DNA of 51,801 nucleotides from the NCBI GenBank assembly GCA_012519985.1, contig JAAYPC010000227.1:1-51801 (forward strand), in the 5' to 3' direction. The notes below the pieces were generated by a model. That model ran no database searches and had not been told where the DNA came from. It saw only the letters and a list, made by a program, of their open reading frames with translations. This stretch comes from Fibrobacter sp. (GTDB lineage: Bacteria; Fibrobacterota; Chitinivibrionia; Chitinivibrionales; Chitinispirillaceae). Shown here in pieces: positions 1-51,801 of the stretch. A program made the position numbers and the translations under genes. Numbering within the stretch: position 1 is the first letter of the stretch; every line of letters starts with the position of its first letter.

Positions 1-29
1 AGCGCCGGTAATCCAATGAGACTGCAGAT

Positions 30-315
30 CAGACACGATTGCCCTTCCTGATTACATGATGGGCCTTTTTAGTTTACACGATTGCACTTCCTGTTTACAC
101 GATTGCACTTCCTGTTTACACGATTGCCTTTTCAGTTTACACGATTGCCTTTTCAGTTTACACGATTGCCTTTCCAGTTTACACGATTGCCTTTCCTGAT
201 TACACGATGGCCTTTCCTGATTACACGATGGGCACTCCTGATTACACGATGGGCCACTCCTGATTACACGATGGGCCACTCCTGATTACACGATGGGCCT
301 TTCTGTTTACACGAT
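30..315. repeat. Tandem array of 21-22 bp units (about 13 copies)
   Basis: Units of 21 or 22 bp follow each other without spacers. There are two subfamilies. Copies at about 73-198 begin TTTACACGATTGC and end in CTTTTCAG, CTTTCCAG or CTTCCTG. Copies at about 199-305 begin ATTACACGATGG and end in CTCCTG or TTTCTG. The change of type is a sharp block, which suggests expansion by local duplication. Copies at 51, 241 and 263 are 22 bp; the rest are 21 bp. Because 21 is a multiple of three, open frames with 7-residue repeats appear on both strands; I treat these as artefacts. The array ends just before the aminotransferase stop codon. It is not a CRISPR array, as there are no unique spacers. Confidence 0.95.
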
Positions 316-343
316 GACAGACGCAGGCTCTGGTGTTACTTTT

Positions 344-1537
344 TTACATCATTGATTTTATCACATTTGCTATGATTTTAATTCCATCCTCAATTTTCTC
401 TTCAGGAGTATAGGAAAAAGCCAGTCTGAATGAGTTATTTCTGGTTCCCATGGGATCAAATGCGTTGCCAATGACAAATGCTGCTCCCATTTCTATGGAT
501 TTCATCAACACTTTGGAGGAATCCATATTTTTGGGCATAGTTACCCATACATAGAAACCGCCTTTGGGTGTGGTCCAGGAGATATTTTCCGGCATATATT
601 TTTCCAGTGCGTTAAGCATCAGTGCAGCCCGTCTGGCATAAACTTTTCTTACCGATTCAACATAGGGTTTTAGTTTTCCTCTTTTAAGATATTCGTGAGC
701 CAGCACCTGATTAAAAGTGGATGTGCATGCATCAGAGGATTGTTTGGCAAGTTCACATTTCTCAATTATCTCTTTTGGGCCAAGAATCCATCCCAGGCGC
801 AATCCCGGACCAAAAATTTTGGCAAAAGAACCAACATAGCAGATTGGTACAGGCTCTTTGGCTGAAGCTTTCATGGGAACGGTTAATGGTTTGTCTTCTT
901 CATTGAAATAGAGCTCACTATAGGGATCGTCTTCCAGAAGACAAAGGTTTCTTCCTTGAAGAAGCTCTAAAAGTGCTTGCTTGCGCTGCTGGCTATAGAT
1001 TATTCCTGCTGGATTTTGGAAGCATGGGTTAAGATAAAGGATTTTTATCTGAGAAGCCCGTGAGTCGAGTACGTTGCGGAGTTTTTCCAGGTTGATACCT
1101 TCGTTATCCAGGGGAATGCCGTAAAGGTTTGCGCCATAGGACATGAAAGCTGCCAGTGCACCAATAAAACTCGGGTATTCGGTTATAACCAGATCACCTG
1201 GGTCGACTAAGACTTTGGTAAGAAGGTTGATAGCCTGCTGGGCGCCGGTAGTAATCAGAAGCCCCTGGTTTTCCAGTGAAATACCTCTGGATTGCAAATA
1301 CTCTTCCAATACTGAGAGTAATGGAGGATACCCGGATGTGGGACCGTATTGCATGGCAATCTGCTTTGCAGAAAGAGATAAATCGGCATATAGTTCATCG
1401 ATAACGTCGACTGGGAAAAGGGAGTTGGCTGGCATTCCACCTGCAAAAGAAATAATTTTTGGATCTGCCGCCAGGCCCATTAAGCGGCGAATCTCTGATG
1501 AGCGCATGCTTTTTGCACTTGCAGAAAACTCGACCAT
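344..1537 (-). CDS. PLP-dependent aminotransferase (class I/II, LysN/MocR-like fold)
   Basis: A fold-type I aminotransferase of 397 residues, related to the 2-aminoadipate aminotransferase and aminotransferase-domain-of-MocR group. Visible motifs are SFAGGMPANSLFP near the N terminus, TTGAQQAINLL, the YLNPCFQNPAG stretch, EDDPYSEL, and GSFAKIFGPGLRLGW, where the Lys is the expected PLP Schiff-base residue. The frame runs open further upstream to 1654, but the ATG at 1537 follows GAAAGGAATCAAT, a good ribosome binding site, and the extra 39 upstream residues look nothing like the family, so 1537 is preferred. There is no N-terminal winged-helix domain, so it is an enzyme and not a MocR regulator. 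It is transcribed divergently from the permease at 1724. The substrate (branched-chain, aromatic or aminoadipate) cannot be read from the sequence. Confidence 0.9.
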   Translation of the reverse strand: MVEFSASAKSMRSSEIRRLMGLAADPKIISFAGGMPANSLFPVDVIDELYADLSLSAKQIAMQYGPTSGYPPLLSVLEEYLQSRGISLENQGLLITTGAQQAINLLTKVLVDPGDLVITEYPSFIGALAAFMSYGANLYGIPLDNEGINLEKLRNVLDSRASQIKILYLNPCFQNPAGIIYSQQRKQALLELLQGRNLCLLEDDPYSELYFNEEDKPLTVPMKASAKEPVPICYVGSFAKIFGPGLRLGWILGPKEIIEKCELAKQSSDACTSTFNQVLAHEYLKRGKLKPYVESVRKVYARRAALMLNALEKYMPENISWTTPKGGFYVWVTMPKNMDSSKVLMKSIEMGAAFVIGNAFDPMGTRNNSFRLAFSYTPEEKIEDGIKIIANVIKSMM

Positions 1538-1723
1538 ATTGATTCCTTTCAAAAAAGAAAAACGGACTGAAAAAAGCTGAACCGTTGAAAAATAGTTCAA
1601 TTTAAACAGGTTTGAAAGGTTGTTTTCAATATCGGTAAGGTTGTATTTCCACATAGATGATTTGGGTAATTATTTTTCCGAAGAGAAAAAGTATCACCCA
1701 GGCAGAATTGGAACATTGAAGCT

Positions 1724-2548
1724 ATGAGAATTAAAAATGTTATCAGAATTGCTGCTTTTACGGTCAGGGATGAACTCCACAGTCGCAGCTTCTTTCTGCT
1801 GGCAGCACTTTCTGTGCTTTTTGTACTGATGATTCGGGGTTGTTTTAATGCTGATATGGTGGTTAACGATCAGAGACTTGATTCGTTGACCATAGGCTGG
1901 ACGGCATCGATGGCTGCTTTTCATGCAATCTCTGCTGCAGGTGTTCTGATAGGAATATTACTGGGGATGAGAGTCTTTCATCGGGACAATGATAATGGAA
2001 TGACCGTGACCATACTCTCAAAACCGATAAGGCGAATCGAATACATTTCTGGCAAGGTTATTGGGGTATGGATTCTTTCTTATGCTCTGGTTTTTCTGCT
2101 TCACCTGACAGTATATCTAATAATGATTTTTAAAACCGGCGGTCGGATTAGCTGGTTTATTCCAGCCTCTTTTCTGATTTCTTTGAATGTGCTTTTCAGT
2201 GTGATTTCGGTGTTGCTTTTTTCTCTTATAATGCCTGATATTATCGCGGCTTTATCAGCAATGGCAATTGCTGCAGTCAGCTACATCTCCGATTCGATCT
2301 TTGCTGTATCCAGAACAGAGTTAGTTAAATCTTTTATGGAGCAGATTCAGCAGAACGAACTTTCTGTTGCCTTGTGGAGAATAATCTGGCCCAAAATCGC
2401 TTCATTACAGTTTTTTGCTACTTCTTTAATTAAGGATGAAAACTTTTTTGTGATGGGGCCTCTTCACCCGGTATTTAATATTCTTATTTTCTGTGTGGTT
2501 GCTTTCTTTCTTCTTTATTGGAGATACACAAAGGAAGAGATCAGGTAG
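1724..2548 (+). CDS. ABC-2 type membrane permease, orphan
   Basis: A 274-residue polytopic membrane protein with about six hydrophobic segments and a basic, short cytoplasmic N terminus. The segment around RIEYISGKVIGVWILSYAL, following LSKPIRR, matches the layout of NosY/GldF-like ABC-2 permeases (cytoplasmic SKPIxRxxYxxGK motif before a helix). No ATPase gene is adjacent: the upstream gene is a divergent aminotransferase and the downstream one is rsgA on the other strand. The partner ATPase must be encoded elsewhere, or the protein works alone. The ribosome binding site before the ATG is weak. Substrate unknown. Confidence 0.75.
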   Translation: MRIKNVIRIAAFTVRDELHSRSFFLLAALSVLFVLMIRGCFNADMVVNDQRLDSLTIGWTASMAAFHAISAAGVLIGILLGMRVFHRDNDNGMTVTILSKPIRRIEYISGKVIGVWILSYALVFLLHLTVYLIMIFKTGGRISWFIPASFLISLNVLFSVISVLLFSLIMPDIIAALSAMAIAAVSYISDSIFAVSRTELVKSFMEQIQQNELSVALWRIIWPKIASLQFFATSLIKDENFFVMGPLHPVFNILIFCVVAFFLLYWRYTKEEIR

Positions 2549-2559
2549 GAGCAATAAGA

Positions 2560-2690
2560 AGAAATTCCAAATCACAAATCTTAAATTCTAAACAAATTCC
2601 AAATAACAAGATCCTAAATCTAAAACAGAGGAATAAGATATAGGAAAATTCGAAATTCGAAGTACGAAATTCGAAGCAGTAACGGGAAGT
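2560..2690. repeat. Dispersed AT-rich intergenic repeat, copy 1
   Basis: The gap between the permease and rsgA holds short iterated words such as AAATTCCAAAT, AAATCACAAATC and CTAAATCTAAA, followed by ATTCGAAATTCGAAGTACG and a further GAAATTCGAAG. The same two-part structure (CAAATT-type words, then GAAATTCGAA-type words) recurs in inverted orientation at about 47318-47440 and in shorter forms at 50308-50352 and 50565-50625. No gene was seen in 2549-2817. Confidence 0.7.
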
Positions 2691-2817
2691 TATTCAGTAT
2701 TCTCTTTATTCAATTCAGGCTTTCTTCCCGTTTCGGTTCTTTCCGTGTTTAGAATTTGAATGATTGAACAGTGGAATTTTGTGTGCGATCAGATAAATAA
2801 CAAAAAAATGTTCCCGG

Positions 2818-3714
2818 TTACCGGTATTGTCTTCTTTGCTCTTTCATCTGTTTGTAAAATTTGAGATAATTTTGGTGGCGGCTTGGTGCTATCTGGTTTT
2901 GCTCCAGCAGTGATTGAATAGCGCACCCTGGCTCTCCATCGTGAATGCAATCGTTGAATCTGCACTCTCCTATTCTACAAACAAGTTCGGGAAAGTAATG
3001 AATCACTTCTGTTTCCGGCACATAAGGAATATCTACAAATGAGAGTCCGGGGGTATCGGCAACATAGCCCCCTTGAATTAATGGAAACAGAGAAACATTG
3101 GTAGTAGTGTGAGTCCCCCTGCCACTTGTGCCTGAAACATCTCCTATTCTAAAAGTTTTGTCAGGAAAAAGCAGGGATAAAAGGGAACTCTTTCCTACAC
3201 CTGAAAGTCCTGCAAAGGCAGAGATCTTGTCTGCACAGAGCTGAAGAATATTGTTTACTCCCAAGCCGGTGGATGCAGAGGTTTCTATGATCTGATAACC
3301 TATTCTGCTATAGATATCCTCTGTTTTTTTTAAACAATTCAGATCCTGATCTTTCAGAAGATCGATTTTGTTGAATACAATGACAGGCTTTAGATTGTAA
3401 ACCTGAGCTGAGAAGAGGAATCGGTCCAGAGATTCCAGATCCAGTGGCGGAGTTTTAATTGTTGTAATTATAAAAACCTGGGAGAGGTTAGCTACTGCGG
3501 GTCGTTTCAAAAGACTGGTTCTGTTGTGAAGGGTAGTGATCACTCCTTCTGGAGGTGTTTTGTTTATTAAATCGAGATCAACCAGGTCGCCTGCACAGAG
3601 TTTTGTCTTGGTCTTTTTAAGTGCACCGCGGATAGTACAGCGGACATTTCCACACCCGGTGTTTACGATAAAAAAGGACTTTTGCTCTTCTATGATTCTA
3701 CCTGAAATTTGCAT
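2818..3714 (-). CDS. rsgA: Ribosome small subunit-dependent GTPase A (RsgA/YjeQ)
   Basis: A circularly permuted GTPase that checks and matures the 30S subunit. At 298 residues it has normal length. An N-terminal OB-fold (about 1-70) is followed by the GTPase domain in permuted order: G4 NKID at 115-118, Walker A GLSGVGKSS at 169-177, the G2-like GRGTHTTT at 198-205 and G3 DTPG at 220-223. The C-terminal zinc finger has Cys251, Cys256, His258 and Cys264 in CRFNDCIHDGEPGC. All signature residues are present, so the protein should be active. It is a single gene, divergent from larC. Confidence 0.97.
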   Translation of the reverse strand: MQISGRIIEEQKSFFIVNTGCGNVRCTIRGALKKTKTKLCAGDLVDLDLINKTPPEGVITTLHNRTSLLKRPAVANLSQVFIITTIKTPPLDLESLDRFLFSAQVYNLKPVIVFNKIDLLKDQDLNCLKKTEDIYSRIGYQIIETSASTGLGVNNILQLCADKISAFAGLSGVGKSSLLSLLFPDKTFRIGDVSGTSGRGTHTTTNVSLFPLIQGGYVADTPGLSFVDIPYVPETEVIHYFPELVCRIGECRFNDCIHDGEPGCAIQSLLEQNQIAPSRHQNYLKFYKQMKEQRRQYR

Positions 3715-3841
3715 ATTCTGTTACGTTTTACCCTTGCTTTTGTTTCGCTTCAGAGCGGAAATTCTTATAGTATATTACCCATTATTTCAAGTTTGCCTCA
3801 AAAAAAATGATTGCAAGGTAAAAAATAGGGAAAGTCAGAGT

Positions 3842-3940
3842 TAATCAGAAATAATATTTAATCAGATGGAAAACATCAGAAAAAATCAATTTTCATTTTC
3901 TTAATTGGCAGTATATTTCTTTTCTTATTATTTCTGATTA
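3842..3940. repeat. 14 bp perfect inverted repeat in the rsgA-larC intergenic region
   Basis: TAATCAGAAATAAT at 3842-3855 is the exact reverse complement of ATTATTTCTGATTA at 3927-3940, with 71 bp between. The words TGATTAGATATT and CGATTAGATATT then occur as near direct repeats at about 3935 and 3973. The 320 bp gap (3715-4034) is very AT-rich and must hold the promoters of two divergent genes; no small gene was seen. The repeat could be a regulatory looping site or a chance result of composition. Confidence 0.6.
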
Positions 3941-4034
3941 GATATTGTTTTGATATTAATTCTTATTTTTTCCGATTAGATATTTTATTTCAAATTAGGC
4001 TATGTAGTATCATGTTTTTTTCAACTGGGATCTT

Positions 4035-5225
4035 ATGAAAACAATTTACTTTGATCTTGTCTGTGGTGCAAGTGGTGATATGATTCTTTCATCGTTGATT
4101 AGCCTTGGATTTCCGGTAGAGTTTCTGGAGAGACAACTAAACCGGCTTGGGATAGGTGAGATTCGGATTGGCATAGAAAAAGTGAAACGTAGCGGTATCT
4201 GTTGCACATACATTAACCCTCAATGGCAGCAAGCCACTCATTACCGTCACCTGGGGGAAATATTGGAAATAATAAAACGGGGCGCTTTTTCTGAGCGGGT
4301 TTTTGAGCGCTGTGAGCTAGTATTAGACCGATTGGCTACTGCTGAATCAACCGTTCATGGAATTGAAAAAGAGCATGTCCATTTTCATGAGATTGGGGCG
4401 GTAGATACAATCATAGATGTATTGGGAGTATCTCTGGGACTGGAATTCTTTAATGTGGAGCAGGTACTTTTTTCCACAATTACTGAGGGGTATGGGAGTA
4501 TAAAGGGTGAGCACGGAGTGATGCCGGTACCAGTGCCTGCAACTGCTCAGATGATACAAAACTTTCGTATAAAGACACTGGACATACCCACCGAACTTTG
4601 TACTCCAACCGGAGCTGCACTATTGACCGCTTTGGGGAAGCAGGCTACTGGTGGCATGGAAGGGTGTGTGATAAATTGTGGGTACGGTTGTGGTACAAAG
4701 GTTTTTGAGAATCATCCAAACATTCTGCGAGCCTTTATTCTGGAGAGCGATTCTGATCAGGGACACTCGATGGATACGATAAGGCTGCTGGACACCGATA
4801 TGGATCATGTTTCTGGTGAAATAATGGGGCATATTGCAGGTTTACTCGCAGCTCAAGGGGCTTTGGATGTTTCTTTCAATCCTATATTTATGAAAAAGGG
4901 GCGCCCTGGGTATCGTCTTTCAGTAATGGCAGATGAAAGTAATTATCAAAAACTGCTGGATCTTATAATGCTGCACACACGGACTCTGGGAGTAAGAATT
5001 CAACAGGTACAAAGAGTTGTGGCGGAAAGGAGTAATGCTGAAATTGAATTTTTAGGGCAGAAATTATCGGAGAAGCACTGCCGGTATAAGGATTATTCAT
5101 TTTCCAAACTGGAGTATGATGCATTGGAGAAAATCTCTGTTTCTACCGGTAGCTCTATTCTCGATTTAATGGAAAAGTATGTTTTGGCAAAATCTGCCAC
5201 TCAGGATAAGAAGCCTAAACTTTGA
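4035..5225 (+). CDS. larC: LarC: nickel-pincer cofactor biosynthesis, nickel-insertion protein
   Basis: LarC (formerly DUF111) is the CTP-dependent cyclometallase that inserts nickel into the pincer nucleotide used by lactate racemase and related enzymes. The 396-residue protein starts with MKTIYFDLVCGASGDMIL, the family signature, and contains HVHFHEIGAVDTIID, ELCTPTGAALL and GYGCGTKVF; the C-terminal LarC2-like half follows (DTDMDHVSGEIMGHIAG onward). In Lactobacillus plantarum larC is read through a programmed frameshift; here both halves are in one uninterrupted frame. No larA, larB or larE lies nearby. It is followed after 99 bp by metK on the same strand, but linkage of the two is not clear. 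Confidence 0.93.
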   Translation: MKTIYFDLVCGASGDMILSSLISLGFPVEFLERQLNRLGIGEIRIGIEKVKRSGICCTYINPQWQQATHYRHLGEILEIIKRGAFSERVFERCELVLDRLATAESTVHGIEKEHVHFHEIGAVDTIIDVLGVSLGLEFFNVEQVLFSTITEGYGSIKGEHGVMPVPVPATAQMIQNFRIKTLDIPTELCTPTGAALLTALGKQATGGMEGCVINCGYGCGTKVFENHPNILRAFILESDSDQGHSMDTIRLLDTDMDHVSGEIMGHIAGLLAAQGALDVSFNPIFMKKGRPGYRLSVMADESNYQKLLDLIMLHTRTLGVRIQQVQRVVAERSNAEIEFLGQKLSEKHCRYKDYSFSKLEYDALEKISVSTGSSILDLMEKYVLAKSATQDKKPKL

Positions 5226-5327
5226 AAGTAAAATCAAGTGATTTTCAAATTCTTGAAATGTGTAGGGTGAATCATGTATTTTAAGCTACTTTTTTCCCTT
5301 ACCTAATTAATTTCCTCAGGAGGAATG

Positions 5328-6494
5328 ATGAGGCGTTTTTTTACATCAGAAAGTGTTTCTCAGGGACATCCAGATAAAGTATGTGATCAGATTTCGGATG
5401 CTATTCTTGATGCCATGCTGGAGCAGGACCCCGATTCACGTGTTGCATGCGAAACCATGGTGACGACTGGTCTGGTGGTTGTTGCCGGTGAAATAACCAG
5501 TAAAGCAGTAGTCGATATACAGGGTGTAGTCAGAAAAACCATTCGTGAGATTGGTTACACCGACTCTTCATTAGGTTTTGATGCAGATAGCTGCGGGATA
5601 CTGGTTTCTGTACATCAACAGTCACCCGATATTTCTCAAGGGGTTAGCGAAGGGCAAGGCTTGCATGTAGAACAGGGTGCAGGTGATCAGGGTATAATGT
5701 TTGGTTATGCTTGCGATGAGACTCCAACCTTAATGCCTCTGGCAATTCACTACGCACACAGATTGGTTGAGGAACTGGTTAAGGCACGGGAGAGCAAAAG
5801 TATTCCTTATCTTCGTCCAGATTCGAAATCTCAGGTTACTGTAGAGTATGATGATCTTAGACCTGTACGGGTAGACACGGTTGTAATTTCCACTCAACAT
5901 GCTCCTGATGTAACTCACGAGACTATAGTTAAAGATATGATCGAAAAGATCATTAAAAAGGTGATTCCAGCGGAAATGCTTGATAATAAAACCATCTATC
6001 ATATCAATCCAACCGGACGTTTTGTAATCGGTGGTCCTCATGGGGACTCCGGGGTTACGGGTCGTAAAATTATTGTGGATACTTACGGAGGATATGGTGC
6101 TCATGGTGGTGGTGCTTTTTCAGGTAAAGATCCATCAAAGGTTGACAGAAGTGCTGCCTATGCTGCACGATGGGTAGCTAAAAACATAGTGGCTGCCAAA
6201 TTAGCCACACATTGCGAAATTCAGTTTTCTTATGCAATTGGTGTTGCAAAACCTATATCTGTACATGTAGACACTTTTGGAACCGGAAAGATTTCTGATC
6301 ATAAGATTTGCGAAATTATTATGAAGGTCTTTGATCTGCGTCCTTCAGCGATCATTAAGACTCTTGATCTGAAGCGTCCTATATACAGAGAGACTGCAAG
6401 AAATGGCCATTTTGGACGTGAATTGCCTGATTTCTACTGGGAGCGCACAGATATGGTAGAAGCAATTCAAAAAGAAGCTGCTTCTTTGATTTGA
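5328..6494 (+). CDS. metK: S-adenosylmethionine synthetase
   Basis: Makes S-adenosylmethionine from methionine and ATP in the cytoplasm. The protein of about 388 residues begins [17 protein letters not shown], with the catalytic GHPDK motif. It also has [16 protein letters not shown] (ATP site), [20 protein letters not shown] (phosphate loop) and [13 protein letters not shown]. The start is set by AGGAGG at 5318-5323: the ATG at 5328 has 4 bp spacing and the ATG at 5325 only 1 bp, so 5328 is more likely. I looked for a SAM riboswitch in the 99 bp upstream and saw none. A strong terminator follows. Confidence 0.97.
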
Positions 6495-6520
6495 ATTTAT
6501 TAATATTCTTTTAATGTGAG

Positions 6521-6558
6521 AAAACCATCATCATGGATAATTGATGATGGTTTTTTTT
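6521..6558 (+). terminator. Rho-independent terminator after metK
   Basis: AAAACCATCATCA at 6521-6533 pairs perfectly with TGATGATGGTTTT at 6542-6554 across an 8 bp loop, and the T-run continues to 6556. It sits 26 bp after the metK stop codon. The A-rich left flank could also let it work for minus-strand transcripts arriving from 6606. Confidence 0.92.
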
Positions 6559-6605
6559 ATTTGTGCATAGTACTTATGGGAAGTGGATAATGGAGGTTAG
6601 CCCAT

Positions 6606-7682
6606 TTAAAGCGGAAAATATCGGAGAAGATCTTTAATAGTGATTACACCAGAGATGTCATTGTAGTCTGCTACCAGAAGGCGACTGGTAGATTGGCTAT
6701 GCATCGTTTTGATTGATTGCAGTAGTGTAGTTGAGTTGTTAATGACGGTTTTCTCTGAGCAGGGGATGGTAAGGTCTGAGACCGAATAATTATGCCACTT
6801 GTTTTTAGGTATTTTTTTTATACTTGAGGAGAGTATAAAACCTTGGAGATGATGGTTTTGCAGCACCGGAAAGATACCTGTATGGTATCGATACAGGAAG
6901 CGGTGTACGAATTGGTGTAAAGAAATATCTACCTGAACAGTCACAGGGTTAGGGCGTAGAAAATCCTCTGCTTTTGCTTCTTTGAAGAATTGTCTGAATA
7001 GAATAGCCTCCTTATCGCATTGCATTGCTTCTTTAAAACACATAGCTATCATAAGACACCATATTCCATTTATCAGTAAACCTCTCGAAAATGAATAAAC
7101 GCTAAATGCCACAGTGAAAATTATCACAAATCGGCTGATCGAGAAGATTTTTTCTGCAGCATTTCTGATTTTTGACACGGTGAAGAGGTGATGAAGCGCA
7201 ACTGAGCCATCAAAGGGGGGAAGTGGCAAGATGTTGATTCCTGTGAGGAATATATTAGTATTGCTTAAGATATGAAAGATGGTGGGGATAGGTGGTTCCC
7301 AATTTTGTTGAATTCCTGTTAAATGGAGAAGGTGAAATACGGTTGCGGTGAAGATACTTGCAAGCGGACCGGCAATAGCTACGGAGATGAGGGCATCGTA
7401 ATTTTGGTTGTTTTTAGTTAACACACATCCGAAGGGGAAAATCGTCTTTTGGCTCTGTGGCAGACCGATCGCTTTTTCGGCTATAATGTGTCCGGTTACA
7501 TGTAAGAGCACAGAGATAAAAAAACCTGAAGCGACGATTAAAGCCCAGAAAAAGGGGGTGAAATAGTTTGAAAAAAGGAAGGTTTTTGGAAAAAAGTCGA
7601 TTTCCAGAGACCAGATAACAAGAAAAAAGAAAAGGAACCAACTGTGATGAATTTTAATGCTTCTAACAGTTAAAAAAAGCAT
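6606..7682 (-). CDS. Site-2-protease-like (M50) membrane protein with CBS pair, catalytic Glu missing
   Basis: A 358-residue polytopic protein with the layout of archaeal/bacterial S2P zinc metalloproteases. The N terminus IKIHHSWFLFFFLVIWS fits the family start. The zinc motif is altered: the family has HExxH, but here residues 61-65 are HVTGH, so both His ligands remain while the catalytic Glu is Val (codon GTA, one base from GAA). The third ligand, Asp158 in LPLPPFDGS, is kept. Two CBS units occupy about 245-358 (for example HQFVHRFLYRYHTGIFPVL and SGVITIKDLL). It begins 7 bp after the stop of the ferritin-like gene and has a poor ribosome binding site of its own, so translational coupling is likely. 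Intramembrane cleavage is unlikely; it may bind and hold a substrate. A sequencing error is possible but would need to be a clean single substitution. Confidence 0.88.
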   Translation of the reverse strand: MLFLTVRSIKIHHSWFLFFFLVIWSLEIDFFPKTFLFSNYFTPFFWALIVASGFFISVLLHVTGHIIAEKAIGLPQSQKTIFPFGCVLTKNNQNYDALISVAIAGPLASIFTATVFHLLHLTGIQQNWEPPIPTIFHILSNTNIFLTGINILPLPPFDGSVALHHLFTVSKIRNAAEKIFSISRFVIIFTVAFSVYSFSRGLLINGIWCLMIAMCFKEAMQCDKEAILFRQFFKEAKAEDFLRPNPVTVQVDISLHQFVHRFLYRYHTGIFPVLQNHHLQGFILSSSIKKIPKNKWHNYSVSDLTIPCSEKTVINNSTTLLQSIKTMHSQSTSRLLVADYNDISGVITIKDLLRYFPL

Positions 7683-7689
7683 TCCTGGT

Positions 7690-8244
7690 CTAAAGTGGGC
7701 TATTATGCTGATTAACTTTTAAGATTTCAGGATATGTTGAATTTTTGTATTTAAAACGGTTGTAGCCGCTTGAGATATCATCTATAAAATCTTTGGAGAT
7801 TTTAGCGAGTGTGAGAAGAAGTTTCTTGGTACAAACATCTTCTTCCAGTGCTGCGAGGCTGGAATAAAGGTTAAGGTCTTTTTCTGCTTTGTTTTGAGCA
7901 TATTTAAGTACAAATTCTGCAGACATTTCAGATAAGGGGACAGAGTCCTGCAGTTCACCTTCCTTGATAGTATTGTAATTGTAGAAAGAATAATTACTAC
8001 CTTTACTGTTTATAGCTATCATTTCCAAAATGACATGCTGTACTCGCTTTTTACCGGCCAGAAAGTATAAGAACAGTTTTACTGTGGAGTTTTTACAAAT
8101 TTTTGCTTCTGACTCAAAATAAGAAGCTGTTTCAATTATTCTATGGAGTGCAAATTTTAAAAAATCCAGATATCGTTCATTATTTATCTGTTTATTTCCA
8201 TCTGATATAATTTGAGAGTCTGCGGAATGTTGAATGTGTGTCAC
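7690..8244 (-). CDS. Ferritin-like/rubrerythrin-like helical protein, degenerate
   Basis: A 184-residue soluble, largely helical protein. Two parts resemble the two halves of a rubrerythrin-type four-helix bundle: FALHRIIETASYFESEAKI with FLYFLAGKKRVQH, and AQNKAEKDLNLYSSLAALEE with LLTLAKISKDFIDD. The usual E-x2-H iron ligands appear as KRVQH and ISKDF, so a complete di-iron site is not visible. The start is the GTG at 8244, set by AAAAGGAGCTACT just upstream. It is the first gene of a two-gene unit with the site-2-protease-like gene, and a sigma-54-type promoter lies 46-61 bp before the start. The function is unknown; the fold call is from pattern only. Confidence 0.7.
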   Translation of the reverse strand: MTHIQHSADSQIISDGNKQINNERYLDFLKFALHRIIETASYFESEAKICKNSTVKLFLYFLAGKKRVQHVILEMIAINSKGSNYSFYNYNTIKEGELQDSVPLSEMSAEFVLKYAQNKAEKDLNLYSSLAALEEDVCTKKLLLTLAKISKDFIDDISSGYNRFKYKNSTYPEILKVNQHNSPL

Positions 8245-8289
8245 AGTAGCTCCTTTTATTTGATTATGATAGGTGTGCTTTATATAACC

Positions 8290-8305
8290 AACAAATAACG
8301 TGCCA
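8290..8305 (-). promoter_or_regulatory. Sigma-54 (-24/-12) promoter for the ferritin-like/S2P-like unit
   Basis: Read on the minus strand the site is TGGCACGTTATTTGTT. The -24 element TGGCACG is a perfect match. The -12 element is TTGTT instead of TTGCW, and the spacing is the required GG-N10-G. Transcription would start near 8278, leaving about 35 bases of leader with an AAGGAG ribosome binding site before the GTG at 8244. The adjacent upstream gene encodes a sigma-54 activator, which makes a chance match less likely. The GC-to-GT change at -12 is the weak point. Confidence 0.65.
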
Positions 8306-8365
8306 GAATGTTTTATAGTTTAAAACAGAGGTAGAGGAATGATGAAAAAAACATTACTGAGGATG

Positions 8366-8380
8366 TTCTCAATTTGAGAA
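8366..8380. promoter_or_regulatory. Dyad TTCTCAA-T-TTGAGAA, possible activator (enhancer) site
   Basis: A perfect 7+1+7 bp dyad about 60 bp upstream of the -24 element and about 90-100 bp from the predicted start of transcription, which is where NtrC-family activators bind. A looser dyad, AACAT-N8-ATGTT, lies at 8350-8367 next to it. A related arrangement, TTCTCAA-N7-TTGTGAA at 9839-9859, sits upstream of the activator gene itself. Confidence 0.45.
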
Positions 8381-8397
8381 TTTTTACCAAGATGGGA

Positions 8398-8421
8398 ACA
8401 CCGGCTTTATTAAGCCGGTGT
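8398..8421 (-). terminator. Stem-loop at the end of the sigma-54 activator gene
   Basis: ACACCGGCTT-TATT-AAGCCGGTGT is a perfect 10 bp stem that overlaps the last codons and stop of the activator gene (stop at 8410-8412). No T-run follows on the minus strand, so it may stabilise the mRNA end or act as an imperfect terminator, and may not be a strong intrinsic one. Confidence 0.55.
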
Positions 8422-9753
8422 TTGTTGTTGTTGCTGGATCTTATCGATTTTACGATAAAGTGATGATAAAGAGATCCCCAGAGCATTACTGGTTTCGTAT
8501 TTATCACCGCCGAAATGTTTGAGAGCTAATAAAATGTGGTTTTTTTCGATTTCATCAAGATTCCAGACCTCGTTTGTCCTGGATGGCTCTTTGGTGAAAG
8601 TCTTCTCCATTCCTGGAAAATGCGACGTATCCAATTCATCGTCCTGGGCCAAAAGCAGTGCTCTTTCCAGCATATTTCTGAGTTCACGGATATTACCTGG
8701 CCACTGATATTCAGTCAACAGCTTAATTACCTTAGGGTTAACAGGCAATTTGGTATAACCGTAACTGGTCAGAATATGCTTTATTAATCCTGGCAAGTCT
8801 TCCTTGCGGTCGCGCAATGCGGGAAGGGTGATGGGGAATATACAGATTCGGTAATAAAGGTCTTTACGAAAACTACCGTTGTTGGAAGCTTCTGTTAAGT
8901 TGCGGTTAGTAGCACAGATCAGACGGAAATCACTGGTTCTGAGCCGATTTTCCCCGATTCGGCGATAAGATTTTTCCTCGATGGTTTTAAGCAGTTGTGC
9001 CTGGACCTCCGGGTCCATATCACCGATTTCATCCAGAAACAGTGTCCCGCCATCGACGACTTCAATCAACCCTGCTCTATCTCTGATAGCGGAGGTGAAA
9101 GCGCCTTTTGCATGACCAAAAAGTTCGCTTCTCAGAAGCTCCCCCTTGAGACTGGAGCAGTTGACTTCCACAAAAGCCTCATTTCTCCGGCTGCTGTGAT
9201 CGTGAATCCAGCGGGCCAGTACTCCTTTTCCGGTTCCGGTTTCACCATGTAACAGAACAACAGTGTTATTCATTGCCGCCACATTTGCGTATTGGACCAC
9301 TTTCTCTATTATGCTGCTTTCTCCAAAAAAGGGCTCACTTTTATGGGGGGCAAGCCTCTGATAAATGGAATCCCGTCTACGCAGTTCCTCAACTTCGAGA
9401 CCTTTTTTTAGGCTGATGGCCAGATCATCCATGTTTACCGGTTTGGTCAAAAAGTTGTAGGCCCCGTACTTCATTGCTCGCACGGCAGTGGGGATGTCGC
9501 TTACTCCGGTGATGACAATGATTGCCAGATGTTCATGACTAGAATGCAACTCTGAAATCCAATCGATTGCGTTCCCGTCTGGCAATTTTAAGTCGAGCAG
9601 AATCGCATCGAACTGTTCTGAGGCGATCAGTTTCTTTGCTTCTCGGAGGCATTTTGCCGTTTCAATGGAATAGCCTCCCTTAGTTAAGTAGCGAGTGTAG
9701 CCAAATAGAGTGGCTTCCTCGTCATCTACAAGTAGAATGCGTGGTGTTTTCAT
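8410..9753 (-). CDS. Sigma-54-dependent response regulator (NtrC family)
   Basis: A 447-residue three-domain activator. The receiver domain (1-120) has the acidic pair D10/D11, phosphoacceptor Asp54 (LLDLKLPDG), Thr82 and Lys104. The AAA+ domain has Walker A GETGTGKG at 170-177, Walker B GGTLFLDEIGD with Asp241/Glu242, and the sigma-54 contact loop at 217-222, which reads GAFTSA instead of GAFTGA. A Fis-type helix-turn-helix covers about 400-438, followed by five Gln. No histidine kinase gene is adjacent, so it is an orphan regulator; its upstream neighbour on the same strand is a Ser/Thr kinase. The likely target is the two-gene unit directly downstream, which has a sigma-54 promoter. Confidence 0.95.
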   Translation of the reverse strand: MKTPRILLVDDEEATLFGYTRYLTKGGYSIETAKCLREAKKLIASEQFDAILLDLKLPDGNAIDWISELHSSHEHLAIIVITGVSDIPTAVRAMKYGAYNFLTKPVNMDDLAISLKKGLEVEELRRRDSIYQRLAPHKSEPFFGESSIIEKVVQYANVAAMNNTVVLLHGETGTGKGVLARWIHDHSSRRNEAFVEVNCSSLKGELLRSELFGHAKGAFTSAIRDRAGLIEVVDGGTLFLDEIGDMDPEVQAQLLKTIEEKSYRRIGENRLRTSDFRLICATNRNLTEASNNGSFRKDLYYRICIFPITLPALRDRKEDLPGLIKHILTSYGYTKLPVNPKVIKLLTEYQWPGNIRELRNMLERALLLAQDDELDTSHFPGMEKTFTKEPSRTNEVWNLDEIEKNHILLALKHFGGDKYETSNALGISLSSLYRKIDKIQQQQQTPA

Positions 9754-9965
9754 GTTTTCTCCCTGCTTGCTATATGACAGTTGCCGGGAAAGATGAGAAT
9801 GGGAATTTTATAAAAATACTTTCACGATTATTAAGCAGTTCTCAAAAATAATTTGTGAACCAGCTTAAGCCTCTTTAAAAAGTAGCAAAAATGGTGACCT
9901 GAACCCGTTTTGTGGTTTAGTTTCGCAACAAAGGCATGATTTATAATGGGTTACCGATATTCTTC

Positions 9966-11678
9966 CTATTCTGAAAATTGCAATATTTTTTTCTCTGCCT
10001 CTTCACAATCAGAAGAATTTGCCTCCCCATTGCAAAACTTATCCAGAAATGAACCCCATGCTTTTAAACAGATCTGCTTGTTATCTCTATTTGGTTTCAT
10101 TAAGAATCTGGCTTCGCTGATACGAGCCTTCTGCAAATCAATAGTCTTTAGTGTATGAACAGAATTGTCAAGCGAGCCTGCAGTTTCCAATGCCTCGATT
10201 GCTTCCTGGTAACGTTTAAGTCGCGAGAAAAGCTTACTGCGCAAAAGGTGAAAACTGGAATTGTTTGAATGTGAGTTCAGTGATATTTTTAAGGCTTTTT
10301 CCAGCTCATTTTTATTCAGATACATTTGCAACAGATTAAAATTTACAGTCTCCAGTTGGTGGCTGTTGAGTTTATCCCTGGCAAGGGTTTCAAAGAGAGA
10401 GAGCGCAAGGTCGTACTCCTTCTTCTCAAATGCCTTACAAGCCCTTTCATATTGGGAAGGTTGAGGGGATGGAGGTGGTGTAGTTTTGGTGGTCTTGAGG
10501 GCTGGTGTTGGCTGTTTGTCTGTTGTTTGTGGTACAGTTTTTAAAGTGTCAACTTTTACCGGTTCATAAACTTGCGCTTCAGGCTTTTTTTCTTTTTTTA
10601 AATTAGTTAAAAAGTATGAAACGCCTAGAACAGAAAGTATTGCCACCAGAATCCATGTAAGTTTACCTTTACGAATTTTCCTTTTTATGCTTATTTTGGT
10701 GGTTGTAGGGGTGTGGGGGTTTTTCAGAAAGTCCCTTACAACCTGTTCAGGAGACTGATTGGTGAATTTGCGAAGGACATTCATCAATTCCTGATCAAAA
10801 TCATCTGCACTGAAGTATCTACGATTCTTATCAAGACTTAAGCTCTTTTCCACGATATTGCAGAGTTGTTTTGGTATTGGCAAACCGGTGCTTTCAAGGG
10901 GAAGAAAATGTCCTTTAGTTTTTTTCTGAATCAATTCTGCCAATAGTTTTTGTGGGAAGGTTTTTACCCCTGTTATCATTTCATAAAGTACCGAACCCAG
11001 TGAGTACACATCAGATCTTTGATCCAGTTTTTCACCATTAAGTTGTTCAGGGCTCAAGTAGGCAAAAGTACCCATTACTTTTGTGCCGACAGTATGCAGG
11101 CTGGCTTCACTTGGTCGGGCAATTCCGAAATCGGCAAGTTTGACCTTGCCCTGGGAGGTGATAAGTATATTTGCCGGTTTAATATCTCTGTGTATCAAGC
11201 CGTCATAAACTTTGCCATACAGAGTCATGTCACGGTTATAGGCATATTGTAATGCGGTGCAGACGAAATGACAAACGGAGATAGAGAATATTATAGGAAG
11301 TCTGGTGTGACGCTCGATCAGTTCTTTGAGTGAGGGGCCGTCCACATATTCCATTTCGATATACGGAATAGAATTCCAATGCCCCATGCCGTATATTTCC
11401 ACGATATTATCATGTCGCAGATTTGCTGAAATTTTGCCTTCTGTTTCAAGACGCCCCCGTGATTCATCATTAAAACCAGGTTTGAGAATTTTTATGGCCC
11501 TGACCATTTCCAATTGCTCATGCCATACTTTATAAACGTTAGCCATTCCACCGGCAGCAATAAGAGAAACGACCCTGCAATGGCCTAAACGGTCGCCCTC
11601 ATGAAGCATCTGGTCCAAGATTGCCGGATCGGAAATAATGGACAGCTTCCGATTGGAATCGATTCTGGTAGTGCTCAT
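9966..11678 (-). CDS. Membrane Ser/Thr protein kinase (PknB-like) with TPR-like extracytoplasmic part
   Basis: A 570-residue bacterial Hanks-type kinase. The kinase domain (about 30-310) has the glycine loop AAGGMANVYKV, Lys63 in AIKIL, HRDIKPANIL with Asp165, Lys167 and Asn170, DFG at 183-185, and GTFAYLSPEQ (APE equivalent). A basic stretch then leads into one membrane helix at about 341-359 (WILVAILSVLGVSYFLTNL). A Thr/Pro/Lys-rich linker (about 375-410) and a helical region with TPR-like repeats (about 410-560) follow, probably outside the membrane. All catalytic residues are present. It lies 212 bp upstream of the sigma-54 activator on the same strand; whether they work together is not shown. 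Confidence 0.93.
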   Translation of the reverse strand: MSTTRIDSNRKLSIISDPAILDQMLHEGDRLGHCRVVSLIAAGGMANVYKVWHEQLEMVRAIKILKPGFNDESRGRLETEGKISANLRHDNIVEIYGMGHWNSIPYIEMEYVDGPSLKELIERHTRLPIIFSISVCHFVCTALQYAYNRDMTLYGKVYDGLIHRDIKPANILITSQGKVKLADFGIARPSEASLHTVGTKVMGTFAYLSPEQLNGEKLDQRSDVYSLGSVLYEMITGVKTFPQKLLAELIQKKTKGHFLPLESTGLPIPKQLCNIVEKSLSLDKNRRYFSADDFDQELMNVLRKFTNQSPEQVVRDFLKNPHTPTTTKISIKRKIRKGKLTWILVAILSVLGVSYFLTNLKKEKKPEAQVYEPVKVDTLKTVPQTTDKQPTPALKTTKTTPPPSPQPSQYERACKAFEKKEYDLALSLFETLARDKLNSHQLETVNFNLLQMYLNKNELEKALKISLNSHSNNSSFHLLRSKLFSRLKRYQEAIEALETAGSLDNSVHTLKTIDLQKARISEARFLMKPNRDNKQICLKAWGSFLDKFCNGEANSSDCEEAEKKILQFSE

Positions 11679-12061
11679 ACTTCGTTTTTTCGATTAACGT
11701 TCAACATCTGGTGTCTGTCTTAAAACTTCCTTCCTCTGCGATTAGCTGCAACCAGGTTATCTGAGGAGCTATCATAGCATAATTTCGATTATAGCTGCTT
11801 TGGTTTTTTAAGGGGCTTTTTCCTCTATATTCTCATAAAGGATCGTTTTCGTACAGATACTATTTTACTGTATAGAAATTCAAAATAGTACATTGTAACA
11901 CAACTGTTTATAAAAAATGAAGAAAAAGAAAGAAGAATTCTAATTTTTTCCAAAAATGGCGGGTAATATTTTGGTTTTTGCTTCCGGGCGGGTTTTATTT
12001 TTATCCCACCCGAGCGATTGCACATTAATTTTGCGACGCTGAGATTAAATGAAGGGATCCT
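11679..12061. other. Divergent intergenic region between the kinase and aspS
   Basis: About 380 bp, AT-rich, with no convincing small gene. A stem with one mismatch (GGGCGGG paired with CCCACCC) lies at about 11986-12011, roughly 50 bp before the aspS start, and could be part of its leader. AGGGATCC before the ATG at 12062 serves as ribosome binding site. No confident promoter was picked. Confidence 0.5.
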
Positions 12062-13852
12062 ATGAGTGAATCACAAAGTTGGCGCCGGACTCATACCTGT
12101 GGTGAATTAACTGCAAAAGAAGTAGGTAAAACAGTAATCCTTAATGGTTGGGTTCATAACTGGCGTAATCATGGCGGCATTATTTTTATCGATTTGCGGG
12201 ATAGATATGGAATAACTCAGATCGTTTTTAGCCCTGATGCTGATAAAAAAGTTGAAGAACAGGCATCTTCTCTGAGGCATGAATTTGTTATTTCTGTGAC
12301 AGGAACCGTACAATTGCGACCTGAAAATATGGCTAACCCGCGGATGGTTACAGGACAAATTGAAGTTGCTGCATCCGGTTTGAGAATTCTCAATGATTCC
12401 TGCACTCCTCCTTTACATATCAATGCTCCGGAAGCATCAGAATCGGAGGAATTACGTTATCGCTTTCGCTATCTGGATCTGCGCCGACCAGCTATGCAGC
12501 ATAATATCCTTTTTCGTCACCGGGTCACCGCTGAAGTCCGTAAATACTTGTGGAATAATGAATTTACAGAGATAGAGACCCCTATCCTGATGAAGAGCAC
12601 TCCTGAAGGGGCAAGGGATTTTTTGGTGCCAAGCCGACTGAATAAAGGAAAATTTTACGCATTGCCACAATCCCCTCAGACCTATAAACAGATTCTGATG
12701 GTAGCAGGTTTTGATCGTTATTTCCAGATTGCCCGTTGTTTTCGGGATGAAGACCTGCGGGCAGACCGTCAGCCCGAGTTTACCCAGATCGATGCCGAAC
12801 TCTCCTTTATTTCTGAAGAAGATATTTTTACCATTTTCGAAGGGATGATGGTCACACTTTTTAGAAACTGTCTGGGAAAAGAATTGACTACCCCGTTTCC
12901 CAGAATGAGTTATAAAACCGCATTTCATACCTACGGAACAGACAAACCTGATCTTCGTTTCGGCTTGCCTATTCAGGATGTGACTGAAATTTTTAAAGCA
13001 TCTGATTTTAAAGTTTTCAGCTCAGTTATTGAATCAAAGGGATACATCGCTGCTATAGCAGCAACCGGCTTTGGTGATTTAACCAGAAAAAACATAGATG
13101 CTTTGAGCGCACATGTGGCCAAGTATGGTGCTAAAGGCCTGGTTTGGCTGAGAGTTACTGAAAATGGCCTGGAGGGGCCATCAAGAAAGTTTCTCTCTGA
13201 AACCGAAGCCGATTCGCTTCTGAATAAAACAACTGCCAAAGTGGGTGATATGCTCTTTTTAATTGCCGCATCCGAAAAGATCTGCTTTACCTCTTTGGGA
13301 CAATTGCGTTTAGAATTATCTAAATTGAAAAATCTTGCTGATCCTGATGTCTATAGCTTTTTATGGGTTACTGAATTTCCTCTTTTTGAATATAGTGAGG
13401 AGGAAAATCGTTATGTTTCGGTACATCATCCTTTTACTGCACCGCTGGAATCCGATGTTATTGTTTTAAACAGTCCAGAGTATTTTAAAGCCAGGGCCAG
13501 AGCATATGATCTGGTTTTAAATGGCTTTGAACTGGGTGGTGGAAGTATTCGTATTCATAGAAAAGAGATCCAGCAGAGGGTTTTTCAATTATTGGGGATA
13601 AGCAGTGAGGAAGCAGAAAACAAATTCGGTTTTCTTCTTAAAGCCTTAAGCTATGGGGCACCTCCTCATGGTGGAATCGCTTTTGGTCTTGATAGAATTG
13701 TTATGCTGATGCTTAAATTAGATAGTATAAGAGATACAATTCCTTTTCCCAAAACAACAACCGGTATTTCACTGATGGATAATGCTCCAGACAGGGTTTC
13801 AGTGGAGCAATTGCGGGATTTAGGGATAACAGTTGAGGGTGAGGATATCTGA
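12062..13852 (+). CDS. aspS: Aspartyl-tRNA synthetase, bacterial type
   Basis: A class II synthetase of 596 residues, the normal bacterial length including the GAD insertion. The N-terminal OB-fold reads the anticodon (GWVHNWRNHGGIIFIDLRD). Motif 2 is seen as FRDEDLRADRQPEFTQID and motif 3 as GGIAFGLDRIVML. YRYLDLRRP and TPEGARDFLVPSR are typical of the catalytic domain. Position 37, equivalent to Leu30 of the E. coli enzyme, is His. His here is the hallmark reported for non-discriminating bacterial AspRS (Pseudomonas aeruginosa His31), which also charges tRNA-Asn. The enzyme may therefore depend on GatCAB for Asn-tRNA; that step is inference. Confidence 0.97.
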   Translation: MSESQSWRRTHTCGELTAKEVGKTVILNGWVHNWRNHGGIIFIDLRDRYGITQIVFSPDADKKVEEQASSLRHEFVISVTGTVQLRPENMANPRMVTGQIEVAASGLRILNDSCTPPLHINAPEASESEELRYRFRYLDLRRPAMQHNILFRHRVTAEVRKYLWNNEFTEIETPILMKSTPEGARDFLVPSRLNKGKFYALPQSPQTYKQILMVAGFDRYFQIARCFRDEDLRADRQPEFTQIDAELSFISEEDIFTIFEGMMVTLFRNCLGKELTTPFPRMSYKTAFHTYGTDKPDLRFGLPIQDVTEIFKASDFKVFSSVIESKGYIAAIAATGFGDLTRKNIDALSAHVAKYGAKGLVWLRVTENGLEGPSRKFLSETEADSLLNKTTAKVGDMLFLIAASEKICFTSLGQLRLELSKLKNLADPDVYSFLWVTEFPLFEYSEEENRYVSVHHPFTAPLESDVIVLNSPEYFKARARAYDLVLNGFELGGGSIRIHRKEIQQRVFQLLGISSEEAENKFGFLLKALSYGAPPHGGIAFGLDRIVMLMLKLDSIRDTIPFPKTTTGISLMDNAPDRVSVEQLRDLGITVEGEDI

Positions 13853-13971
13853 AACTGATCGTGGTGTTTTTATAGTAACCGTTTTTTAGTTGATTTAATG
13901 AATATGGGAAACTATTATATTAGTTTGTCTTGACCAGTCATCTATTTATACGATAAAATACGGAGGTTGTA

Positions 13972-14217
13972 ATGCTCAAAATTCGCAAACTTACCAGCAT
14001 AATGGTTATAACTGGTGCCATGCTGATATCTGGTGGAATTTTCGGATGTTCTACTACTCAAAAACCCAGCAGTGAAGAGACTGGTAAACTTGAAGAAGCC
14101 CGGGCTGCTGCCGAAAGTGCTGAGCGTAAGCTTTCTGAACTAAGACAGGAACGGATGCGGCTTGAACAGGAACTCCAGAATAAAACATCGAGTGATGAGG
14201 TTCCTGCCGAAGAATGA
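13972..14217 (+). CDS. Small Lpp-like coiled-coil lipoprotein
   Basis: An 81-residue protein with a lipoprotein signal (basic start, hydrophobic core, then GGIFG before Cys26). The mature part is 56 residues, close to the 58 of Braun's lipoprotein, and is highly charged and heptad-like (LEEARAAAESAERKLSELRQ), predicting a coiled coil. Unlike E. coli Lpp it ends in EVPAEE with no C-terminal Lys, so cross-linking to peptidoglycan in the Lpp manner is not expected. The ribosome binding site GGAGG at 13962-13966 is strong. It precedes the exported protein at 14268 by 50 bp. Outer-membrane location is likely but not certain. Confidence 0.8.
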   Translation: MLKIRKLTSIMVITGAMLISGGIFGCSTTQKPSSEETGKLEEARAAAESAERKLSELRQERMRLEQELQNKTSSDEVPAEE

Positions 14218-14267
14218 TTGGCAGATAGGTTCAACCGTTTCTGACTTGGACATTATCGGGAGCATTT

Positions 14268-14867
14268 ATGCGTGATTTGTCCAGTTATTGTGCACTATTA
14301 TTGGTATGGTTAGCACAAGTTACAGTTGCTCAATTCAATTCTGAACAATATAAGAGTGAACTCTTTCATGTCCAAAAATCTCTTATGGATATCCGGGTTC
14401 AGATAGCTGTAGAAAAAAAGCAGATAGAAGAGCTTAAAAAGGGAATCGCAGCTTTTTATGAAAAAAATGCCCGATTTAACTCTGAATCTGGATTTTCAGG
14501 AGATGATGTTGAAGCGGCTCTGTATGAGATAAGCGATCTGCCTGTGGAACAAAAAAAATTAATTCAAACTCAGAGTAGCTTTGAAAAGATTGCTTCATTT
14601 CTGAATATGGCTCAAGGCGCAGGTGATCTGAAGGCCAGTAAAGCGGCAGATTATAGTTTTGTTGCTATTAATGAAACGTTTTTAAATACTGCCAGATCAG
14701 TGTACAAAAATTCTAACCTCTTCCCTTACATATATTTTAATAAGAAACCGACATTTTCAAACTGTTATAGAAATCAAAAGAGGATCGGATCGACTATTCA
14801 ACCATTTAGACTCTCTATTTTCAAGCCAGCTGCTGATTATTCCAATAATAAAGCAGATAAGTTATAG
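14268..14867 (+). CDS. Exported coiled-coil protein, unknown function
   Basis: A 199-residue protein that I do not recognise. It begins with a likely signal peptide (hydrophobic stretch CALLLVWLAQVTVA, with cleavage before QFNSE). Residues about 28-65 are a charged helix of coiled-coil type (VEKKQIEELKKGI). The C-terminal third is basic and less regular. GGGAG upstream of the ATG is the ribosome binding site. It lies between the Lpp-like lipoprotein and the 7TM-HD gene on the same strand, so a role in the cell envelope is possible but only by position. Confidence 0.65.
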   Translation: MRDLSSYCALLLVWLAQVTVAQFNSEQYKSELFHVQKSLMDIRVQIAVEKKQIEELKKGIAAFYEKNARFNSESGFSGDDVEAALYEISDLPVEQKKLIQTQSSFEKIASFLNMAQGAGDLKASKAADYSFVAINETFLNTARSVYKNSNLFPYIYFNKKPTFSNCYRNQKRIGSTIQPFRLSIFKPAADYSNNKADKL

Positions 14868-14984
14868 CACGCATCGGAGATGGTTTAGCGATAAAAATGA
14901 GTTTGTCATCATTGTAATGATTTAACGAGTGTTTCCAGAAATGATCATATTTAGTCCTGTTACTGCATTTTTCAGAGAGGATAA

Positions 14985-17333
14985 TTGAGATTTTCCTCCA
15001 TGAATAAACGAACAATACAAAATCATTTTAAAACTGATTCATTCAGTTTTATACGAATCTGGAATAAATTTCAAAGTCGTATGCCCTCCTTTTTTTCTAC
15101 TCCTTTTTTCATTCTGATATCTACATTGTTTGTTGTGGCACTGCTTTTCCCTTACACAGAGACCGTGCCCTCGTTTGTTTTACCTAAAATCGGTGAAGCT
15201 TCTCGGGAAACTATTATTGCTCCTTTTACCTTTGATATTGTAAGGACTCCAGATGAACTGGAGAGGGAGAAGAAAAAAGCAAGAGATCAGGTACTATTGG
15301 TTTTTGATTTTGACAGCAATGTCAAATCGCAGGTACAGGCTCGTTTTGAGGAAATTCAGAACAGTCTGAACAGACTTTTTATGACTGACACTGCAGATCT
15401 GGCATGGATGACCATATACAATTCATTGTCAAAGAAGTTGTCTGAAAACACCCTCAAGCAACTTTTGATCAGACCGGAGCTTCTTCAAATTGCGTCAGAG
15501 CAGTCTCAGGAAATCCTGGAAAAAAGAATAAGCTCTGTACTTCTGGTCCAATCCGCAGATCAGTTGCAGAAACTGCGGGGACGCTATAATACCGCTTTTA
15601 ATAATTATCAGGTGTATGATTTACAATTTATTACCCTGCGCCGCGATTCAGTGGAAATGATTATTGGTACACAGGATTTATCGGTAAAGGAAATCGCACT
15701 GGAAAATGCTATAAGCCGCCTGAAAGTAGAGCGTAAACTGGATGCAGCCGCTCTGAATTCAATTTATGAGTTGCTTCTACGGTGTATAAATCCCAATGTG
15801 TTAATAAACGAAAAAGAGACTTCGCTACGGAGAAATAAAGCTTCAGATGAAGTCCCTGAAATACTGGGAAAAGTCATAAAAGATACCGAAATAGTGCGCA
15901 AGCATCAGGAAGTAACAGCGGAAATCATTCAAAAACTTCGTTCCATGCAAATAGTGCTGGATAAAATGGGCGATGGGCAGGAGAAACGAAAGGTCGCTGC
16001 AGAAAATGTAGGAAAATTGTTATTAAGTCTTTTACCACTTTTATTTGCTGCTGTTTATATCAAAAAATTTGAGCCTAGATTGATGAAAAACAACCACCAT
16101 CTTCTGGCTCTGGCTATGCTTTTATGTATTCAGGTCGCAATTTTAAGAGCGGGATTAGCTTTATCACCAAAGTTTTTCACCGGCTCAGTTGAGATGCCTT
16201 ATTTTGTTCCGGAATATATTATTCCTGTCTCAATCAGCTCACTTTTAGCCGCGATTCTCTTTGGAATCAATTTAAGTTTGATTCTAACCCTTTTTACCAG
16301 TAGTTTCTTTGGGGTATTGATGGGTTTTAATCACTTTTTCTTTATCTACTCTTTATTGGGTGGAATTGTTGCCGGGTTGTTTGGAAGTAATGTACGGTAC
16401 CGACTTCATTTTTTTAAAGTAATTGCCCCTGTGGGTATGATCAATATCATTCTCATTACACTTTGGCATTTAATTGGTTTGAAATTTACGGTTCTTTCTT
16501 TGGTACAGAATTACATTCTGTCTCTGAGTGGTGTGGTAATCTCTGTGCTGTTTGCAATGTTTTTAACACCCGTATTTGAGCGGCTTTTTGATATCACTAC
16601 TGATATGACACTGGTTGAATTATCGGATATGAATCACCCGATTCTGAAACGACTTTCCATTGAAGCTGCAGGTACATATAATCATTGTGTACTGGTGGGC
16701 AATCTGGCAGAATCTGCAGCTTTAAAAATCGGAGCAAACGCTCTTTTAGCCAGAGTCGCCTCCTATTACCATGATATCGGAAAAATTGCCAAAGCAGATT
16801 ATTTTGTGGAAAACTGTCTGACTTTAGATAAAAGCAGGCACACAGGACTGGATCCTGCAACCAGTGCGGCAATAATTCTGGGACATGTAAAAGATGGACT
16901 GGAACTGGCTAAAAAAAATAAATTGCCCAAAGTGATTCAGGATGTAATAATTCAACACCATGGAAATAGCACGATGTCTTTTTTCTATGAGAAGGCATTG
17001 GAGAAGCATTCAGAGGGTGAGGTCAAAGAACAGGATTTCAGGTATCCCGGACCGGTTCCACAGACCCCGGAAGCTGCAATTATAATGTTGGCAGATTCAG
17101 TGGAAGCAGCAGCAAGGAGTCTGGGGAGCAGTTCACCGGAATTATTAAAAGAACTAGTGAAAAAAATCATAAAAGATAAATTTATCGCTTCTCAGTTGGA
17201 TCAAAGCGATCTCACTTTACGGGATCTGGATGAAATAGTAGAAGGGTTTATGCCTGTATTAAAGGGAATATTTCACTCCAGAATCGAGTATCCCTCACGT
17301 GAAAAGGAGCATAAGGGTGTCAAAACAGAATAA
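14985..17333 (+). CDS. 7TM-HD family phosphohydrolase (PgpH-like c-di-AMP phosphodiesterase)
   Basis: A 782-residue membrane protein with the PgpH layout: one N-terminal membrane helix, a long extracytoplasmic 7TMR-HD region (about 60-340), a block of about seven membrane helices (about 345-525) and a cytoplasmic HD domain. Metal ligands are His567 (TYNHCVLVGNL), His596/Asp597 (YYHDIGK) and His658/His659 (QHHGNS), so the active site is complete. PgpH proteins cleave cyclic di-AMP; that activity is inferred by family. The start is a TTG at 14985, with GAGAGG 4 bp upstream; an internal ATG at 15000 has no such site. It overlaps the next gene by 17 bp. Confidence 0.9.
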   Translation: MRFSSMNKRTIQNHFKTDSFSFIRIWNKFQSRMPSFFSTPFFILISTLFVVALLFPYTETVPSFVLPKIGEASRETIIAPFTFDIVRTPDELEREKKKARDQVLLVFDFDSNVKSQVQARFEEIQNSLNRLFMTDTADLAWMTIYNSLSKKLSENTLKQLLIRPELLQIASEQSQEILEKRISSVLLVQSADQLQKLRGRYNTAFNNYQVYDLQFITLRRDSVEMIIGTQDLSVKEIALENAISRLKVERKLDAAALNSIYELLLRCINPNVLINEKETSLRRNKASDEVPEILGKVIKDTEIVRKHQEVTAEIIQKLRSMQIVLDKMGDGQEKRKVAAENVGKLLLSLLPLLFAAVYIKKFEPRLMKNNHHLLALAMLLCIQVAILRAGLALSPKFFTGSVEMPYFVPEYIIPVSISSLLAAILFGINLSLILTLFTSSFFGVLMGFNHFFFIYSLLGGIVAGLFGSNVRYRLHFFKVIAPVGMINIILITLWHLIGLKFTVLSLVQNYILSLSGVVISVLFAMFLTPVFERLFDITTDMTLVELSDMNHPILKRLSIEAAGTYNHCVLVGNLAESAALKIGANALLARVASYYHDIGKIAKADYFVENCLTLDKSRHTGLDPATSAAIILGHVKDGLELAKKNKLPKVIQDVIIQHHGNSTMSFFYEKALEKHSEGEVKEQDFRYPGPVPQTPEAAIIMLADSVEAAARSLGSSSPELLKELVKKIIKDKFIASQLDQSDLTLRDLDEIVEGFMPVLKGIFHSRIEYPSREKEHKGVKTE

Positions 17334-17901
17334 CTTTCCCAGAAAACACTTTTTCATCGATCAGAAATTTCAGGGCCGTTATATGGTAACATTTCTGATT
17401 CCAATGCTTGTTTTGCTGGTGTTTATGATTTTTACACTTTATTTATCTTCTCAGGCAATTATTAACACCACTGTGCGAATTATCAAATATGATGTTGAAA
17501 GCAAAATATCTCTTCAGTTGCAGGATCAGCAACAACCCACGATTGAACGTTATGAATCGTTGCTTGACAGTATTCAAAAATATCTACGCACATTTTCCAA
17601 TAACCGGGATTTTCGGAAGAATCTGATGAGTTCTCTTTTATGGGTGTTTGGAATAGGAGTATTTCTGGTTGTGATTCAGATTGTCCTTTTAACAATATTC
17701 TTCTCACATAAAGTGGCCGGACCGGTATACAGATTCGAAAAAGTATGCAATAACATTATAAATGGCATATATACCGACGAAATTCGCTTAAGGCAGGGTG
17801 ATGAGATGCAGAATCTGGCCAGGCTTTTTAATGAAGCACTCAAGTGCACTCGTGAGAGGTTGCAAATAAAGGAATCTGATAACCAACTGCAGAATAAATA
17901 G
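17317..17901 (+). CDS. Two-TM HAMP-type membrane protein without output domain
   Basis: A 194-residue protein with a basic N terminus, a first membrane helix (about 24-45, MVTFLIPMLVLLVFMIFTLY), an extracytoplasmic segment of about 55 residues, a second helix (VFGIGVFLVVIQIVLLTIF) and a HAMP-like end starting HKVAGPVYRFEKV. No kinase, cyclase or methyl-accepting domain follows. Two GTG starts are possible, 17299 and 17317; AGGAG at 17304-17308 has ideal spacing to 17317, so that one is chosen. The start lies inside the end of the 7TM-HD gene, pointing to translational coupling and perhaps a shared signalling role. Confidence 0.8.
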   Translation: MSKQNNFPRKHFFIDQKFQGRYMVTFLIPMLVLLVFMIFTLYLSSQAIINTTVRIIKYDVESKISLQLQDQQQPTIERYESLLDSIQKYLRTFSNNRDFRKNLMSSLLWVFGIGVFLVVIQIVLLTIFFSHKVAGPVYRFEKVCNNIINGIYTDEIRLRQGDEMQNLARLFNEALKCTRERLQIKESDNQLQNK

Positions 17902-17923
17902 AAAAAACATTACCAGAAACATA

Positions 17924-17952
17924 TTGACTATATCAGATATATCATATATATT
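17924..17952 (+). promoter_or_regulatory. Sigma-70 type promoter for the small membrane protein/tRNA unit
   Basis: TTGACT at 17924-17929 and TATATT at 17947-17952 are separated by 17 bp, each with one mismatch to consensus. Transcription would start near 17959, before GGAG at 17964-17967 and the ATG at 17977. The AT-rich spacer contains the word ATATATCATATATAT. Confidence 0.75.
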
Positions 17953-17976
17953 TATCGTTCTTTGGAGCTGATTATT

Positions 17977-18183
17977 ATGCAGAATTTATTTTCATCTATA
18001 AATCACAAGCTGTTAATAGCAAGTCTTTTGTTGCTTGCCTTAGGATATATCCTTCTAGGGCAGGGACCTTTGCATAATCCGGTCTCATTAACGGTTGCAC
18101 CATTACTTCTTATCGGGATCTATTTTGTGCTGATTCCTGTAGCCATTTTGGCAAAGGGAGAAGACAAACCACCAAAGAAATAG
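17977..18183 (+). CDS. Small two-helix membrane protein (DUF3098-like)
   Basis: A 68-residue protein with two membrane helices, LLIASLLLLALGYILLG and LTVAPLLLIGIYFVLIPVAI, and a short basic tail ending KPPKK. The arrangement (HKLLIASLLLLALGYILLG, then VAPLLLIGIYF) resembles DUF3098 proteins of the Bacteroidetes; no function is known for them. The ATG at 17977 is chosen over a TTG at 17962 because GGAG lies 9 bp before it. The stop codon TAG ends on base 18183, which is also the first base of the tRNA-Val gene, so both must come from one transcript. Confidence 0.8.
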   Translation: MQNLFSSINHKLLIASLLLLALGYILLGQGPLHNPVSLTVAPLLLIGIYFVLIPVAILAKGEDKPPKK

Positions 18184-18257
18184 GGCGTTTAGCTCAGCTG
18201 GTATAGAGTACCTGCCTTACAAGCAGGTGGTCGTAGGTTCGATCCCTACAACGCCCA
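18183..18257 (+). tRNA. tRNA-Val (anticodon TAC)
   Basis: A full cloverleaf: acceptor GGGCGTT at 18183-18189 pairs with AACGCCC at 18250-18256; D stem GCTC/GAGT; anticodon stem CCTGC/GCAGG around loop CTTACAA (anticodon 18218-18220, TAC = Val); T stem GTAGG/CCTAC with TTCGATC. The discriminator is A18257 and CCA is not encoded. The first base overlaps the stop codon of the preceding gene. Confidence 0.98.
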
Positions 18258-18274
18258 TTGAAATTGATATTTTC

Positions 18275-18351
18275 GGACCGGTAGTTCAGTCGGTTAGAAC
18301 GCTGGCCTGTCAAGCCAGAGGTCGCGAGTTCGAGCCTCGTCCGGTCCGCCA
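18275..18351 (+). tRNA. tRNA-Asp (anticodon GTC), CCA encoded
   Basis: Acceptor GGACCGG at 18275-18281 pairs with CCGGTCC at 18341-18347; anticodon stem CTGGC/GCCAG with loop CTGTCAA (anticodon 18309-18311, GTC = Asp); T stem GCGAG/CTCGT with TTCGAGC. Discriminator G18348 is followed by an encoded CCA, unlike the neighbouring tRNA-Val 17 bp upstream. Confidence 0.98.
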
Positions 18352-18356
18352 TTTTC

Positions 18357-18382
18357 AAGCCCGCTCAAATGCGGGCTTTTTT
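18357..18382 (+). terminator. Rho-independent terminator after the tRNA pair
   Basis: AAGCCCGC at 18357-18364 pairs with GCGGGCTT at 18371-18378 across a 6 bp loop, followed by T to 18382. It closes the unit that begins at the 17924 promoter. Confidence 0.93.
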
Positions 18383-18425
18383 GTTGGTTCCTACACATTT
18401 GGTGTTAATACAACAATTAATCACT

Positions 18426-19340
18426 ATGGAATTTTTGAAAAATATACCACTCAAAGATAAAAGTACCTTCCGAATCGGAGGAGAAGCGCTCTATTATATT
18501 GAACCGCAGAGTCAGTCCGAAATAATGGCTGCAATTAATTTTGCGCAACAGGAACATTTGCCTGTTTTTGTTTTAGGTAAAGGTTCCAACGTTCTGATCA
18601 GCGATGCGGGTTGGCCGGGACTGGTGGTTAATCTTTCCAGCAGTTTTTCTAAAATCAAATGGAATGATGATTGTGTTGAAGCAGAGGGTGGCTCTTTGTT
18701 AAATACTCTGATAAATCAGGCCATTGATAAGGGCTTCTGTGGCATGGAAGAGCTTGCTGGGATTCCCGGAACTGTAGGTGGAGCGGTTATCATGAATGCA
18801 GGGGCATTCAATATGACTCTTTCCGATACTCTGCAATCGGTTTGGGTTTATGATTATATGCAAAACAGAATCGTTGAGTATAATACCGGGGATATGGGAT
18901 TTGGTTATAGAACAAGTCGTCTGAAAGGCAAAGAAGCGATAGTTCTGTCCGCATTATTTAAATTTTCTAAAAGATGTCCTAAGCAGACTCTGCACTCCCT
19001 TCGTCAGGAAATTCTGCAGAAAAGAAAGCTTAAACAGCCTCTGGAATATCCTAATTGCGGAAGTGTTTTTAAACGGCCTCCAGGAGCGTTTGCTGGCACT
19101 TTGATTGAGAAGTGTGGGCTGAAGGGATTGCGGGTTGGGGATGTAGAAGTGTCCACAAAACACGCAAATTTTATTGTCAACAGAGGGGAAGGAACCGCAA
19201 CCGATGTCCGCAAACTGATTAAGCGTATCCAGGTTGCAGTTTTTGAATCTTTTGGGATAATTCTGGAGCCGGAGGTGATCTTTATCGGTGATTATGATGA
19301 ACCACTTTTAGAGATCGACAAAGATGAAGGAGAAAAATGA
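18426..19340 (+). CDS. murB: UDP-N-acetylenolpyruvoylglucosamine reductase
   Basis: The FAD-dependent second step of UDP-MurNAc synthesis for peptidoglycan. The 304-residue protein has LKDKSTFRIGGEA, GKGSNVLISDAGWPG (FAD binding, about 51-65), AGIPGTVGGAVIMNAGAF, PNCGSVFKRP with the catalytic Ser, and a final LEPEVIFIG with the active-site Glu; length and motifs fit the shorter type II form. The frame is open back to 18369, but that would start inside the terminator stem, so the ATG at 18426 is used, although its ribosome binding site is weak. It overlaps the next gene by ATGA. Confidence 0.96.
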   Translation: MEFLKNIPLKDKSTFRIGGEALYYIEPQSQSEIMAAINFAQQEHLPVFVLGKGSNVLISDAGWPGLVVNLSSSFSKIKWNDDCVEAEGGSLLNTLINQAIDKGFCGMEELAGIPGTVGGAVIMNAGAFNMTLSDTLQSVWVYDYMQNRIVEYNTGDMGFGYRTSRLKGKEAIVLSALFKFSKRCPKQTLHSLRQEILQKRKLKQPLEYPNCGSVFKRPPGAFAGTLIEKCGLKGLRVGDVEVSTKHANFIVNRGEGTATDVRKLIKRIQVAVFESFGIILEPEVIFIGDYDEPLLEIDKDEGEK

Positions 19341-19960
19341 TGCTACTTACTGTACTGAAGTTCATTACCGGGCCTATTCAAACCAATACATATCTGGTGT
19401 ATAATGAAAATAAAAAAAGCTTTATTGTAGACCCTTCTTCAGGATGTGATAAATTAATAGAGCTGATAAAGAAAGAATCATTTGATGTTGAATCTATTGT
19501 TATAACTCATGCTCACTTCGATCATATTATGGGAATACCGGAGATACTGAACATATCTCCTAATGCTGCCATTTATGTGAATCCTTTGGAAAAAGCGATG
19601 CTCCAGAATGCCGAGTTGAATTCGTCGGTTCTGATTGGGGAGGACTTTACTTATCAGGGCAACACAATCGATTTGGTGGAAGGAGAGATAGCAATCGGAA
19701 GTTTTGATGTAAAGGTATTTGAGGTCCCGGGGCACTCTCCCTGTGGAATTGCTTTGTACATCGAAAAATATCTTTTCTGTGGAGATGTGCTTTTTGCCGG
19801 TTCTATTGGCAGAACTGATTTTGCTGGTGGTGACCAGAGGAAACTGATAGAGGGAATTAAAACGAAGCTTTTGACATTACCGGAGAACACAATCGTATGT
19901 CCGGGGCATATGGGTAGAACAACGATAGGACGTGAAAAGAAAACCAATCCGTTCCTGTGA
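19337..19960 (+). CDS. MBL-fold metallo-hydrolase (glyoxalase II-like)
   Basis: A 207-residue zinc hydrolase. Zinc ligands are visible in THAHFDH, VPGHSPCG, CGDVLFAGSIGRTDF and CPGHMGRTT. This short form without the C-terminal glyoxalase II domain is common in bacteria and acts on thioesters or related substrates; the actual substrate is unknown. The start overlaps the murB stop (ATGA), with AGGAG at 19328-19332; the next ATG at 19340 has slightly better spacing and would shorten it by one residue. It is probably co-transcribed with murB and xerD. Confidence 0.9.
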   Translation: MMLLTVLKFITGPIQTNTYLVYNENKKSFIVDPSSGCDKLIELIKKESFDVESIVITHAHFDHIMGIPEILNISPNAAIYVNPLEKAMLQNAELNSSVLIGEDFTYQGNTIDLVEGEIAIGSFDVKVFEVPGHSPCGIALYIEKYLFCGDVLFAGSIGRTDFAGGDQRKLIEGIKTKLLTLPENTIVCPGHMGRTTIGREKKTNPFL

Positions 19961-19970
19961 TTAAAAGTAA

Positions 19971-20873
19971 ATGATAGAATTACCCTGCATCGATACTTTC
20001 CTTGCATATTTAAGGCTGGAAAAGACTCTCAGTGCAAATACTGCAGAGGCCTACAGATACGATCTGCAACGCCTGGCTTCATTCTTAAACCAACACCGCA
20101 TCGAACAAGTCAGCTCCATTTCAGCCGATATTCTTTCCAGATACATTCAACTCCTTTATGATATCGGGTTCGCATCTACTTCTATTCAACGTTCCATCTC
20201 TTCTATGAGAAGTTACTTTGCGTTTATTGCTTCAGAGGGAGAAATAGCTGAAGATCCAACAGAATTATTGGAGAGCCCCAGATCAATCAGAAGTCTTCCT
20301 GAAGTATTACTGGTAGAGGAAATAGAGCGAATTTTCAATGCGATAGATATTACCAAAACAGGGGGAATCCGGGATCGTGCAATGCTGGAAACACTCTATG
20401 CAACAGGAATGCGTGTCTCTGAGCTTTTGTCTTGTACTGAAGAACAGATACTTTGGGATGAGGGGCTGGTTAGGGTATATGGTAAAGGTTCTAAGGAAAG
20501 GATTGTGCCTATTGGTGAGATCGCTTTACACTGGATAAAGGAGTATTACCAGTCTGAACGCCACCTTTTTGCAAAGCCTCATTCGGACAGTACTATATTT
20601 CTCAATGTCAGGGGAAAGGCCTTAAGCCGCATGGGTATCTGGAAAATCATTCAGAGCCATGTAAAATCTGCCGGAATAAAAAAGAGCGTTTCTCCACACA
20701 CTTTCCGTCACTCATTCGCCACTCATTTGCTGGAAGGTGGAGCAGATTTACGCACAGTACAGGAGATGCTGGGGCATGCCAATATTGTTACCACAGAGAT
20801 TTATACTCATGTGGATCGTGAGTATCTGCGTGAGGTACACCGAAGTTTCCATCCTCGACAGAAAAGAAACTGA
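19971..20873 (+). CDS. xerD: Tyrosine recombinase XerD
   Basis: The chromosome-dimer resolution recombinase acting at dif. The 300-residue length and the catalytic residues fit E. coli XerD almost position for position: Arg148 (ATGMRVSELL), Lys172 (GKGSKER), His243 and Arg246 (SPHTFRHSFATHLLEGGA), His269 (MLGHANI) and Tyr278 (TEIYTHV). The N-terminal SAM-like DNA-binding domain starts DTFLAYLRLEKTLSANTAEA. A housekeeping role is more likely than a mobile-element one: no att sites or cargo are seen, and it sits in a murB operon. The distinction from XerC is by length and motif only. The ribosome binding site is weak. Confidence 0.9.
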   Translation: MIELPCIDTFLAYLRLEKTLSANTAEAYRYDLQRLASFLNQHRIEQVSSISADILSRYIQLLYDIGFASTSIQRSISSMRSYFAFIASEGEIAEDPTELLESPRSIRSLPEVLLVEEIERIFNAIDITKTGGIRDRAMLETLYATGMRVSELLSCTEEQILWDEGLVRVYGKGSKERIVPIGEIALHWIKEYYQSERHLFAKPHSDSTIFLNVRGKALSRMGIWKIIQSHVKSAGIKKSVSPHTFRHSFATHLLEGGADLRTVQEMLGHANIVTTEIYTHVDREYLREVHRSFHPRQKRN

Positions 20874-20890
20874 CCTGATAGAGTCGGATT

Positions 20891-22477
20891 ATGGATTATT
20901 CAATAGCCAGCCTTCTGCAGGTACACTATCATTTCCGGATTGGAGGTGTGAGGGAGGTGATTTGCGGCTATTCAAAGGCTTTTTCTGCTATCAATGGCCC
21001 TGGCTCCTTCAATGCACTTATGTGTAGCCATGATCAGCATGATAATGATTCTGATTTAAAAATCATAAACATTACAGAATGTGACTATCAGGATCCTACA
21101 GATAAAGAATCGTTTTTTTATCTCAGAGATTTACTTGTAAAAAAGATAGATTCTGTTCTGGAAAAGGTACCCTCGCCAGTGGCTATCCTTTGTCATAATA
21201 TGTCTTTAGCAAAGAATCCCTGCCTCAGTTCTGCCCTAAGAGTACTGGCTCGAAAAAAAGATCCCTGTAAGTACCGTTTCTTTTGGGTGTTGCATGATCT
21301 GGCAGAAGAGGGAAGAATCGACATGATAGAAAAAGTCACCCGACTCCAGAGTATAGGTATTGATATCAGAGAGGAATTATATGCACTTGGAGCTCCGGTT
21401 CATTTTCTGGTACCAGGTGCACATGTCTATTCAATTCTGAAAAATTCCGGATTCGCAGTAAGTCTTTTACCCAATCCTTTACGATTGAACACAAAGGTCA
21501 ATAATACTCCAGCTCGTACTGTTCTTCTTGAGCATCTTAAAACACTGGCTCTCTCAGATGGGTTTACATTTGATCCGCAGCGCCCGATATGCTGTTATCC
21601 GGCACGCATAATAAGACGAAAGAATGTTCTGGAAGCAGTAGTAATTGCCTGCATTCTTCTGGACGCCAATCTGGTACTTGGGGTTCCTGGAAGAACGCTT
21701 TTAGACAGAAATTTTTATGAGGAACTGATAAAACTGCTGAGAGAAATGAAATTAAGGGTGGCAATAAATACAGCCAGATTGCCTTGGAAACTTTTAACCG
21801 GTGACAGCGAGTATGATGGCAATCCTGTGCCCTATCTCTACAAGACCTGTGATTTGGCTGTCTCCACATCACTTTCAGAAGGTTTTGGTTATGCATTATA
21901 TGAACCGTGGTTATTCCAGAAGGCAGTTTTGGCAAGAAGGCCCGCGGGATTTATTTATCCTCAAGGAATGAATTCCTCTTTGTTATATGATCATTTCCCA
22001 GTACCTCTGGAGTGGATATGCTGGAAATCGTTAAAGGAAAAGTATTACCAATATTATTCAAGGTTTGTTGGGGAAAGTAGTGCTGTAAAAGCAGAAGAAC
22101 ACCTGATTGTCGATGAAACTATAGATTTTGGTGCTCTTGATACAGAAATGCAGATACAGGTACTACGGAAAATTATAGCGGATGAGACAGATAAGCAGAA
22201 AATGAGTATTTTATTTAGAAAAATGTTTCCAGGATGGAGGGGGATAATAGATTTTGCCTTAATCGATGAAACCTTGATCAGAAAAAACCGTGATGCAGTT
22301 ATGAACACTTATTCAGATCAATGCTTTAGGAGCTGTTTCAGAGAGTGCATTTCCATCATTCCTGCATACAATGATCGTAGCTTTGACTATAAAAAGATTC
22401 TCCTGGAATCGTGGAAATGCGGATTTAAGTTGTTTTTTTCCTATTCAGGTAGTTATAATGAGAATGTAACAAAATAA
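20891..22477 (+). CDS. GT-B fold glycosyltransferase-like protein (GT4-like)
   Basis: A 528-residue cytoplasmic protein. The N-terminal half has YHFRIGGVREVICGY, resembling the glycine-rich acceptor loop of GT4 enzymes. The C-terminal half has the donor-site features PARIIRRKNVLEAV (K/R for the nucleotide phosphate) and SLSEGFGYALYEPWLF, the E-x7-E motif. The last 170 residues are unusual and do not match a family I know. It follows xerD by 17 bp. Acceptor and product are unknown; lipid-linked sugar or compatible-solute synthesis are both open. Confidence 0.72.
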   Translation: MDYSIASLLQVHYHFRIGGVREVICGYSKAFSAINGPGSFNALMCSHDQHDNDSDLKIINITECDYQDPTDKESFFYLRDLLVKKIDSVLEKVPSPVAILCHNMSLAKNPCLSSALRVLARKKDPCKYRFFWVLHDLAEEGRIDMIEKVTRLQSIGIDIREELYALGAPVHFLVPGAHVYSILKNSGFAVSLLPNPLRLNTKVNNTPARTVLLEHLKTLALSDGFTFDPQRPICCYPARIIRRKNVLEAVVIACILLDANLVLGVPGRTLLDRNFYEELIKLLREMKLRVAINTARLPWKLLTGDSEYDGNPVPYLYKTCDLAVSTSLSEGFGYALYEPWLFQKAVLARRPAGFIYPQGMNSSLLYDHFPVPLEWICWKSLKEKYYQYYSRFVGESSAVKAEEHLIVDETIDFGALDTEMQIQVLRKIIADETDKQKMSILFRKMFPGWRGIIDFALIDETLIRKNRDAVMNTYSDQCFRSCFRECISIIPAYNDRSFDYKKILLESWKCGFKLFFSYSGSYNENVTK

Positions 22478-22478
22478 C

Positions 22479-22509
22479 TTGACTTTAACCGAATATCATT
22501 CGATATTAT
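22479..22509 (+). promoter_or_regulatory. Sigma-70 type promoter for the HU/IHF gene
   Basis: TTGACT at 22479-22484 and TATTAT at 22504-22509, with a 19 bp spacer (slightly long). Transcription would start near 22516, ahead of the AGGGGGG ribosome binding site at 22526-22532. The spacer carries AATATC-ATTC-GATATT, a dyad overlapping the -10 element that could be an operator. Confidence 0.55.
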
Positions 22510-22536
22510 AAATCAGTGTTCATTCAGGGGGGTTAT

Positions 22537-22845
22537 GTGGCAAATACTACAAAACATGATTTAATCGCAGATGTTTCCAGATACACTGGACTGACTCAGG
22601 CGGACACCAAAATAGTAATAGAAGAGCTTTTAGAGACTATTGCTACTACGTTGGAAGCCGGTAAGAATATCGAGATCCGTGGGTTTGGAACCTTTTATAC
22701 CAAAGTTCGAAAGCCCCGTCCTGCCAGAAATCCCAAAACCGGGGAAGTTGTTCCGCTCTTGAGGCGGGTGGTTCCTTTATTTAAGTACTCAAGTGAGTTA
22801 AAGAAGTCGATTGCAGACTCTCTGCTTGAGAAAACTCCCGTTTAA
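22537..22845 (+). CDS. HU/IHF family DNA-binding protein
   Basis: A nucleoid-associated protein of 102 residues that bends DNA as a dimer. It begins VANTTKHDLIADVSRYTGL, has the dimer core and GFGTFYTKVRKPRPARNPKTG, the beta-arm signature with the intercalating Pro in RNPKTGE. The GTG start at 22537 is set by AGGGGGG with 4 bp spacing; the longer frame from 22516 lacks a site. HU, IHF-alpha and IHF-beta cannot be separated from sequence alone. It has its own promoter and terminator. Confidence 0.93.
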   Translation: MANTTKHDLIADVSRYTGLTQADTKIVIEELLETIATTLEAGKNIEIRGFGTFYTKVRKPRPARNPKTGEVVPLLRRVVPLFKYSSELKKSIADSLLEKTPV

Positions 22846-22907
22846 AGTCATTTCTGCTAAATGCGGCATTGCTGCATAATAATACACAAAGATAGAAGCA
22901 TCTATTG

Positions 22908-22944
22908 AGCAGGGGAAAGTCTGGCAGATTCTCCTGCTTTTTTT
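22908..22944 (+). terminator. Rho-independent terminator after the HU/IHF gene
   Basis: AGCAGGGGAA at 22908-22917 pairs with TTCTCCTGCT at 22929-22938 (one G-U pair), followed by T to 22944. Confidence 0.9.
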
Positions 22945-23117
22945 ATCGGTCAAAGCATCAACAATTACCACCGTATACATCTCCATTGTGAATCGCTGAA
23001 TTAAAAAACCGTATAGGATTAATCTTTTCCAACTTTCCAATAACTGTCTTCAATTGGTATTTATTTGCTGATTCCGTAAACCCGCAGGTCATTACATTTA
23101 ATAAACAGAAATCAATG

Positions 23118-23147
23118 TTGACAATTTCTGGTCTGAAGGAATATAAT
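23118..23147 (+). promoter_or_regulatory. Perfect-consensus sigma-70 promoter
   Basis: TTGACA at 23118-23123 and TATAAT at 23142-23147, both perfect, with an 18 bp spacer. This is the best sigma-70 promoter I found in the window. Transcription would start near 23154, about 235 bp before the first gene of the surface-protein operon. Confidence 0.8.
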
Positions 23148-23153
23148 AACTCT

Positions 23154-23389
23154 ATTATCTGGGTCGAGTACTCAGAGTGCAAAACCCGTGGATAGCACAG
23201 ACTGGTACTGTATACTTTTCGCTGTTCTTTTTAGTGCTGTGATTGCCAAGTAAGGCAAATTAACTATTCTGAGTATTACTGCAGGGCGAGCTTTTGGAAT
23301 AAATTTACATCAGTTCTTCAGGCAATCTGCTCAGTTACAAAAAGATACAGAAGTCACCACAGGAATGAAAATCAGAAGGAGTGAACTCC
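23154..23389 (+). other. Long 5' leader or small RNA upstream of the surface-protein operon
   Basis: About 235 bases between the consensus promoter and the ATG at 23390 hold no convincing gene. Small stems are visible, for example GAGTACTC at about 23166 and TTGCC-AAGTAA-GGCAA at about 23245-23260. No known riboswitch pattern or intrinsic terminator was seen. It could be a regulatory leader, a small RNA, or plain untranslated sequence. Confidence 0.4.
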
Positions 23390-24859
23390 ATGCGGATAGC
23401 GGCAGTTTATACTGTGGTTGCATGTTTATTGTTAGAATTACATGCTGCTGAAAAAATCGATATTGATGATTTAGGCGCAGATATCAAGCTGGCTGATTTT
23501 AGTGCTAAATTGTCAATCGGATTTAATTATGATCTTCTTCGGGATCCTACGTCGGTATCATTTGAATACCCAAGAGGGTATCTTGGGTTTAATATACCTA
23601 TATCTCATAGTGTAAATTTACGTGACTTCGTTCAATATATAGATCCCGCAATAGATTCGGTTTTTTCAGATAGCACTCTAATTTCAAACGGAAAGGATTT
23701 CAAGCCTCAGGGAAGTGCCAGGCAGAATCCGAATCTGACAATACAGGTGGATGTGCCCATGCTGGGTGGAGTAGCCAGCTTCTCCAACACTCAAAATTTT
23801 AACCTCAATTACAGTAATGCATTAGGTAACCCTAATGTCTATATCAAACCTGATTCGTTAGCCGAAGGAATAAATTTTTTGATGCGCGGTACAATAAGTG
23901 TTCCAGTAAACGTGTCAATGGCTTGGGAGACAATGACTTTCGGATATGCATACCGCATTAACAGATATCTTACTATGGCACTCAATCTTCATCGTCACAC
24001 TTTTGTCATGGACCTGAGAGGAAAAATAGATGTCGATCTGTTGGGAAAACTGAACTATAAAAATGATGATGGAAAAATTGCCATCGAAAGAGAACTGGAC
24101 TATCCTGCCAGTAAAGTATCCGGACATGCACTAGGACATTATGAGGCAGAAGTATGGAGTCCTACAATCGGTCTTAGAGCCTGGAGGTTCTCTCTGGTAT
24201 CCAGGTTCGGATTGTCTACCAAAGCAAGAGGCAGCTTTTCAGCCAGATATTCTGTGCCTTTCTTTATTGATCCGGAGACATTTGAATCCAGGTATAATTT
24301 TGAAGACCCGGATCTTTTTACAGATGATGAATTTATCAACAGAATGACCGCAAATGATATTGATAGCGTCTCTTTCACTACCAGAAATGCAGATGGCAGT
24401 GAACCTGATTTACGCTGGAAGATGCCTACCGGATTAACTATATCATTTGATCTTCTTCCCGGATATTTTACTCTTTCTTATACCAAAATATTTGGTGACA
24501 TTGAATTAAAACTGGATAAAATCAGAAAAGAACAACTGGCAATAGAGTCAGAGAATTCAGTTTTTAATGAAAATGATTCGCTGGTAATTGATTTTGGAAC
24601 TTCAGTGGATCATATAATCATGCTGCAGTGTAACGTATATAAGGCATTTTTGAATATTGGAGTATTTGGGATTGATTTCAGATATGGAGATCAGGCCCAT
24701 CTTCTGGGAAGCAAGATGCCATATATGCATATGGGTAAATCTGCTATGATACCTGTAGTTAATTTCGGGTCTACAATTGGATCCAAAATGCAGCTTCATC
24801 TGGAGCTTGATGTATTGCCGTTGCCGGCATTTAAGACAGGTATAGTATACAGATTTTAA
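23390..24859 (+). CDS. Outer-membrane beta-barrel protein, uncharacterised
   Basis: A 489-residue exported protein: short signal peptide ending around LELHAAEK, then alternating amphipathic strands through the sequence (for example TMALNLHRHTFVMDLRGKI and WRFSLVSRFGLSTKARGS), ending in a final Phe in TGIVYRF, as BAM substrates do. The start is the ATG at 23390, with AAGGA 9 bp before it; the GTG at 23381 abuts that site and is unlikely. It is the first gene of a three-gene operon with the large secreted protein (30 bp gap) and the PorV-like barrel. The transported or bound partner is unknown. Confidence 0.8.
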   Translation: MRIAAVYTVVACLLLELHAAEKIDIDDLGADIKLADFSAKLSIGFNYDLLRDPTSVSFEYPRGYLGFNIPISHSVNLRDFVQYIDPAIDSVFSDSTLISNGKDFKPQGSARQNPNLTIQVDVPMLGGVASFSNTQNFNLNYSNALGNPNVYIKPDSLAEGINFLMRGTISVPVNVSMAWETMTFGYAYRINRYLTMALNLHRHTFVMDLRGKIDVDLLGKLNYKNDDGKIAIERELDYPASKVSGHALGHYEAEVWSPTIGLRAWRFSLVSRFGLSTKARGSFSARYSVPFFIDPETFESRYNFEDPDLFTDDEFINRMTANDIDSVSFTTRNADGSEPDLRWKMPTGLTISFDLLPGYFTLSYTKIFGDIELKLDKIRKEQLAIESENSVFNENDSLVIDFGTSVDHIIMLQCNVYKAFLNIGVFGIDFRYGDQAHLLGSKMPYMHMGKSAMIPVVNFGSTIGSKMQLHLELDVLPLPAFKTGIVYRF

Positions 24860-24889
24860 TTGGCGGGAAGAATCTTGAAAGGATAGTGC

Positions 24890-27800
24890 ATGATGATGCG
24901 AATATATCCCGGGCTATTGATTGTCTTTAGTGTGCTGGTTTCCTTCGCCCAGCAAAGCACCGATTACATCATTATTGATGCCCCTGTCGGAGTAATATCA
25001 GCCGATTCACTGGTATGGATTAAATGGACCGGTAAATCCAGAACCGGATATCTCTCTCCTGATTCAGGTGTTATTTACTTCAGTAAGGCACCCGGAGGGA
25101 GCAACATTGCCAATTATAAAGATTCAGTGACTGTAATCGAAGCCGACTCTTTGAATAACAGGTATTTCCCACCTTCAAACTCCTCTGTTCCTATGAGGGG
25201 TATTGCTTTCAGAGCATCCAGACAACCGAAAATGGGCACAGGAGTATTTTACTCTGTGGTGGCATATAAGGTAAATGGGAACACGTTTATCTCAAATGAA
25301 TTTCAGATAATTATTGAGAATCCAAATGCCGTAAAGATCTCTAGCCCTAATGGAACAACAAACAACCTTACCCCGACTTTTCAGTGGAAAGCAAACTCAG
25401 GAGTTCCTTATTATCATGTAATTCTTTCTGACGATTTAATTAAAGTAAATAGTGAAGAGAGCGGAAAAATTGATCTCAAAGGCTTGAGCATTGTATGGCA
25501 GGCAATTACCCCCAATACACAGATCGTGTATGGTGCTCCCGATCCTTCCGGAACGATCACTGCAGAGCCACCCCCTTTATCACCTGGAAAACAATACTCA
25601 TGGGTAGTTCTTAACAACTATGGAAATCATCTGGCGTTTTCTTCCACACTTTATGATATACCTGGAAATTTCAAAGTTGAAGGTACTCCTCTTAAGAAAC
25701 CGGTTTGTATTTATCCAAAAGGAGGTACCTTTAATTCTGCGATTGATTCAGTAATCCGATTCAAATGGTCCAATCTGGATGAAAATGCAAATACCTACAA
25801 GCTGTATGCATATACCAATCAGGAGTATGAAGGAATTAAAGCTCAGGTTATTGTCTGGCAGACAGAAGTGATGGCACTCAGTTCTGTCGAAACGATGAGT
25901 GTTGAAGTTAACGCAAAATCAGTCTTTACTACCAACAATTATTCATGGAGGGTTATTGCTACCGATCAGAAAGGTGCCGGAACTGCAGGTGACACTGTAG
26001 GATTCAGATATGAAGTTCCTACCGGTAAACTTGTGATCAGAACGCTGGAAGAGATTTCAAATAACGGTCTGGTTACAAAAAGCAATATTGGATTGGTTAA
26101 GATGCAGTTTGAGGTGCTGGATGGATCGATGGAGGCTCCGCTTTTTTTCTATACCGATACAGATGGATATCTTTCCAGAGAGCGCCCTGCAGGAACATAT
26201 AGAATAACCACTATTAAAAATGAGTTTGAGAATCAGACGCGGACTGTATCTGTTAGCAGGGATCGTACCACAGAGGTCACTTTTATTCTTACCAGGCCTC
26301 AGGCAACAGTTTATGGTAAAGTAGTTGATCATTCCGGAAAAGGAATCAATCTGGTGACTATTAGCGGTATTTCTGATTTAGGAGATTCACTGTCCACCCA
26401 GACAGATGCACTGGGGAATTTTGTTTTTAAATGTTATGGGGCGGACTGGCTGATAAGTACCCAAAAAAACGGGTATGAAAGTGTGCTGCCAGAGAAAGTG
26501 ACTGTAAATGATGGCGAGAATGTCAAGTTTAAGACTATCACCATGACCAGAAATCCCGTAACTTTATCCGGTACTGTGAGAAATGCTTCAGGAGTACCTG
26601 TTTTAGGAGCAAAAGTGACACTTCTATTTGATGGCAGAATAATAGAAGAGATCCCGGCTACATCTCAGAACGGAACCTTCTCATTTTTTGTACAACCGGG
26701 TAAATATACCATTGCAGCATCAAAAACTGGTTTTACGTCTTTTCAAAGTACAATAGACGTAGTCAGTTCAAAGAACATTTCTGTCACATTAAATGCAGGA
26801 GCATCTCTTGTCAGTGGCTATGTATATGGGAAGAAATGGGTCGATGACAGAGAAGTCATTGCACCAGTTTCGGGGGCCGCTGTTAAATTTATAGCAGTAG
26901 AATCCCAGGATACATTTATCTGTAATACTGATGCAACCTATGGAGATTTTCGTATCAGTCTTCAGGGCAGCAAACTGTATGTTGTGAAAAGCACTGCTGC
27001 AGGATATGCTGATAAGGACAAACCATGTACTCTTTCCACAGAGCTTAAAACTACCTTAACATTCAACGATACAATTCAAAGTCTTGGAATGATCAGCGGT
27101 ACCGTTTTTTCCACTTCACCCTCAAATGTGCTGATAAACCTCAGATCCGGTGATGGCAACATAGTGTCTTCAAAGTCATTAGCCGATGGAAAGTTTGAAA
27201 TCAGAAATATCCCTGATGGAACATATTCGATAACTGCTGGAAAGGACGGATTCGTTCTTGACAGTGTTGCTGGACCGGATACTATTGTTGTTTTGGAAGG
27301 AAAGGTGATACCCTCACAGGCTGCTATTTACATGAAACCTGGTTCAAAAAAGATAAAATGGTTTGTGGTTCCTGGAGATTTTAATGGGGTGGTAAAAGTT
27401 CAATCACCATTACATAAGACAATTTCTGTACGTGATTCACTGTTAAATGCAGGCTCCGGGTATTATGTGATTAACATTGATGCAAAGAGTGATTCGTTTG
27501 TTGATCTCGCTTTTCATCAATTTAATGTAAATGATGAGACTACAACGTATACCGATACCGTAGCAATGAACGTGATACATTCCAGGAAAGATACTGTTAC
27601 TCCAATAGATGGTAAAGTGACTCTTTCCTTGCGGTCATCAGCAATCATGGATTCTGCTGTTATTTTCTACAAAGATGCAATGAATAGCAGTTATAGAAGT
27701 GAAGCTATTAACAGAAGTGATTCTGTTTATCAGTTCAGCATACGTCCTCCCAAAGATGGTAGTACGATGCAATACTATTTCCAGGCATGGCGGAAATCAG

Positions 27801-29302
27801 ATATTTATGGTTACCAGAAAGAAGTTTATAAAACATTTGTTTTGCCAGATACTTCGATTCTGACAAGAATAGAAATAGAACCTGCTGGTGACGATACTAT
27901 GTTGTTGCCATCTTCTTACTCCATGCAGTTTTCTTTGAAAGGGTATTACAGTTCTGCATTTCTACCTTACAACAGTTTGAACGGGCAGAATATTACCTGG
28001 AAAATTACTGATCCTCAGGGTTGTGTTTTGAGTTCAAATACTGGTACCACTGTTACAGTTACAACTGGAAAAACACGGGCATTTTCAATTCCGGTTACCC
28101 TTACTGCTATAATCGATACGTCAAAATTAAAAGTTGCCGGAAACTTAAATTCAATATCGGTTGTTTTCAGGGTTTCCGGAAGTAATCTGGATAATTTACA
28201 GATCTTACGAACCGATGCAGGTGGTTCAAATCCGCTTACCACATCAGGACAGGATAAGGCAGAGTTCAGAGCTATTGGACGCGACAAAAGCGGGACAGTA
28301 TTGAATGTAGTTCCCAAATGGTCTATCTCGCCGGAAATGGCTGGTTCGATAACAGCAGATGGGGTATTCACACCTGGTAAAAACTTTTGTGGAACGGTAA
28401 GAATATTTGCAGAGATATCAGCAATAAGAACCGAGTATTATAATGGGGATTCGAAAAATCCGGGACTTCCGGTCAGATTCTTAATAAGTTCAAAAGGACA
28501 TCCAGATACTGCATCTAATTTACGTGGCTGTTCAATAGTATTTCCGCCTGCAGTGGTTTCTTCAGATGAAACAGGGCTTCTGGAAATTGAAACACAGGTA
28601 TTGACCAATATGATAAGGCGTGGAACCGGGCAGATGAAAACGATCGATTCTACAGCTTTCTCTATAACAGAATCCCAGGGTGTTTTATTTGAAGATTCTT
28701 CAGGAGACAGTATAAATCTGGTTCTGGATATTCCTCAGATGCTCCAGAAAGAGGTAAGTGGGGGAGCCAGAGAGATCGCTATTGCTTACTGGAATGCCGA
28801 TAGTTTGAGATGGGAACCATTAATGAACTCAAAAGTCAGTTCTGATGGTAAAAAAATCAGTGCTGCCCTCTCTCATTTTTCTCAATATTCCATTGTCGCA
28901 GGGCCCTCCAGGGGAGGATACCTTGATGTTTCACCTAACCCATTCTCTCCTTATGTGTGGCCAAGAACAATCAGTCCTGAAGAGAAAAGGTTTGGTACCT
29001 GTATCTCTTTTAAAATAGAAACTGACCGTCCACCGCTCAGGGATGTAAAAGTGAGGATTTACACGATTACTGGAGAACCAATATGGGCCATGCAGATCCA
29101 AAATGCAAATCAGTATCCTTATCAGCTCTGGTGGGATGGGCGCACTACCAACCGAGAGCTGGTGTGGACTCAACCGGGTAATATTATTGCAGAGAAAGGC
29201 GAGAGAATGTGCAGAAACGGAAGATACTTTGTGGTGGTTTCTGCAAAAGATTCAAATAACAAAGAGCAACGCTATATGAAACAGATAGTGCTCATGAGAT
29301 GA
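24890..29302 (+). CDS. Large secreted multidomain protein with carboxypeptidase-regulatory-like repeats and FlgD-like C terminus
   Basis: A 1470-residue protein with a signal peptide (LLIVFSVLVSFAQQ). The N-terminal third holds Ig/Fn3-like parts (around SSPNGTTNNLTPTFQW and YPKGGTF). At about 473, 557, 640 and 734 four units begin with VYGKV, LSGTV, VSGYV and ISGTV, each followed by a DGxFxF/PDGTYSITA pattern, as in carboxypeptidase regulatory-like (CarboxypepD_reg) domains. The region from about 1340 reads LDVSPNPFSP, then VRIYTITGEPIW and RNGRYFVVVSAKD, a FlgD-Ig/T9SS-tail-like domain. It has no catalytic motif I can name, so adhesion or scaffolding is the likely role. It sits between two outer-membrane barrels. 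Confidence 0.82.
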   Translation: MMMRIYPGLLIVFSVLVSFAQQSTDYIIIDAPVGVISADSLVWIKWTGKSRTGYLSPDSGVIYFSKAPGGSNIANYKDSVTVIEADSLNNRYFPPSNSSVPMRGIAFRASRQPKMGTGVFYSVVAYKVNGNTFISNEFQIIIENPNAVKISSPNGTTNNLTPTFQWKANSGVPYYHVILSDDLIKVNSEESGKIDLKGLSIVWQAITPNTQIVYGAPDPSGTITAEPPPLSPGKQYSWVVLNNYGNHLAFSSTLYDIPGNFKVEGTPLKKPVCIYPKGGTFNSAIDSVIRFKWSNLDENANTYKLYAYTNQEYEGIKAQVIVWQTEVMALSSVETMSVEVNAKSVFTTNNYSWRVIATDQKGAGTAGDTVGFRYEVPTGKLVIRTLEEISNNGLVTKSNIGLVKMQFEVLDGSMEAPLFFYTDTDGYLSRERPAGTYRITTIKNEFENQTRTVSVSRDRTTEVTFILTRPQATVYGKVVDHSGKGINLVTISGISDLGDSLSTQTDALGNFVFKCYGADWLISTQKNGYESVLPEKVTVNDGENVKFKTITMTRNPVTLSGTVRNASGVPVLGAKVTLLFDGRIIEEIPATSQNGTFSFFVQPGKYTIAASKTGFTSFQSTIDVVSSKNISVTLNAGASLVSGYVYGKKWVDDREVIAPVSGAAVKFIAVESQDTFICNTDATYGDFRISLQGSKLYVVKSTAAGYADKDKPCTLSTELKTTLTFNDTIQSLGMISGTVFSTSPSNVLINLRSGDGNIVSSKSLADGKFEIRNIPDGTYSITAGKDGFVLDSVAGPDTIVVLEGKVIPSQAAIYMKPGSKKIKWFVVPGDFNGVVKVQSPLHKTISVRDSLLNAGSGYYVINIDAKSDSFVDLAFHQFNVNDETTTYTDTVAMNVIHSRKDTVTPIDGKVTLSLRSSAIMDSAVIFYKDAMNSSYRSEAINRSDSVYQFSIRPPKDGSTMQYYFQAWRKSDIYGYQKEVYKTFVLPDTSILTRIEIEPAGDDTMLLPSSYSMQFSLKGYYSSAFLPYNSLNGQNITWKITDPQGCVLSSNTGTTVTVTTGKTRAFSIPVTLTAIIDTSKLKVAGNLNSISVVFRVSGSNLDNLQILRTDAGGSNPLTTSGQDKAEFRAIGRDKSGTVLNVVPKWSISPEMAGSITADGVFTPGKNFCGTVRIFAEISAIRTEYYNGDSKNPGLPVRFLISSKGHPDTASNLRGCSIVFPPAVVSSDETGLLEIETQVLTNMIRRGTGQMKTIDSTAFSITESQGVLFEDSSGDSINLVLDIPQMLQKEVSGGAREIAIAYWNADSLRWEPLMNSKVSSDGKKISAALSHFSQYSIVAGPSRGGYLDVSPNPFSPYVWPRTISPEEKRFGTCISFKIETDRPPLRDVKVRIYTITGEPIWAMQIQNANQYPYQLWWDGRTTNRELVWTQPGNIIAEKGERMCRNGRYFVVVSAKDSNNKEQRYMKQIVLMR

Positions 29303-29330
29303 TAACAGGAAATAAAAAGTGGAGGATTCT

Positions 29331-30836
29331 GTGAGAGGTTTTTCAATAACGGCAACGCTGATTGCATCGTTGATTGTTCATACGGCTGCATTAGGTTCCG
29401 ACAGCGGTAAAGTGAGCATTGGAATACTATATCCGGAATCCTATGGCGATTCCCACAAGCTTAAAGAACAAGCTTATCAGGAAATGACAAAGTGTGTTCA
29501 AGATGTGGGGTTTTATGTGGTTTGTCTACAGAATACTCTGGAACAGCAGTTTAATAAAATCAATGTTGAATTTCCAGTGCATTGCCGTGACCCTCGCTGC
29601 GTAATCGACATAGGAAGTACAGCAGGAATGGATCGCATGCTTTACGGGAGTATCGACTATGATGATAACCGGTTCGGGGTGCAACTAACTCTGATCGATG
29701 TGGTTATGAAACAGAAAATTGAAGCGGTAAGCATCGAAGGGGCACCGGGAGTCAGTTTGTCTGATATTATTAGAACAGCTATTGCCAGGTTGCATGGAAA
29801 TTCCAGGGCAGATTCTTCGAAAGTTTCAATTTACCATGGTCCAAAGGTACATAATGAGAAAAAGTTTTTGTTGTCAACGGCTGGTGTCATGGGTGTCGGC
29901 CTGATTTATGGGTTGATCAATTATATGGCAGATCACAGTGGCGCGCATAAGCTGTATGCAGAATACAAAGATGATGATCTTGCAGGGATATCATCTTTGG
30001 CAGATCAGATACCTCTGTTTGCCCGTCCTGCTGCACTAGCCAATGCTTATGTGGCAGCATCCGATGATGCTTACGGGGTTTTTTACAATCCTGCAGGTAT
30101 GGCTTGGGTAAGCGGGCCTGAAGCTGTACTGGCCTATCAATATCGCTTTGGTGTCGACAATATCGCTGCTACATACGTAAATAAAGCTACACGGGAGATT
30201 GGATTCGGTCAGGGACTGCTTTATAGTTCCGATAAAGATCATATGCTTACAGAATTGTATTTTGTCTCATCAGTTGCCTATAAATTCACTCATCTTCCGG
30301 ACTTTATCCGACCCTTTTCTGTTGGTATGAATCTTAAACTGGCAAGTAACAGAGTAAAAGGCAAGATGGCCGATTCTCCCAGCGGAAGCTCCTTTGGGGC
30401 AGGAATAGATTTGGGTTTACTGTGGGAATTATCAGAACGTATAAGATACGGATTACTTCTTAAAGATGTGCCAGTAATCTCCAAATGGAAAAACGTTTCT
30501 ACCGGAGTCTCCTATTTTCAAGCCAATGCTGCATCTTTGCATATGGGAGGTACGTTCAGGGCTGGGTATAAAACATTTCTGATTGGTGAGGGAGAGATTC
30601 CTCTTACCAGAGAACAAAACTGGGAAATGGCCGGAGGAGTTGAACAGGAAGTTTTCCGCTACTTTCTTTTGAGGGCAGGATTACAAAAAGAGATCCAGAC
30701 CACAATGGAGAGCCCATGGAAGATCACCGGGGGACTGGGTGTTAATGTAAAAAGATTTTCACTGGATGGTTCTTATGAGTATAACACTCTCAGGGTGTTT
30801 GATGTGATTAATGTCTCATTAAGAATATTGTTATAA
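29331..30836 (+). CDS. PorV/PorQ-like outer-membrane barrel with N-terminal TolB-like domain
   Basis: A 501-residue exported protein. After a signal peptide (about 1-21), residues about 25-165 look like the TolB-N/FlgO-type domain that senses or scores lipoproteins (HCRDPRCVIDIGSTAGMDRM). A hydrophobic segment (LLSTAGVMGVGLIYGLINYM) follows, then a beta-barrel with the PorV/UPF0164 signature ARPAALANAYVAASDDAYG and VFYNPAGMA. It ends in SLRILL. The GTG at 29331 is chosen because GGAGG lies 5 bp upstream; a GTG at 29319 precedes that site. It ends the three-gene operon, and its tail overlaps the opposite-strand URO-D gene by 6 bp. Confidence 0.8.
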   Translation: MRGFSITATLIASLIVHTAALGSDSGKVSIGILYPESYGDSHKLKEQAYQEMTKCVQDVGFYVVCLQNTLEQQFNKINVEFPVHCRDPRCVIDIGSTAGMDRMLYGSIDYDDNRFGVQLTLIDVVMKQKIEAVSIEGAPGVSLSDIIRTAIARLHGNSRADSSKVSIYHGPKVHNEKKFLLSTAGVMGVGLIYGLINYMADHSGAHKLYAEYKDDDLAGISSLADQIPLFARPAALANAYVAASDDAYGVFYNPAGMAWVSGPEAVLAYQYRFGVDNIAATYVNKATREIGFGQGLLYSSDKDHMLTELYFVSSVAYKFTHLPDFIRPFSVGMNLKLASNRVKGKMADSPSGSSFGAGIDLGLLWELSERIRYGLLLKDVPVISKWKNVSTGVSYFQANAASLHMGGTFRAGYKTFLIGEGEIPLTREQNWEMAGGVEQEVFRYFLLRAGLQKEIQTTMESPWKITGGLGVNVKRFSLDGSYEYNTLRVFDVINVSLRILL

Positions 30837-31835
30837 AAATCGCTGGTTATAATCTGAAAGAGCCTCATAAAATGCATCTACATTTTCTACCGGGGTGTTA
30901 GGTGGAACATCACAGCCGGAAGAAAGAACAAAATTCTTCCAGGGTGTTGTTGATTCAAGCAGATGACTGGTTGCGTTTTTTACCTCGGCAACTGTACCGT
31001 TTTTAAAAATATTTACTGGATCGACGTTACCAAATACCAGAACATCCTCTGGTATCTCAGGTAAAACAACAGGGATTTCTATTTTATTACCAAAGTGAAG
31101 TGCATGAGCCCCGGTCGAAAGCATAGTTGGAATATGGCAGAGGTCTGCACCACAATTGTGCAAGATCACCATAAATGAATCATCCTGAACTCCGGATATT
31201 ATCTGCCGTACGTAAAAAGAGGAAAACTCATTGCACTGGTCAGGCGAAAGCAATCCGGATGCCGGTTCGGCTATCAATAACCCATTAGCTCCGGTTTCTT
31301 TTATTGCTTTAGCAAATTGAATCAGGAATGCAGTTGCTTTTTCAAGTAACAAATGCACAACTTCGGGTTCCGTCAGGGCGGCAGTCATGATTTCGATCAT
31401 ACCGTAAAGTCTTCCACTCAAAGAGAATGGTCCGATGATACCGCCCAAGACTGGTTTTTCGATGCAGGAAACTGCTCGCCGCAATGCTTTCAGGCTCTCT
31501 TTGGTGCGTTTTTCACCAACAGACGGGATTCGAAGCGACAAAACATCGTCTTTGCTATGTAATATACTGTTGCTTACTGTAGGCACTTCCGTATTGGAAA
31601 AGACCACAGGGCATCCAAAAGCTTCCGCTTCAAGAGAAAGATCCATAATGCTGGTGGATGCTGCTGAAGGGTATTTTTTGCTCAATACCTCCACGCAGGC
31701 AGAATGTATCTCACCATCGGTAATCGCATCTGTGATAGTTTTATTAATGATTTCTAATCCTAAATAGGTCATGATTGGCATTACTGAGCGGTTCCTGTTT
31801 TCTATGATATCATTGACCCATTTTTTCATATTCAT
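30831..31835 (-). CDS. Uroporphyrinogen decarboxylase family / MtaA-CmuA-like methyltransferase
   Basis: A 334-residue TIM-barrel protein. Zinc ligands of the cobamide-methyltransferase branch are visible: His and Cys in LHNCGADLCH and Cys in SSGCDVPPNTP, the last being the family's C-terminal signature. The Arg-rich substrate pocket of true HemE is not seen, so it should not be called hemE. MtaA/MtbA relatives move methyl groups between corrinoid proteins and a thiol; the actual substrate is unknown and no corrinoid protein gene is nearby. It is monocistronic and convergent with the PorV-like gene, with a 6 bp overlap of the coding ends. Confidence 0.85.
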   Translation of the reverse strand: MNMKKWVNDIIENRNRSVMPIMTYLGLEIINKTITDAITDGEIHSACVEVLSKKYPSAASTSIMDLSLEAEAFGCPVVFSNTEVPTVSNSILHSKDDVLSLRIPSVGEKRTKESLKALRRAVSCIEKPVLGGIIGPFSLSGRLYGMIEIMTAALTEPEVVHLLLEKATAFLIQFAKAIKETGANGLLIAEPASGLLSPDQCNEFSSFYVRQIISGVQDDSFMVILHNCGADLCHIPTMLSTGAHALHFGNKIEIPVVLPEIPEDVLVFGNVDPVNIFKNGTVAEVKNATSHLLESTTPWKNFVLSSGCDVPPNTPVENVDAFYEALSDYNQRFL

Positions 31836-32150
31836 TTTTATTTGATCCTGTAAAATGTGTTTTTACTGAAAGGTATTCGTGTTATCAGGGTAGAAGAAGG
31901 GAAATCGGATATTCAATTACATCGACATAATTTGTGACATCTTTTCAAGCCAAGAGGTTTTAAGATTACCTGATTACTTGCATTTTTCTCTCTTGGTTTG
32001 TTTTTCAGTTATGCAAATCATCGGCTTCAATCAATTCTTTTTTCCATATTTTTTGTAGTTTTTGATGATCTTTCCAAACGATTTTTCTTTTTTTGTGTTA
32101 CACCAGTTTTCTATATGCTGCTGTATTCTTAATTTAACAGATCATTTGCC
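31836..32150. other. Intergenic region between the URO-D gene and the Gld-type operon
   Basis: About 315 bp of T-rich sequence with no convincing gene, repeat or RNA. It must hold the promoter of the URO-D gene (minus strand); AGGA about 10 bp before its ATG serves as a weak ribosome binding site. I see nothing else. Confidence 0.5.
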
Positions 32151-32151
32151 C

Positions 32152-32183
32152 AAAAAAAGCCTGTACCTTTGAAGTACAGGCTT
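32152..32183 (-). terminator. Rho-independent terminator of the Gld-type ABC operon
   Basis: On the minus strand AAGCCTGTAC-TTCAAAG-GTACAGGCTT is a perfect 10 bp stem followed by a T-run (plus-strand A at 32152-32158). It lies 25 bp after the stop of the DUF4340 gene. Confidence 0.93.
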
Positions 32184-32207
32184 ATCTGCTTTGGTCCTGA
32201 AAATCTC

Positions 32208-33284
32208 CTATTGCTTCTTTTTTTTGGCTTTGGAATCGGACTTTTTTTCTTTTGAGACTTCAGAAGTGTCCTTAGAAGCTTCTTTGTCAGTCAGTTTTTC
32301 CAGATCCTTGTTCAATTTGTCAAAATCGTAGTCGTTGACCAGGAATACATGTTCTTTCCCATCGGTGCGAACGCGATATCTGCTGTTTTCATCTTTAGAC
32401 CCGAAAATAATCTTTTTAGTGGCATCATTTGGAAAACCAATCACCACAGTCAGTTCAGGCTTAGTAAAACCCATCGCAGAATCGCTGGCTTCTGATTCAT
32501 CGAAATCGAAAGCATTAAGACTATATGTAGTATTAAGGATTTCATCGATCTGATCGGTTTTAGCAACACCCTTGGTGGGTTCCACGATATTCCAGGTATT
32601 ACCGGTGTCGGCTTTGGCGACAGCAACAGAAGCGCCATCTTTTCTGATCAGAGTAATCCTCTTAACCGTGGATTTATCGAATCTGATGATAGTCTTATCT
32701 CTCCATCTTTTGTGATCAGAGAAGAATGAATAACGAAGAGAACCGCCTACCATATAAACAGAATTGGAGCCGGTCATACGAACATAGTTACTGCTCCAGT
32801 CTGCACCATTTTTACCGATACGGAATGACCCGATGGTTTTTCCGGTTGCATCCCAGAGTTCCACCAGTGTTCCTTTGGCACTATCCACTTCGAAGATAGA
32901 CTGTTTATCCTGATTGTCAGAGATTAATACACCCTTCTCCATCTTAAGGACTTTTTCCAGAACAGAGCTTATGGATGCACTGTCAGCCTGATAGGTTTTG
33001 CTATTGCCAACAGGTTTGGACGAATCGCCTTCTATGGATAATCCGGAAGGAGCCGACGCTGTCTGATATGCGTCAACAACCCAGATATCACCTTTGCGGC
33101 GAATCCTGACAGAATCGTTGGAGTCCTTTATTGAGATTGCGGAAATTGAAGACTCTGTCAGTTTAGGAAAGAATTTCTTCTCGCTCTCAGAGGGTGATTT
33201 ATTACTTAGATTTTCACTTATTATAATAGTTAATACAGCTATAACCAGTATAACAACTGCGTAGAATAGTTTATTACCTTTCAT
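32208..33284 (-). CDS. DUF4340 membrane-anchored protein of the ABC operon
   Basis: A 358-residue protein: one N-terminal membrane helix (LFYAVVILVIAVLTIIIS) and a periplasmic part with repeated beta-rich units (SISAISIKDSNDSVRIRRKG and WDATGKTIGSFRIGKNG), as in DUF4340 proteins, ending in a Lys/Ser-rich tail KKSDSKAKKKKQ. DUF4340 genes usually follow GldG-type genes, as here. The start overlaps the GldG stop (ATGA). A structural subunit of the exporter is likely; the function is not proven. Confidence 0.85.
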   Translation of the reverse strand: MKGNKLFYAVVILVIAVLTIIISENLSNKSPSESEKKFFPKLTESSISAISIKDSNDSVRIRRKGDIWVVDAYQTASAPSGLSIEGDSSKPVGNSKTYQADSASISSVLEKVLKMEKGVLISDNQDKQSIFEVDSAKGTLVELWDATGKTIGSFRIGKNGADWSSNYVRMTGSNSVYMVGGSLRYSFFSDHKRWRDKTIIRFDKSTVKRITLIRKDGASVAVAKADTGNTWNIVEPTKGVAKTDQIDEILNTTYSLNAFDFDESEASDSAMGFTKPELTVVIGFPNDATKKIIFGSKDENSRYRVRTDGKEHVFLVNDYDFDKLNKDLEKLTDKEASKDTSEVSKEKKSDSKAKKKKQ

Positions 33285-35047
33285 TTGCCTGTATTCTCCG
33301 TTTTGTTGTTAGTTGCTACAGTTACCGGAACATGTTCTCTTCTGTTGAGGAAAATTAGAAGGCCGACAATCGCTACAAGCAATGGCATGCCTACCACATT
33401 AACCAGACGGATAAGGTTAGGAGCATTAGATTCTTTCTTAAGGAGGTCGGACTCGATTGTGCGATCCTTGAGTGTCCGCGAGCGGATAGAGATCAGATTA
33501 TCATCAAGAGATAACCAGTCTACCAGGTTTAACAACATTGTTGTATTGCCTGGAGCTGAGGCATTCTGCCCGGAAATGAAATCCGCATCACCGATAACCA
33601 CCAGATGCCCGTTTGTATTGGAGGGAATTATCTCCCGGTTGGCATCTTCGGCGTCTTGCTTGAGACTGATCTGGCTCAAAGTGTCCCCAGCCTCGGATTT
33701 TACAGGAGGCACAGATTTACCTGCGAAATAGCTTTTGAAATTTCCGTTAAGATAAGCGGCAAGGTTATACTGCTTAAGATTCCCATCTGGTGGAGACCAC
33801 TGCTGCTGTGGGTTGAGATCGAAACGATCGGATACTGCCCAGCTTTTTGCAGATGAACGAGCGAGAACAGTAGCTTTTATACTATCCTGAGTTGAAACAG
33901 CACCGGAAGAGTCCGATTCCTGATGATCAACCAGAAGAGTGAGGCTGCTTGCCCAGGGGAAAACTACATCGGAGAGAGTTGAAACTGCAGTGACCTCTTT
34001 TTTGAAACCATCAGCTCCCAGCCTTACAAAGTAGGGGTAAGGAACGGCCACATTCATGGTAAAGGGGCCAACCTGTTGAGGTATACTTACCTGTGAACAG
34101 GAGGCGTCAAGAACCAGATTCTTCTCTACTCTTACTCCATAGAATTCTAAAAGATCAAGAAGCTTGGATTCGGAGGCAGTTGCAAAAGCGCCGTATTGCA
34201 GATTGACAGTAACAGCATCGGCCAGAACTATAAGATTTCCACCTTTCATGAAGAACTGGTCAATCTCAAAAAGTTTACGCTCTGTCATTGCATCTCCACC
34301 GGGAATAACCAGAGTCTTTATTGAGGAGTCAATTGGAGTGCCTTTTGTGAGATCGACTGTGCTGACTTCGTAATTGGCACGGAGTTGCTCCAGCACTTTA
34401 GAGAGTTTCTCTTCCATCGATTCTGGGTTGTTTGGCATTTGTGCTCGCATCTGCGGTGGTAAAGTAGGGAAGGTATCAGTTTTGAGGACCGCAACTTTGG
34501 GAACTGATGACCTGGATACTTTCATGATAGCCATGGTAAGGTCGTATTCCAGATTCTGAAGATTCTGAACAACCGGAATCGCTTCCTTCTTATCGGCATA
34601 AAGAATACCTATTCCTAGATATGCCTTGATTGCCTGAACCTTGTCTTTCTCAAAAGTCTGAAGCTGAACTTCTGGGATCCCTAATGAGCGGGCCAGATTC
34701 TTTGCTTCTTCACTTTTGGCAGGGTCTTCCCAGGAGATTCTGAGATTTTTCCCTGCATAGGCGCTGTATTCAGAAAGGATATCTTTTACATCAGTAACTG
34801 TCTTGCTGACATGTGGGGGTAGGTTCTCAGAGAAGAAAACCTTGATAGTGATAATGTCGTCCAGTTTTTTAAGGATTTTTTTAGTGGCAGGAGAGATACT
34901 GTACTCCTTGCCCGCTGTCATGTCGAATCTGGTAAACATGCGAACTCCGAAGTAGTTTACTACTACCAGTATGCCCAGAATCGCAAGTATGAAAATCAGA
35001 GTTTCAGAGCGATTTTTAATCTTTTTTGCTTCCATATTTAATTCCAT
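33281..35047 (-). CDS. GldG-family ABC transporter auxiliary protein
   Basis: A 588-residue protein of the GldG/ABC_transp_aux family: N-terminal membrane helix (LIFILAILGILVVVNYF), FDMTAGKEYSISPATKKIL as the family start, a periplasmic domain with DIITIKVFFSENLPP and VIPGGDAMTERKLFEIDQFF, NTNGHLVVIGDADFI, and a C-terminal helix (LLVAIVGLLIFLNRREH). GldG is essential for gliding in Flavobacterium; outside the Bacteroidetes the same module occurs without gliding, so the role is open. The ATG at 35047 is used; an ATG at 35035 is also possible. It is third in a four-gene operon. Confidence 0.9.
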   Translation of the reverse strand: MELNMEAKKIKNRSETLIFILAILGILVVVNYFGVRMFTRFDMTAGKEYSISPATKKILKKLDDIITIKVFFSENLPPHVSKTVTDVKDILSEYSAYAGKNLRISWEDPAKSEEAKNLARSLGIPEVQLQTFEKDKVQAIKAYLGIGILYADKKEAIPVVQNLQNLEYDLTMAIMKVSRSSVPKVAVLKTDTFPTLPPQMRAQMPNNPESMEEKLSKVLEQLRANYEVSTVDLTKGTPIDSSIKTLVIPGGDAMTERKLFEIDQFFMKGGNLIVLADAVTVNLQYGAFATASESKLLDLLEFYGVRVEKNLVLDASCSQVSIPQQVGPFTMNVAVPYPYFVRLGADGFKKEVTAVSTLSDVVFPWASSLTLLVDHQESDSSGAVSTQDSIKATVLARSSAKSWAVSDRFDLNPQQQWSPPDGNLKQYNLAAYLNGNFKSYFAGKSVPPVKSEAGDTLSQISLKQDAEDANREIIPSNTNGHLVVIGDADFISGQNASAPGNTTMLLNLVDWLSLDDNLISIRSRTLKDRTIESDLLKKESNAPNLIRLVNVVGMPLLVAIVGLLIFLNRREHVPVTVATNNKTENTGK

Positions 35048-35059
35048 TCCAGAATAGGT

Positions 35060-35776
35060 TTACTCCCATTTCCTGCTTCCAAGTGTTTGTACATTAAGAA
35101 AGAGAAAAAAGCCGACCACCGAGACATAATACAAAATATCTCTGGTATCAATTACTCCTCTTTCGATGCTTTGAAAATGATTTCCCAGTCCGATATAGTT
35201 CAGTACCGGTACCAGCATGGAGGGTGCAGCCATTGTGACAAATGGATTGCCCACAATAAAGAGAGCAAATGTAATCACCACACCAAGAATAAAGGCCACA
35301 ATCTGGTTCTCAGTAAAAGAGGAGATCCAGAGTCCGATAGCCAGATATGCTGCTCCCATCAGCAGTGCTCCGATGTAACCGCCGAATATTGGTCCCGGAT
35401 CGGGTGATCCCAGTAAAGAAACGGTAATCGGTACAGAGATCGAGAGAAGGATAGTGATTGCAAGGAAACTGAAAGAGGCCAGGAATTTGCCAGCCACTAC
35501 CTGAAAATCACTTATAGGCCAGGTTAAAAGCAGTTCCAGCGTTTTAAGTTTTTTCTCTTCAGCCCAGCTTCGCATGGTAATGGCAGGAACAAAGAGCAGA
35601 AATATCCAGGGTAGTAAACCAAAATAGCTTCTCATATCTGCCTGATTTATCAGAAAGAAACTCTGAAAAAAAAGAAAGTTTGTGACAACCAGGTAAACCA
35701 CAATAAAGATGTAGGCGATAGGAGAGACGAAGAATGTTTTGAATTCTTTTTTGAAGATGGTAATTATGTTGTCCAT
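35060..35776 (-). CDS. ABC-2 permease, GldF family
   Basis: A 238-residue permease with six membrane helices. It begins ITIFKKEFKTFFVSPIAYI, the characteristic GldF start, followed by MRSWAEEKKLKTLELLLTWP, the conserved cytoplasmic E-loop. It lies 2 bp after the stop of the ATPase gene and 12 bp before the GldG-family gene. Together they form the ABC exporter core. Confidence 0.92.
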   Translation of the reverse strand: MDNIITIFKKEFKTFFVSPIAYIFIVVYLVVTNFLFFQSFFLINQADMRSYFGLLPWIFLLFVPAITMRSWAEEKKLKTLELLLTWPISDFQVVAGKFLASFSFLAITILLSISVPITVSLLGSPDPGPIFGGYIGALLMGAAYLAIGLWISSFTENQIVAFILGVVITFALFIVGNPFVTMAAPSMLVPVLNYIGLGNHFQSIERGVIDTRDILYYVSVVGFFLFLNVQTLGSRKWE

Positions 35777-35778
35777 GA

Positions 35779-36729
35779 TTATTTCCTTGTCAGTTGTGTG
35801 AAGACTTCCTCAAAGCTTGCAGATTCCCGTTTAAGCTCTGCAAGACTCATCCCGTTTTCAACAACAGCTTTAAAAATTGCTTCTCCGATATCCTCCTGAG
35901 AGGCCATCACTTCAGCTGTTACCCACTCAGATGCTACAGCCAGGATATTAACACCTGTGGCTCCGGAAATGGATGAGAGTTTGTTTTCTATCTCGTAGCG
36001 GTCTCCTTTGATACGCACATGGTATCGATTACCTTTACCGGCATTGTTTACCAGTTCATCAGGGGTGCCGCTGGCAACCATCTGGCCATCGTTTATGATA
36101 AGAATGCGATCACATGTAGCTTTAACTTCTGAGAGGATGTGAGAACAGTAGACTACGGTTTTTTCCTGACCCAGATTCTTTATCAGATTACGAATCTCAA
36201 TAATCTGGTTGGGATCCAGACCTGACATGGGCTCATCTAAAATCAACAAGTCCGGATTGTGCATCAATGCCTGGGCCAGACCAACTCTCTGTCGATATCC
36301 TTTGGAGAGGTTGCCTATGAGACGACTGGACATTTTTCCTAGGCTGCAGATGTTGAACAATTCATTGATCCGACTCTGCAGACGGCTTCCTTTAATCCCC
36401 CGAATCTCTCCGACAAACTGAAGATATTCCAGTACAGTCATATCGTTGTACAGGGGATTGTGCTCTGGAAGATAACCGATTTTTCTACGTACTTCCAGGC
36501 TGGAAACAGATGGATCCAGTCCCGCAACCCGGATAGATCCCGATGATGGAGGAATATAACAGGTTACCATGCGCATCGTGGTTGTTTTACCAGCACCATT
36601 AGGACCCAGAAATCCGAAAATTTCACCTTTCCGGATTTGAAAGCTCAGGTTTTTTACGGCACTGAATAACCCGAACTTTTTGTGAAGGTTTGAAACCTCC
36701 AACATTGTTGTACCATTAGTAGGACTCAT
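35779..36729 (-). CDS. ABC transporter ATPase, GldA family
   Basis: A 316-residue ATPase. Walker A GPNGAGKTT at 42-50, Q-loop region YLPEHNPLY, signature LSKGYRQRVGLAQAL, Walker B LLILDEPMSGLDP and switch His in SHIL are all present. The C-terminal extension of about 90 residues (from GKGNRYHVRIKGD) is typical of GldA/CcmA-like exporters. GGTGG about 5 bp before the ATG at 36729 gives the ribosome binding site. It is the first gene of the operon, which runs to the terminator at 32152. Confidence 0.94.
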   Translation of the reverse strand: MSPTNGTTMLEVSNLHKKFGLFSAVKNLSFQIRKGEIFGFLGPNGAGKTTTMRMVTCYIPPSSGSIRVAGLDPSVSSLEVRRKIGYLPEHNPLYNDMTVLEYLQFVGEIRGIKGSRLQSRINELFNICSLGKMSSRLIGNLSKGYRQRVGLAQALMHNPDLLILDEPMSGLDPNQIIEIRNLIKNLGQEKTVVYCSHILSEVKATCDRILIINDGQMVASGTPDELVNNAGKGNRYHVRIKGDRYEIENKLSSISGATGVNILAVASEWVTAEVMASQEDIGEAIFKAVVENGMSLAELKRESASFEEVFTQLTRK

Positions 36730-36863
36730 ACTGTACCACCATTATAGATTTAGATGATAGGTTGAAATGGTTATTTTAATTAACTGTTTACATTGCATAT
36801 AAAGGATTAATCAGAGTACAAGGGTTATAATACGGGCAGGCACAAAAAATATTGTATCAAATG

Positions 36864-36888
36864 AAAAAGGGGAATTTAATCCCCTTAT
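36864..36888 (-). terminator. Terminator of the histone H1-like gene
   Basis: On the minus strand AAGGGGA-TTAAAT-TCCCCTT is followed by TTT (plus-strand A at 36864-36866). It lies about 22 bp beyond the stop codon of the small gene. Confidence 0.75.
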
Positions 36889-36909
36889 TTTGAATTATTT
36901 AATATGGTT

Positions 36910-37092
36910 CTATTCTGCTTGAGCTTCGCTTTTTTTGGAATCCTGAATCGCCACACGAAGGTCCTGAGCAATCTTTTTGATGTTTTGAAGGCTTTTACGT
37001 GCCCGGGTACCGGCAGACTTATTACCACGTTCAAATTTTTCGTATTCCTGCTTGAGAACTTCCACTTCGTCCAAAAGATTCTGAATGCTCAT
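36910..37092 (-). CDS. Histone H1-like (Hc1-type) small DNA-binding protein
   Basis: A 60-residue basic helical protein. The core EKFERGNKSAGTRARKSLQN matches the GNKAAGTRARKASLELEK pattern of Hc1-like proteins found in Chlamydiae and the Bacteroidetes. The N-terminal part (LLDEVEVLKQEYEKF) is an amphipathic helix; the tail is acidic (SEAQAE). In the family the protein binds DNA and compacts the nucleoid. AGGAGG with 4 bp spacing makes the start at 37092 secure. It has its own terminator and is probably monocistronic. Confidence 0.85.
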   Translation of the reverse strand: MSIQNLLDEVEVLKQEYEKFERGNKSAGTRARKSLQNIKKIAQDLRVAIQDSKKSEAQAE

Positions 37093-37238
37093 GATTCCTC
37101 CTTACAAGATATAAATATGTGACGGTATGGTAACAGTTATTTACCTTAATTTTCAACACTTAATATTATTCCTGACAACTATATTTGGCCAGAGTAATCT
37201 GCTTTTTTTTGCAGAATTCGATACTTTTTAAAGAAAAA

Positions 37239-38120
37239 TCATTCGAAGCTCATCAAATAGCTGGCACGGTATGGAGCAAAATAGGTGTATAACTGGGGAA
37301 AGATCCGAACCGCCGATTCCAATAACCATTCCCTGATGTTTGAAAATTTTTCAGATTTTTCAATGATACGCGTATTTGGGCCGGATCCGGTAATTTTACG
37401 CAAATAAGAGAGCGCATCCAGGTACCCGCCCAGCGAATCAACCAAACCCAATGCCTGAGCCTGTCTGCCGGTAAAGATTCGGCCATCTGCGAGATTTTTT
37501 ATTGAATCCCGATCAATCCCTCTGGCTTTGGCAACATCATCAATAAACTGATCGTGGGTGTCATCAAGAAGGGATTGGAGGATCTTTTTTTCACCGTCGG
37601 TCATGACCCGATAATTACTTGCGATATCCTTGAATTCACCAGCCTTCAGGGTATTCATCTGTATACCGATTTTGTTAGCCAGATCTTTGTATATAGGAAC
37701 GGTTAAAATCACCCCGATACTTCCGGTCAAGGTGCCTGGATCAGCAAAGATGCATCTTGCAGGGCTTGCAACATAATAGCCTCCGGAAGCAGCAAGATCC
37801 CCCATACTCACGACCAGTGGCTTGCTTTCTTCCTTTATGCGTAAAATCTCTTTATAAATTTCCTGCGAGGGAGCTGTTGCCCCACCAGGTGAGTTTATTT
37901 TTACCAGTATTCCCGCAACACTCTTATCGGTTCTGAAAGCGCTTAACTGTTTAACAATACTCTCAGAATTAAGAATAATCCCTTCGATTCGCACTAACCC
38001 CAGTCTTTTAAATGAAGCAGATGGGGTGATCCTGGCAGGAGCTCCGGCTAAAAACACCAGACCTAAAATCACAGGTAAAAGAATTATTATTACTATTAAA
38101 ATGCGTTGAAGCTTTTTCAC
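37239..38120 (-). CDS. sppA: Signal peptide peptidase SppA, short type
   Basis: A 293-residue membrane-bound serine protease that degrades cleaved signal peptides. An N-terminal helix (ILIVIIILLPVILGLVFLAG) anchors the periplasmic domain. Catalytic Ser112 lies in LAASGGYY and Lys164 in AGEFKDIAS; INSPGGATAPSQEIY is the oxyanion-loop region. This is the single-domain 36K form, unlike the duplicated E. coli 67K form. The GTG start overlaps the MltD stop (GTGA), so the two are translationally coupled. Confidence 0.93.
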   Translation of the reverse strand: MKKLQRILIVIIILLPVILGLVFLAGAPARITPSASFKRLGLVRIEGIILNSESIVKQLSAFRTDKSVAGILVKINSPGGATAPSQEIYKEILRIKEESKPLVVSMGDLAASGGYYVASPARCIFADPGTLTGSIGVILTVPIYKDLANKIGIQMNTLKAGEFKDIASNYRVMTDGEKKILQSLLDDTHDQFIDDVAKARGIDRDSIKNLADGRIFTGRQAQALGLVDSLGGYLDALSYLRKITGSGPNTRIIEKSEKFSNIREWLLESAVRIFPQLYTYFAPYRASYLMSFE

Positions 38121-40381
38121 ATCTCACCTGCTCGAACGACTTTTATAATATCCCCAGGCATCAGTACCGAATCGGAATTCAAATTGTTGTGTTTATATAA
38201 ATTCTGCACCGAAATCCCAAACGAGTTTGCTATTCTCCAGAGATTATCACCCTGTTTGACTTCATAAAATACTACAGAAGATTCCATAACGGATGATTTT
38301 ATTGAGGAATTAGATGGAATTAGCAGGGTGTCTCCAGCCTTGATAACAGATGATTCGGAAAGATTGTTCAGAATTCGAAGCTCCTGAACCGAAATCGAGA
38401 AAAGTCGGGCAATCCCATAGAGCGTTTCTCCTGCAGAAACCTGATATCTCATTCCTCTGTTTTCTGCCAATGGCTTTTGAGGAGATGGTTTACTCTGAGA
38501 GACTGTATCCGTTCTCTTTTTTACAATAAGGATACCGTCTGTGTAAATTACCGGCTTTTTAGTGTCCAGATCATTCAGCAGAATCAGTTCATCGATACTC
38601 ATTGCGAATTTCCGGGCAATTGAGGAGGGAGTATCTCCAGGTTGAACCCTGTACTCCATGTGCCCTTCAGCGAGTGTGGACTTTTGGCTCTTTTTTCCCG
38701 GTGAGTTGGCCGGACTCTGGTAAAAAGTCAATATCTGACCGACCCGTATTCCGGCATCATCACTTAATTTATTCCATCTGCAGATCTGATCAGGAGAGAC
38801 TCCAAAAAGCTCTGAAATTTTCCACACTGAATCTCCAGCTTTGACCTGGTAGGTGATCTTCTGCCCGTTTTTTATCAGAGGATCTTCTGAAGGTATCTGC
38901 TTTTTAACTACCTGTTCACTAATTCCCTCACCAGGATTGGACCTGTTTACAGGTATGGGGATAAAAAGGTATTTGCCTGCAATAATCTGGTTGTTCTTCA
39001 ATCGGTTTATGGATCTGATCGGTTCTTCCGGCACTTTGAAGCGTCTGGCTATGCTGCCAATATTATCCCCTCTTTGTATCTTATACCTGTACCACTTAAC
39101 TTTTTTGGAATCTGGAATGGATGCATGAAAATCTTTGAAAGTCTGAGAATAGCCCCTGGGAAGATAGAGAAGTACATCGCTCATGTCCGGTGGTGTACAC
39201 CAGTGAAGAATATGAGGGTTAAATTTGCGCAAAGTGTCGTAATCAATGCCGGTTCCTTCTGCAATATCTCTTAAGTCCAGACATTCGCTGATTCTTACAG
39301 TATCAAATATAAAAGTAGCAGTATCTGAAGGATGGTCCAGATTGAAACAGGAGGGGTTCTTCGCTATAGTAAGTGCTGCAAGAAAAAGCGGAACATAGTT
39401 CATCGTCTCACGAGGAAGATTCAGATCCCAGTAATTTCTGCTGTTACTGCGGTTAATCGCCCTGCTAAGTCCGCCTTCACCACAGTTATAAGCAGCAAGG
39501 GCCAGATGCCAGTCATTAAACTCTTCGTAAAGTTTTTTAAGATAGCGGGCTGCAGCAACAGTCGATTTCAACGGATCACGTCTCTCATCCAACCAGTAAT
39601 TATTTCTCAATCCATAAATTTTACCGGTGGATGGAATAAACTGCCAGATACCCGATGCATGAGCGTGTGAATAGGCTTTAGGCCTGAAACCGCTTTCGAT
39701 CAGAGGAAGGTATGCCAGGTCTTCAGGAAGGCCGTGCTCTGTAATGATTTTTTTCATGAAGCCCAGATATTGACTGGCCCGGGGAATCCAGTGATCAATA
39801 GTGGTCTTGCGGTTATTATGGTAATAAAAGGTAGCACGTAAAACACGTTCATTCCATACCACAGGCATATTATAAGAGGTCGATTTCCCGCAAAGCAGAC
39901 TCTGCATGAAAGAACTGTCAGAAGTAAAACTGACCGAATCCAGAGCTTTATACATCTTCTGCTCATTGACCAGTGTTATGATCTCTTCGGGGACCTGAAA
40001 TTCCTCAGGCATGATTTCGGTGTAAATTTCTACGATATCGTTTAATGAGGTCTCAAAGGAGATCGAATCGGAACTTAGCAGCCCAACACTCTCGATGACG
40101 ATTTTTAGGACGGAATCTGCTCCAATATAATTTTTCTCATCGCAGAGCTTTCTTGCAGCATTGATCAGCTCTGCTGCATTGCCGATACTGTCAAACTCAT
40201 CTGAAATGAATTGCGATTCTTCTGTACTGACAGTGATGCTAAGAGAATCGGATTTATCAGCCGAAAATCTATTGGAGTATCTGGTAGAGGCACAACCCGT
40301 GATTATAAGAAGTATACCGCAGCCTATGAAAATGCGAAAAAAAAAGCAGAGATTTTCTCTCACCAATAACCCTGTAAGCAT
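38117..40381 (-). CDS. mltD: MltD-like lytic transglycosylase lipoprotein with five LysM domains
   Basis: A 754-residue outer-membrane lipoprotein that cleaves peptidoglycan. The lipobox is LIITGC with Cys30. The SLT domain (about 215-345) has catalytic Glu229 in LPLIESGFRPKAYSHAHASG, then GIWQFIPSTG and ALAAYNCGEGG. Five LysM units follow at roughly 440, 505, 570, 630 and 695 (for example YRYKIQRGDNIGSIARRF and YEVKQGDNLWRIANSFGIS); E. coli MltD has fewer. The ATG at 40381 has no clear ribosome binding site; a GTG at 40363 with AGGG upstream is an alternative and keeps the lipobox. The downstream sppA is coupled. Confidence 0.93.
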   Translation of the reverse strand: MLTGLLVRENLCFFFRIFIGCGILLIITGCASTRYSNRFSADKSDSLSITVSTEESQFISDEFDSIGNAAELINAARKLCDEKNYIGADSVLKIVIESVGLLSSDSISFETSLNDIVEIYTEIMPEEFQVPEEIITLVNEQKMYKALDSVSFTSDSSFMQSLLCGKSTSYNMPVVWNERVLRATFYYHNNRKTTIDHWIPRASQYLGFMKKIITEHGLPEDLAYLPLIESGFRPKAYSHAHASGIWQFIPSTGKIYGLRNNYWLDERRDPLKSTVAAARYLKKLYEEFNDWHLALAAYNCGEGGLSRAINRSNSRNYWDLNLPRETMNYVPLFLAALTIAKNPSCFNLDHPSDTATFIFDTVRISECLDLRDIAEGTGIDYDTLRKFNPHILHWCTPPDMSDVLLYLPRGYSQTFKDFHASIPDSKKVKWYRYKIQRGDNIGSIARRFKVPEEPIRSINRLKNNQIIAGKYLFIPIPVNRSNPGEGISEQVVKKQIPSEDPLIKNGQKITYQVKAGDSVWKISELFGVSPDQICRWNKLSDDAGIRVGQILTFYQSPANSPGKKSQKSTLAEGHMEYRVQPGDTPSSIARKFAMSIDELILLNDLDTKKPVIYTDGILIVKKRTDTVSQSKPSPQKPLAENRGMRYQVSAGETLYGIARLFSISVQELRILNNLSESSVIKAGDTLLIPSNSSIKSSVMESSVVFYEVKQGDNLWRIANSFGISVQNLYKHNNLNSDSVLMPGDIIKVVRAGEM

Positions 40382-40450
40382 GAAAAAATGTTATTGCGAA
40401 AACTGTGACAATTAAATTCCTCTTACAGCGGTAAATTATATCATGGTATA

Positions 40451-40548
40451 CTGATAAGTGCAAATTTATTAGTGTTACTTACCCCAATGCTGCATGCCCG
40501 GATGTCCTTGTGGTGAAAAGAGATCCTGAAATGATCTGCGGTTCTTCT
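40451..40548 (-). pseudogene. Decayed partial duplicate of the cysteine-rich gene 3' end
   Basis: This stretch and 40625-40740 share blocks in the same order: GATAAG-GCAAATT, GTTACTTA-CCCAAT, CTG-GGATGT, GGTGAAAAGAGA and CTGCGGTT. The second copy covers the last third of the small cysteine-rich gene (40655-40876) and its 3' flank. The copy here has no intact frame or start, so it is probably a remnant of a duplication about 174 bp apart. Confidence 0.5.
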
Positions 40549-40654
40549 ATAAGAGTATAGGATCTCTCTATGAGATTTGTTTATTAGATCTGATAGAGGA
40601 TCAATCCACAATATGAAGTATCCCGCAGATAAGCGCAAATTGATCGGGAGTTAC

Positions 40655-40876
40655 TTATCCCAATACTGTCTGTCTGGATGTTATCGGCTGAAGCTGTACT
40701 TTTATTCCTTGGGTGAAAAGAGACCCTCTGCGGTTTCTGCATTCGTTTACTGCACTCCGGATCTCTTCCTCCAATCTCTTACTATTGGAACCGCAATAAT
40801 TGACAAAAAATCTGGTTTTCTGTGAACATTGCTGATAATGAGAACACCGCGTACAGGACACTTTTAGAAATTGCAT
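40655..40876 (-). CDS. Small cysteine-rich protein, possible metal binder
   Basis: A 73-residue protein that I do not recognise as a named family. Cysteines at 8, 11, 17, 28 and 46 give the spacing C-x2-C-x5-C-x10-C-x17-C, in VSCTRCSHYQQCSQ, FFVNYCGSN and VNECRNRRG. This looks like a small zinc- or iron-sulfur-binding fold followed by a charged helix (KRLEEEIRSAV). AGGAG at 40883-40887 with 6 bp spacing to the ATG at 40876 is a good start signal, which argues that it is a real gene. The part after RRG (residues 52-73) looks less constrained and overlaps the duplicated block, so the original stop may have been earlier. It lies between rnfB and mltD. Confidence 0.65.
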   Translation of the reverse strand: MQFLKVSCTRCSHYQQCSQKTRFFVNYCGSNSKRLEEEIRSAVNECRNRRGSLFTQGIKVQLQPITSRQTVLG

Positions 40877-41032
40877 CTTGATCTCCTGATTAGTGGTTAA
40901 TTACCAGTGTGAGTCAGATATGTATTAAAGTATAATCACCAATGGGTTGTATGTCAATGTAAAATTTGCCCAAGTTATTGTAGTGTATCGCTTAGCTGTT
41001 GAATTGATGCGAGTTAAGAGATTCAGGTAATG

Positions 41033-41081
41033 TAGCAAAAAAAAGTACCCGTAAATCACGGATCAGCCATTTTTTTTGCTA
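41033..41081. repeat. Nested inverted repeat downstream of rnfB
   Basis: TAGCAAAAAAAA at 41033-41044 is the exact reverse complement of TTTTTTTTGCTA at 41070-41081. Inside the 25 bp loop is a second small stem, CCGT-AAATC-ACGG. The A and T runs flanking a GC core could act as a bidirectional terminator between rnfB and the small cysteine-rich gene. Confidence 0.6.
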
Positions 41082-41161
41082 AAGTTCTTTAATAGAGAAA
41101 ATATACGCAACCTGGAGGCAGAAAAGAGACCAAATACTCGGTTTTTATGGCATGATGCAAG

Positions 41162-41191
41162 TTTAAGCAGGGTAGTCTATCCCTGCTTAAA
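41162..41191 (-). terminator. Stem-loop at the end of the rnf operon
   Basis: TTTAAGCAGGG at 41162-41172 and CCCTGCTTAAA at 41181-41191 form a perfect 11 bp stem with an 8 bp loop, abutting the rnfB stop codon at 41192. There is no long T-run after it on the minus strand, so it may be an mRNA-end stabiliser as well as, or instead of, a terminator. Confidence 0.75.
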
Positions 41192-42202
41192 TCAGGCCAT
41201 TCGTGCCTGTTTTGGCTGTAAGCCGGTTCCCCATAAAGTAATTGCATGAGTGGGGCAGATATGAAGACAGTTCCCGCAGCCAATGCATTTTTCCTTATCT
41301 ACAACATGACGCTTCCCTTTTTCTCCGGTTATTGCTTCAGGGACCGGACAAACGGTAATACACAATCCACATCCGTCACAGTTGGTATCGATATTGGCTT
41401 TTGAACGCTTTTTCACCAAATCGGTGTAGCATTTTGAGGGACATTTATAGGCTGCAGTGATAAAGTTTTCCTCTTTGGAATAATCAAGCACAGGAAGATT
41501 ATTGTCCATGGTAATCGCACCAGAGGGTGTAGCTTTTACACATAAAGTACAGGCTGTACAACCAACAGAACAGTACTTTTTAACTTTAGCACCTCTGTCA
41601 CGATTGGAACAGGCCAGGAAAATCTTATGTACCTTAGGAATTAAAGAGATAATTTTTCTTGGACAACTTTTTACGCATTTGCCACAACCGGTGCACTTTT
41701 CAGGATCAACTTCAGCAATCCCGTTATCATTGATGAAAATGGCATCAAAGGGACAAGACCTTACGCAGGTTCCTAATCCCAGGCATCCGTTCTGACAAAT
41801 TTTAGAACCATTACCGATTATTGTTGCCGCATTACAATCCTGGATTCCATTATAGATCGCCCTTTCCGCAGCTTCCTTACGACCACCCTTGCAATGCACC
41901 ACTGCGATTTGTGGCTCTTCGGCAGAAGCAGTTACACCAAGCAGATCTGCTATAGCATGCGCACATTTTGCTCCTCCCGGAATACATCCATTAGGTGCGG
42001 CTTTCCCTTCTGCAACTGCTTTTGCAAACCCACTGCATCCAGCGTATCCGCAGGCCCCACAATTTGCATTGGGAAGAACATCCAGAATCATTGGTATTCT
42101 GGGATCGACATGTACAAAAAGCTTTTTGGAGGCAATCCCTAAACCGAGACCGAGGAATGCACCAATAGAACCTACTATGATTAAAGGAATCAAAATTTCC
42201 AC
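41192..42202 (-). CDS. rnfB: Rnf complex subunit B, with C-terminal ferredoxin extension
   Basis: The iron-sulfur subunit that passes electrons from ferredoxin into the Rnf complex. After one membrane helix (LIPLIIVGSIGAFLGLGLG) come the NCGACGYAGCSGFAKAV domain and several ferredoxin motifs: CVRSCPFDAI, CTGCGKCVKSCP, CSVGCTACTLCVKATP and then CDGCGLCITVCP plus CIGCGNCLHICP. In CTLCVKATP the usual fourth Cys is Thr. The final two motifs look like an added 2[4Fe-4S] domain; at 336 residues the protein is longer than a minimal RnfB. A GTG at 42202 has GGAGG 5 bp upstream and is preferred to the TTG at 42214. It is the last gene of the operon. Confidence 0.95.
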   Translation of the reverse strand: MEILIPLIIVGSIGAFLGLGLGIASKKLFVHVDPRIPMILDVLPNANCGACGYAGCSGFAKAVAEGKAAPNGCIPGGAKCAHAIADLLGVTASAEEPQIAVVHCKGGRKEAAERAIYNGIQDCNAATIIGNGSKICQNGCLGLGTCVRSCPFDAIFINDNGIAEVDPEKCTGCGKCVKSCPRKIISLIPKVHKIFLACSNRDRGAKVKKYCSVGCTACTLCVKATPSGAITMDNNLPVLDYSKEENFITAAYKCPSKCYTDLVKKRSKANIDTNCDGCGLCITVCPVPEAITGEKGKRHVVDKEKCIGCGNCLHICPTHAITLWGTGLQPKQARMA

Positions 42203-42203
42203 A

Positions 42204-42827
42204 TCATCCTCCAACAGGCGAGAAGAAGTTTAGACCGGCAAAACCCAGAAATGACAAGGCCATTAGTCCCGCTGTAATAAAAGCTATAGGAAGTCCTTCC
42301 AGTCCTTTTGGGATATTGGAAAATTCCAGCTTCTCCCTTAAACCGGCCATTAAAAGCAATGCCAGCATGAATCCAACTCCTGACATCACACCATTTAACA
42401 GACTCTCAAAGAAAGTATAAGGTTCACCGGTAAAAGTGTTTACTCCGGTATTAATCAGTGCTACTCCAAGCACAGCGCAGTTAGTGGTAATAAGGGGCAG
42501 ATAGATCCCCAGCGCTTCATATAATGATGGAGAATATTTCTGCAGAGCCATTTCGACCAATTGCACCAGTGCTGCGATTACCAGTATGAAGATGATTGTT
42601 TGCAGGTATGCCACATCATACGGAATAAGAATAAACCGGTTTATCACCCAGGTAAAGCTGGAAGCTATTGCCATCACAAAAACGACTGCCATTCCCATTC
42701 CGGTGGCACTGGAGAGTTTCTTGGATACACCAAAAAAAGGACATAAACCCAGAAACTTGGAGAGAATGAAGTTGTTGATGAATACTGCACCGATGGAAAT
42801 TGAAATAATATTGGCAATATTATTCAT
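42204..42827 (-). CDS. rnfA: Rnf complex subunit A
   Basis: A 207-residue integral membrane protein with six helices. FINNFILSKFLGLCPFFGVSK is the RnfA signature and differs from the RnfE gene next to it. The second conserved half, LGIYLPLITTNCAVLGVAL, carries the Cys that with the first one binds a membrane [2Fe-2S] cluster in Rnf/NQR. The start overlaps the rnfE stop (ATGA), and the stop is adjacent to the rnfB start. Confidence 0.96.
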   Translation of the reverse strand: MNNIANIISISIGAVFINNFILSKFLGLCPFFGVSKKLSSATGMGMAVVFVMAIASSFTWVINRFILIPYDVAYLQTIIFILVIAALVQLVEMALQKYSPSLYEALGIYLPLITTNCAVLGVALINTGVNTFTGEPYTFFESLLNGVMSGVGFMLALLLMAGLREKLEFSNIPKGLEGLPIAFITAGLMALSFLGFAGLNFFSPVGG

Positions 42828-43423
42828 GCTTTTGTATCCTTTCTGCGATTACCCAGATACCGGACAAGCGCCATGACTGCAGCAATGGTGAAAAATCCTC
42901 CGGGTGCCAGAATAAAAACCGTCATTGGATCATATCCAGGGAAAAAATTCAGGCCCAGCAGTTTGTTACTTCCTAAAATCTCCCGGATAATGCTGAGAAT
43001 ACAAAGTGAGGCTGTGAATCCTAAACCCATCACTATGCCATCAATTAAGGATTTTAACGGATTGTTTTTTGATGCATAAGCCTCAGCCCGACCCAATATG
43101 ATACAGTTAACCACTATCAGGGGCACAAATATTCCCAATTGCTTATCAAGAGCGGGGAGATAAGATTTCATAAGTAACTGCACCATAGTCACAAAAGTAG
43201 CAATTACTACAATAAAACAGGGAATTCGAACCTTCCCGGGAATTCCTTTGCGAACGATCGATATTATGACATTTGAGCAAGCCAGCACAAATGTCACCGC
43301 CATTCCCATTCCAAAACCATTTTGAACAGAAGTACTGGTTGCCAGTGAAGGACACAGTCCCAGCACCAGAATCAGGAGCGGATTTTCAGTGATTATTCCT
43401 CGCTTTAGTTCTTCTTTGAGCAT
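42824..43423 (-). CDS. rnfE: Rnf complex subunit E
   Basis: A 199-residue membrane protein homologous to RnfA. It has ITENPLLILVLGLCPSLATS and LGIFVPLIVVNCIILGRAEA, the RnfE hallmarks with the two cluster-binding Cys. The ATG at 43423 has AGGGA about 8 bp upstream and lies right after the rnfG stop; the ATG at 43444 is inside rnfG and has no site. Confidence 0.95.
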   Translation of the reverse strand: MLKEELKRGIITENPLLILVLGLCPSLATSTSVQNGFGMGMAVTFVLACSNVIISIVRKGIPGKVRIPCFIVVIATFVTMVQLLMKSYLPALDKQLGIFVPLIVVNCIILGRAEAYASKNNPLKSLIDGIVMGLGFTASLCILSIIREILGSNKLLGLNFFPGYDPMTVFILAPGGFFTIAAVMALVRYLGNRRKDTKA

Positions 43424-43424
43424 A

Positions 43425-44078
43425 TTAACTTCCCTGTAAAGCATTCAGATAAGCACGGGCCTGTTTCTCAAGTCCGTTGGTTATAGCTCTGGTTGAAATT
43501 GTGGAGCCGGTTATTGCAGTTACACTGTTCTGTGATAGAAGTTCACTGCGTTTATTATTGTCCAGTTTATGCCACTCGCCAGTTGTTTTATCAATTGCAA
43601 TCGCTTTATTGATATCAATTCCTTCGAATTGTTTGGTGAACCACCGAAGACCTTCCTCTTTTTTACCAAATAAACCATTCCAGATATACTTCTTGGAGAT
43701 GCTCTCTGAGACTCGTGCTCCTAAACCTGGAGTCTCCGATTGTTCAAGAATGCTCATCCCCATTATTTTACCATCTTCTGTAACACTAACCAGATAATGG
43801 ATATCACCAGCGTATCCTCTGCTGGAGATTTTAAAAGCATAAGCCGTCTGATTTTCATTTTTGGCAATCCAGTATTGTGATGGACAACCTGCAGTGCTGC
43901 AGTGCATTTCAGTTATTTCACTGTTTTGGGGCATTATCTGCTCAAGAGCGCTCTTTTCGGCAATCTGATTCTGCTCCAGAATCCGGTCTTTGGTTTTAGA
44001 GTTTGTGAACGCGATTGCCAGTGCTGCAGTTAATGAAACAATAGTGAGGACAACCGTTAATTTAATGATATCAGCCAC
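43425..44078 (-). CDS. rnfG: Rnf complex subunit G (FMN-binding)
   Basis: A 217-residue protein with an N-terminal membrane helix (LTVVLTIVSLTAALAIAF) and a periplasmic FMN-binding domain. The covalent FMN attachment motif is AITGSTISTRAI near the C terminus, a variant of the usual SGATxTS with Ser in place of Ala. LEQSETPGLGARVSE is the other conserved motif. The GTG start at 44078 overlaps rnfD by 8 bp. Confidence 0.94.
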   Translation of the reverse strand: MADIIKLTVVLTIVSLTAALAIAFTNSKTKDRILEQNQIAEKSALEQIMPQNSEITEMHCSTAGCPSQYWIAKNENQTAYAFKISSRGYAGDIHYLVSVTEDGKIMGMSILEQSETPGLGARVSESISKKYIWNGLFGKKEEGLRWFTKQFEGIDINKAIAIDKTTGEWHKLDNNKRSELLSQNSVTAITGSTISTRAITNGLEKQARAYLNALQGS

Positions 44079-45150
44079 GTTTTCTCACCTTTCCATAAAT
44101 TGACGGTCTGGTGTATCTTTCAATCAAAGGAACAAAAAGGTTCATGATAAGTATGGAGTAGGAAACCCCTTCGGGATATCCGCCAAATTTTCTTATGATA
44201 AAGGTCAGAATCCCGCATCCCAGGGCGAAATAAACTTTCCCGCCAGGAGTTATCGGAGAAGTAACCATGTCGGTCGCCATAAAGAAAGCACCCAGAAAAA
44301 GCCCACCCGAAAGAATCTGAAATAGCGGGATTGCGATAGCTGTCTGGGAAAGGAGATTTCCGGTTCCGTTGAAAAGCCAGAAAAGAAGAAATACTGTCCC
44401 TATATAAATGAAAGGGATTCTGAATCCGATTATCTTTTTATGCCACAGGATTATGGCTCCGATCAGAAGGGCAATTGCAGATGTTTCTCCTATACATCCA
44501 CCTACATTTCCAACAAACAGGTTCATCAGCGCATCCTGGAAATTGAGATTAGCAATACTGCCATCTCTAACGGCTGTTTTAAAGAAGGCCAGAGGTGTGG
44601 CACTTGTCATTCCATCAAATCCGGAAAGTGTACCTTTGATTATTCCCTGAGGAGCGCTCCAACTGGTCATGGCAGCCGGGTAGCAAGCCATCAGAAATGC
44701 CCGTCCCGCCAGGGCTGGATTTATAAAGTTGGAGCCCAGTCCTCCGAAAGCCATCTTGGCAACACCAATCGAAAATATGGAACCCAAAGCCATCATCCAC
44801 CAGGGAAGAATGGGGGAGACATTAAAGGCAAGCAGGATTCCGGTGATTACAGCGCTGAAATCTCCCACTGATTTCGGCTTCCCTGTTAATCGCGTAATAA
44901 TGAATTCGGTTAATACCGCGAAGCTCACAGAAACACAGGTCAGAAATATCGCCCGCCAGCCAAAAAACAGTAAAGAGGCAATTAATGCAGGGCATAGCGC
45001 GATTACCACCCAACGCATAATATCAGGAACGGTTTCTGGGTGCCTGATATGAGGTGATGATGATAAATTGAGCTGAAACTTAGCTTTCTCAACACCGCTT
45101 GCCAGTTTCTTTTCACCGTTTTCAGTTTTTGTGATGGTCTGATTTATCAT
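44071..45150 (-). CDS. rnfD: Rnf complex subunit D (FMN-binding membrane protein)
   Basis: A 359-residue polytopic protein. LSSSPHIRHPETVPDIMRWV is the RnfD start; GKMAFGGLGSNFINPALAGR-type sequence (here AKMAFGGLGSNFINPALAGR) and FDGMTSATPLAFF follow, the last carrying the Thr for covalent FMN. About eight membrane helices are visible. The N-terminal ~30 residues before the family start are poorly conserved. It follows rnfC by 24 bp. Confidence 0.95.
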   Translation of the reverse strand: MINQTITKTENGEKKLASGVEKAKFQLNLSSSPHIRHPETVPDIMRWVVIALCPALIASLLFFGWRAIFLTCVSVSFAVLTEFIITRLTGKPKSVGDFSAVITGILLAFNVSPILPWWMMALGSIFSIGVAKMAFGGLGSNFINPALAGRAFLMACYPAAMTSWSAPQGIIKGTLSGFDGMTSATPLAFFKTAVRDGSIANLNFQDALMNLFVGNVGGCIGETSAIALLIGAIILWHKKIIGFRIPFIYIGTVFLLFWLFNGTGNLLSQTAIAIPLFQILSGGLFLGAFFMATDMVTSPITPGGKVYFALGCGILTFIIRKFGGYPEGVSYSILIMNLFVPLIERYTRPSIYGKVRKRG

Positions 45151-45174
45151 TTTTATATCGATCCCTTGTGAAAA

Positions 45175-46512
45175 TCATTTATTTGTGGCTGCCGCACGTT
45201 TGGCTTGAGCATGAAATTTACCCAATTTCACATAGTGCACCAGATTAATCTTTGAGGGACAAACATATGTGCAGGAACCGCACTCCATACAATCCATGAT
45301 ATTCCATTCCATTGCCTCATCTATACTTTCTTTTTCGATAAATTTGGCAAGCCTTGATGGAACCAGATGAATCGGGCAGGCAGCAACACACCGTCCACAG
45401 TTAATGCAGGGATATTCTCTGATTGCAGGTTGTACTTTATCATAAACCAAAAGGCCTGAAGTCGATTTGATGACCGGAGCATCCAGATCCGATTGTGCTA
45501 TTCCCATCATTGGGCCACCCATGATTACTTTTTGGGTAGCTTTGAAATCCACCTCACATGCTTCCAGAAGCAATCGAATGGGGGTCCCGATTCTAACCAG
45601 CAGATTTTTAGGATTTTTTACAGTTGGCCCAGTCACTGTCACCACACGCTCATATAATGGAATTCCGCCAAGGATAGCATCTCTCACAGCCACTGCAGTA
45701 CCTACGTTCTGAACTACACAACCAGCATCCATCGGAAGACCACCTGATGGCACCTGGCGACCGGTCACTGCATTGATAAGCTGTTTTTCACCCCCCTGAG
45801 GGTATTTCGCACCAAGTCTGGCCAAAGTCACATCTTTGTAAAGACTATCAGAGAGCAGCTTATTAACCAGTTTGATGGCATCAGGTTTGTTCTCTTCAAT
45901 GCCGATAAAGCATTTCTTTGCACCCAGTATTTTTTTGAGAATAAGCACTCCGGTAAGAAGATCTTCTGTACGCTCAAGCATCAAACGATGATCTGCAGTA
46001 AGATAGGGTTCACATTCCGCTCCATTAATAATCAGAACATCGATAGGCTTGTTGCTGGGAGGCGATAATTTTACGTGAGTGGGAAAACTTGCTCCTCCCA
46101 TTCCCACAATTCCGGCAGCCTGAACCATCTGAATCAGCTCACCTTGAGCAGCTTCTCTCCATGGTTTGTTCAGCGGGCTAAGCAACTGTTTTTCTTCAGC
46201 GCTGTCGTTTTCTATTTCTACCCCGATAACCTGCTTACCCATTGGATGGGGAAAGGGACCTACCGAAAGAACCGTTCCGGACACCGATGAGTGCACAGGA
46301 GCGGATACAAATCCACCTGCTTCACCTATCAATTGTCCAATACTCACCCGGTCTCCGCGTTTAACCACCGGTTTTGCAGGTGCACCAATGTGCTGTTGTA
46401 ATGGAATAATTACCTTGCCGGGGGCAGGGAATACTTCAATAGACAGCCTCGCTGTCTGAGCTTTGCTGTGCGGTGGATGAATACCACCTTTGAATGTAAA
46501 TCGCCTGGACAA
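45175..46512 (-). CDS. rnfC: Rnf complex subunit C (NADH/FMN and 4Fe-4S)
   Basis: A 445-residue peripheral subunit that carries the NAD site. FKGGIHPPHSKAQTA starts the family; the Rossmann-like part has GIVGMGGASFPTHVKL and INGAECEPYLTADHRLMLE, and the C terminus has two [4Fe-4S] motifs, CINCGRCVAACP and CMECGSCTYVCP. The start is a TTG at 46512 with GGGAG 6 bp upstream. It is the first gene of the rnfCDGEAB operon, in the usual order. Confidence 0.96.
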   Translation of the reverse strand: MSRRFTFKGGIHPPHSKAQTARLSIEVFPAPGKVIIPLQQHIGAPAKPVVKRGDRVSIGQLIGEAGGFVSAPVHSSVSGTVLSVGPFPHPMGKQVIGVEIENDSAEEKQLLSPLNKPWREAAQGELIQMVQAAGIVGMGGASFPTHVKLSPPSNKPIDVLIINGAECEPYLTADHRLMLERTEDLLTGVLILKKILGAKKCFIGIEENKPDAIKLVNKLLSDSLYKDVTLARLGAKYPQGGEKQLINAVTGRQVPSGGLPMDAGCVVQNVGTAVAVRDAILGGIPLYERVVTVTGPTVKNPKNLLVRIGTPIRLLLEACEVDFKATQKVIMGGPMMGIAQSDLDAPVIKSTSGLLVYDKVQPAIREYPCINCGRCVAACPIHLVPSRLAKFIEKESIDEAMEWNIMDCMECGSCTYVCPSKINLVHYVKLGKFHAQAKRAAATNK

Positions 46513-46597
46513 TTATGTCTCCCATTTTAGCGGTCGTGATATAGCTTTGAAGGCACACTTTTTCTGTCCGAAAATCGGTCGTATTTCGAAGAGATAA

Positions 46598-46626
46598 AAA
46601 CTACAACCAGCCCCATTCCCAGTCAA
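46598..46626 (-). promoter_or_regulatory. Possible sigma-70 promoter of the rnf operon
   Basis: On the minus strand TTGACT (plus 46621-46626) and TAGTTT (46598-46603) are separated by 17 bp. The -35 is good and the -10 is weak (three of six matches). It lies about 86 bp before the TTG of rnfC. Confidence 0.35.
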
Positions 46627-46752
46627 GACTCATGTAGGTGCTCTGATCTGACAAAAAACTCATATCCGCTTTGCCGCATGCTATTTTTTACAGGTACCCT
46701 TTTTTGTTTGAAATATATCAATAGTGCTTCGGCTTTTTAAAGGTGTTTTTTT

Positions 46753-47292
46753 ATGGGCATCCCTTCAGTTCCTCTTCCTGTAAAACTGGTTATAGCAGTT
46801 ACTTATAATCCACTTTCAATAGATCTCGACAATGTTATAAAGATCCTTGATCACAAGTTCGGTAAGCAGGAATACAGCTACGGACCAATTCCTTTCTCAT
46901 GGTCTGAATACTACAGCGATGAGATGGGGCCTTCTTTAATGAAATATTACTACAACTACAGCTCTCTGATCGACAGAGAGCGACTCATTGATATAAAGCT
47001 TTTCACCAACAGTATCGAACAGCAATTCTCTGTTGAGGGAAAACGGATCGTAAACATCGATCCGGGGTATTTGGCCAGAGATAAATTTGTTCTTGTTACC
47101 ACCAAAGATTTTTATCACAGACTGTATCTGGGCAAAGGCATCTATGGAGAAGAAACTCTTCATTATAGAAAAGGGAAATATCGTTTCTTTTCCTGGACTT
47201 ATCCGGATTATCGACAAAAGCCGCTTTATGAATTTCTTGAAAAGGCCAGAGCAACGCTGGCAAGGGATCTTGCAAGAGAATTTAATAGTTGA
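46753..47292 (+). CDS. DUF4416 family protein
   Basis: A 179-residue soluble protein of the DUF4416 family: PVKLVIAVTYNPLSID near the N terminus, YGPIPFSWSEYYSDEMG in the middle, then KRIVNIDPGYLARDKFVLVT and TYPDYRQKPLYEFLEKAR at the end. These motifs are strongly conserved in the family; no biochemical role is known (some databases name it a GTP-binding protein without evidence I can see). AAAGGTG about 7 bp before the ATG is the ribosome binding site. It is monocistronic, divergent from rnfC. Confidence 0.9.
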   Translation: MGIPSVPLPVKLVIAVTYNPLSIDLDNVIKILDHKFGKQEYSYGPIPFSWSEYYSDEMGPSLMKYYYNYSSLIDRERLIDIKLFTNSIEQQFSVEGKRIVNIDPGYLARDKFVLVTTKDFYHRLYLGKGIYGEETLHYRKGKYRFFSWTYPDYRQKPLYEFLEKARATLARDLAREFNS

Positions 47293-47317
47293 AATTCACA
47301 GGAATGGAGTTCTCTAT

Positions 47318-47440
47318 CTTGTTTCGAATTTCGGATTTCGGATCTCGAATTCTTCATTCATACTCCTGTTCCGGTTTGGAATTTATATCATTGTAATTTG
47401 GAAAATTGTTTGGGATTTTGGATTTTGTAAGTTGTGATTT
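47318..47440. repeat. Dispersed AT-rich intergenic repeat, copy 2 (inverted)
   Basis: TTCGAATTTCGGATTTCGG, ATCTCGAATTC, then TTTGGAATTT, TAATTTGGAAAATTG and GATTTTGGATTTTG: the reverse complement of the structure at 2560-2690. It fills much of the gap after the DUF4416 gene. The other 170 bp of the 47293-47610 gap hold only the possible 11-codon frame at 47567. Confidence 0.7.
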
Positions 47441-47566
47441 ATTTGGGACACAGTGATCTTTCGTAAAATTAACCAGACACTACTGGCCTTAACCTGAGTT
47501 ATAAGGCCTCCTCTGACATTTCGTGCTCTCCAATCTGAATCCCGAATGCCAAAGGAGGTGGTTCTT

Positions 47567-47602
47567 ATGCTCCGATTACAGCGACAGATTCACCGATATT
47601 AA
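47567..47602 (+). CDS. Possible 11-codon mini-ORF with an ideal ribosome binding site
   Basis: AAAGGAGGTGG at 47551-47561 is a near-perfect Shine-Dalgarno sequence, 5 bp before an ATG at 47567. The frame reads MLRLQRQIHRY and stops at 47602. No gene follows on this strand (the next one is convergent), so it is not an obvious leader peptide. It may be the 5' remnant of a lost gene. Confidence 0.2.
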   Translation: MLRLQRQIHRY

Positions 47603-47610
47603 TATGATTG

Positions 47611-48372
47611 TCAGACCTGCTGTAACTCATTTTCCTGGGGTGTCTCGACCGGTTCATCGGTAGAATCGTTGCGGGCGATTCTTGCACGCTGAACGTTTTC
47701 AGTTTTCTCGATTATTCCATTTATCAGGGCGATTGCTTCATCATACTGACCGGGTTTATCCTCGGCTTCCATGTTAAGCCGGGAGAAAAGCTTTTCGTTG
47801 ATCTGATCTATCAGGTTATCCGCAGCCTCTCTAACACTTGGAATAATCTTTTTTTCCTTATAGTTTACAATGACTTTCTCCTGAATATCCAGAAATTCGC
47901 TTTCTGCTATTTTCAGATTGTTGTAGATATCTTCTATAGAATTGTTTCTGAACAATTCCAACCGTTCATCGAACTTTTTGAACAGGTTTGCCAGTTGGTT
48001 TGACTCGTCATTGTTACTGGATTTTGGTTTTCGGCCAATATTTACAATGATTTCGTATAATTCTTTAGCAGACTGCTGAACCTGTGGATTGTAATAGCAT
48101 AACAGGTCGGACTCCAGCCTCAGGGCAAGGGCACGGTAGAGCGCATCCCGATTTGCATCAGCGGCATTGGCCTGAATTGTAAATTCATTCCTTCGAACCC
48201 TGGTTATGGCATTGTTTAAAGCAGCAAGAGCCTCTTCGCTTTTCTCAAGGTTTTTGCCAAGTGCTTCGGAAGGAGTTGATTTTGTCTTCACTGTGGATAG
48301 CACTCTGGAAACCATCGAAGCCAGAGTTTTCCAGTAATAGTTGAAAACCTTTTTGGTAATTTTTTTGATCAT
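47611..48372 (-). CDS. Helical hypothetical protein (possibly DUF6261-like)
   Basis: A 253-residue soluble, almost fully helical protein. NAADANRDALYRALALRLES and QQSAKELYEIIVNIG resemble the DxxRD and helical core of DUF6261 proteins from the Bacteroidetes, but the match is weak. The N terminus is basic (MIKKITKKVFNYYWK) and the C terminus acidic. GGAGG 6 bp before the ATG at 48372 makes that start preferable to the longer frame from 48432. An inverted repeat, ATGCGAC...GTCGCAT, lies just upstream at 48417-48455. Function unknown. Confidence 0.7.
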   Translation of the reverse strand: MIKKITKKVFNYYWKTLASMVSRVLSTVKTKSTPSEALGKNLEKSEEALAALNNAITRVRRNEFTIQANAADANRDALYRALALRLESDLLCYYNPQVQQSAKELYEIIVNIGRKPKSSNNDESNQLANLFKKFDERLELFRNNSIEDIYNNLKIAESEFLDIQEKVIVNYKEKKIIPSVREAADNLIDQINEKLFSRLNMEAEDKPGQYDEAIALINGIIEKTENVQRARIARNDSTDEPVETPQENELQQV

Positions 48373-48627
48373 AGAATTCCTCCATGTAAGAAAGTCAGAC
48401 GTGAGTAATAAAATGCGACTGAAGCGGAGCATAAAGATGTCGCATGATTAATGGTATTGACTCAATCAATATATGTAAGGTTTGTTGTAAGCACAATATA
48501 AAAATCGACAAAAATCAGTTTTGGCAATTCTCAATCCAAATAGCTTTACCCCAATACCATGATGTAATGCGCAGTGTGCAAGAAACAGATGAAAGTTTCT
48601 AATTTAGGCTGGTCTTAAATCCAGTCC

Positions 48628-48952
48628 GAGGTAATCGGTGTGCAGATATAGAAACTTGAGTTTCAGACCGAGGTAATCGATGAGCAGGTATAGGAACTTG
48701 AGTTTCCGTCTGAGGTAATCGGTGTGCAGATATAGGAACTTGAGTTTCCGTCTGAGGTAATCGGTGTGCAGATATAGAAACTTGAGTTTCCGTCTGAGGT
48801 AATCGGTGTGCAGATATAGGAACTTGAGTTTCCGCCCGAGGTAACCGGTGTGCAGATATAGGAACTTGAGTTTCCGCCCGAGGTAATCGATGAGCAGATA
48901 TAGAAACTTGAGTTTCCGTCTGAGGTAACCGGTGTGCAGATATAGAAACTTG
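48628..48952. repeat. 42 bp tandem repeat array (eight copies, last partial)
   Basis: Units start at 48628, 48670, 48712, 48754, 48796, 48838, 48880 and 48922, all exactly 42 bp apart. Each reads GAGGTAATCGGTG (or GAGGTAATCGATG, GAGGTAACCGGTG), then TGCAGATATAGGAACTTG and AGTTTCCGTCT. Inside each unit CAGA...GGAA-ACTTGAGT-TTCC...TCTG can fold as a hairpin. A frame of 119 codons with a 14-residue repeat runs through on the minus strand, but it has no ribosome binding site and is probably an artefact of the 42 bp period. The upstream stretch 48373-48627 has no gene. Confidence 0.95.
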
Positions 48953-48960
48953 GTTTTTCT

Positions 48961-49006
48961 CACCGGGCGTTGCCCGGTGCTAAGCTAGAGCGCCCTTTCA
49001 GGGCTC
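48961..49006. repeat. Double-hairpin element (REP-like)
   Basis: CACCGGGC-GTT-GCCCGGTG at 48961-48979 and, after CTAAGCTA, GAGC-G-CCCT-TTC-AGGGCTC at 48988-49006. Two adjacent GC-rich hairpins of this type, with the second loop TTTCAGGGCT, resemble widely scattered REP-like intergenic elements of environmental bacteria; the exact family is not known to me. It lies between the 42 bp array and the radical SAM gene. Confidence 0.65.
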
Positions 49007-49024
49007 ATTGAACAGGCAATCTCT

Positions 49025-50311
49025 TTATAAACAGTAATTGATATTTTTTGCTCTTTCTCTTACAGCCTCAATTGCGTCTGCGCTCCAGTCAGGAAGACAG
49101 GTGATGAAATAGGAATCGTTATGCCACAATGGATCTCTTTCAAGAAGAGGGAATTGTTTCAGATAATACTGGTAAAGCGATGTTCCAGGAACAGGCGAGA
49201 TAAAAACCGGCTTTACTTTTATACCCATCGATCCCACATAATCCATCTCGTTTAGCATCTGTTGAGGAGTCTGGTTCCTCAACCCTCCCATCATATACAC
49301 TCCGGTATCCTTATCTGAGCAATACTTTTTTATTAACCCGATCTTGTCTTCCAGCTCATTGCAGCTTACCTTTGCAGAGGTGTCCTGAAGGTATTTTTTG
49401 TCTCCGCTCTCATAACCAAACCTGAAAGTGGTAAAGCCGGCCTCTGTCATAAGGTTCAGGAGCGGCTCGGTGATAAATCGCAGATGCATGCCGTTTGGTG
49501 TATGGAAACGGATCTTATATTTACGTTCGATTATTTTCCTGAGAAAAGGAATAAATACTTTCTGTGGATTATAAAGCAGTGCATCATCGTAAAGGGCAAA
49601 ATCGCAAACCCCGAATTTTTCGATCAGGAATTCAATCTCCTGGAGAATCAGTTCTACAGGGCGATAATGGAAAGAGGGCTGCAATATCTTTGAGGCGCAA
49701 TAGCTGCATCTCATTGGACATCCCAGAGAAAGCAGAGCCGGACCATGATTTATCGGTTTGCGTAACTCTTTGAAAGCGGTCAAAAAGGAGGGTTCCGGCC
49801 TCTCTTTTATTTCAAGCAGAGTCAGAGTCATGGGATCAGAAAGTTCACCGATGAAACAATTTTTGTCAAAATGCCGCTTGAAAAACTGTGGTATCAGCCG
49901 TGAAGCAATTCCTCCTACCACTACAGGAATTGTCGGCCATTTTTCTCTGATGATTTTAATTGTCTCGAGTACTCCCGGAGCCCAGTAAGTCATCATGCTG
50001 CCAATGCAGATAAGATCTGGTCCTGGAGTTCTTTCCAGAAAATCCCGAAACTCCCCGATTGGTTTCCCGTAAAGCTTGTACTTGCGTTTAATATTACTGT
50101 ATAAAGCTGGTTTAGAGATCTCAGTGAAATTAAAGCTGGCAGTTCCATGTTTTCTGGGTGATGAGCTATAGCTCTGTAAACAGTTGAAATAGCTGATCGA
50201 GTGTCCGTTTTTTCTCAGTATATCCATCAGGAAATACAAGCCCAACGGATGCATCCATTCATCATAGAGTTTGAAATCGGTTACATAAGGATTTATTACA
50301 AGTATTTTCAT
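49025..50311 (-). CDS. B12-binding-domain radical SAM protein
   Basis: A 428-residue enzyme. The N-terminal Rossmann-like part (KILVINPYVTDF, DLICIGSMMTYWAPG, PVVVGGIASRL) is the cobalamin-binding type. The radical SAM core carries Cys198, Cys202 and Cys205 in SLGCPMRCSYCAS, followed by FALYDDALLYNP and FRFGYESGD. The DxHxxG Co-ligand His is not seen in the B12 domain, so cobalamin may bind base-off without it or not at all. The reaction is unknown; relatives methylate lipids, antibiotics or peptides. It is monocistronic and divergent from the DUF1848 gene. Confidence 0.88.
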   Translation of the reverse strand: MKILVINPYVTDFKLYDEWMHPLGLYFLMDILRKNGHSISYFNCLQSYSSSPRKHGTASFNFTEISKPALYSNIKRKYKLYGKPIGEFRDFLERTPGPDLICIGSMMTYWAPGVLETIKIIREKWPTIPVVVGGIASRLIPQFFKRHFDKNCFIGELSDPMTLTLLEIKERPEPSFLTAFKELRKPINHGPALLSLGCPMRCSYCASKILQPSFHYRPVELILQEIEFLIEKFGVCDFALYDDALLYNPQKVFIPFLRKIIERKYKIRFHTPNGMHLRFITEPLLNLMTEAGFTTFRFGYESGDKKYLQDTSAKVSCNELEDKIGLIKKYCSDKDTGVYMMGGLRNQTPQQMLNEMDYVGSMGIKVKPVFISPVPGTSLYQYYLKQFPLLERDPLWHNDSYFITCLPDWSADAIEAVRERAKNINYCL

Positions 50312-50410
50312 ATAAGTTCGAAATACTAAATACTAAATTAGAAAATTCGAGTCTCCCTAGGGATGCCCCCTAATCCCCCGAAGGGGGACTTTAGGATCCC
50401 GTAACGTTAC
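50308..50410. repeat. Dispersed repeat copy 3 with a GC hairpin and palindrome
   Basis: TTCGAAATACTAAATACTAA and AAAATTCGAG at 50316-50352 belong to the AT-rich dispersed family. A hairpin follows, CCTAA-T-CCCCC-GAA-GGGGG-ACT-TTAGG at 50369-50395, then the palindrome GTAACGTTAC at 50401-50410. Hairpins of the CCCCCGAAGGGGG type are common intergenic elements in environmental genomes. The gap 50312-50633 holds no gene. Confidence 0.65.
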
Positions 50411-50564
50411 TGGGTGGAAATCCGATGGGGTTTAGATCTTTCCGGTCCAAAAGTCTCCAGATGTACATCGGGTGACTTTCGGGGGGCCAGGGATTTAGTG
50501 GATTCTGATCTTTTTTTTACTTTGATATTCGTTACGGCATTATTTCCGAGTTCAAAGTTCAGAG

Positions 50565-50628
50565 GTTCTGATTTCTTTTACTTCGATATTCGAAATTCGT
50601 CCTTCGTTATTCGATATTCTATCTGGAT
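50565..50628. repeat. Dispersed AT-rich intergenic repeat, copy 4
   Basis: TTTCTTTTACTTCGATATTC, GAAATTCGTCCTTCG and TTATTCGATATTC repeat the TTCGA-ATTCGAA words of the family seen at 2640-2690 and 47318-47360. It ends just before the DUF1848 start. Confidence 0.6.
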
Positions 50629-50633
50629 CAAAT

Positions 50634-51617
50634 ATGGCATTTAGAGGATGGGAAAAGGTAAAAATAAAAAAGGATGATGGGGAAGTGGTTGATGGGATCG
50701 CCCCGTTAATCATTTCTGCCAGCAGAGCTACCGATATTCCGGCGTTTTACTCACGATGGTTTATGGAGCGGCTCAATAAAGGTTATGTTAAATGGATCAA
50801 TCCTTTTAGCGGTAAGCCTCAGTATGTATCATTTCAGAAATGCCGTTTTATTGCATTCTGGACCAAAAATCCTTCTCCGATTATTCCTCTTTTAAGCGAA
50901 ATCGAGGGAAAAAAGATCAGATACTTTTTCCAGATGACCCTGAATGACTATGAAAAAGAAAGACTGGAGCTTCATGTACCTTCATTGGATGAGAGGATCT
51001 GCAATTTCAGGAGTTTATCCAGACGGATTGGCCCAGAGAAGGTTTTCTGGCGATTCGATCCGATTATTCTGACAGGCACCATCACACCCGAAGAAATTCT
51101 GGGAAGAATAGAACGGATCGGAAATCGATTGGCTGGTTTTACAAAACGGCTTACAGTCAGCTTTCTCTCCCGTTATGCAAAAGTGGACAGAAATCTTAAA
51201 AAGGCTGGTCTGGTGATAAGAGATCCTGATTCGAAGAGTGTTAAAAAAATCGGTGAAGGATTGAGAAAACTGTCGCAAGGCTGGGGCATGAAGGTGGTAT
51301 CCTGTGCTGAGCAGATTGACTTGTCAGATTATGGTATTCACAACGGAAGCTGTATCGATCCGATAGTTGTAGCGCAGAATTTCGGTGATGACCCTGAGCT
51401 GAGAGAATTTTTAGGATTGAATATAGAAAAAGATGTTTTTGGCAATGAAACCTTTAGCTTCAGAGCGGGTTTGAAAGACAGTGGTCAGCGCAGTTTGTGC
51501 CGCTGCCTGGTGAGCAAGGACATTGGCAGGTATGATACCTGTGCTCATGGATGTGTCTATTGCTATGCGAATTCTTCGGTGCAGAATACGGCAAAAGATT
51601 TAGGATTTTTGACCTGA
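50634..51617 (+). CDS. DUF1848 family protein with C-terminal Cys cluster
   Basis: A 327-residue protein. IISASRATDIPAFYSRW near the N terminus and WRFDPIILT in the middle are DUF1848 signatures. The C terminus has Cys289, Cys291, Cys303, Cys307 and Cys310 in CRCLVSKDIGRYDTC and CAHGCVYCYANSS; Cys303-Cys307-Cys310 has the CxxxCxxC spacing of radical SAM enzymes, but at the wrong end of the protein. An Fe-S cluster is likely, the reaction unknown. About 25 residues before IISAS are extra, and the ribosome binding site at 50634 is weak, so a later start is possible. It is divergent from the radical SAM gene. Confidence 0.88.
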   Translation: MAFRGWEKVKIKKDDGEVVDGIAPLIISASRATDIPAFYSRWFMERLNKGYVKWINPFSGKPQYVSFQKCRFIAFWTKNPSPIIPLLSEIEGKKIRYFFQMTLNDYEKERLELHVPSLDERICNFRSLSRRIGPEKVFWRFDPIILTGTITPEEILGRIERIGNRLAGFTKRLTVSFLSRYAKVDRNLKKAGLVIRDPDSKSVKKIGEGLRKLSQGWGMKVVSCAEQIDLSDYGIHNGSCIDPIVVAQNFGDDPELREFLGLNIEKDVFGNETFSFRAGLKDSGQRSLCRCLVSKDIGRYDTCAHGCVYCYANSSVQNTAKDLGFLT

Positions 51618-51801
51618 GACCCAAACCGTGTTCAGGTTGAAGAAGAGAGCACAGCCAACCGGGCCTGTCTTGTCAGGTAAAGAATTGACATTTTGCACTG
51701 GTTTTAGTCGGTAGTATACATCCAATAATCCATTATCCGGATTCACCTTGAAGAGGGGAACCGATTTTTTATACCGGACTGCAGATCGGTGCTTTAGTTG
51801 C

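Follow-up and report, generated by a model that had tools for sequence, protein, structure and literature searches.

The window (the whole stretch of 51,801 nucleotides that was analysed) quite probably carries a small sigma-54 operon run by the regulator gene that adjoins it, here called REG, whose product is predicted to act through a dyad and a promoter placed before FER, the gene for a ferritin-like protein. The basis of this reading at the sequence level is the set of elements themselves, their order, their spacing and the presence of a good sigma-54 site ahead of FER in 10/10 genomes. In the mechanism that we envisage, phosphorylated REG would bind the pair of dyads at 8366-8398 and would loop from there to the RNA polymerase that sigma-54 keeps at 8290-8305, likely switching on the ferritin-like protein together with a membrane protein resembling site-2 proteases (S2P).

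The sigma-54 promoter sequence before FER

The promoter sequence, recognized by direct reading and by pattern search, occupies 8290..8305 of the minus strand (TGGCACGTTATTTGTT). Read from 8305 to 8290 it is TGGCACG-TTAT-TTGTT, with a perfect -24 half and the correct GG-N10-G spacing, just as the initial annotation had it, and with a -12 half that has T for C (TTGTT rather than TTGCW), which makes it near-consensus. The exact pattern TGGCACGNNNNTTG has this site as its single match in the window, against 0.067 expected per mononucleotide-shuffled window, while one mismatch raises the count to 3 against 2.42 expected; throughout the 4.74-Mb genome, TGGCACGNNNNTTGNT has 3 matches, the FER-promoter site included, and none in the backward control. 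Transcription is predicted, by arithmetic only (12 nt past the G of the -12 element), to start at about 8280 on the minus strand, and a Shine-Dalgarno AGGAG is found at 8250..8254, ahead of the GTG start of FER at 8244. RpoN is encoded in the window's own genome, as are 18 matches to the activator domain PF00158.

Conservation was followed in 24 genomes of one Fibrobacterota MAG family, among which the window's own is designated G000. FER-like genes occur in 11/24 of them, the match in G001 being just 23% identical, and REG orthologues (at least 72% identity) and FER (at least 37%) are present in the same 10 genomes, a co-occurrence that may be due to a single clade; the two genes are adjacent in 9/10. 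Upstream of FER, the highest-scoring sigma-54 site attains 11.1-12.7 of 13 in 10/10 genomes and at least 11.8 in 9/10 (11.1 in locus L107, 11.8 in L112 and at least 11.9 in the remaining ones). None of 137 other upstream regions from the same loci reaches 11.8, and 9% reach 11.1; before the 23% identical gene of G001 the best site scores 10.6. Regulator and FER lie on separate contigs in G022, where FER keeps both the site (TGGCACGTTATTTGAT) and a dyad (10/12, gap 61), so the promoter can be told apart from the regulator gene's 3' end. No sigma-54 site of at least 11.5 was found in the 9.8 kb around the G022 regulator, and the only dyads of at least 10 there are two imperfect ones, neither of them beside the 3' end of the regulator. 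The sigma-54 promoter sequence before FER is thus real and conserved, and transcription from it would depend on RpoN.

The regulator and its variant loop

REG (8410..9753, minus strand) is an NtrC-family response regulator, in which Pfam finds, in order, a receiver domain (REC, PF00072), the AAA+ sigma-54 interaction domain (PF00158) and a Fis-type helix-turn-helix (HTH_8, PF02954), in keeping with the initial assignment of the neighbouring gene to this family of activators. An alignment of 14 sequences has the phosphorylatable D54 intact, along with D10/D11, T82 and K104, and likewise the Walker A motif GETGTGK and DEIGDM. The L1 loop reads GAFTSA, a variant of GAFTGA whose Ser is invariant in 14/14 alignment rows, and GAFTSA or GSFTSA is found in 23/23 members of the subfamily in the tree, whereas the three outgroups have GAFTGA. 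A loop motif could be extracted from 66 of the 80 related loci kept, and in 11/66 it ends in SA; these SA-loop loci belong to Fibrobacterota, Nitrospirota, Verrucomicrobia and Syntrophaceae, plus a single locus each in Blastocatellia and Saprospiraceae.

The receiver and AAA+ domains match those of the solved NtrC-family response regulators 4l4u, 3dzd and 1ny5, the first of them over nearly the full length, and the phosphorylation and Walker residues are kept. REG differs from these proteins in its GAFTSA/GSFTSA subfamily loop and in that the window has no adjoining kinase gene. According to the available text of PMC4641369, the sigma-54 activator genes of Desulfovibrio vulgaris often adjoin the promoters that they control and most of their regulons comprise one to four operons, an arrangement of co-localized promoter and small regulon that REG shares, albeit in a different phylum and with other targets. 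That text also has 12/37 of the D. vulgaris activators deviating from GAFTGA, and the eight tolerated variants that it quotes do not include GAFTSA; nor did we find GAFTSA mentioned in the open-licence literature searched.

The dyad and its second copy

A perfect dyad, TTCTCA-N3-TGAGAA, lies at 8366..8380 and is predicted from the sequence and from genome searches to be an upstream activating (enhancer) site. In its extended form, TTCTCAA-n-TTGAGAA (minus-strand reading TTCTCAAATTGAGAA), it has its centre 93 bp ahead of the predicted start, within the 90-100 bp initially claimed, and a second, degenerate site (TTCCCATCTTGGTAA, 9/12) is found at 8384..8398 of the minus strand, 18 bp further upstream. 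With at most one mismatch the dyad is not enriched in its own genome (22 places against 21 in the backward control) and for that reason it was rejected as evidence by itself; across the 24 family genomes, the exact dyad occurs at 26 places against 7 in the backward control. Its possible role as a terminator was rejected as well, given an RNA fold of -3.6 kcal/mol; the stronger candidate for a transcript end is a G+C-rich hairpin at 8397..8422 (-17.9 kcal/mol), which overlaps the REG stop codon and is followed by no T-run on the minus strand.

Conservation in relatives, on which the initial annotation had staked its proposal, is complete for the promoter (10/10) and mixed for the dyad, which is strong in six of these genomes and weak or absent near the promoter in four. 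In 6/10 (the window, L104, L105, L109, L110 and L111), a dyad of at least 10/12 and the -24 element are separated by 40-63 bp. The weak or absent cases within 150 bp are L106, where it was found solely 358 bp upstream, L107 and L112, where it is at chance level, and L108, where it scores 9/12, a value met by 14% of shuffles. Paired copies 18-21 bp apart, or about two helical turns, are seen in five loci (18 bp in the window, 19 bp in L104, L105 and L106, and 21 bp in L110); in L108, L109 and L112 the copies are weak and their spacing is 12 bp.

Dyad-promoter pairs elsewhere

Among the family's 26 exact dyads, seven are accompanied at 60-81 bp by a sigma-54 site scoring at least 12, as are 2.8% of positions drawn at random from those loci, and two of these seven are FER promoters (the window and G015). 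Thirteen of the 26 overlap a reading frame of at least 80 aa, including two (L151 and L160) that belong to the promoter set; in the window's own genome, the dyads at C20 and C271, which overlap reading frames and lack a good sigma-54 site within reach, were taken as chance. The pattern TGGYAYNNNNNTTGYW matches 83 sigma-54-like sites in this genome, where the backward control matches 30, and the search for the same dyad at such sites, proposed in the initial annotation, did yield an excess: 3/83 have one of at least 11/12 in the 220 bp scanned upstream, against 0.08 expected from mononucleotide shuffles.

The three pairs are the FER promoter, C104 (gap 81) and C116 (gap 122). The C104 promoter, an exact dyad with a near-consensus site, precedes the gene for a 228-aa, probably secreted protein, and its two nearest homologues, in G015 and G016, have sites scoring 12.1 and 11.8, from which dyads of just 8 and 10 of 12 are 116-117 bp away. 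The gene at C116 (L144:4246-4530; orthologues L257-L265) encodes a 65-aa 4Fe-4S ferredoxin by Pfam, and 8/10 of its orthologues (at least 63% identity) have a sigma-54 site of at least 11.2. Its dyad is found in G000 alone and is absent in the 7 other genomes that keep the site, which renders one of the three pairs doubtful, and the ferredoxin was accordingly rejected as a firm second target. Orthologues of this ferredoxin at or above 63% occur in exactly the 10 regulator-bearing genomes, the next best match being 47%. One-mismatch dyads number 18 in the window's own genome, and among the 11 whose loci were scored two are near a sigma-54 site of at least 11.3, namely C116 and C184 (L145:4199-4556); the latter dyad and its site (score 11.3) are 74 bp apart, and the frame downstream resembles a thiamine-diphosphate enzyme and stops after about 28 codons. 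The view of activator, site, promoter and targets as one compact regulon agrees with their being largely co-conserved, though it is perhaps slightly too narrow, as the C104 promoter also fits.

Beyond the exact motif, the SA-loop loci have a relaxed dyad (TTCKCA/TGMGAA) of at least 10/12 at 4/12 of their sigma-54 sites, one of these pairs (L025) being the G015 FER locus itself, compared with 4/49 for the remaining 55 loci and 1.6% for random positions. Dyad and promoter occur together close to regulators of this subfamily in Nitrospirota, Verrucomicrobia and Syntrophaceae, at gaps of 84, 66 and 64, respectively. In G001, which has a 61% identical paralogue, three sigma-54 sites around that regulator (L113:6264, 6419 and 9329; G001:C120) are accompanied by full TTCKCA-N4-TGMGAA dyads; no sigma-54 site of at least 11.3 with a dyad of at least 10 was found in the six other paralogue loci L115, L116, L118, L119, L121 and L122. 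One of the G001 sites precedes a rubrerythrin gene (PF02915), which shares its dyad with a divergent FER-like gene. At G017:C39 (L152/L161), in a genome without a regulator orthologue of at least 72%, two near-identical dyad and sigma-54 promoters stand in a row before genes for a membrane protein and an SDR-like protein. A gene for a DHH-like phosphoesterase has a sigma-54 site upstream in L225 (G000:C279) and L151 (G016:C105), and a large histidine kinase is encoded within a few kb of the DHH-like gene in these two loci and in L290 (G015:C336).

A candidate sensor kinase

No sensor kinase gene stands beside REG in the window, and our results suggest as the best candidate the REC-PAS histidine kinase at G000:C83, whose gene lies beside that of a paralogous regulator 63% identical to REG. 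The paralogous regulators at C83 and G018:C30 precede a histidine kinase gene, and the one at G018:C30 has exact tandem dyads without a good sigma-54 site. In Nitrospirota the regulator comes after a histidine kinase gene (by Pfam in L031 and by eye in L027), and in G004 such a gene follows FER. A full-length C83-type kinase (51%) is encoded in G016, with no C83-type regulator among the matches listed, and in G014 a C83-type kinase follows a typA-like gene, again without a C83-type regulator; the occurrence of these kinases apart from that regulator suggests that the C83 kinase could serve REG.

A Ser/Thr protein kinase gene (9966-11678) lies upstream of REG on the same strand and is in place in G014 and G018, while G023 has a 28% match to it on the other strand. 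It was dismissed as the partner of REG, which it adjoins in the window, G014 and G018 and not in most relatives. As for the signal, redox or iron stress would be a guess, drawn from the dyad shared by the rubrerythrin and FER-like genes of G001.

The predicted target proteins

FER (7690..8244, minus strand) encodes a 184-aa protein with a predicted ferritin-like four-helix bundle that lacks the canonical di-iron ligands. Ferritins and rubrerythrins bind their two irons through Glu and ExxH; helix 2 of FER reads R-V-Q-H, with a His that is not kept in wider relatives, and helix 4 has no ExxH. Compared with ferritin, bacterioferritin, Dps and COG1633, FER has 6-14% identity and misses the ExxH ligand pairs, and it has no ferritin-type Pfam match. 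The term ferritin-like used at first has some backing from the predicted fold, and none from the domain match or the metal ligands.

The S2P-like gene (6606..7682, minus strand), for an M50 membrane protein with CBS domains by Pfam, starts 7 nt after FER, and the two are likely on one transcript, judging by their arrangement. The protein shares these domains and the conserved DG region with the site-2 protease family M50, and departs from it at the HExxH position, which reads HVTGH in the window and HV[TS]GH in 8/9 of the nearest homologues; HExxH is kept in 4/4 family orthologues. The catalytic Glu has thus become Val in the window's clade and is intact in wider relatives, so that the label of pseudo-site-2-protease suits the clade and not the wider family. 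With no ferroxidase ligands in FER and no catalytic Glu in its companion, both products are more likely to be binding or scaffold proteins than enzymes.

Alternative explanations

The HTH of the C83 paralogue is very like that of REG, with a near-identical recognition helix (ALGISLSSLYRKL), and its counterpart in G018, where exact tandem dyads are followed by a kinase gene, implies that two regulators may share a site. It could be, then, that the paralogue with its own kinase is the true activator, or that both act, the neighbour not being the main regulator. We find this unlikely, because in 7/10 FER genomes (all except G000, G014 and G018) there is no second regulator of at least 59% among the matches listed and FER nevertheless keeps its sigma-54 site; the adjacency of regulator and FER in 9/10 also speaks against C83 as the main activator. 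A different objection is that the dyad is a chance palindrome or serves some other regulator as its operator, and that a different activator may work with the sigma-54 site. Its frequency in the genome at up to one mismatch, no higher than in the backward control, agrees with this, as do the four FER promoters where it is weak or absent and the six paralogue loci without a pair, but the excess of exact dyads in the family, their coupling to sigma-54 sites and the same pairing of dyad and promoter in three other bacterial groups make it quite improbable.

Transcription of FER mainly by read-through from REG, or from a sigma-70 promoter, would turn the -24/-12 match into an incidental one. FER does lie on the same strand as REG, 165 bp after it, yet the site is kept in 10/10 FER upstream regions, including that of G022, which has no REG upstream, and the G+C-rich hairpin stands at the REG stop, leaving this explanation barely credible. 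Control of FER by the adjacent REG, through the dyad and the sigma-54 promoter, is the reading that we prefer.

Novelty and significance

The initial annotation recognized no known match for this system, which is fair for the genes involved; the design, on the other hand, is an ordinary one, as the available text of PMC4641369 illustrates. The kind of control is known, and its members, the loop variant and the pseudo-enzyme targets are new to this analysis. In the part of the open-licence literature listed by our searches we noticed no study of sigma-54 regulation in Fibrobacterota, and nothing that joins Chitinispirill- with sigma-54; the main text of PMC12316311, as far as available, has no mention of Fibrobacter, ferritin, rubrerythrin or ferredoxin.

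A wider proposal, which we put forward tentatively and rate at somewhat under an even chance, is that GAFTSA-loop regulators across Fibrobacterota, Nitrospirota, Verrucomicrobia and Syntrophaceae form a subfamily that reads one conserved enhancer, TTCKCA-N3/4-TGMGAA, some 40-90 bp before its promoters, and that one copy in Chitinispirillaceae lost its kinase and came to serve solely a pseudo-enzyme operon, formed by a ligand-less ferritin and a protease losing its catalytic Glu. GAFTSA represents a natural substitution, shared by the whole subfamily, in the loop by which activators of this type contact sigma-54. Should FER and its companion prove to be inactive relatives of ferritin and S2P, the operon would be a case of regulated pseudo-enzymes, for which intact and decayed S2P copies are both available for comparison, and for the Fibrobacterota these results provide a testable regulon, with its site and its activator.
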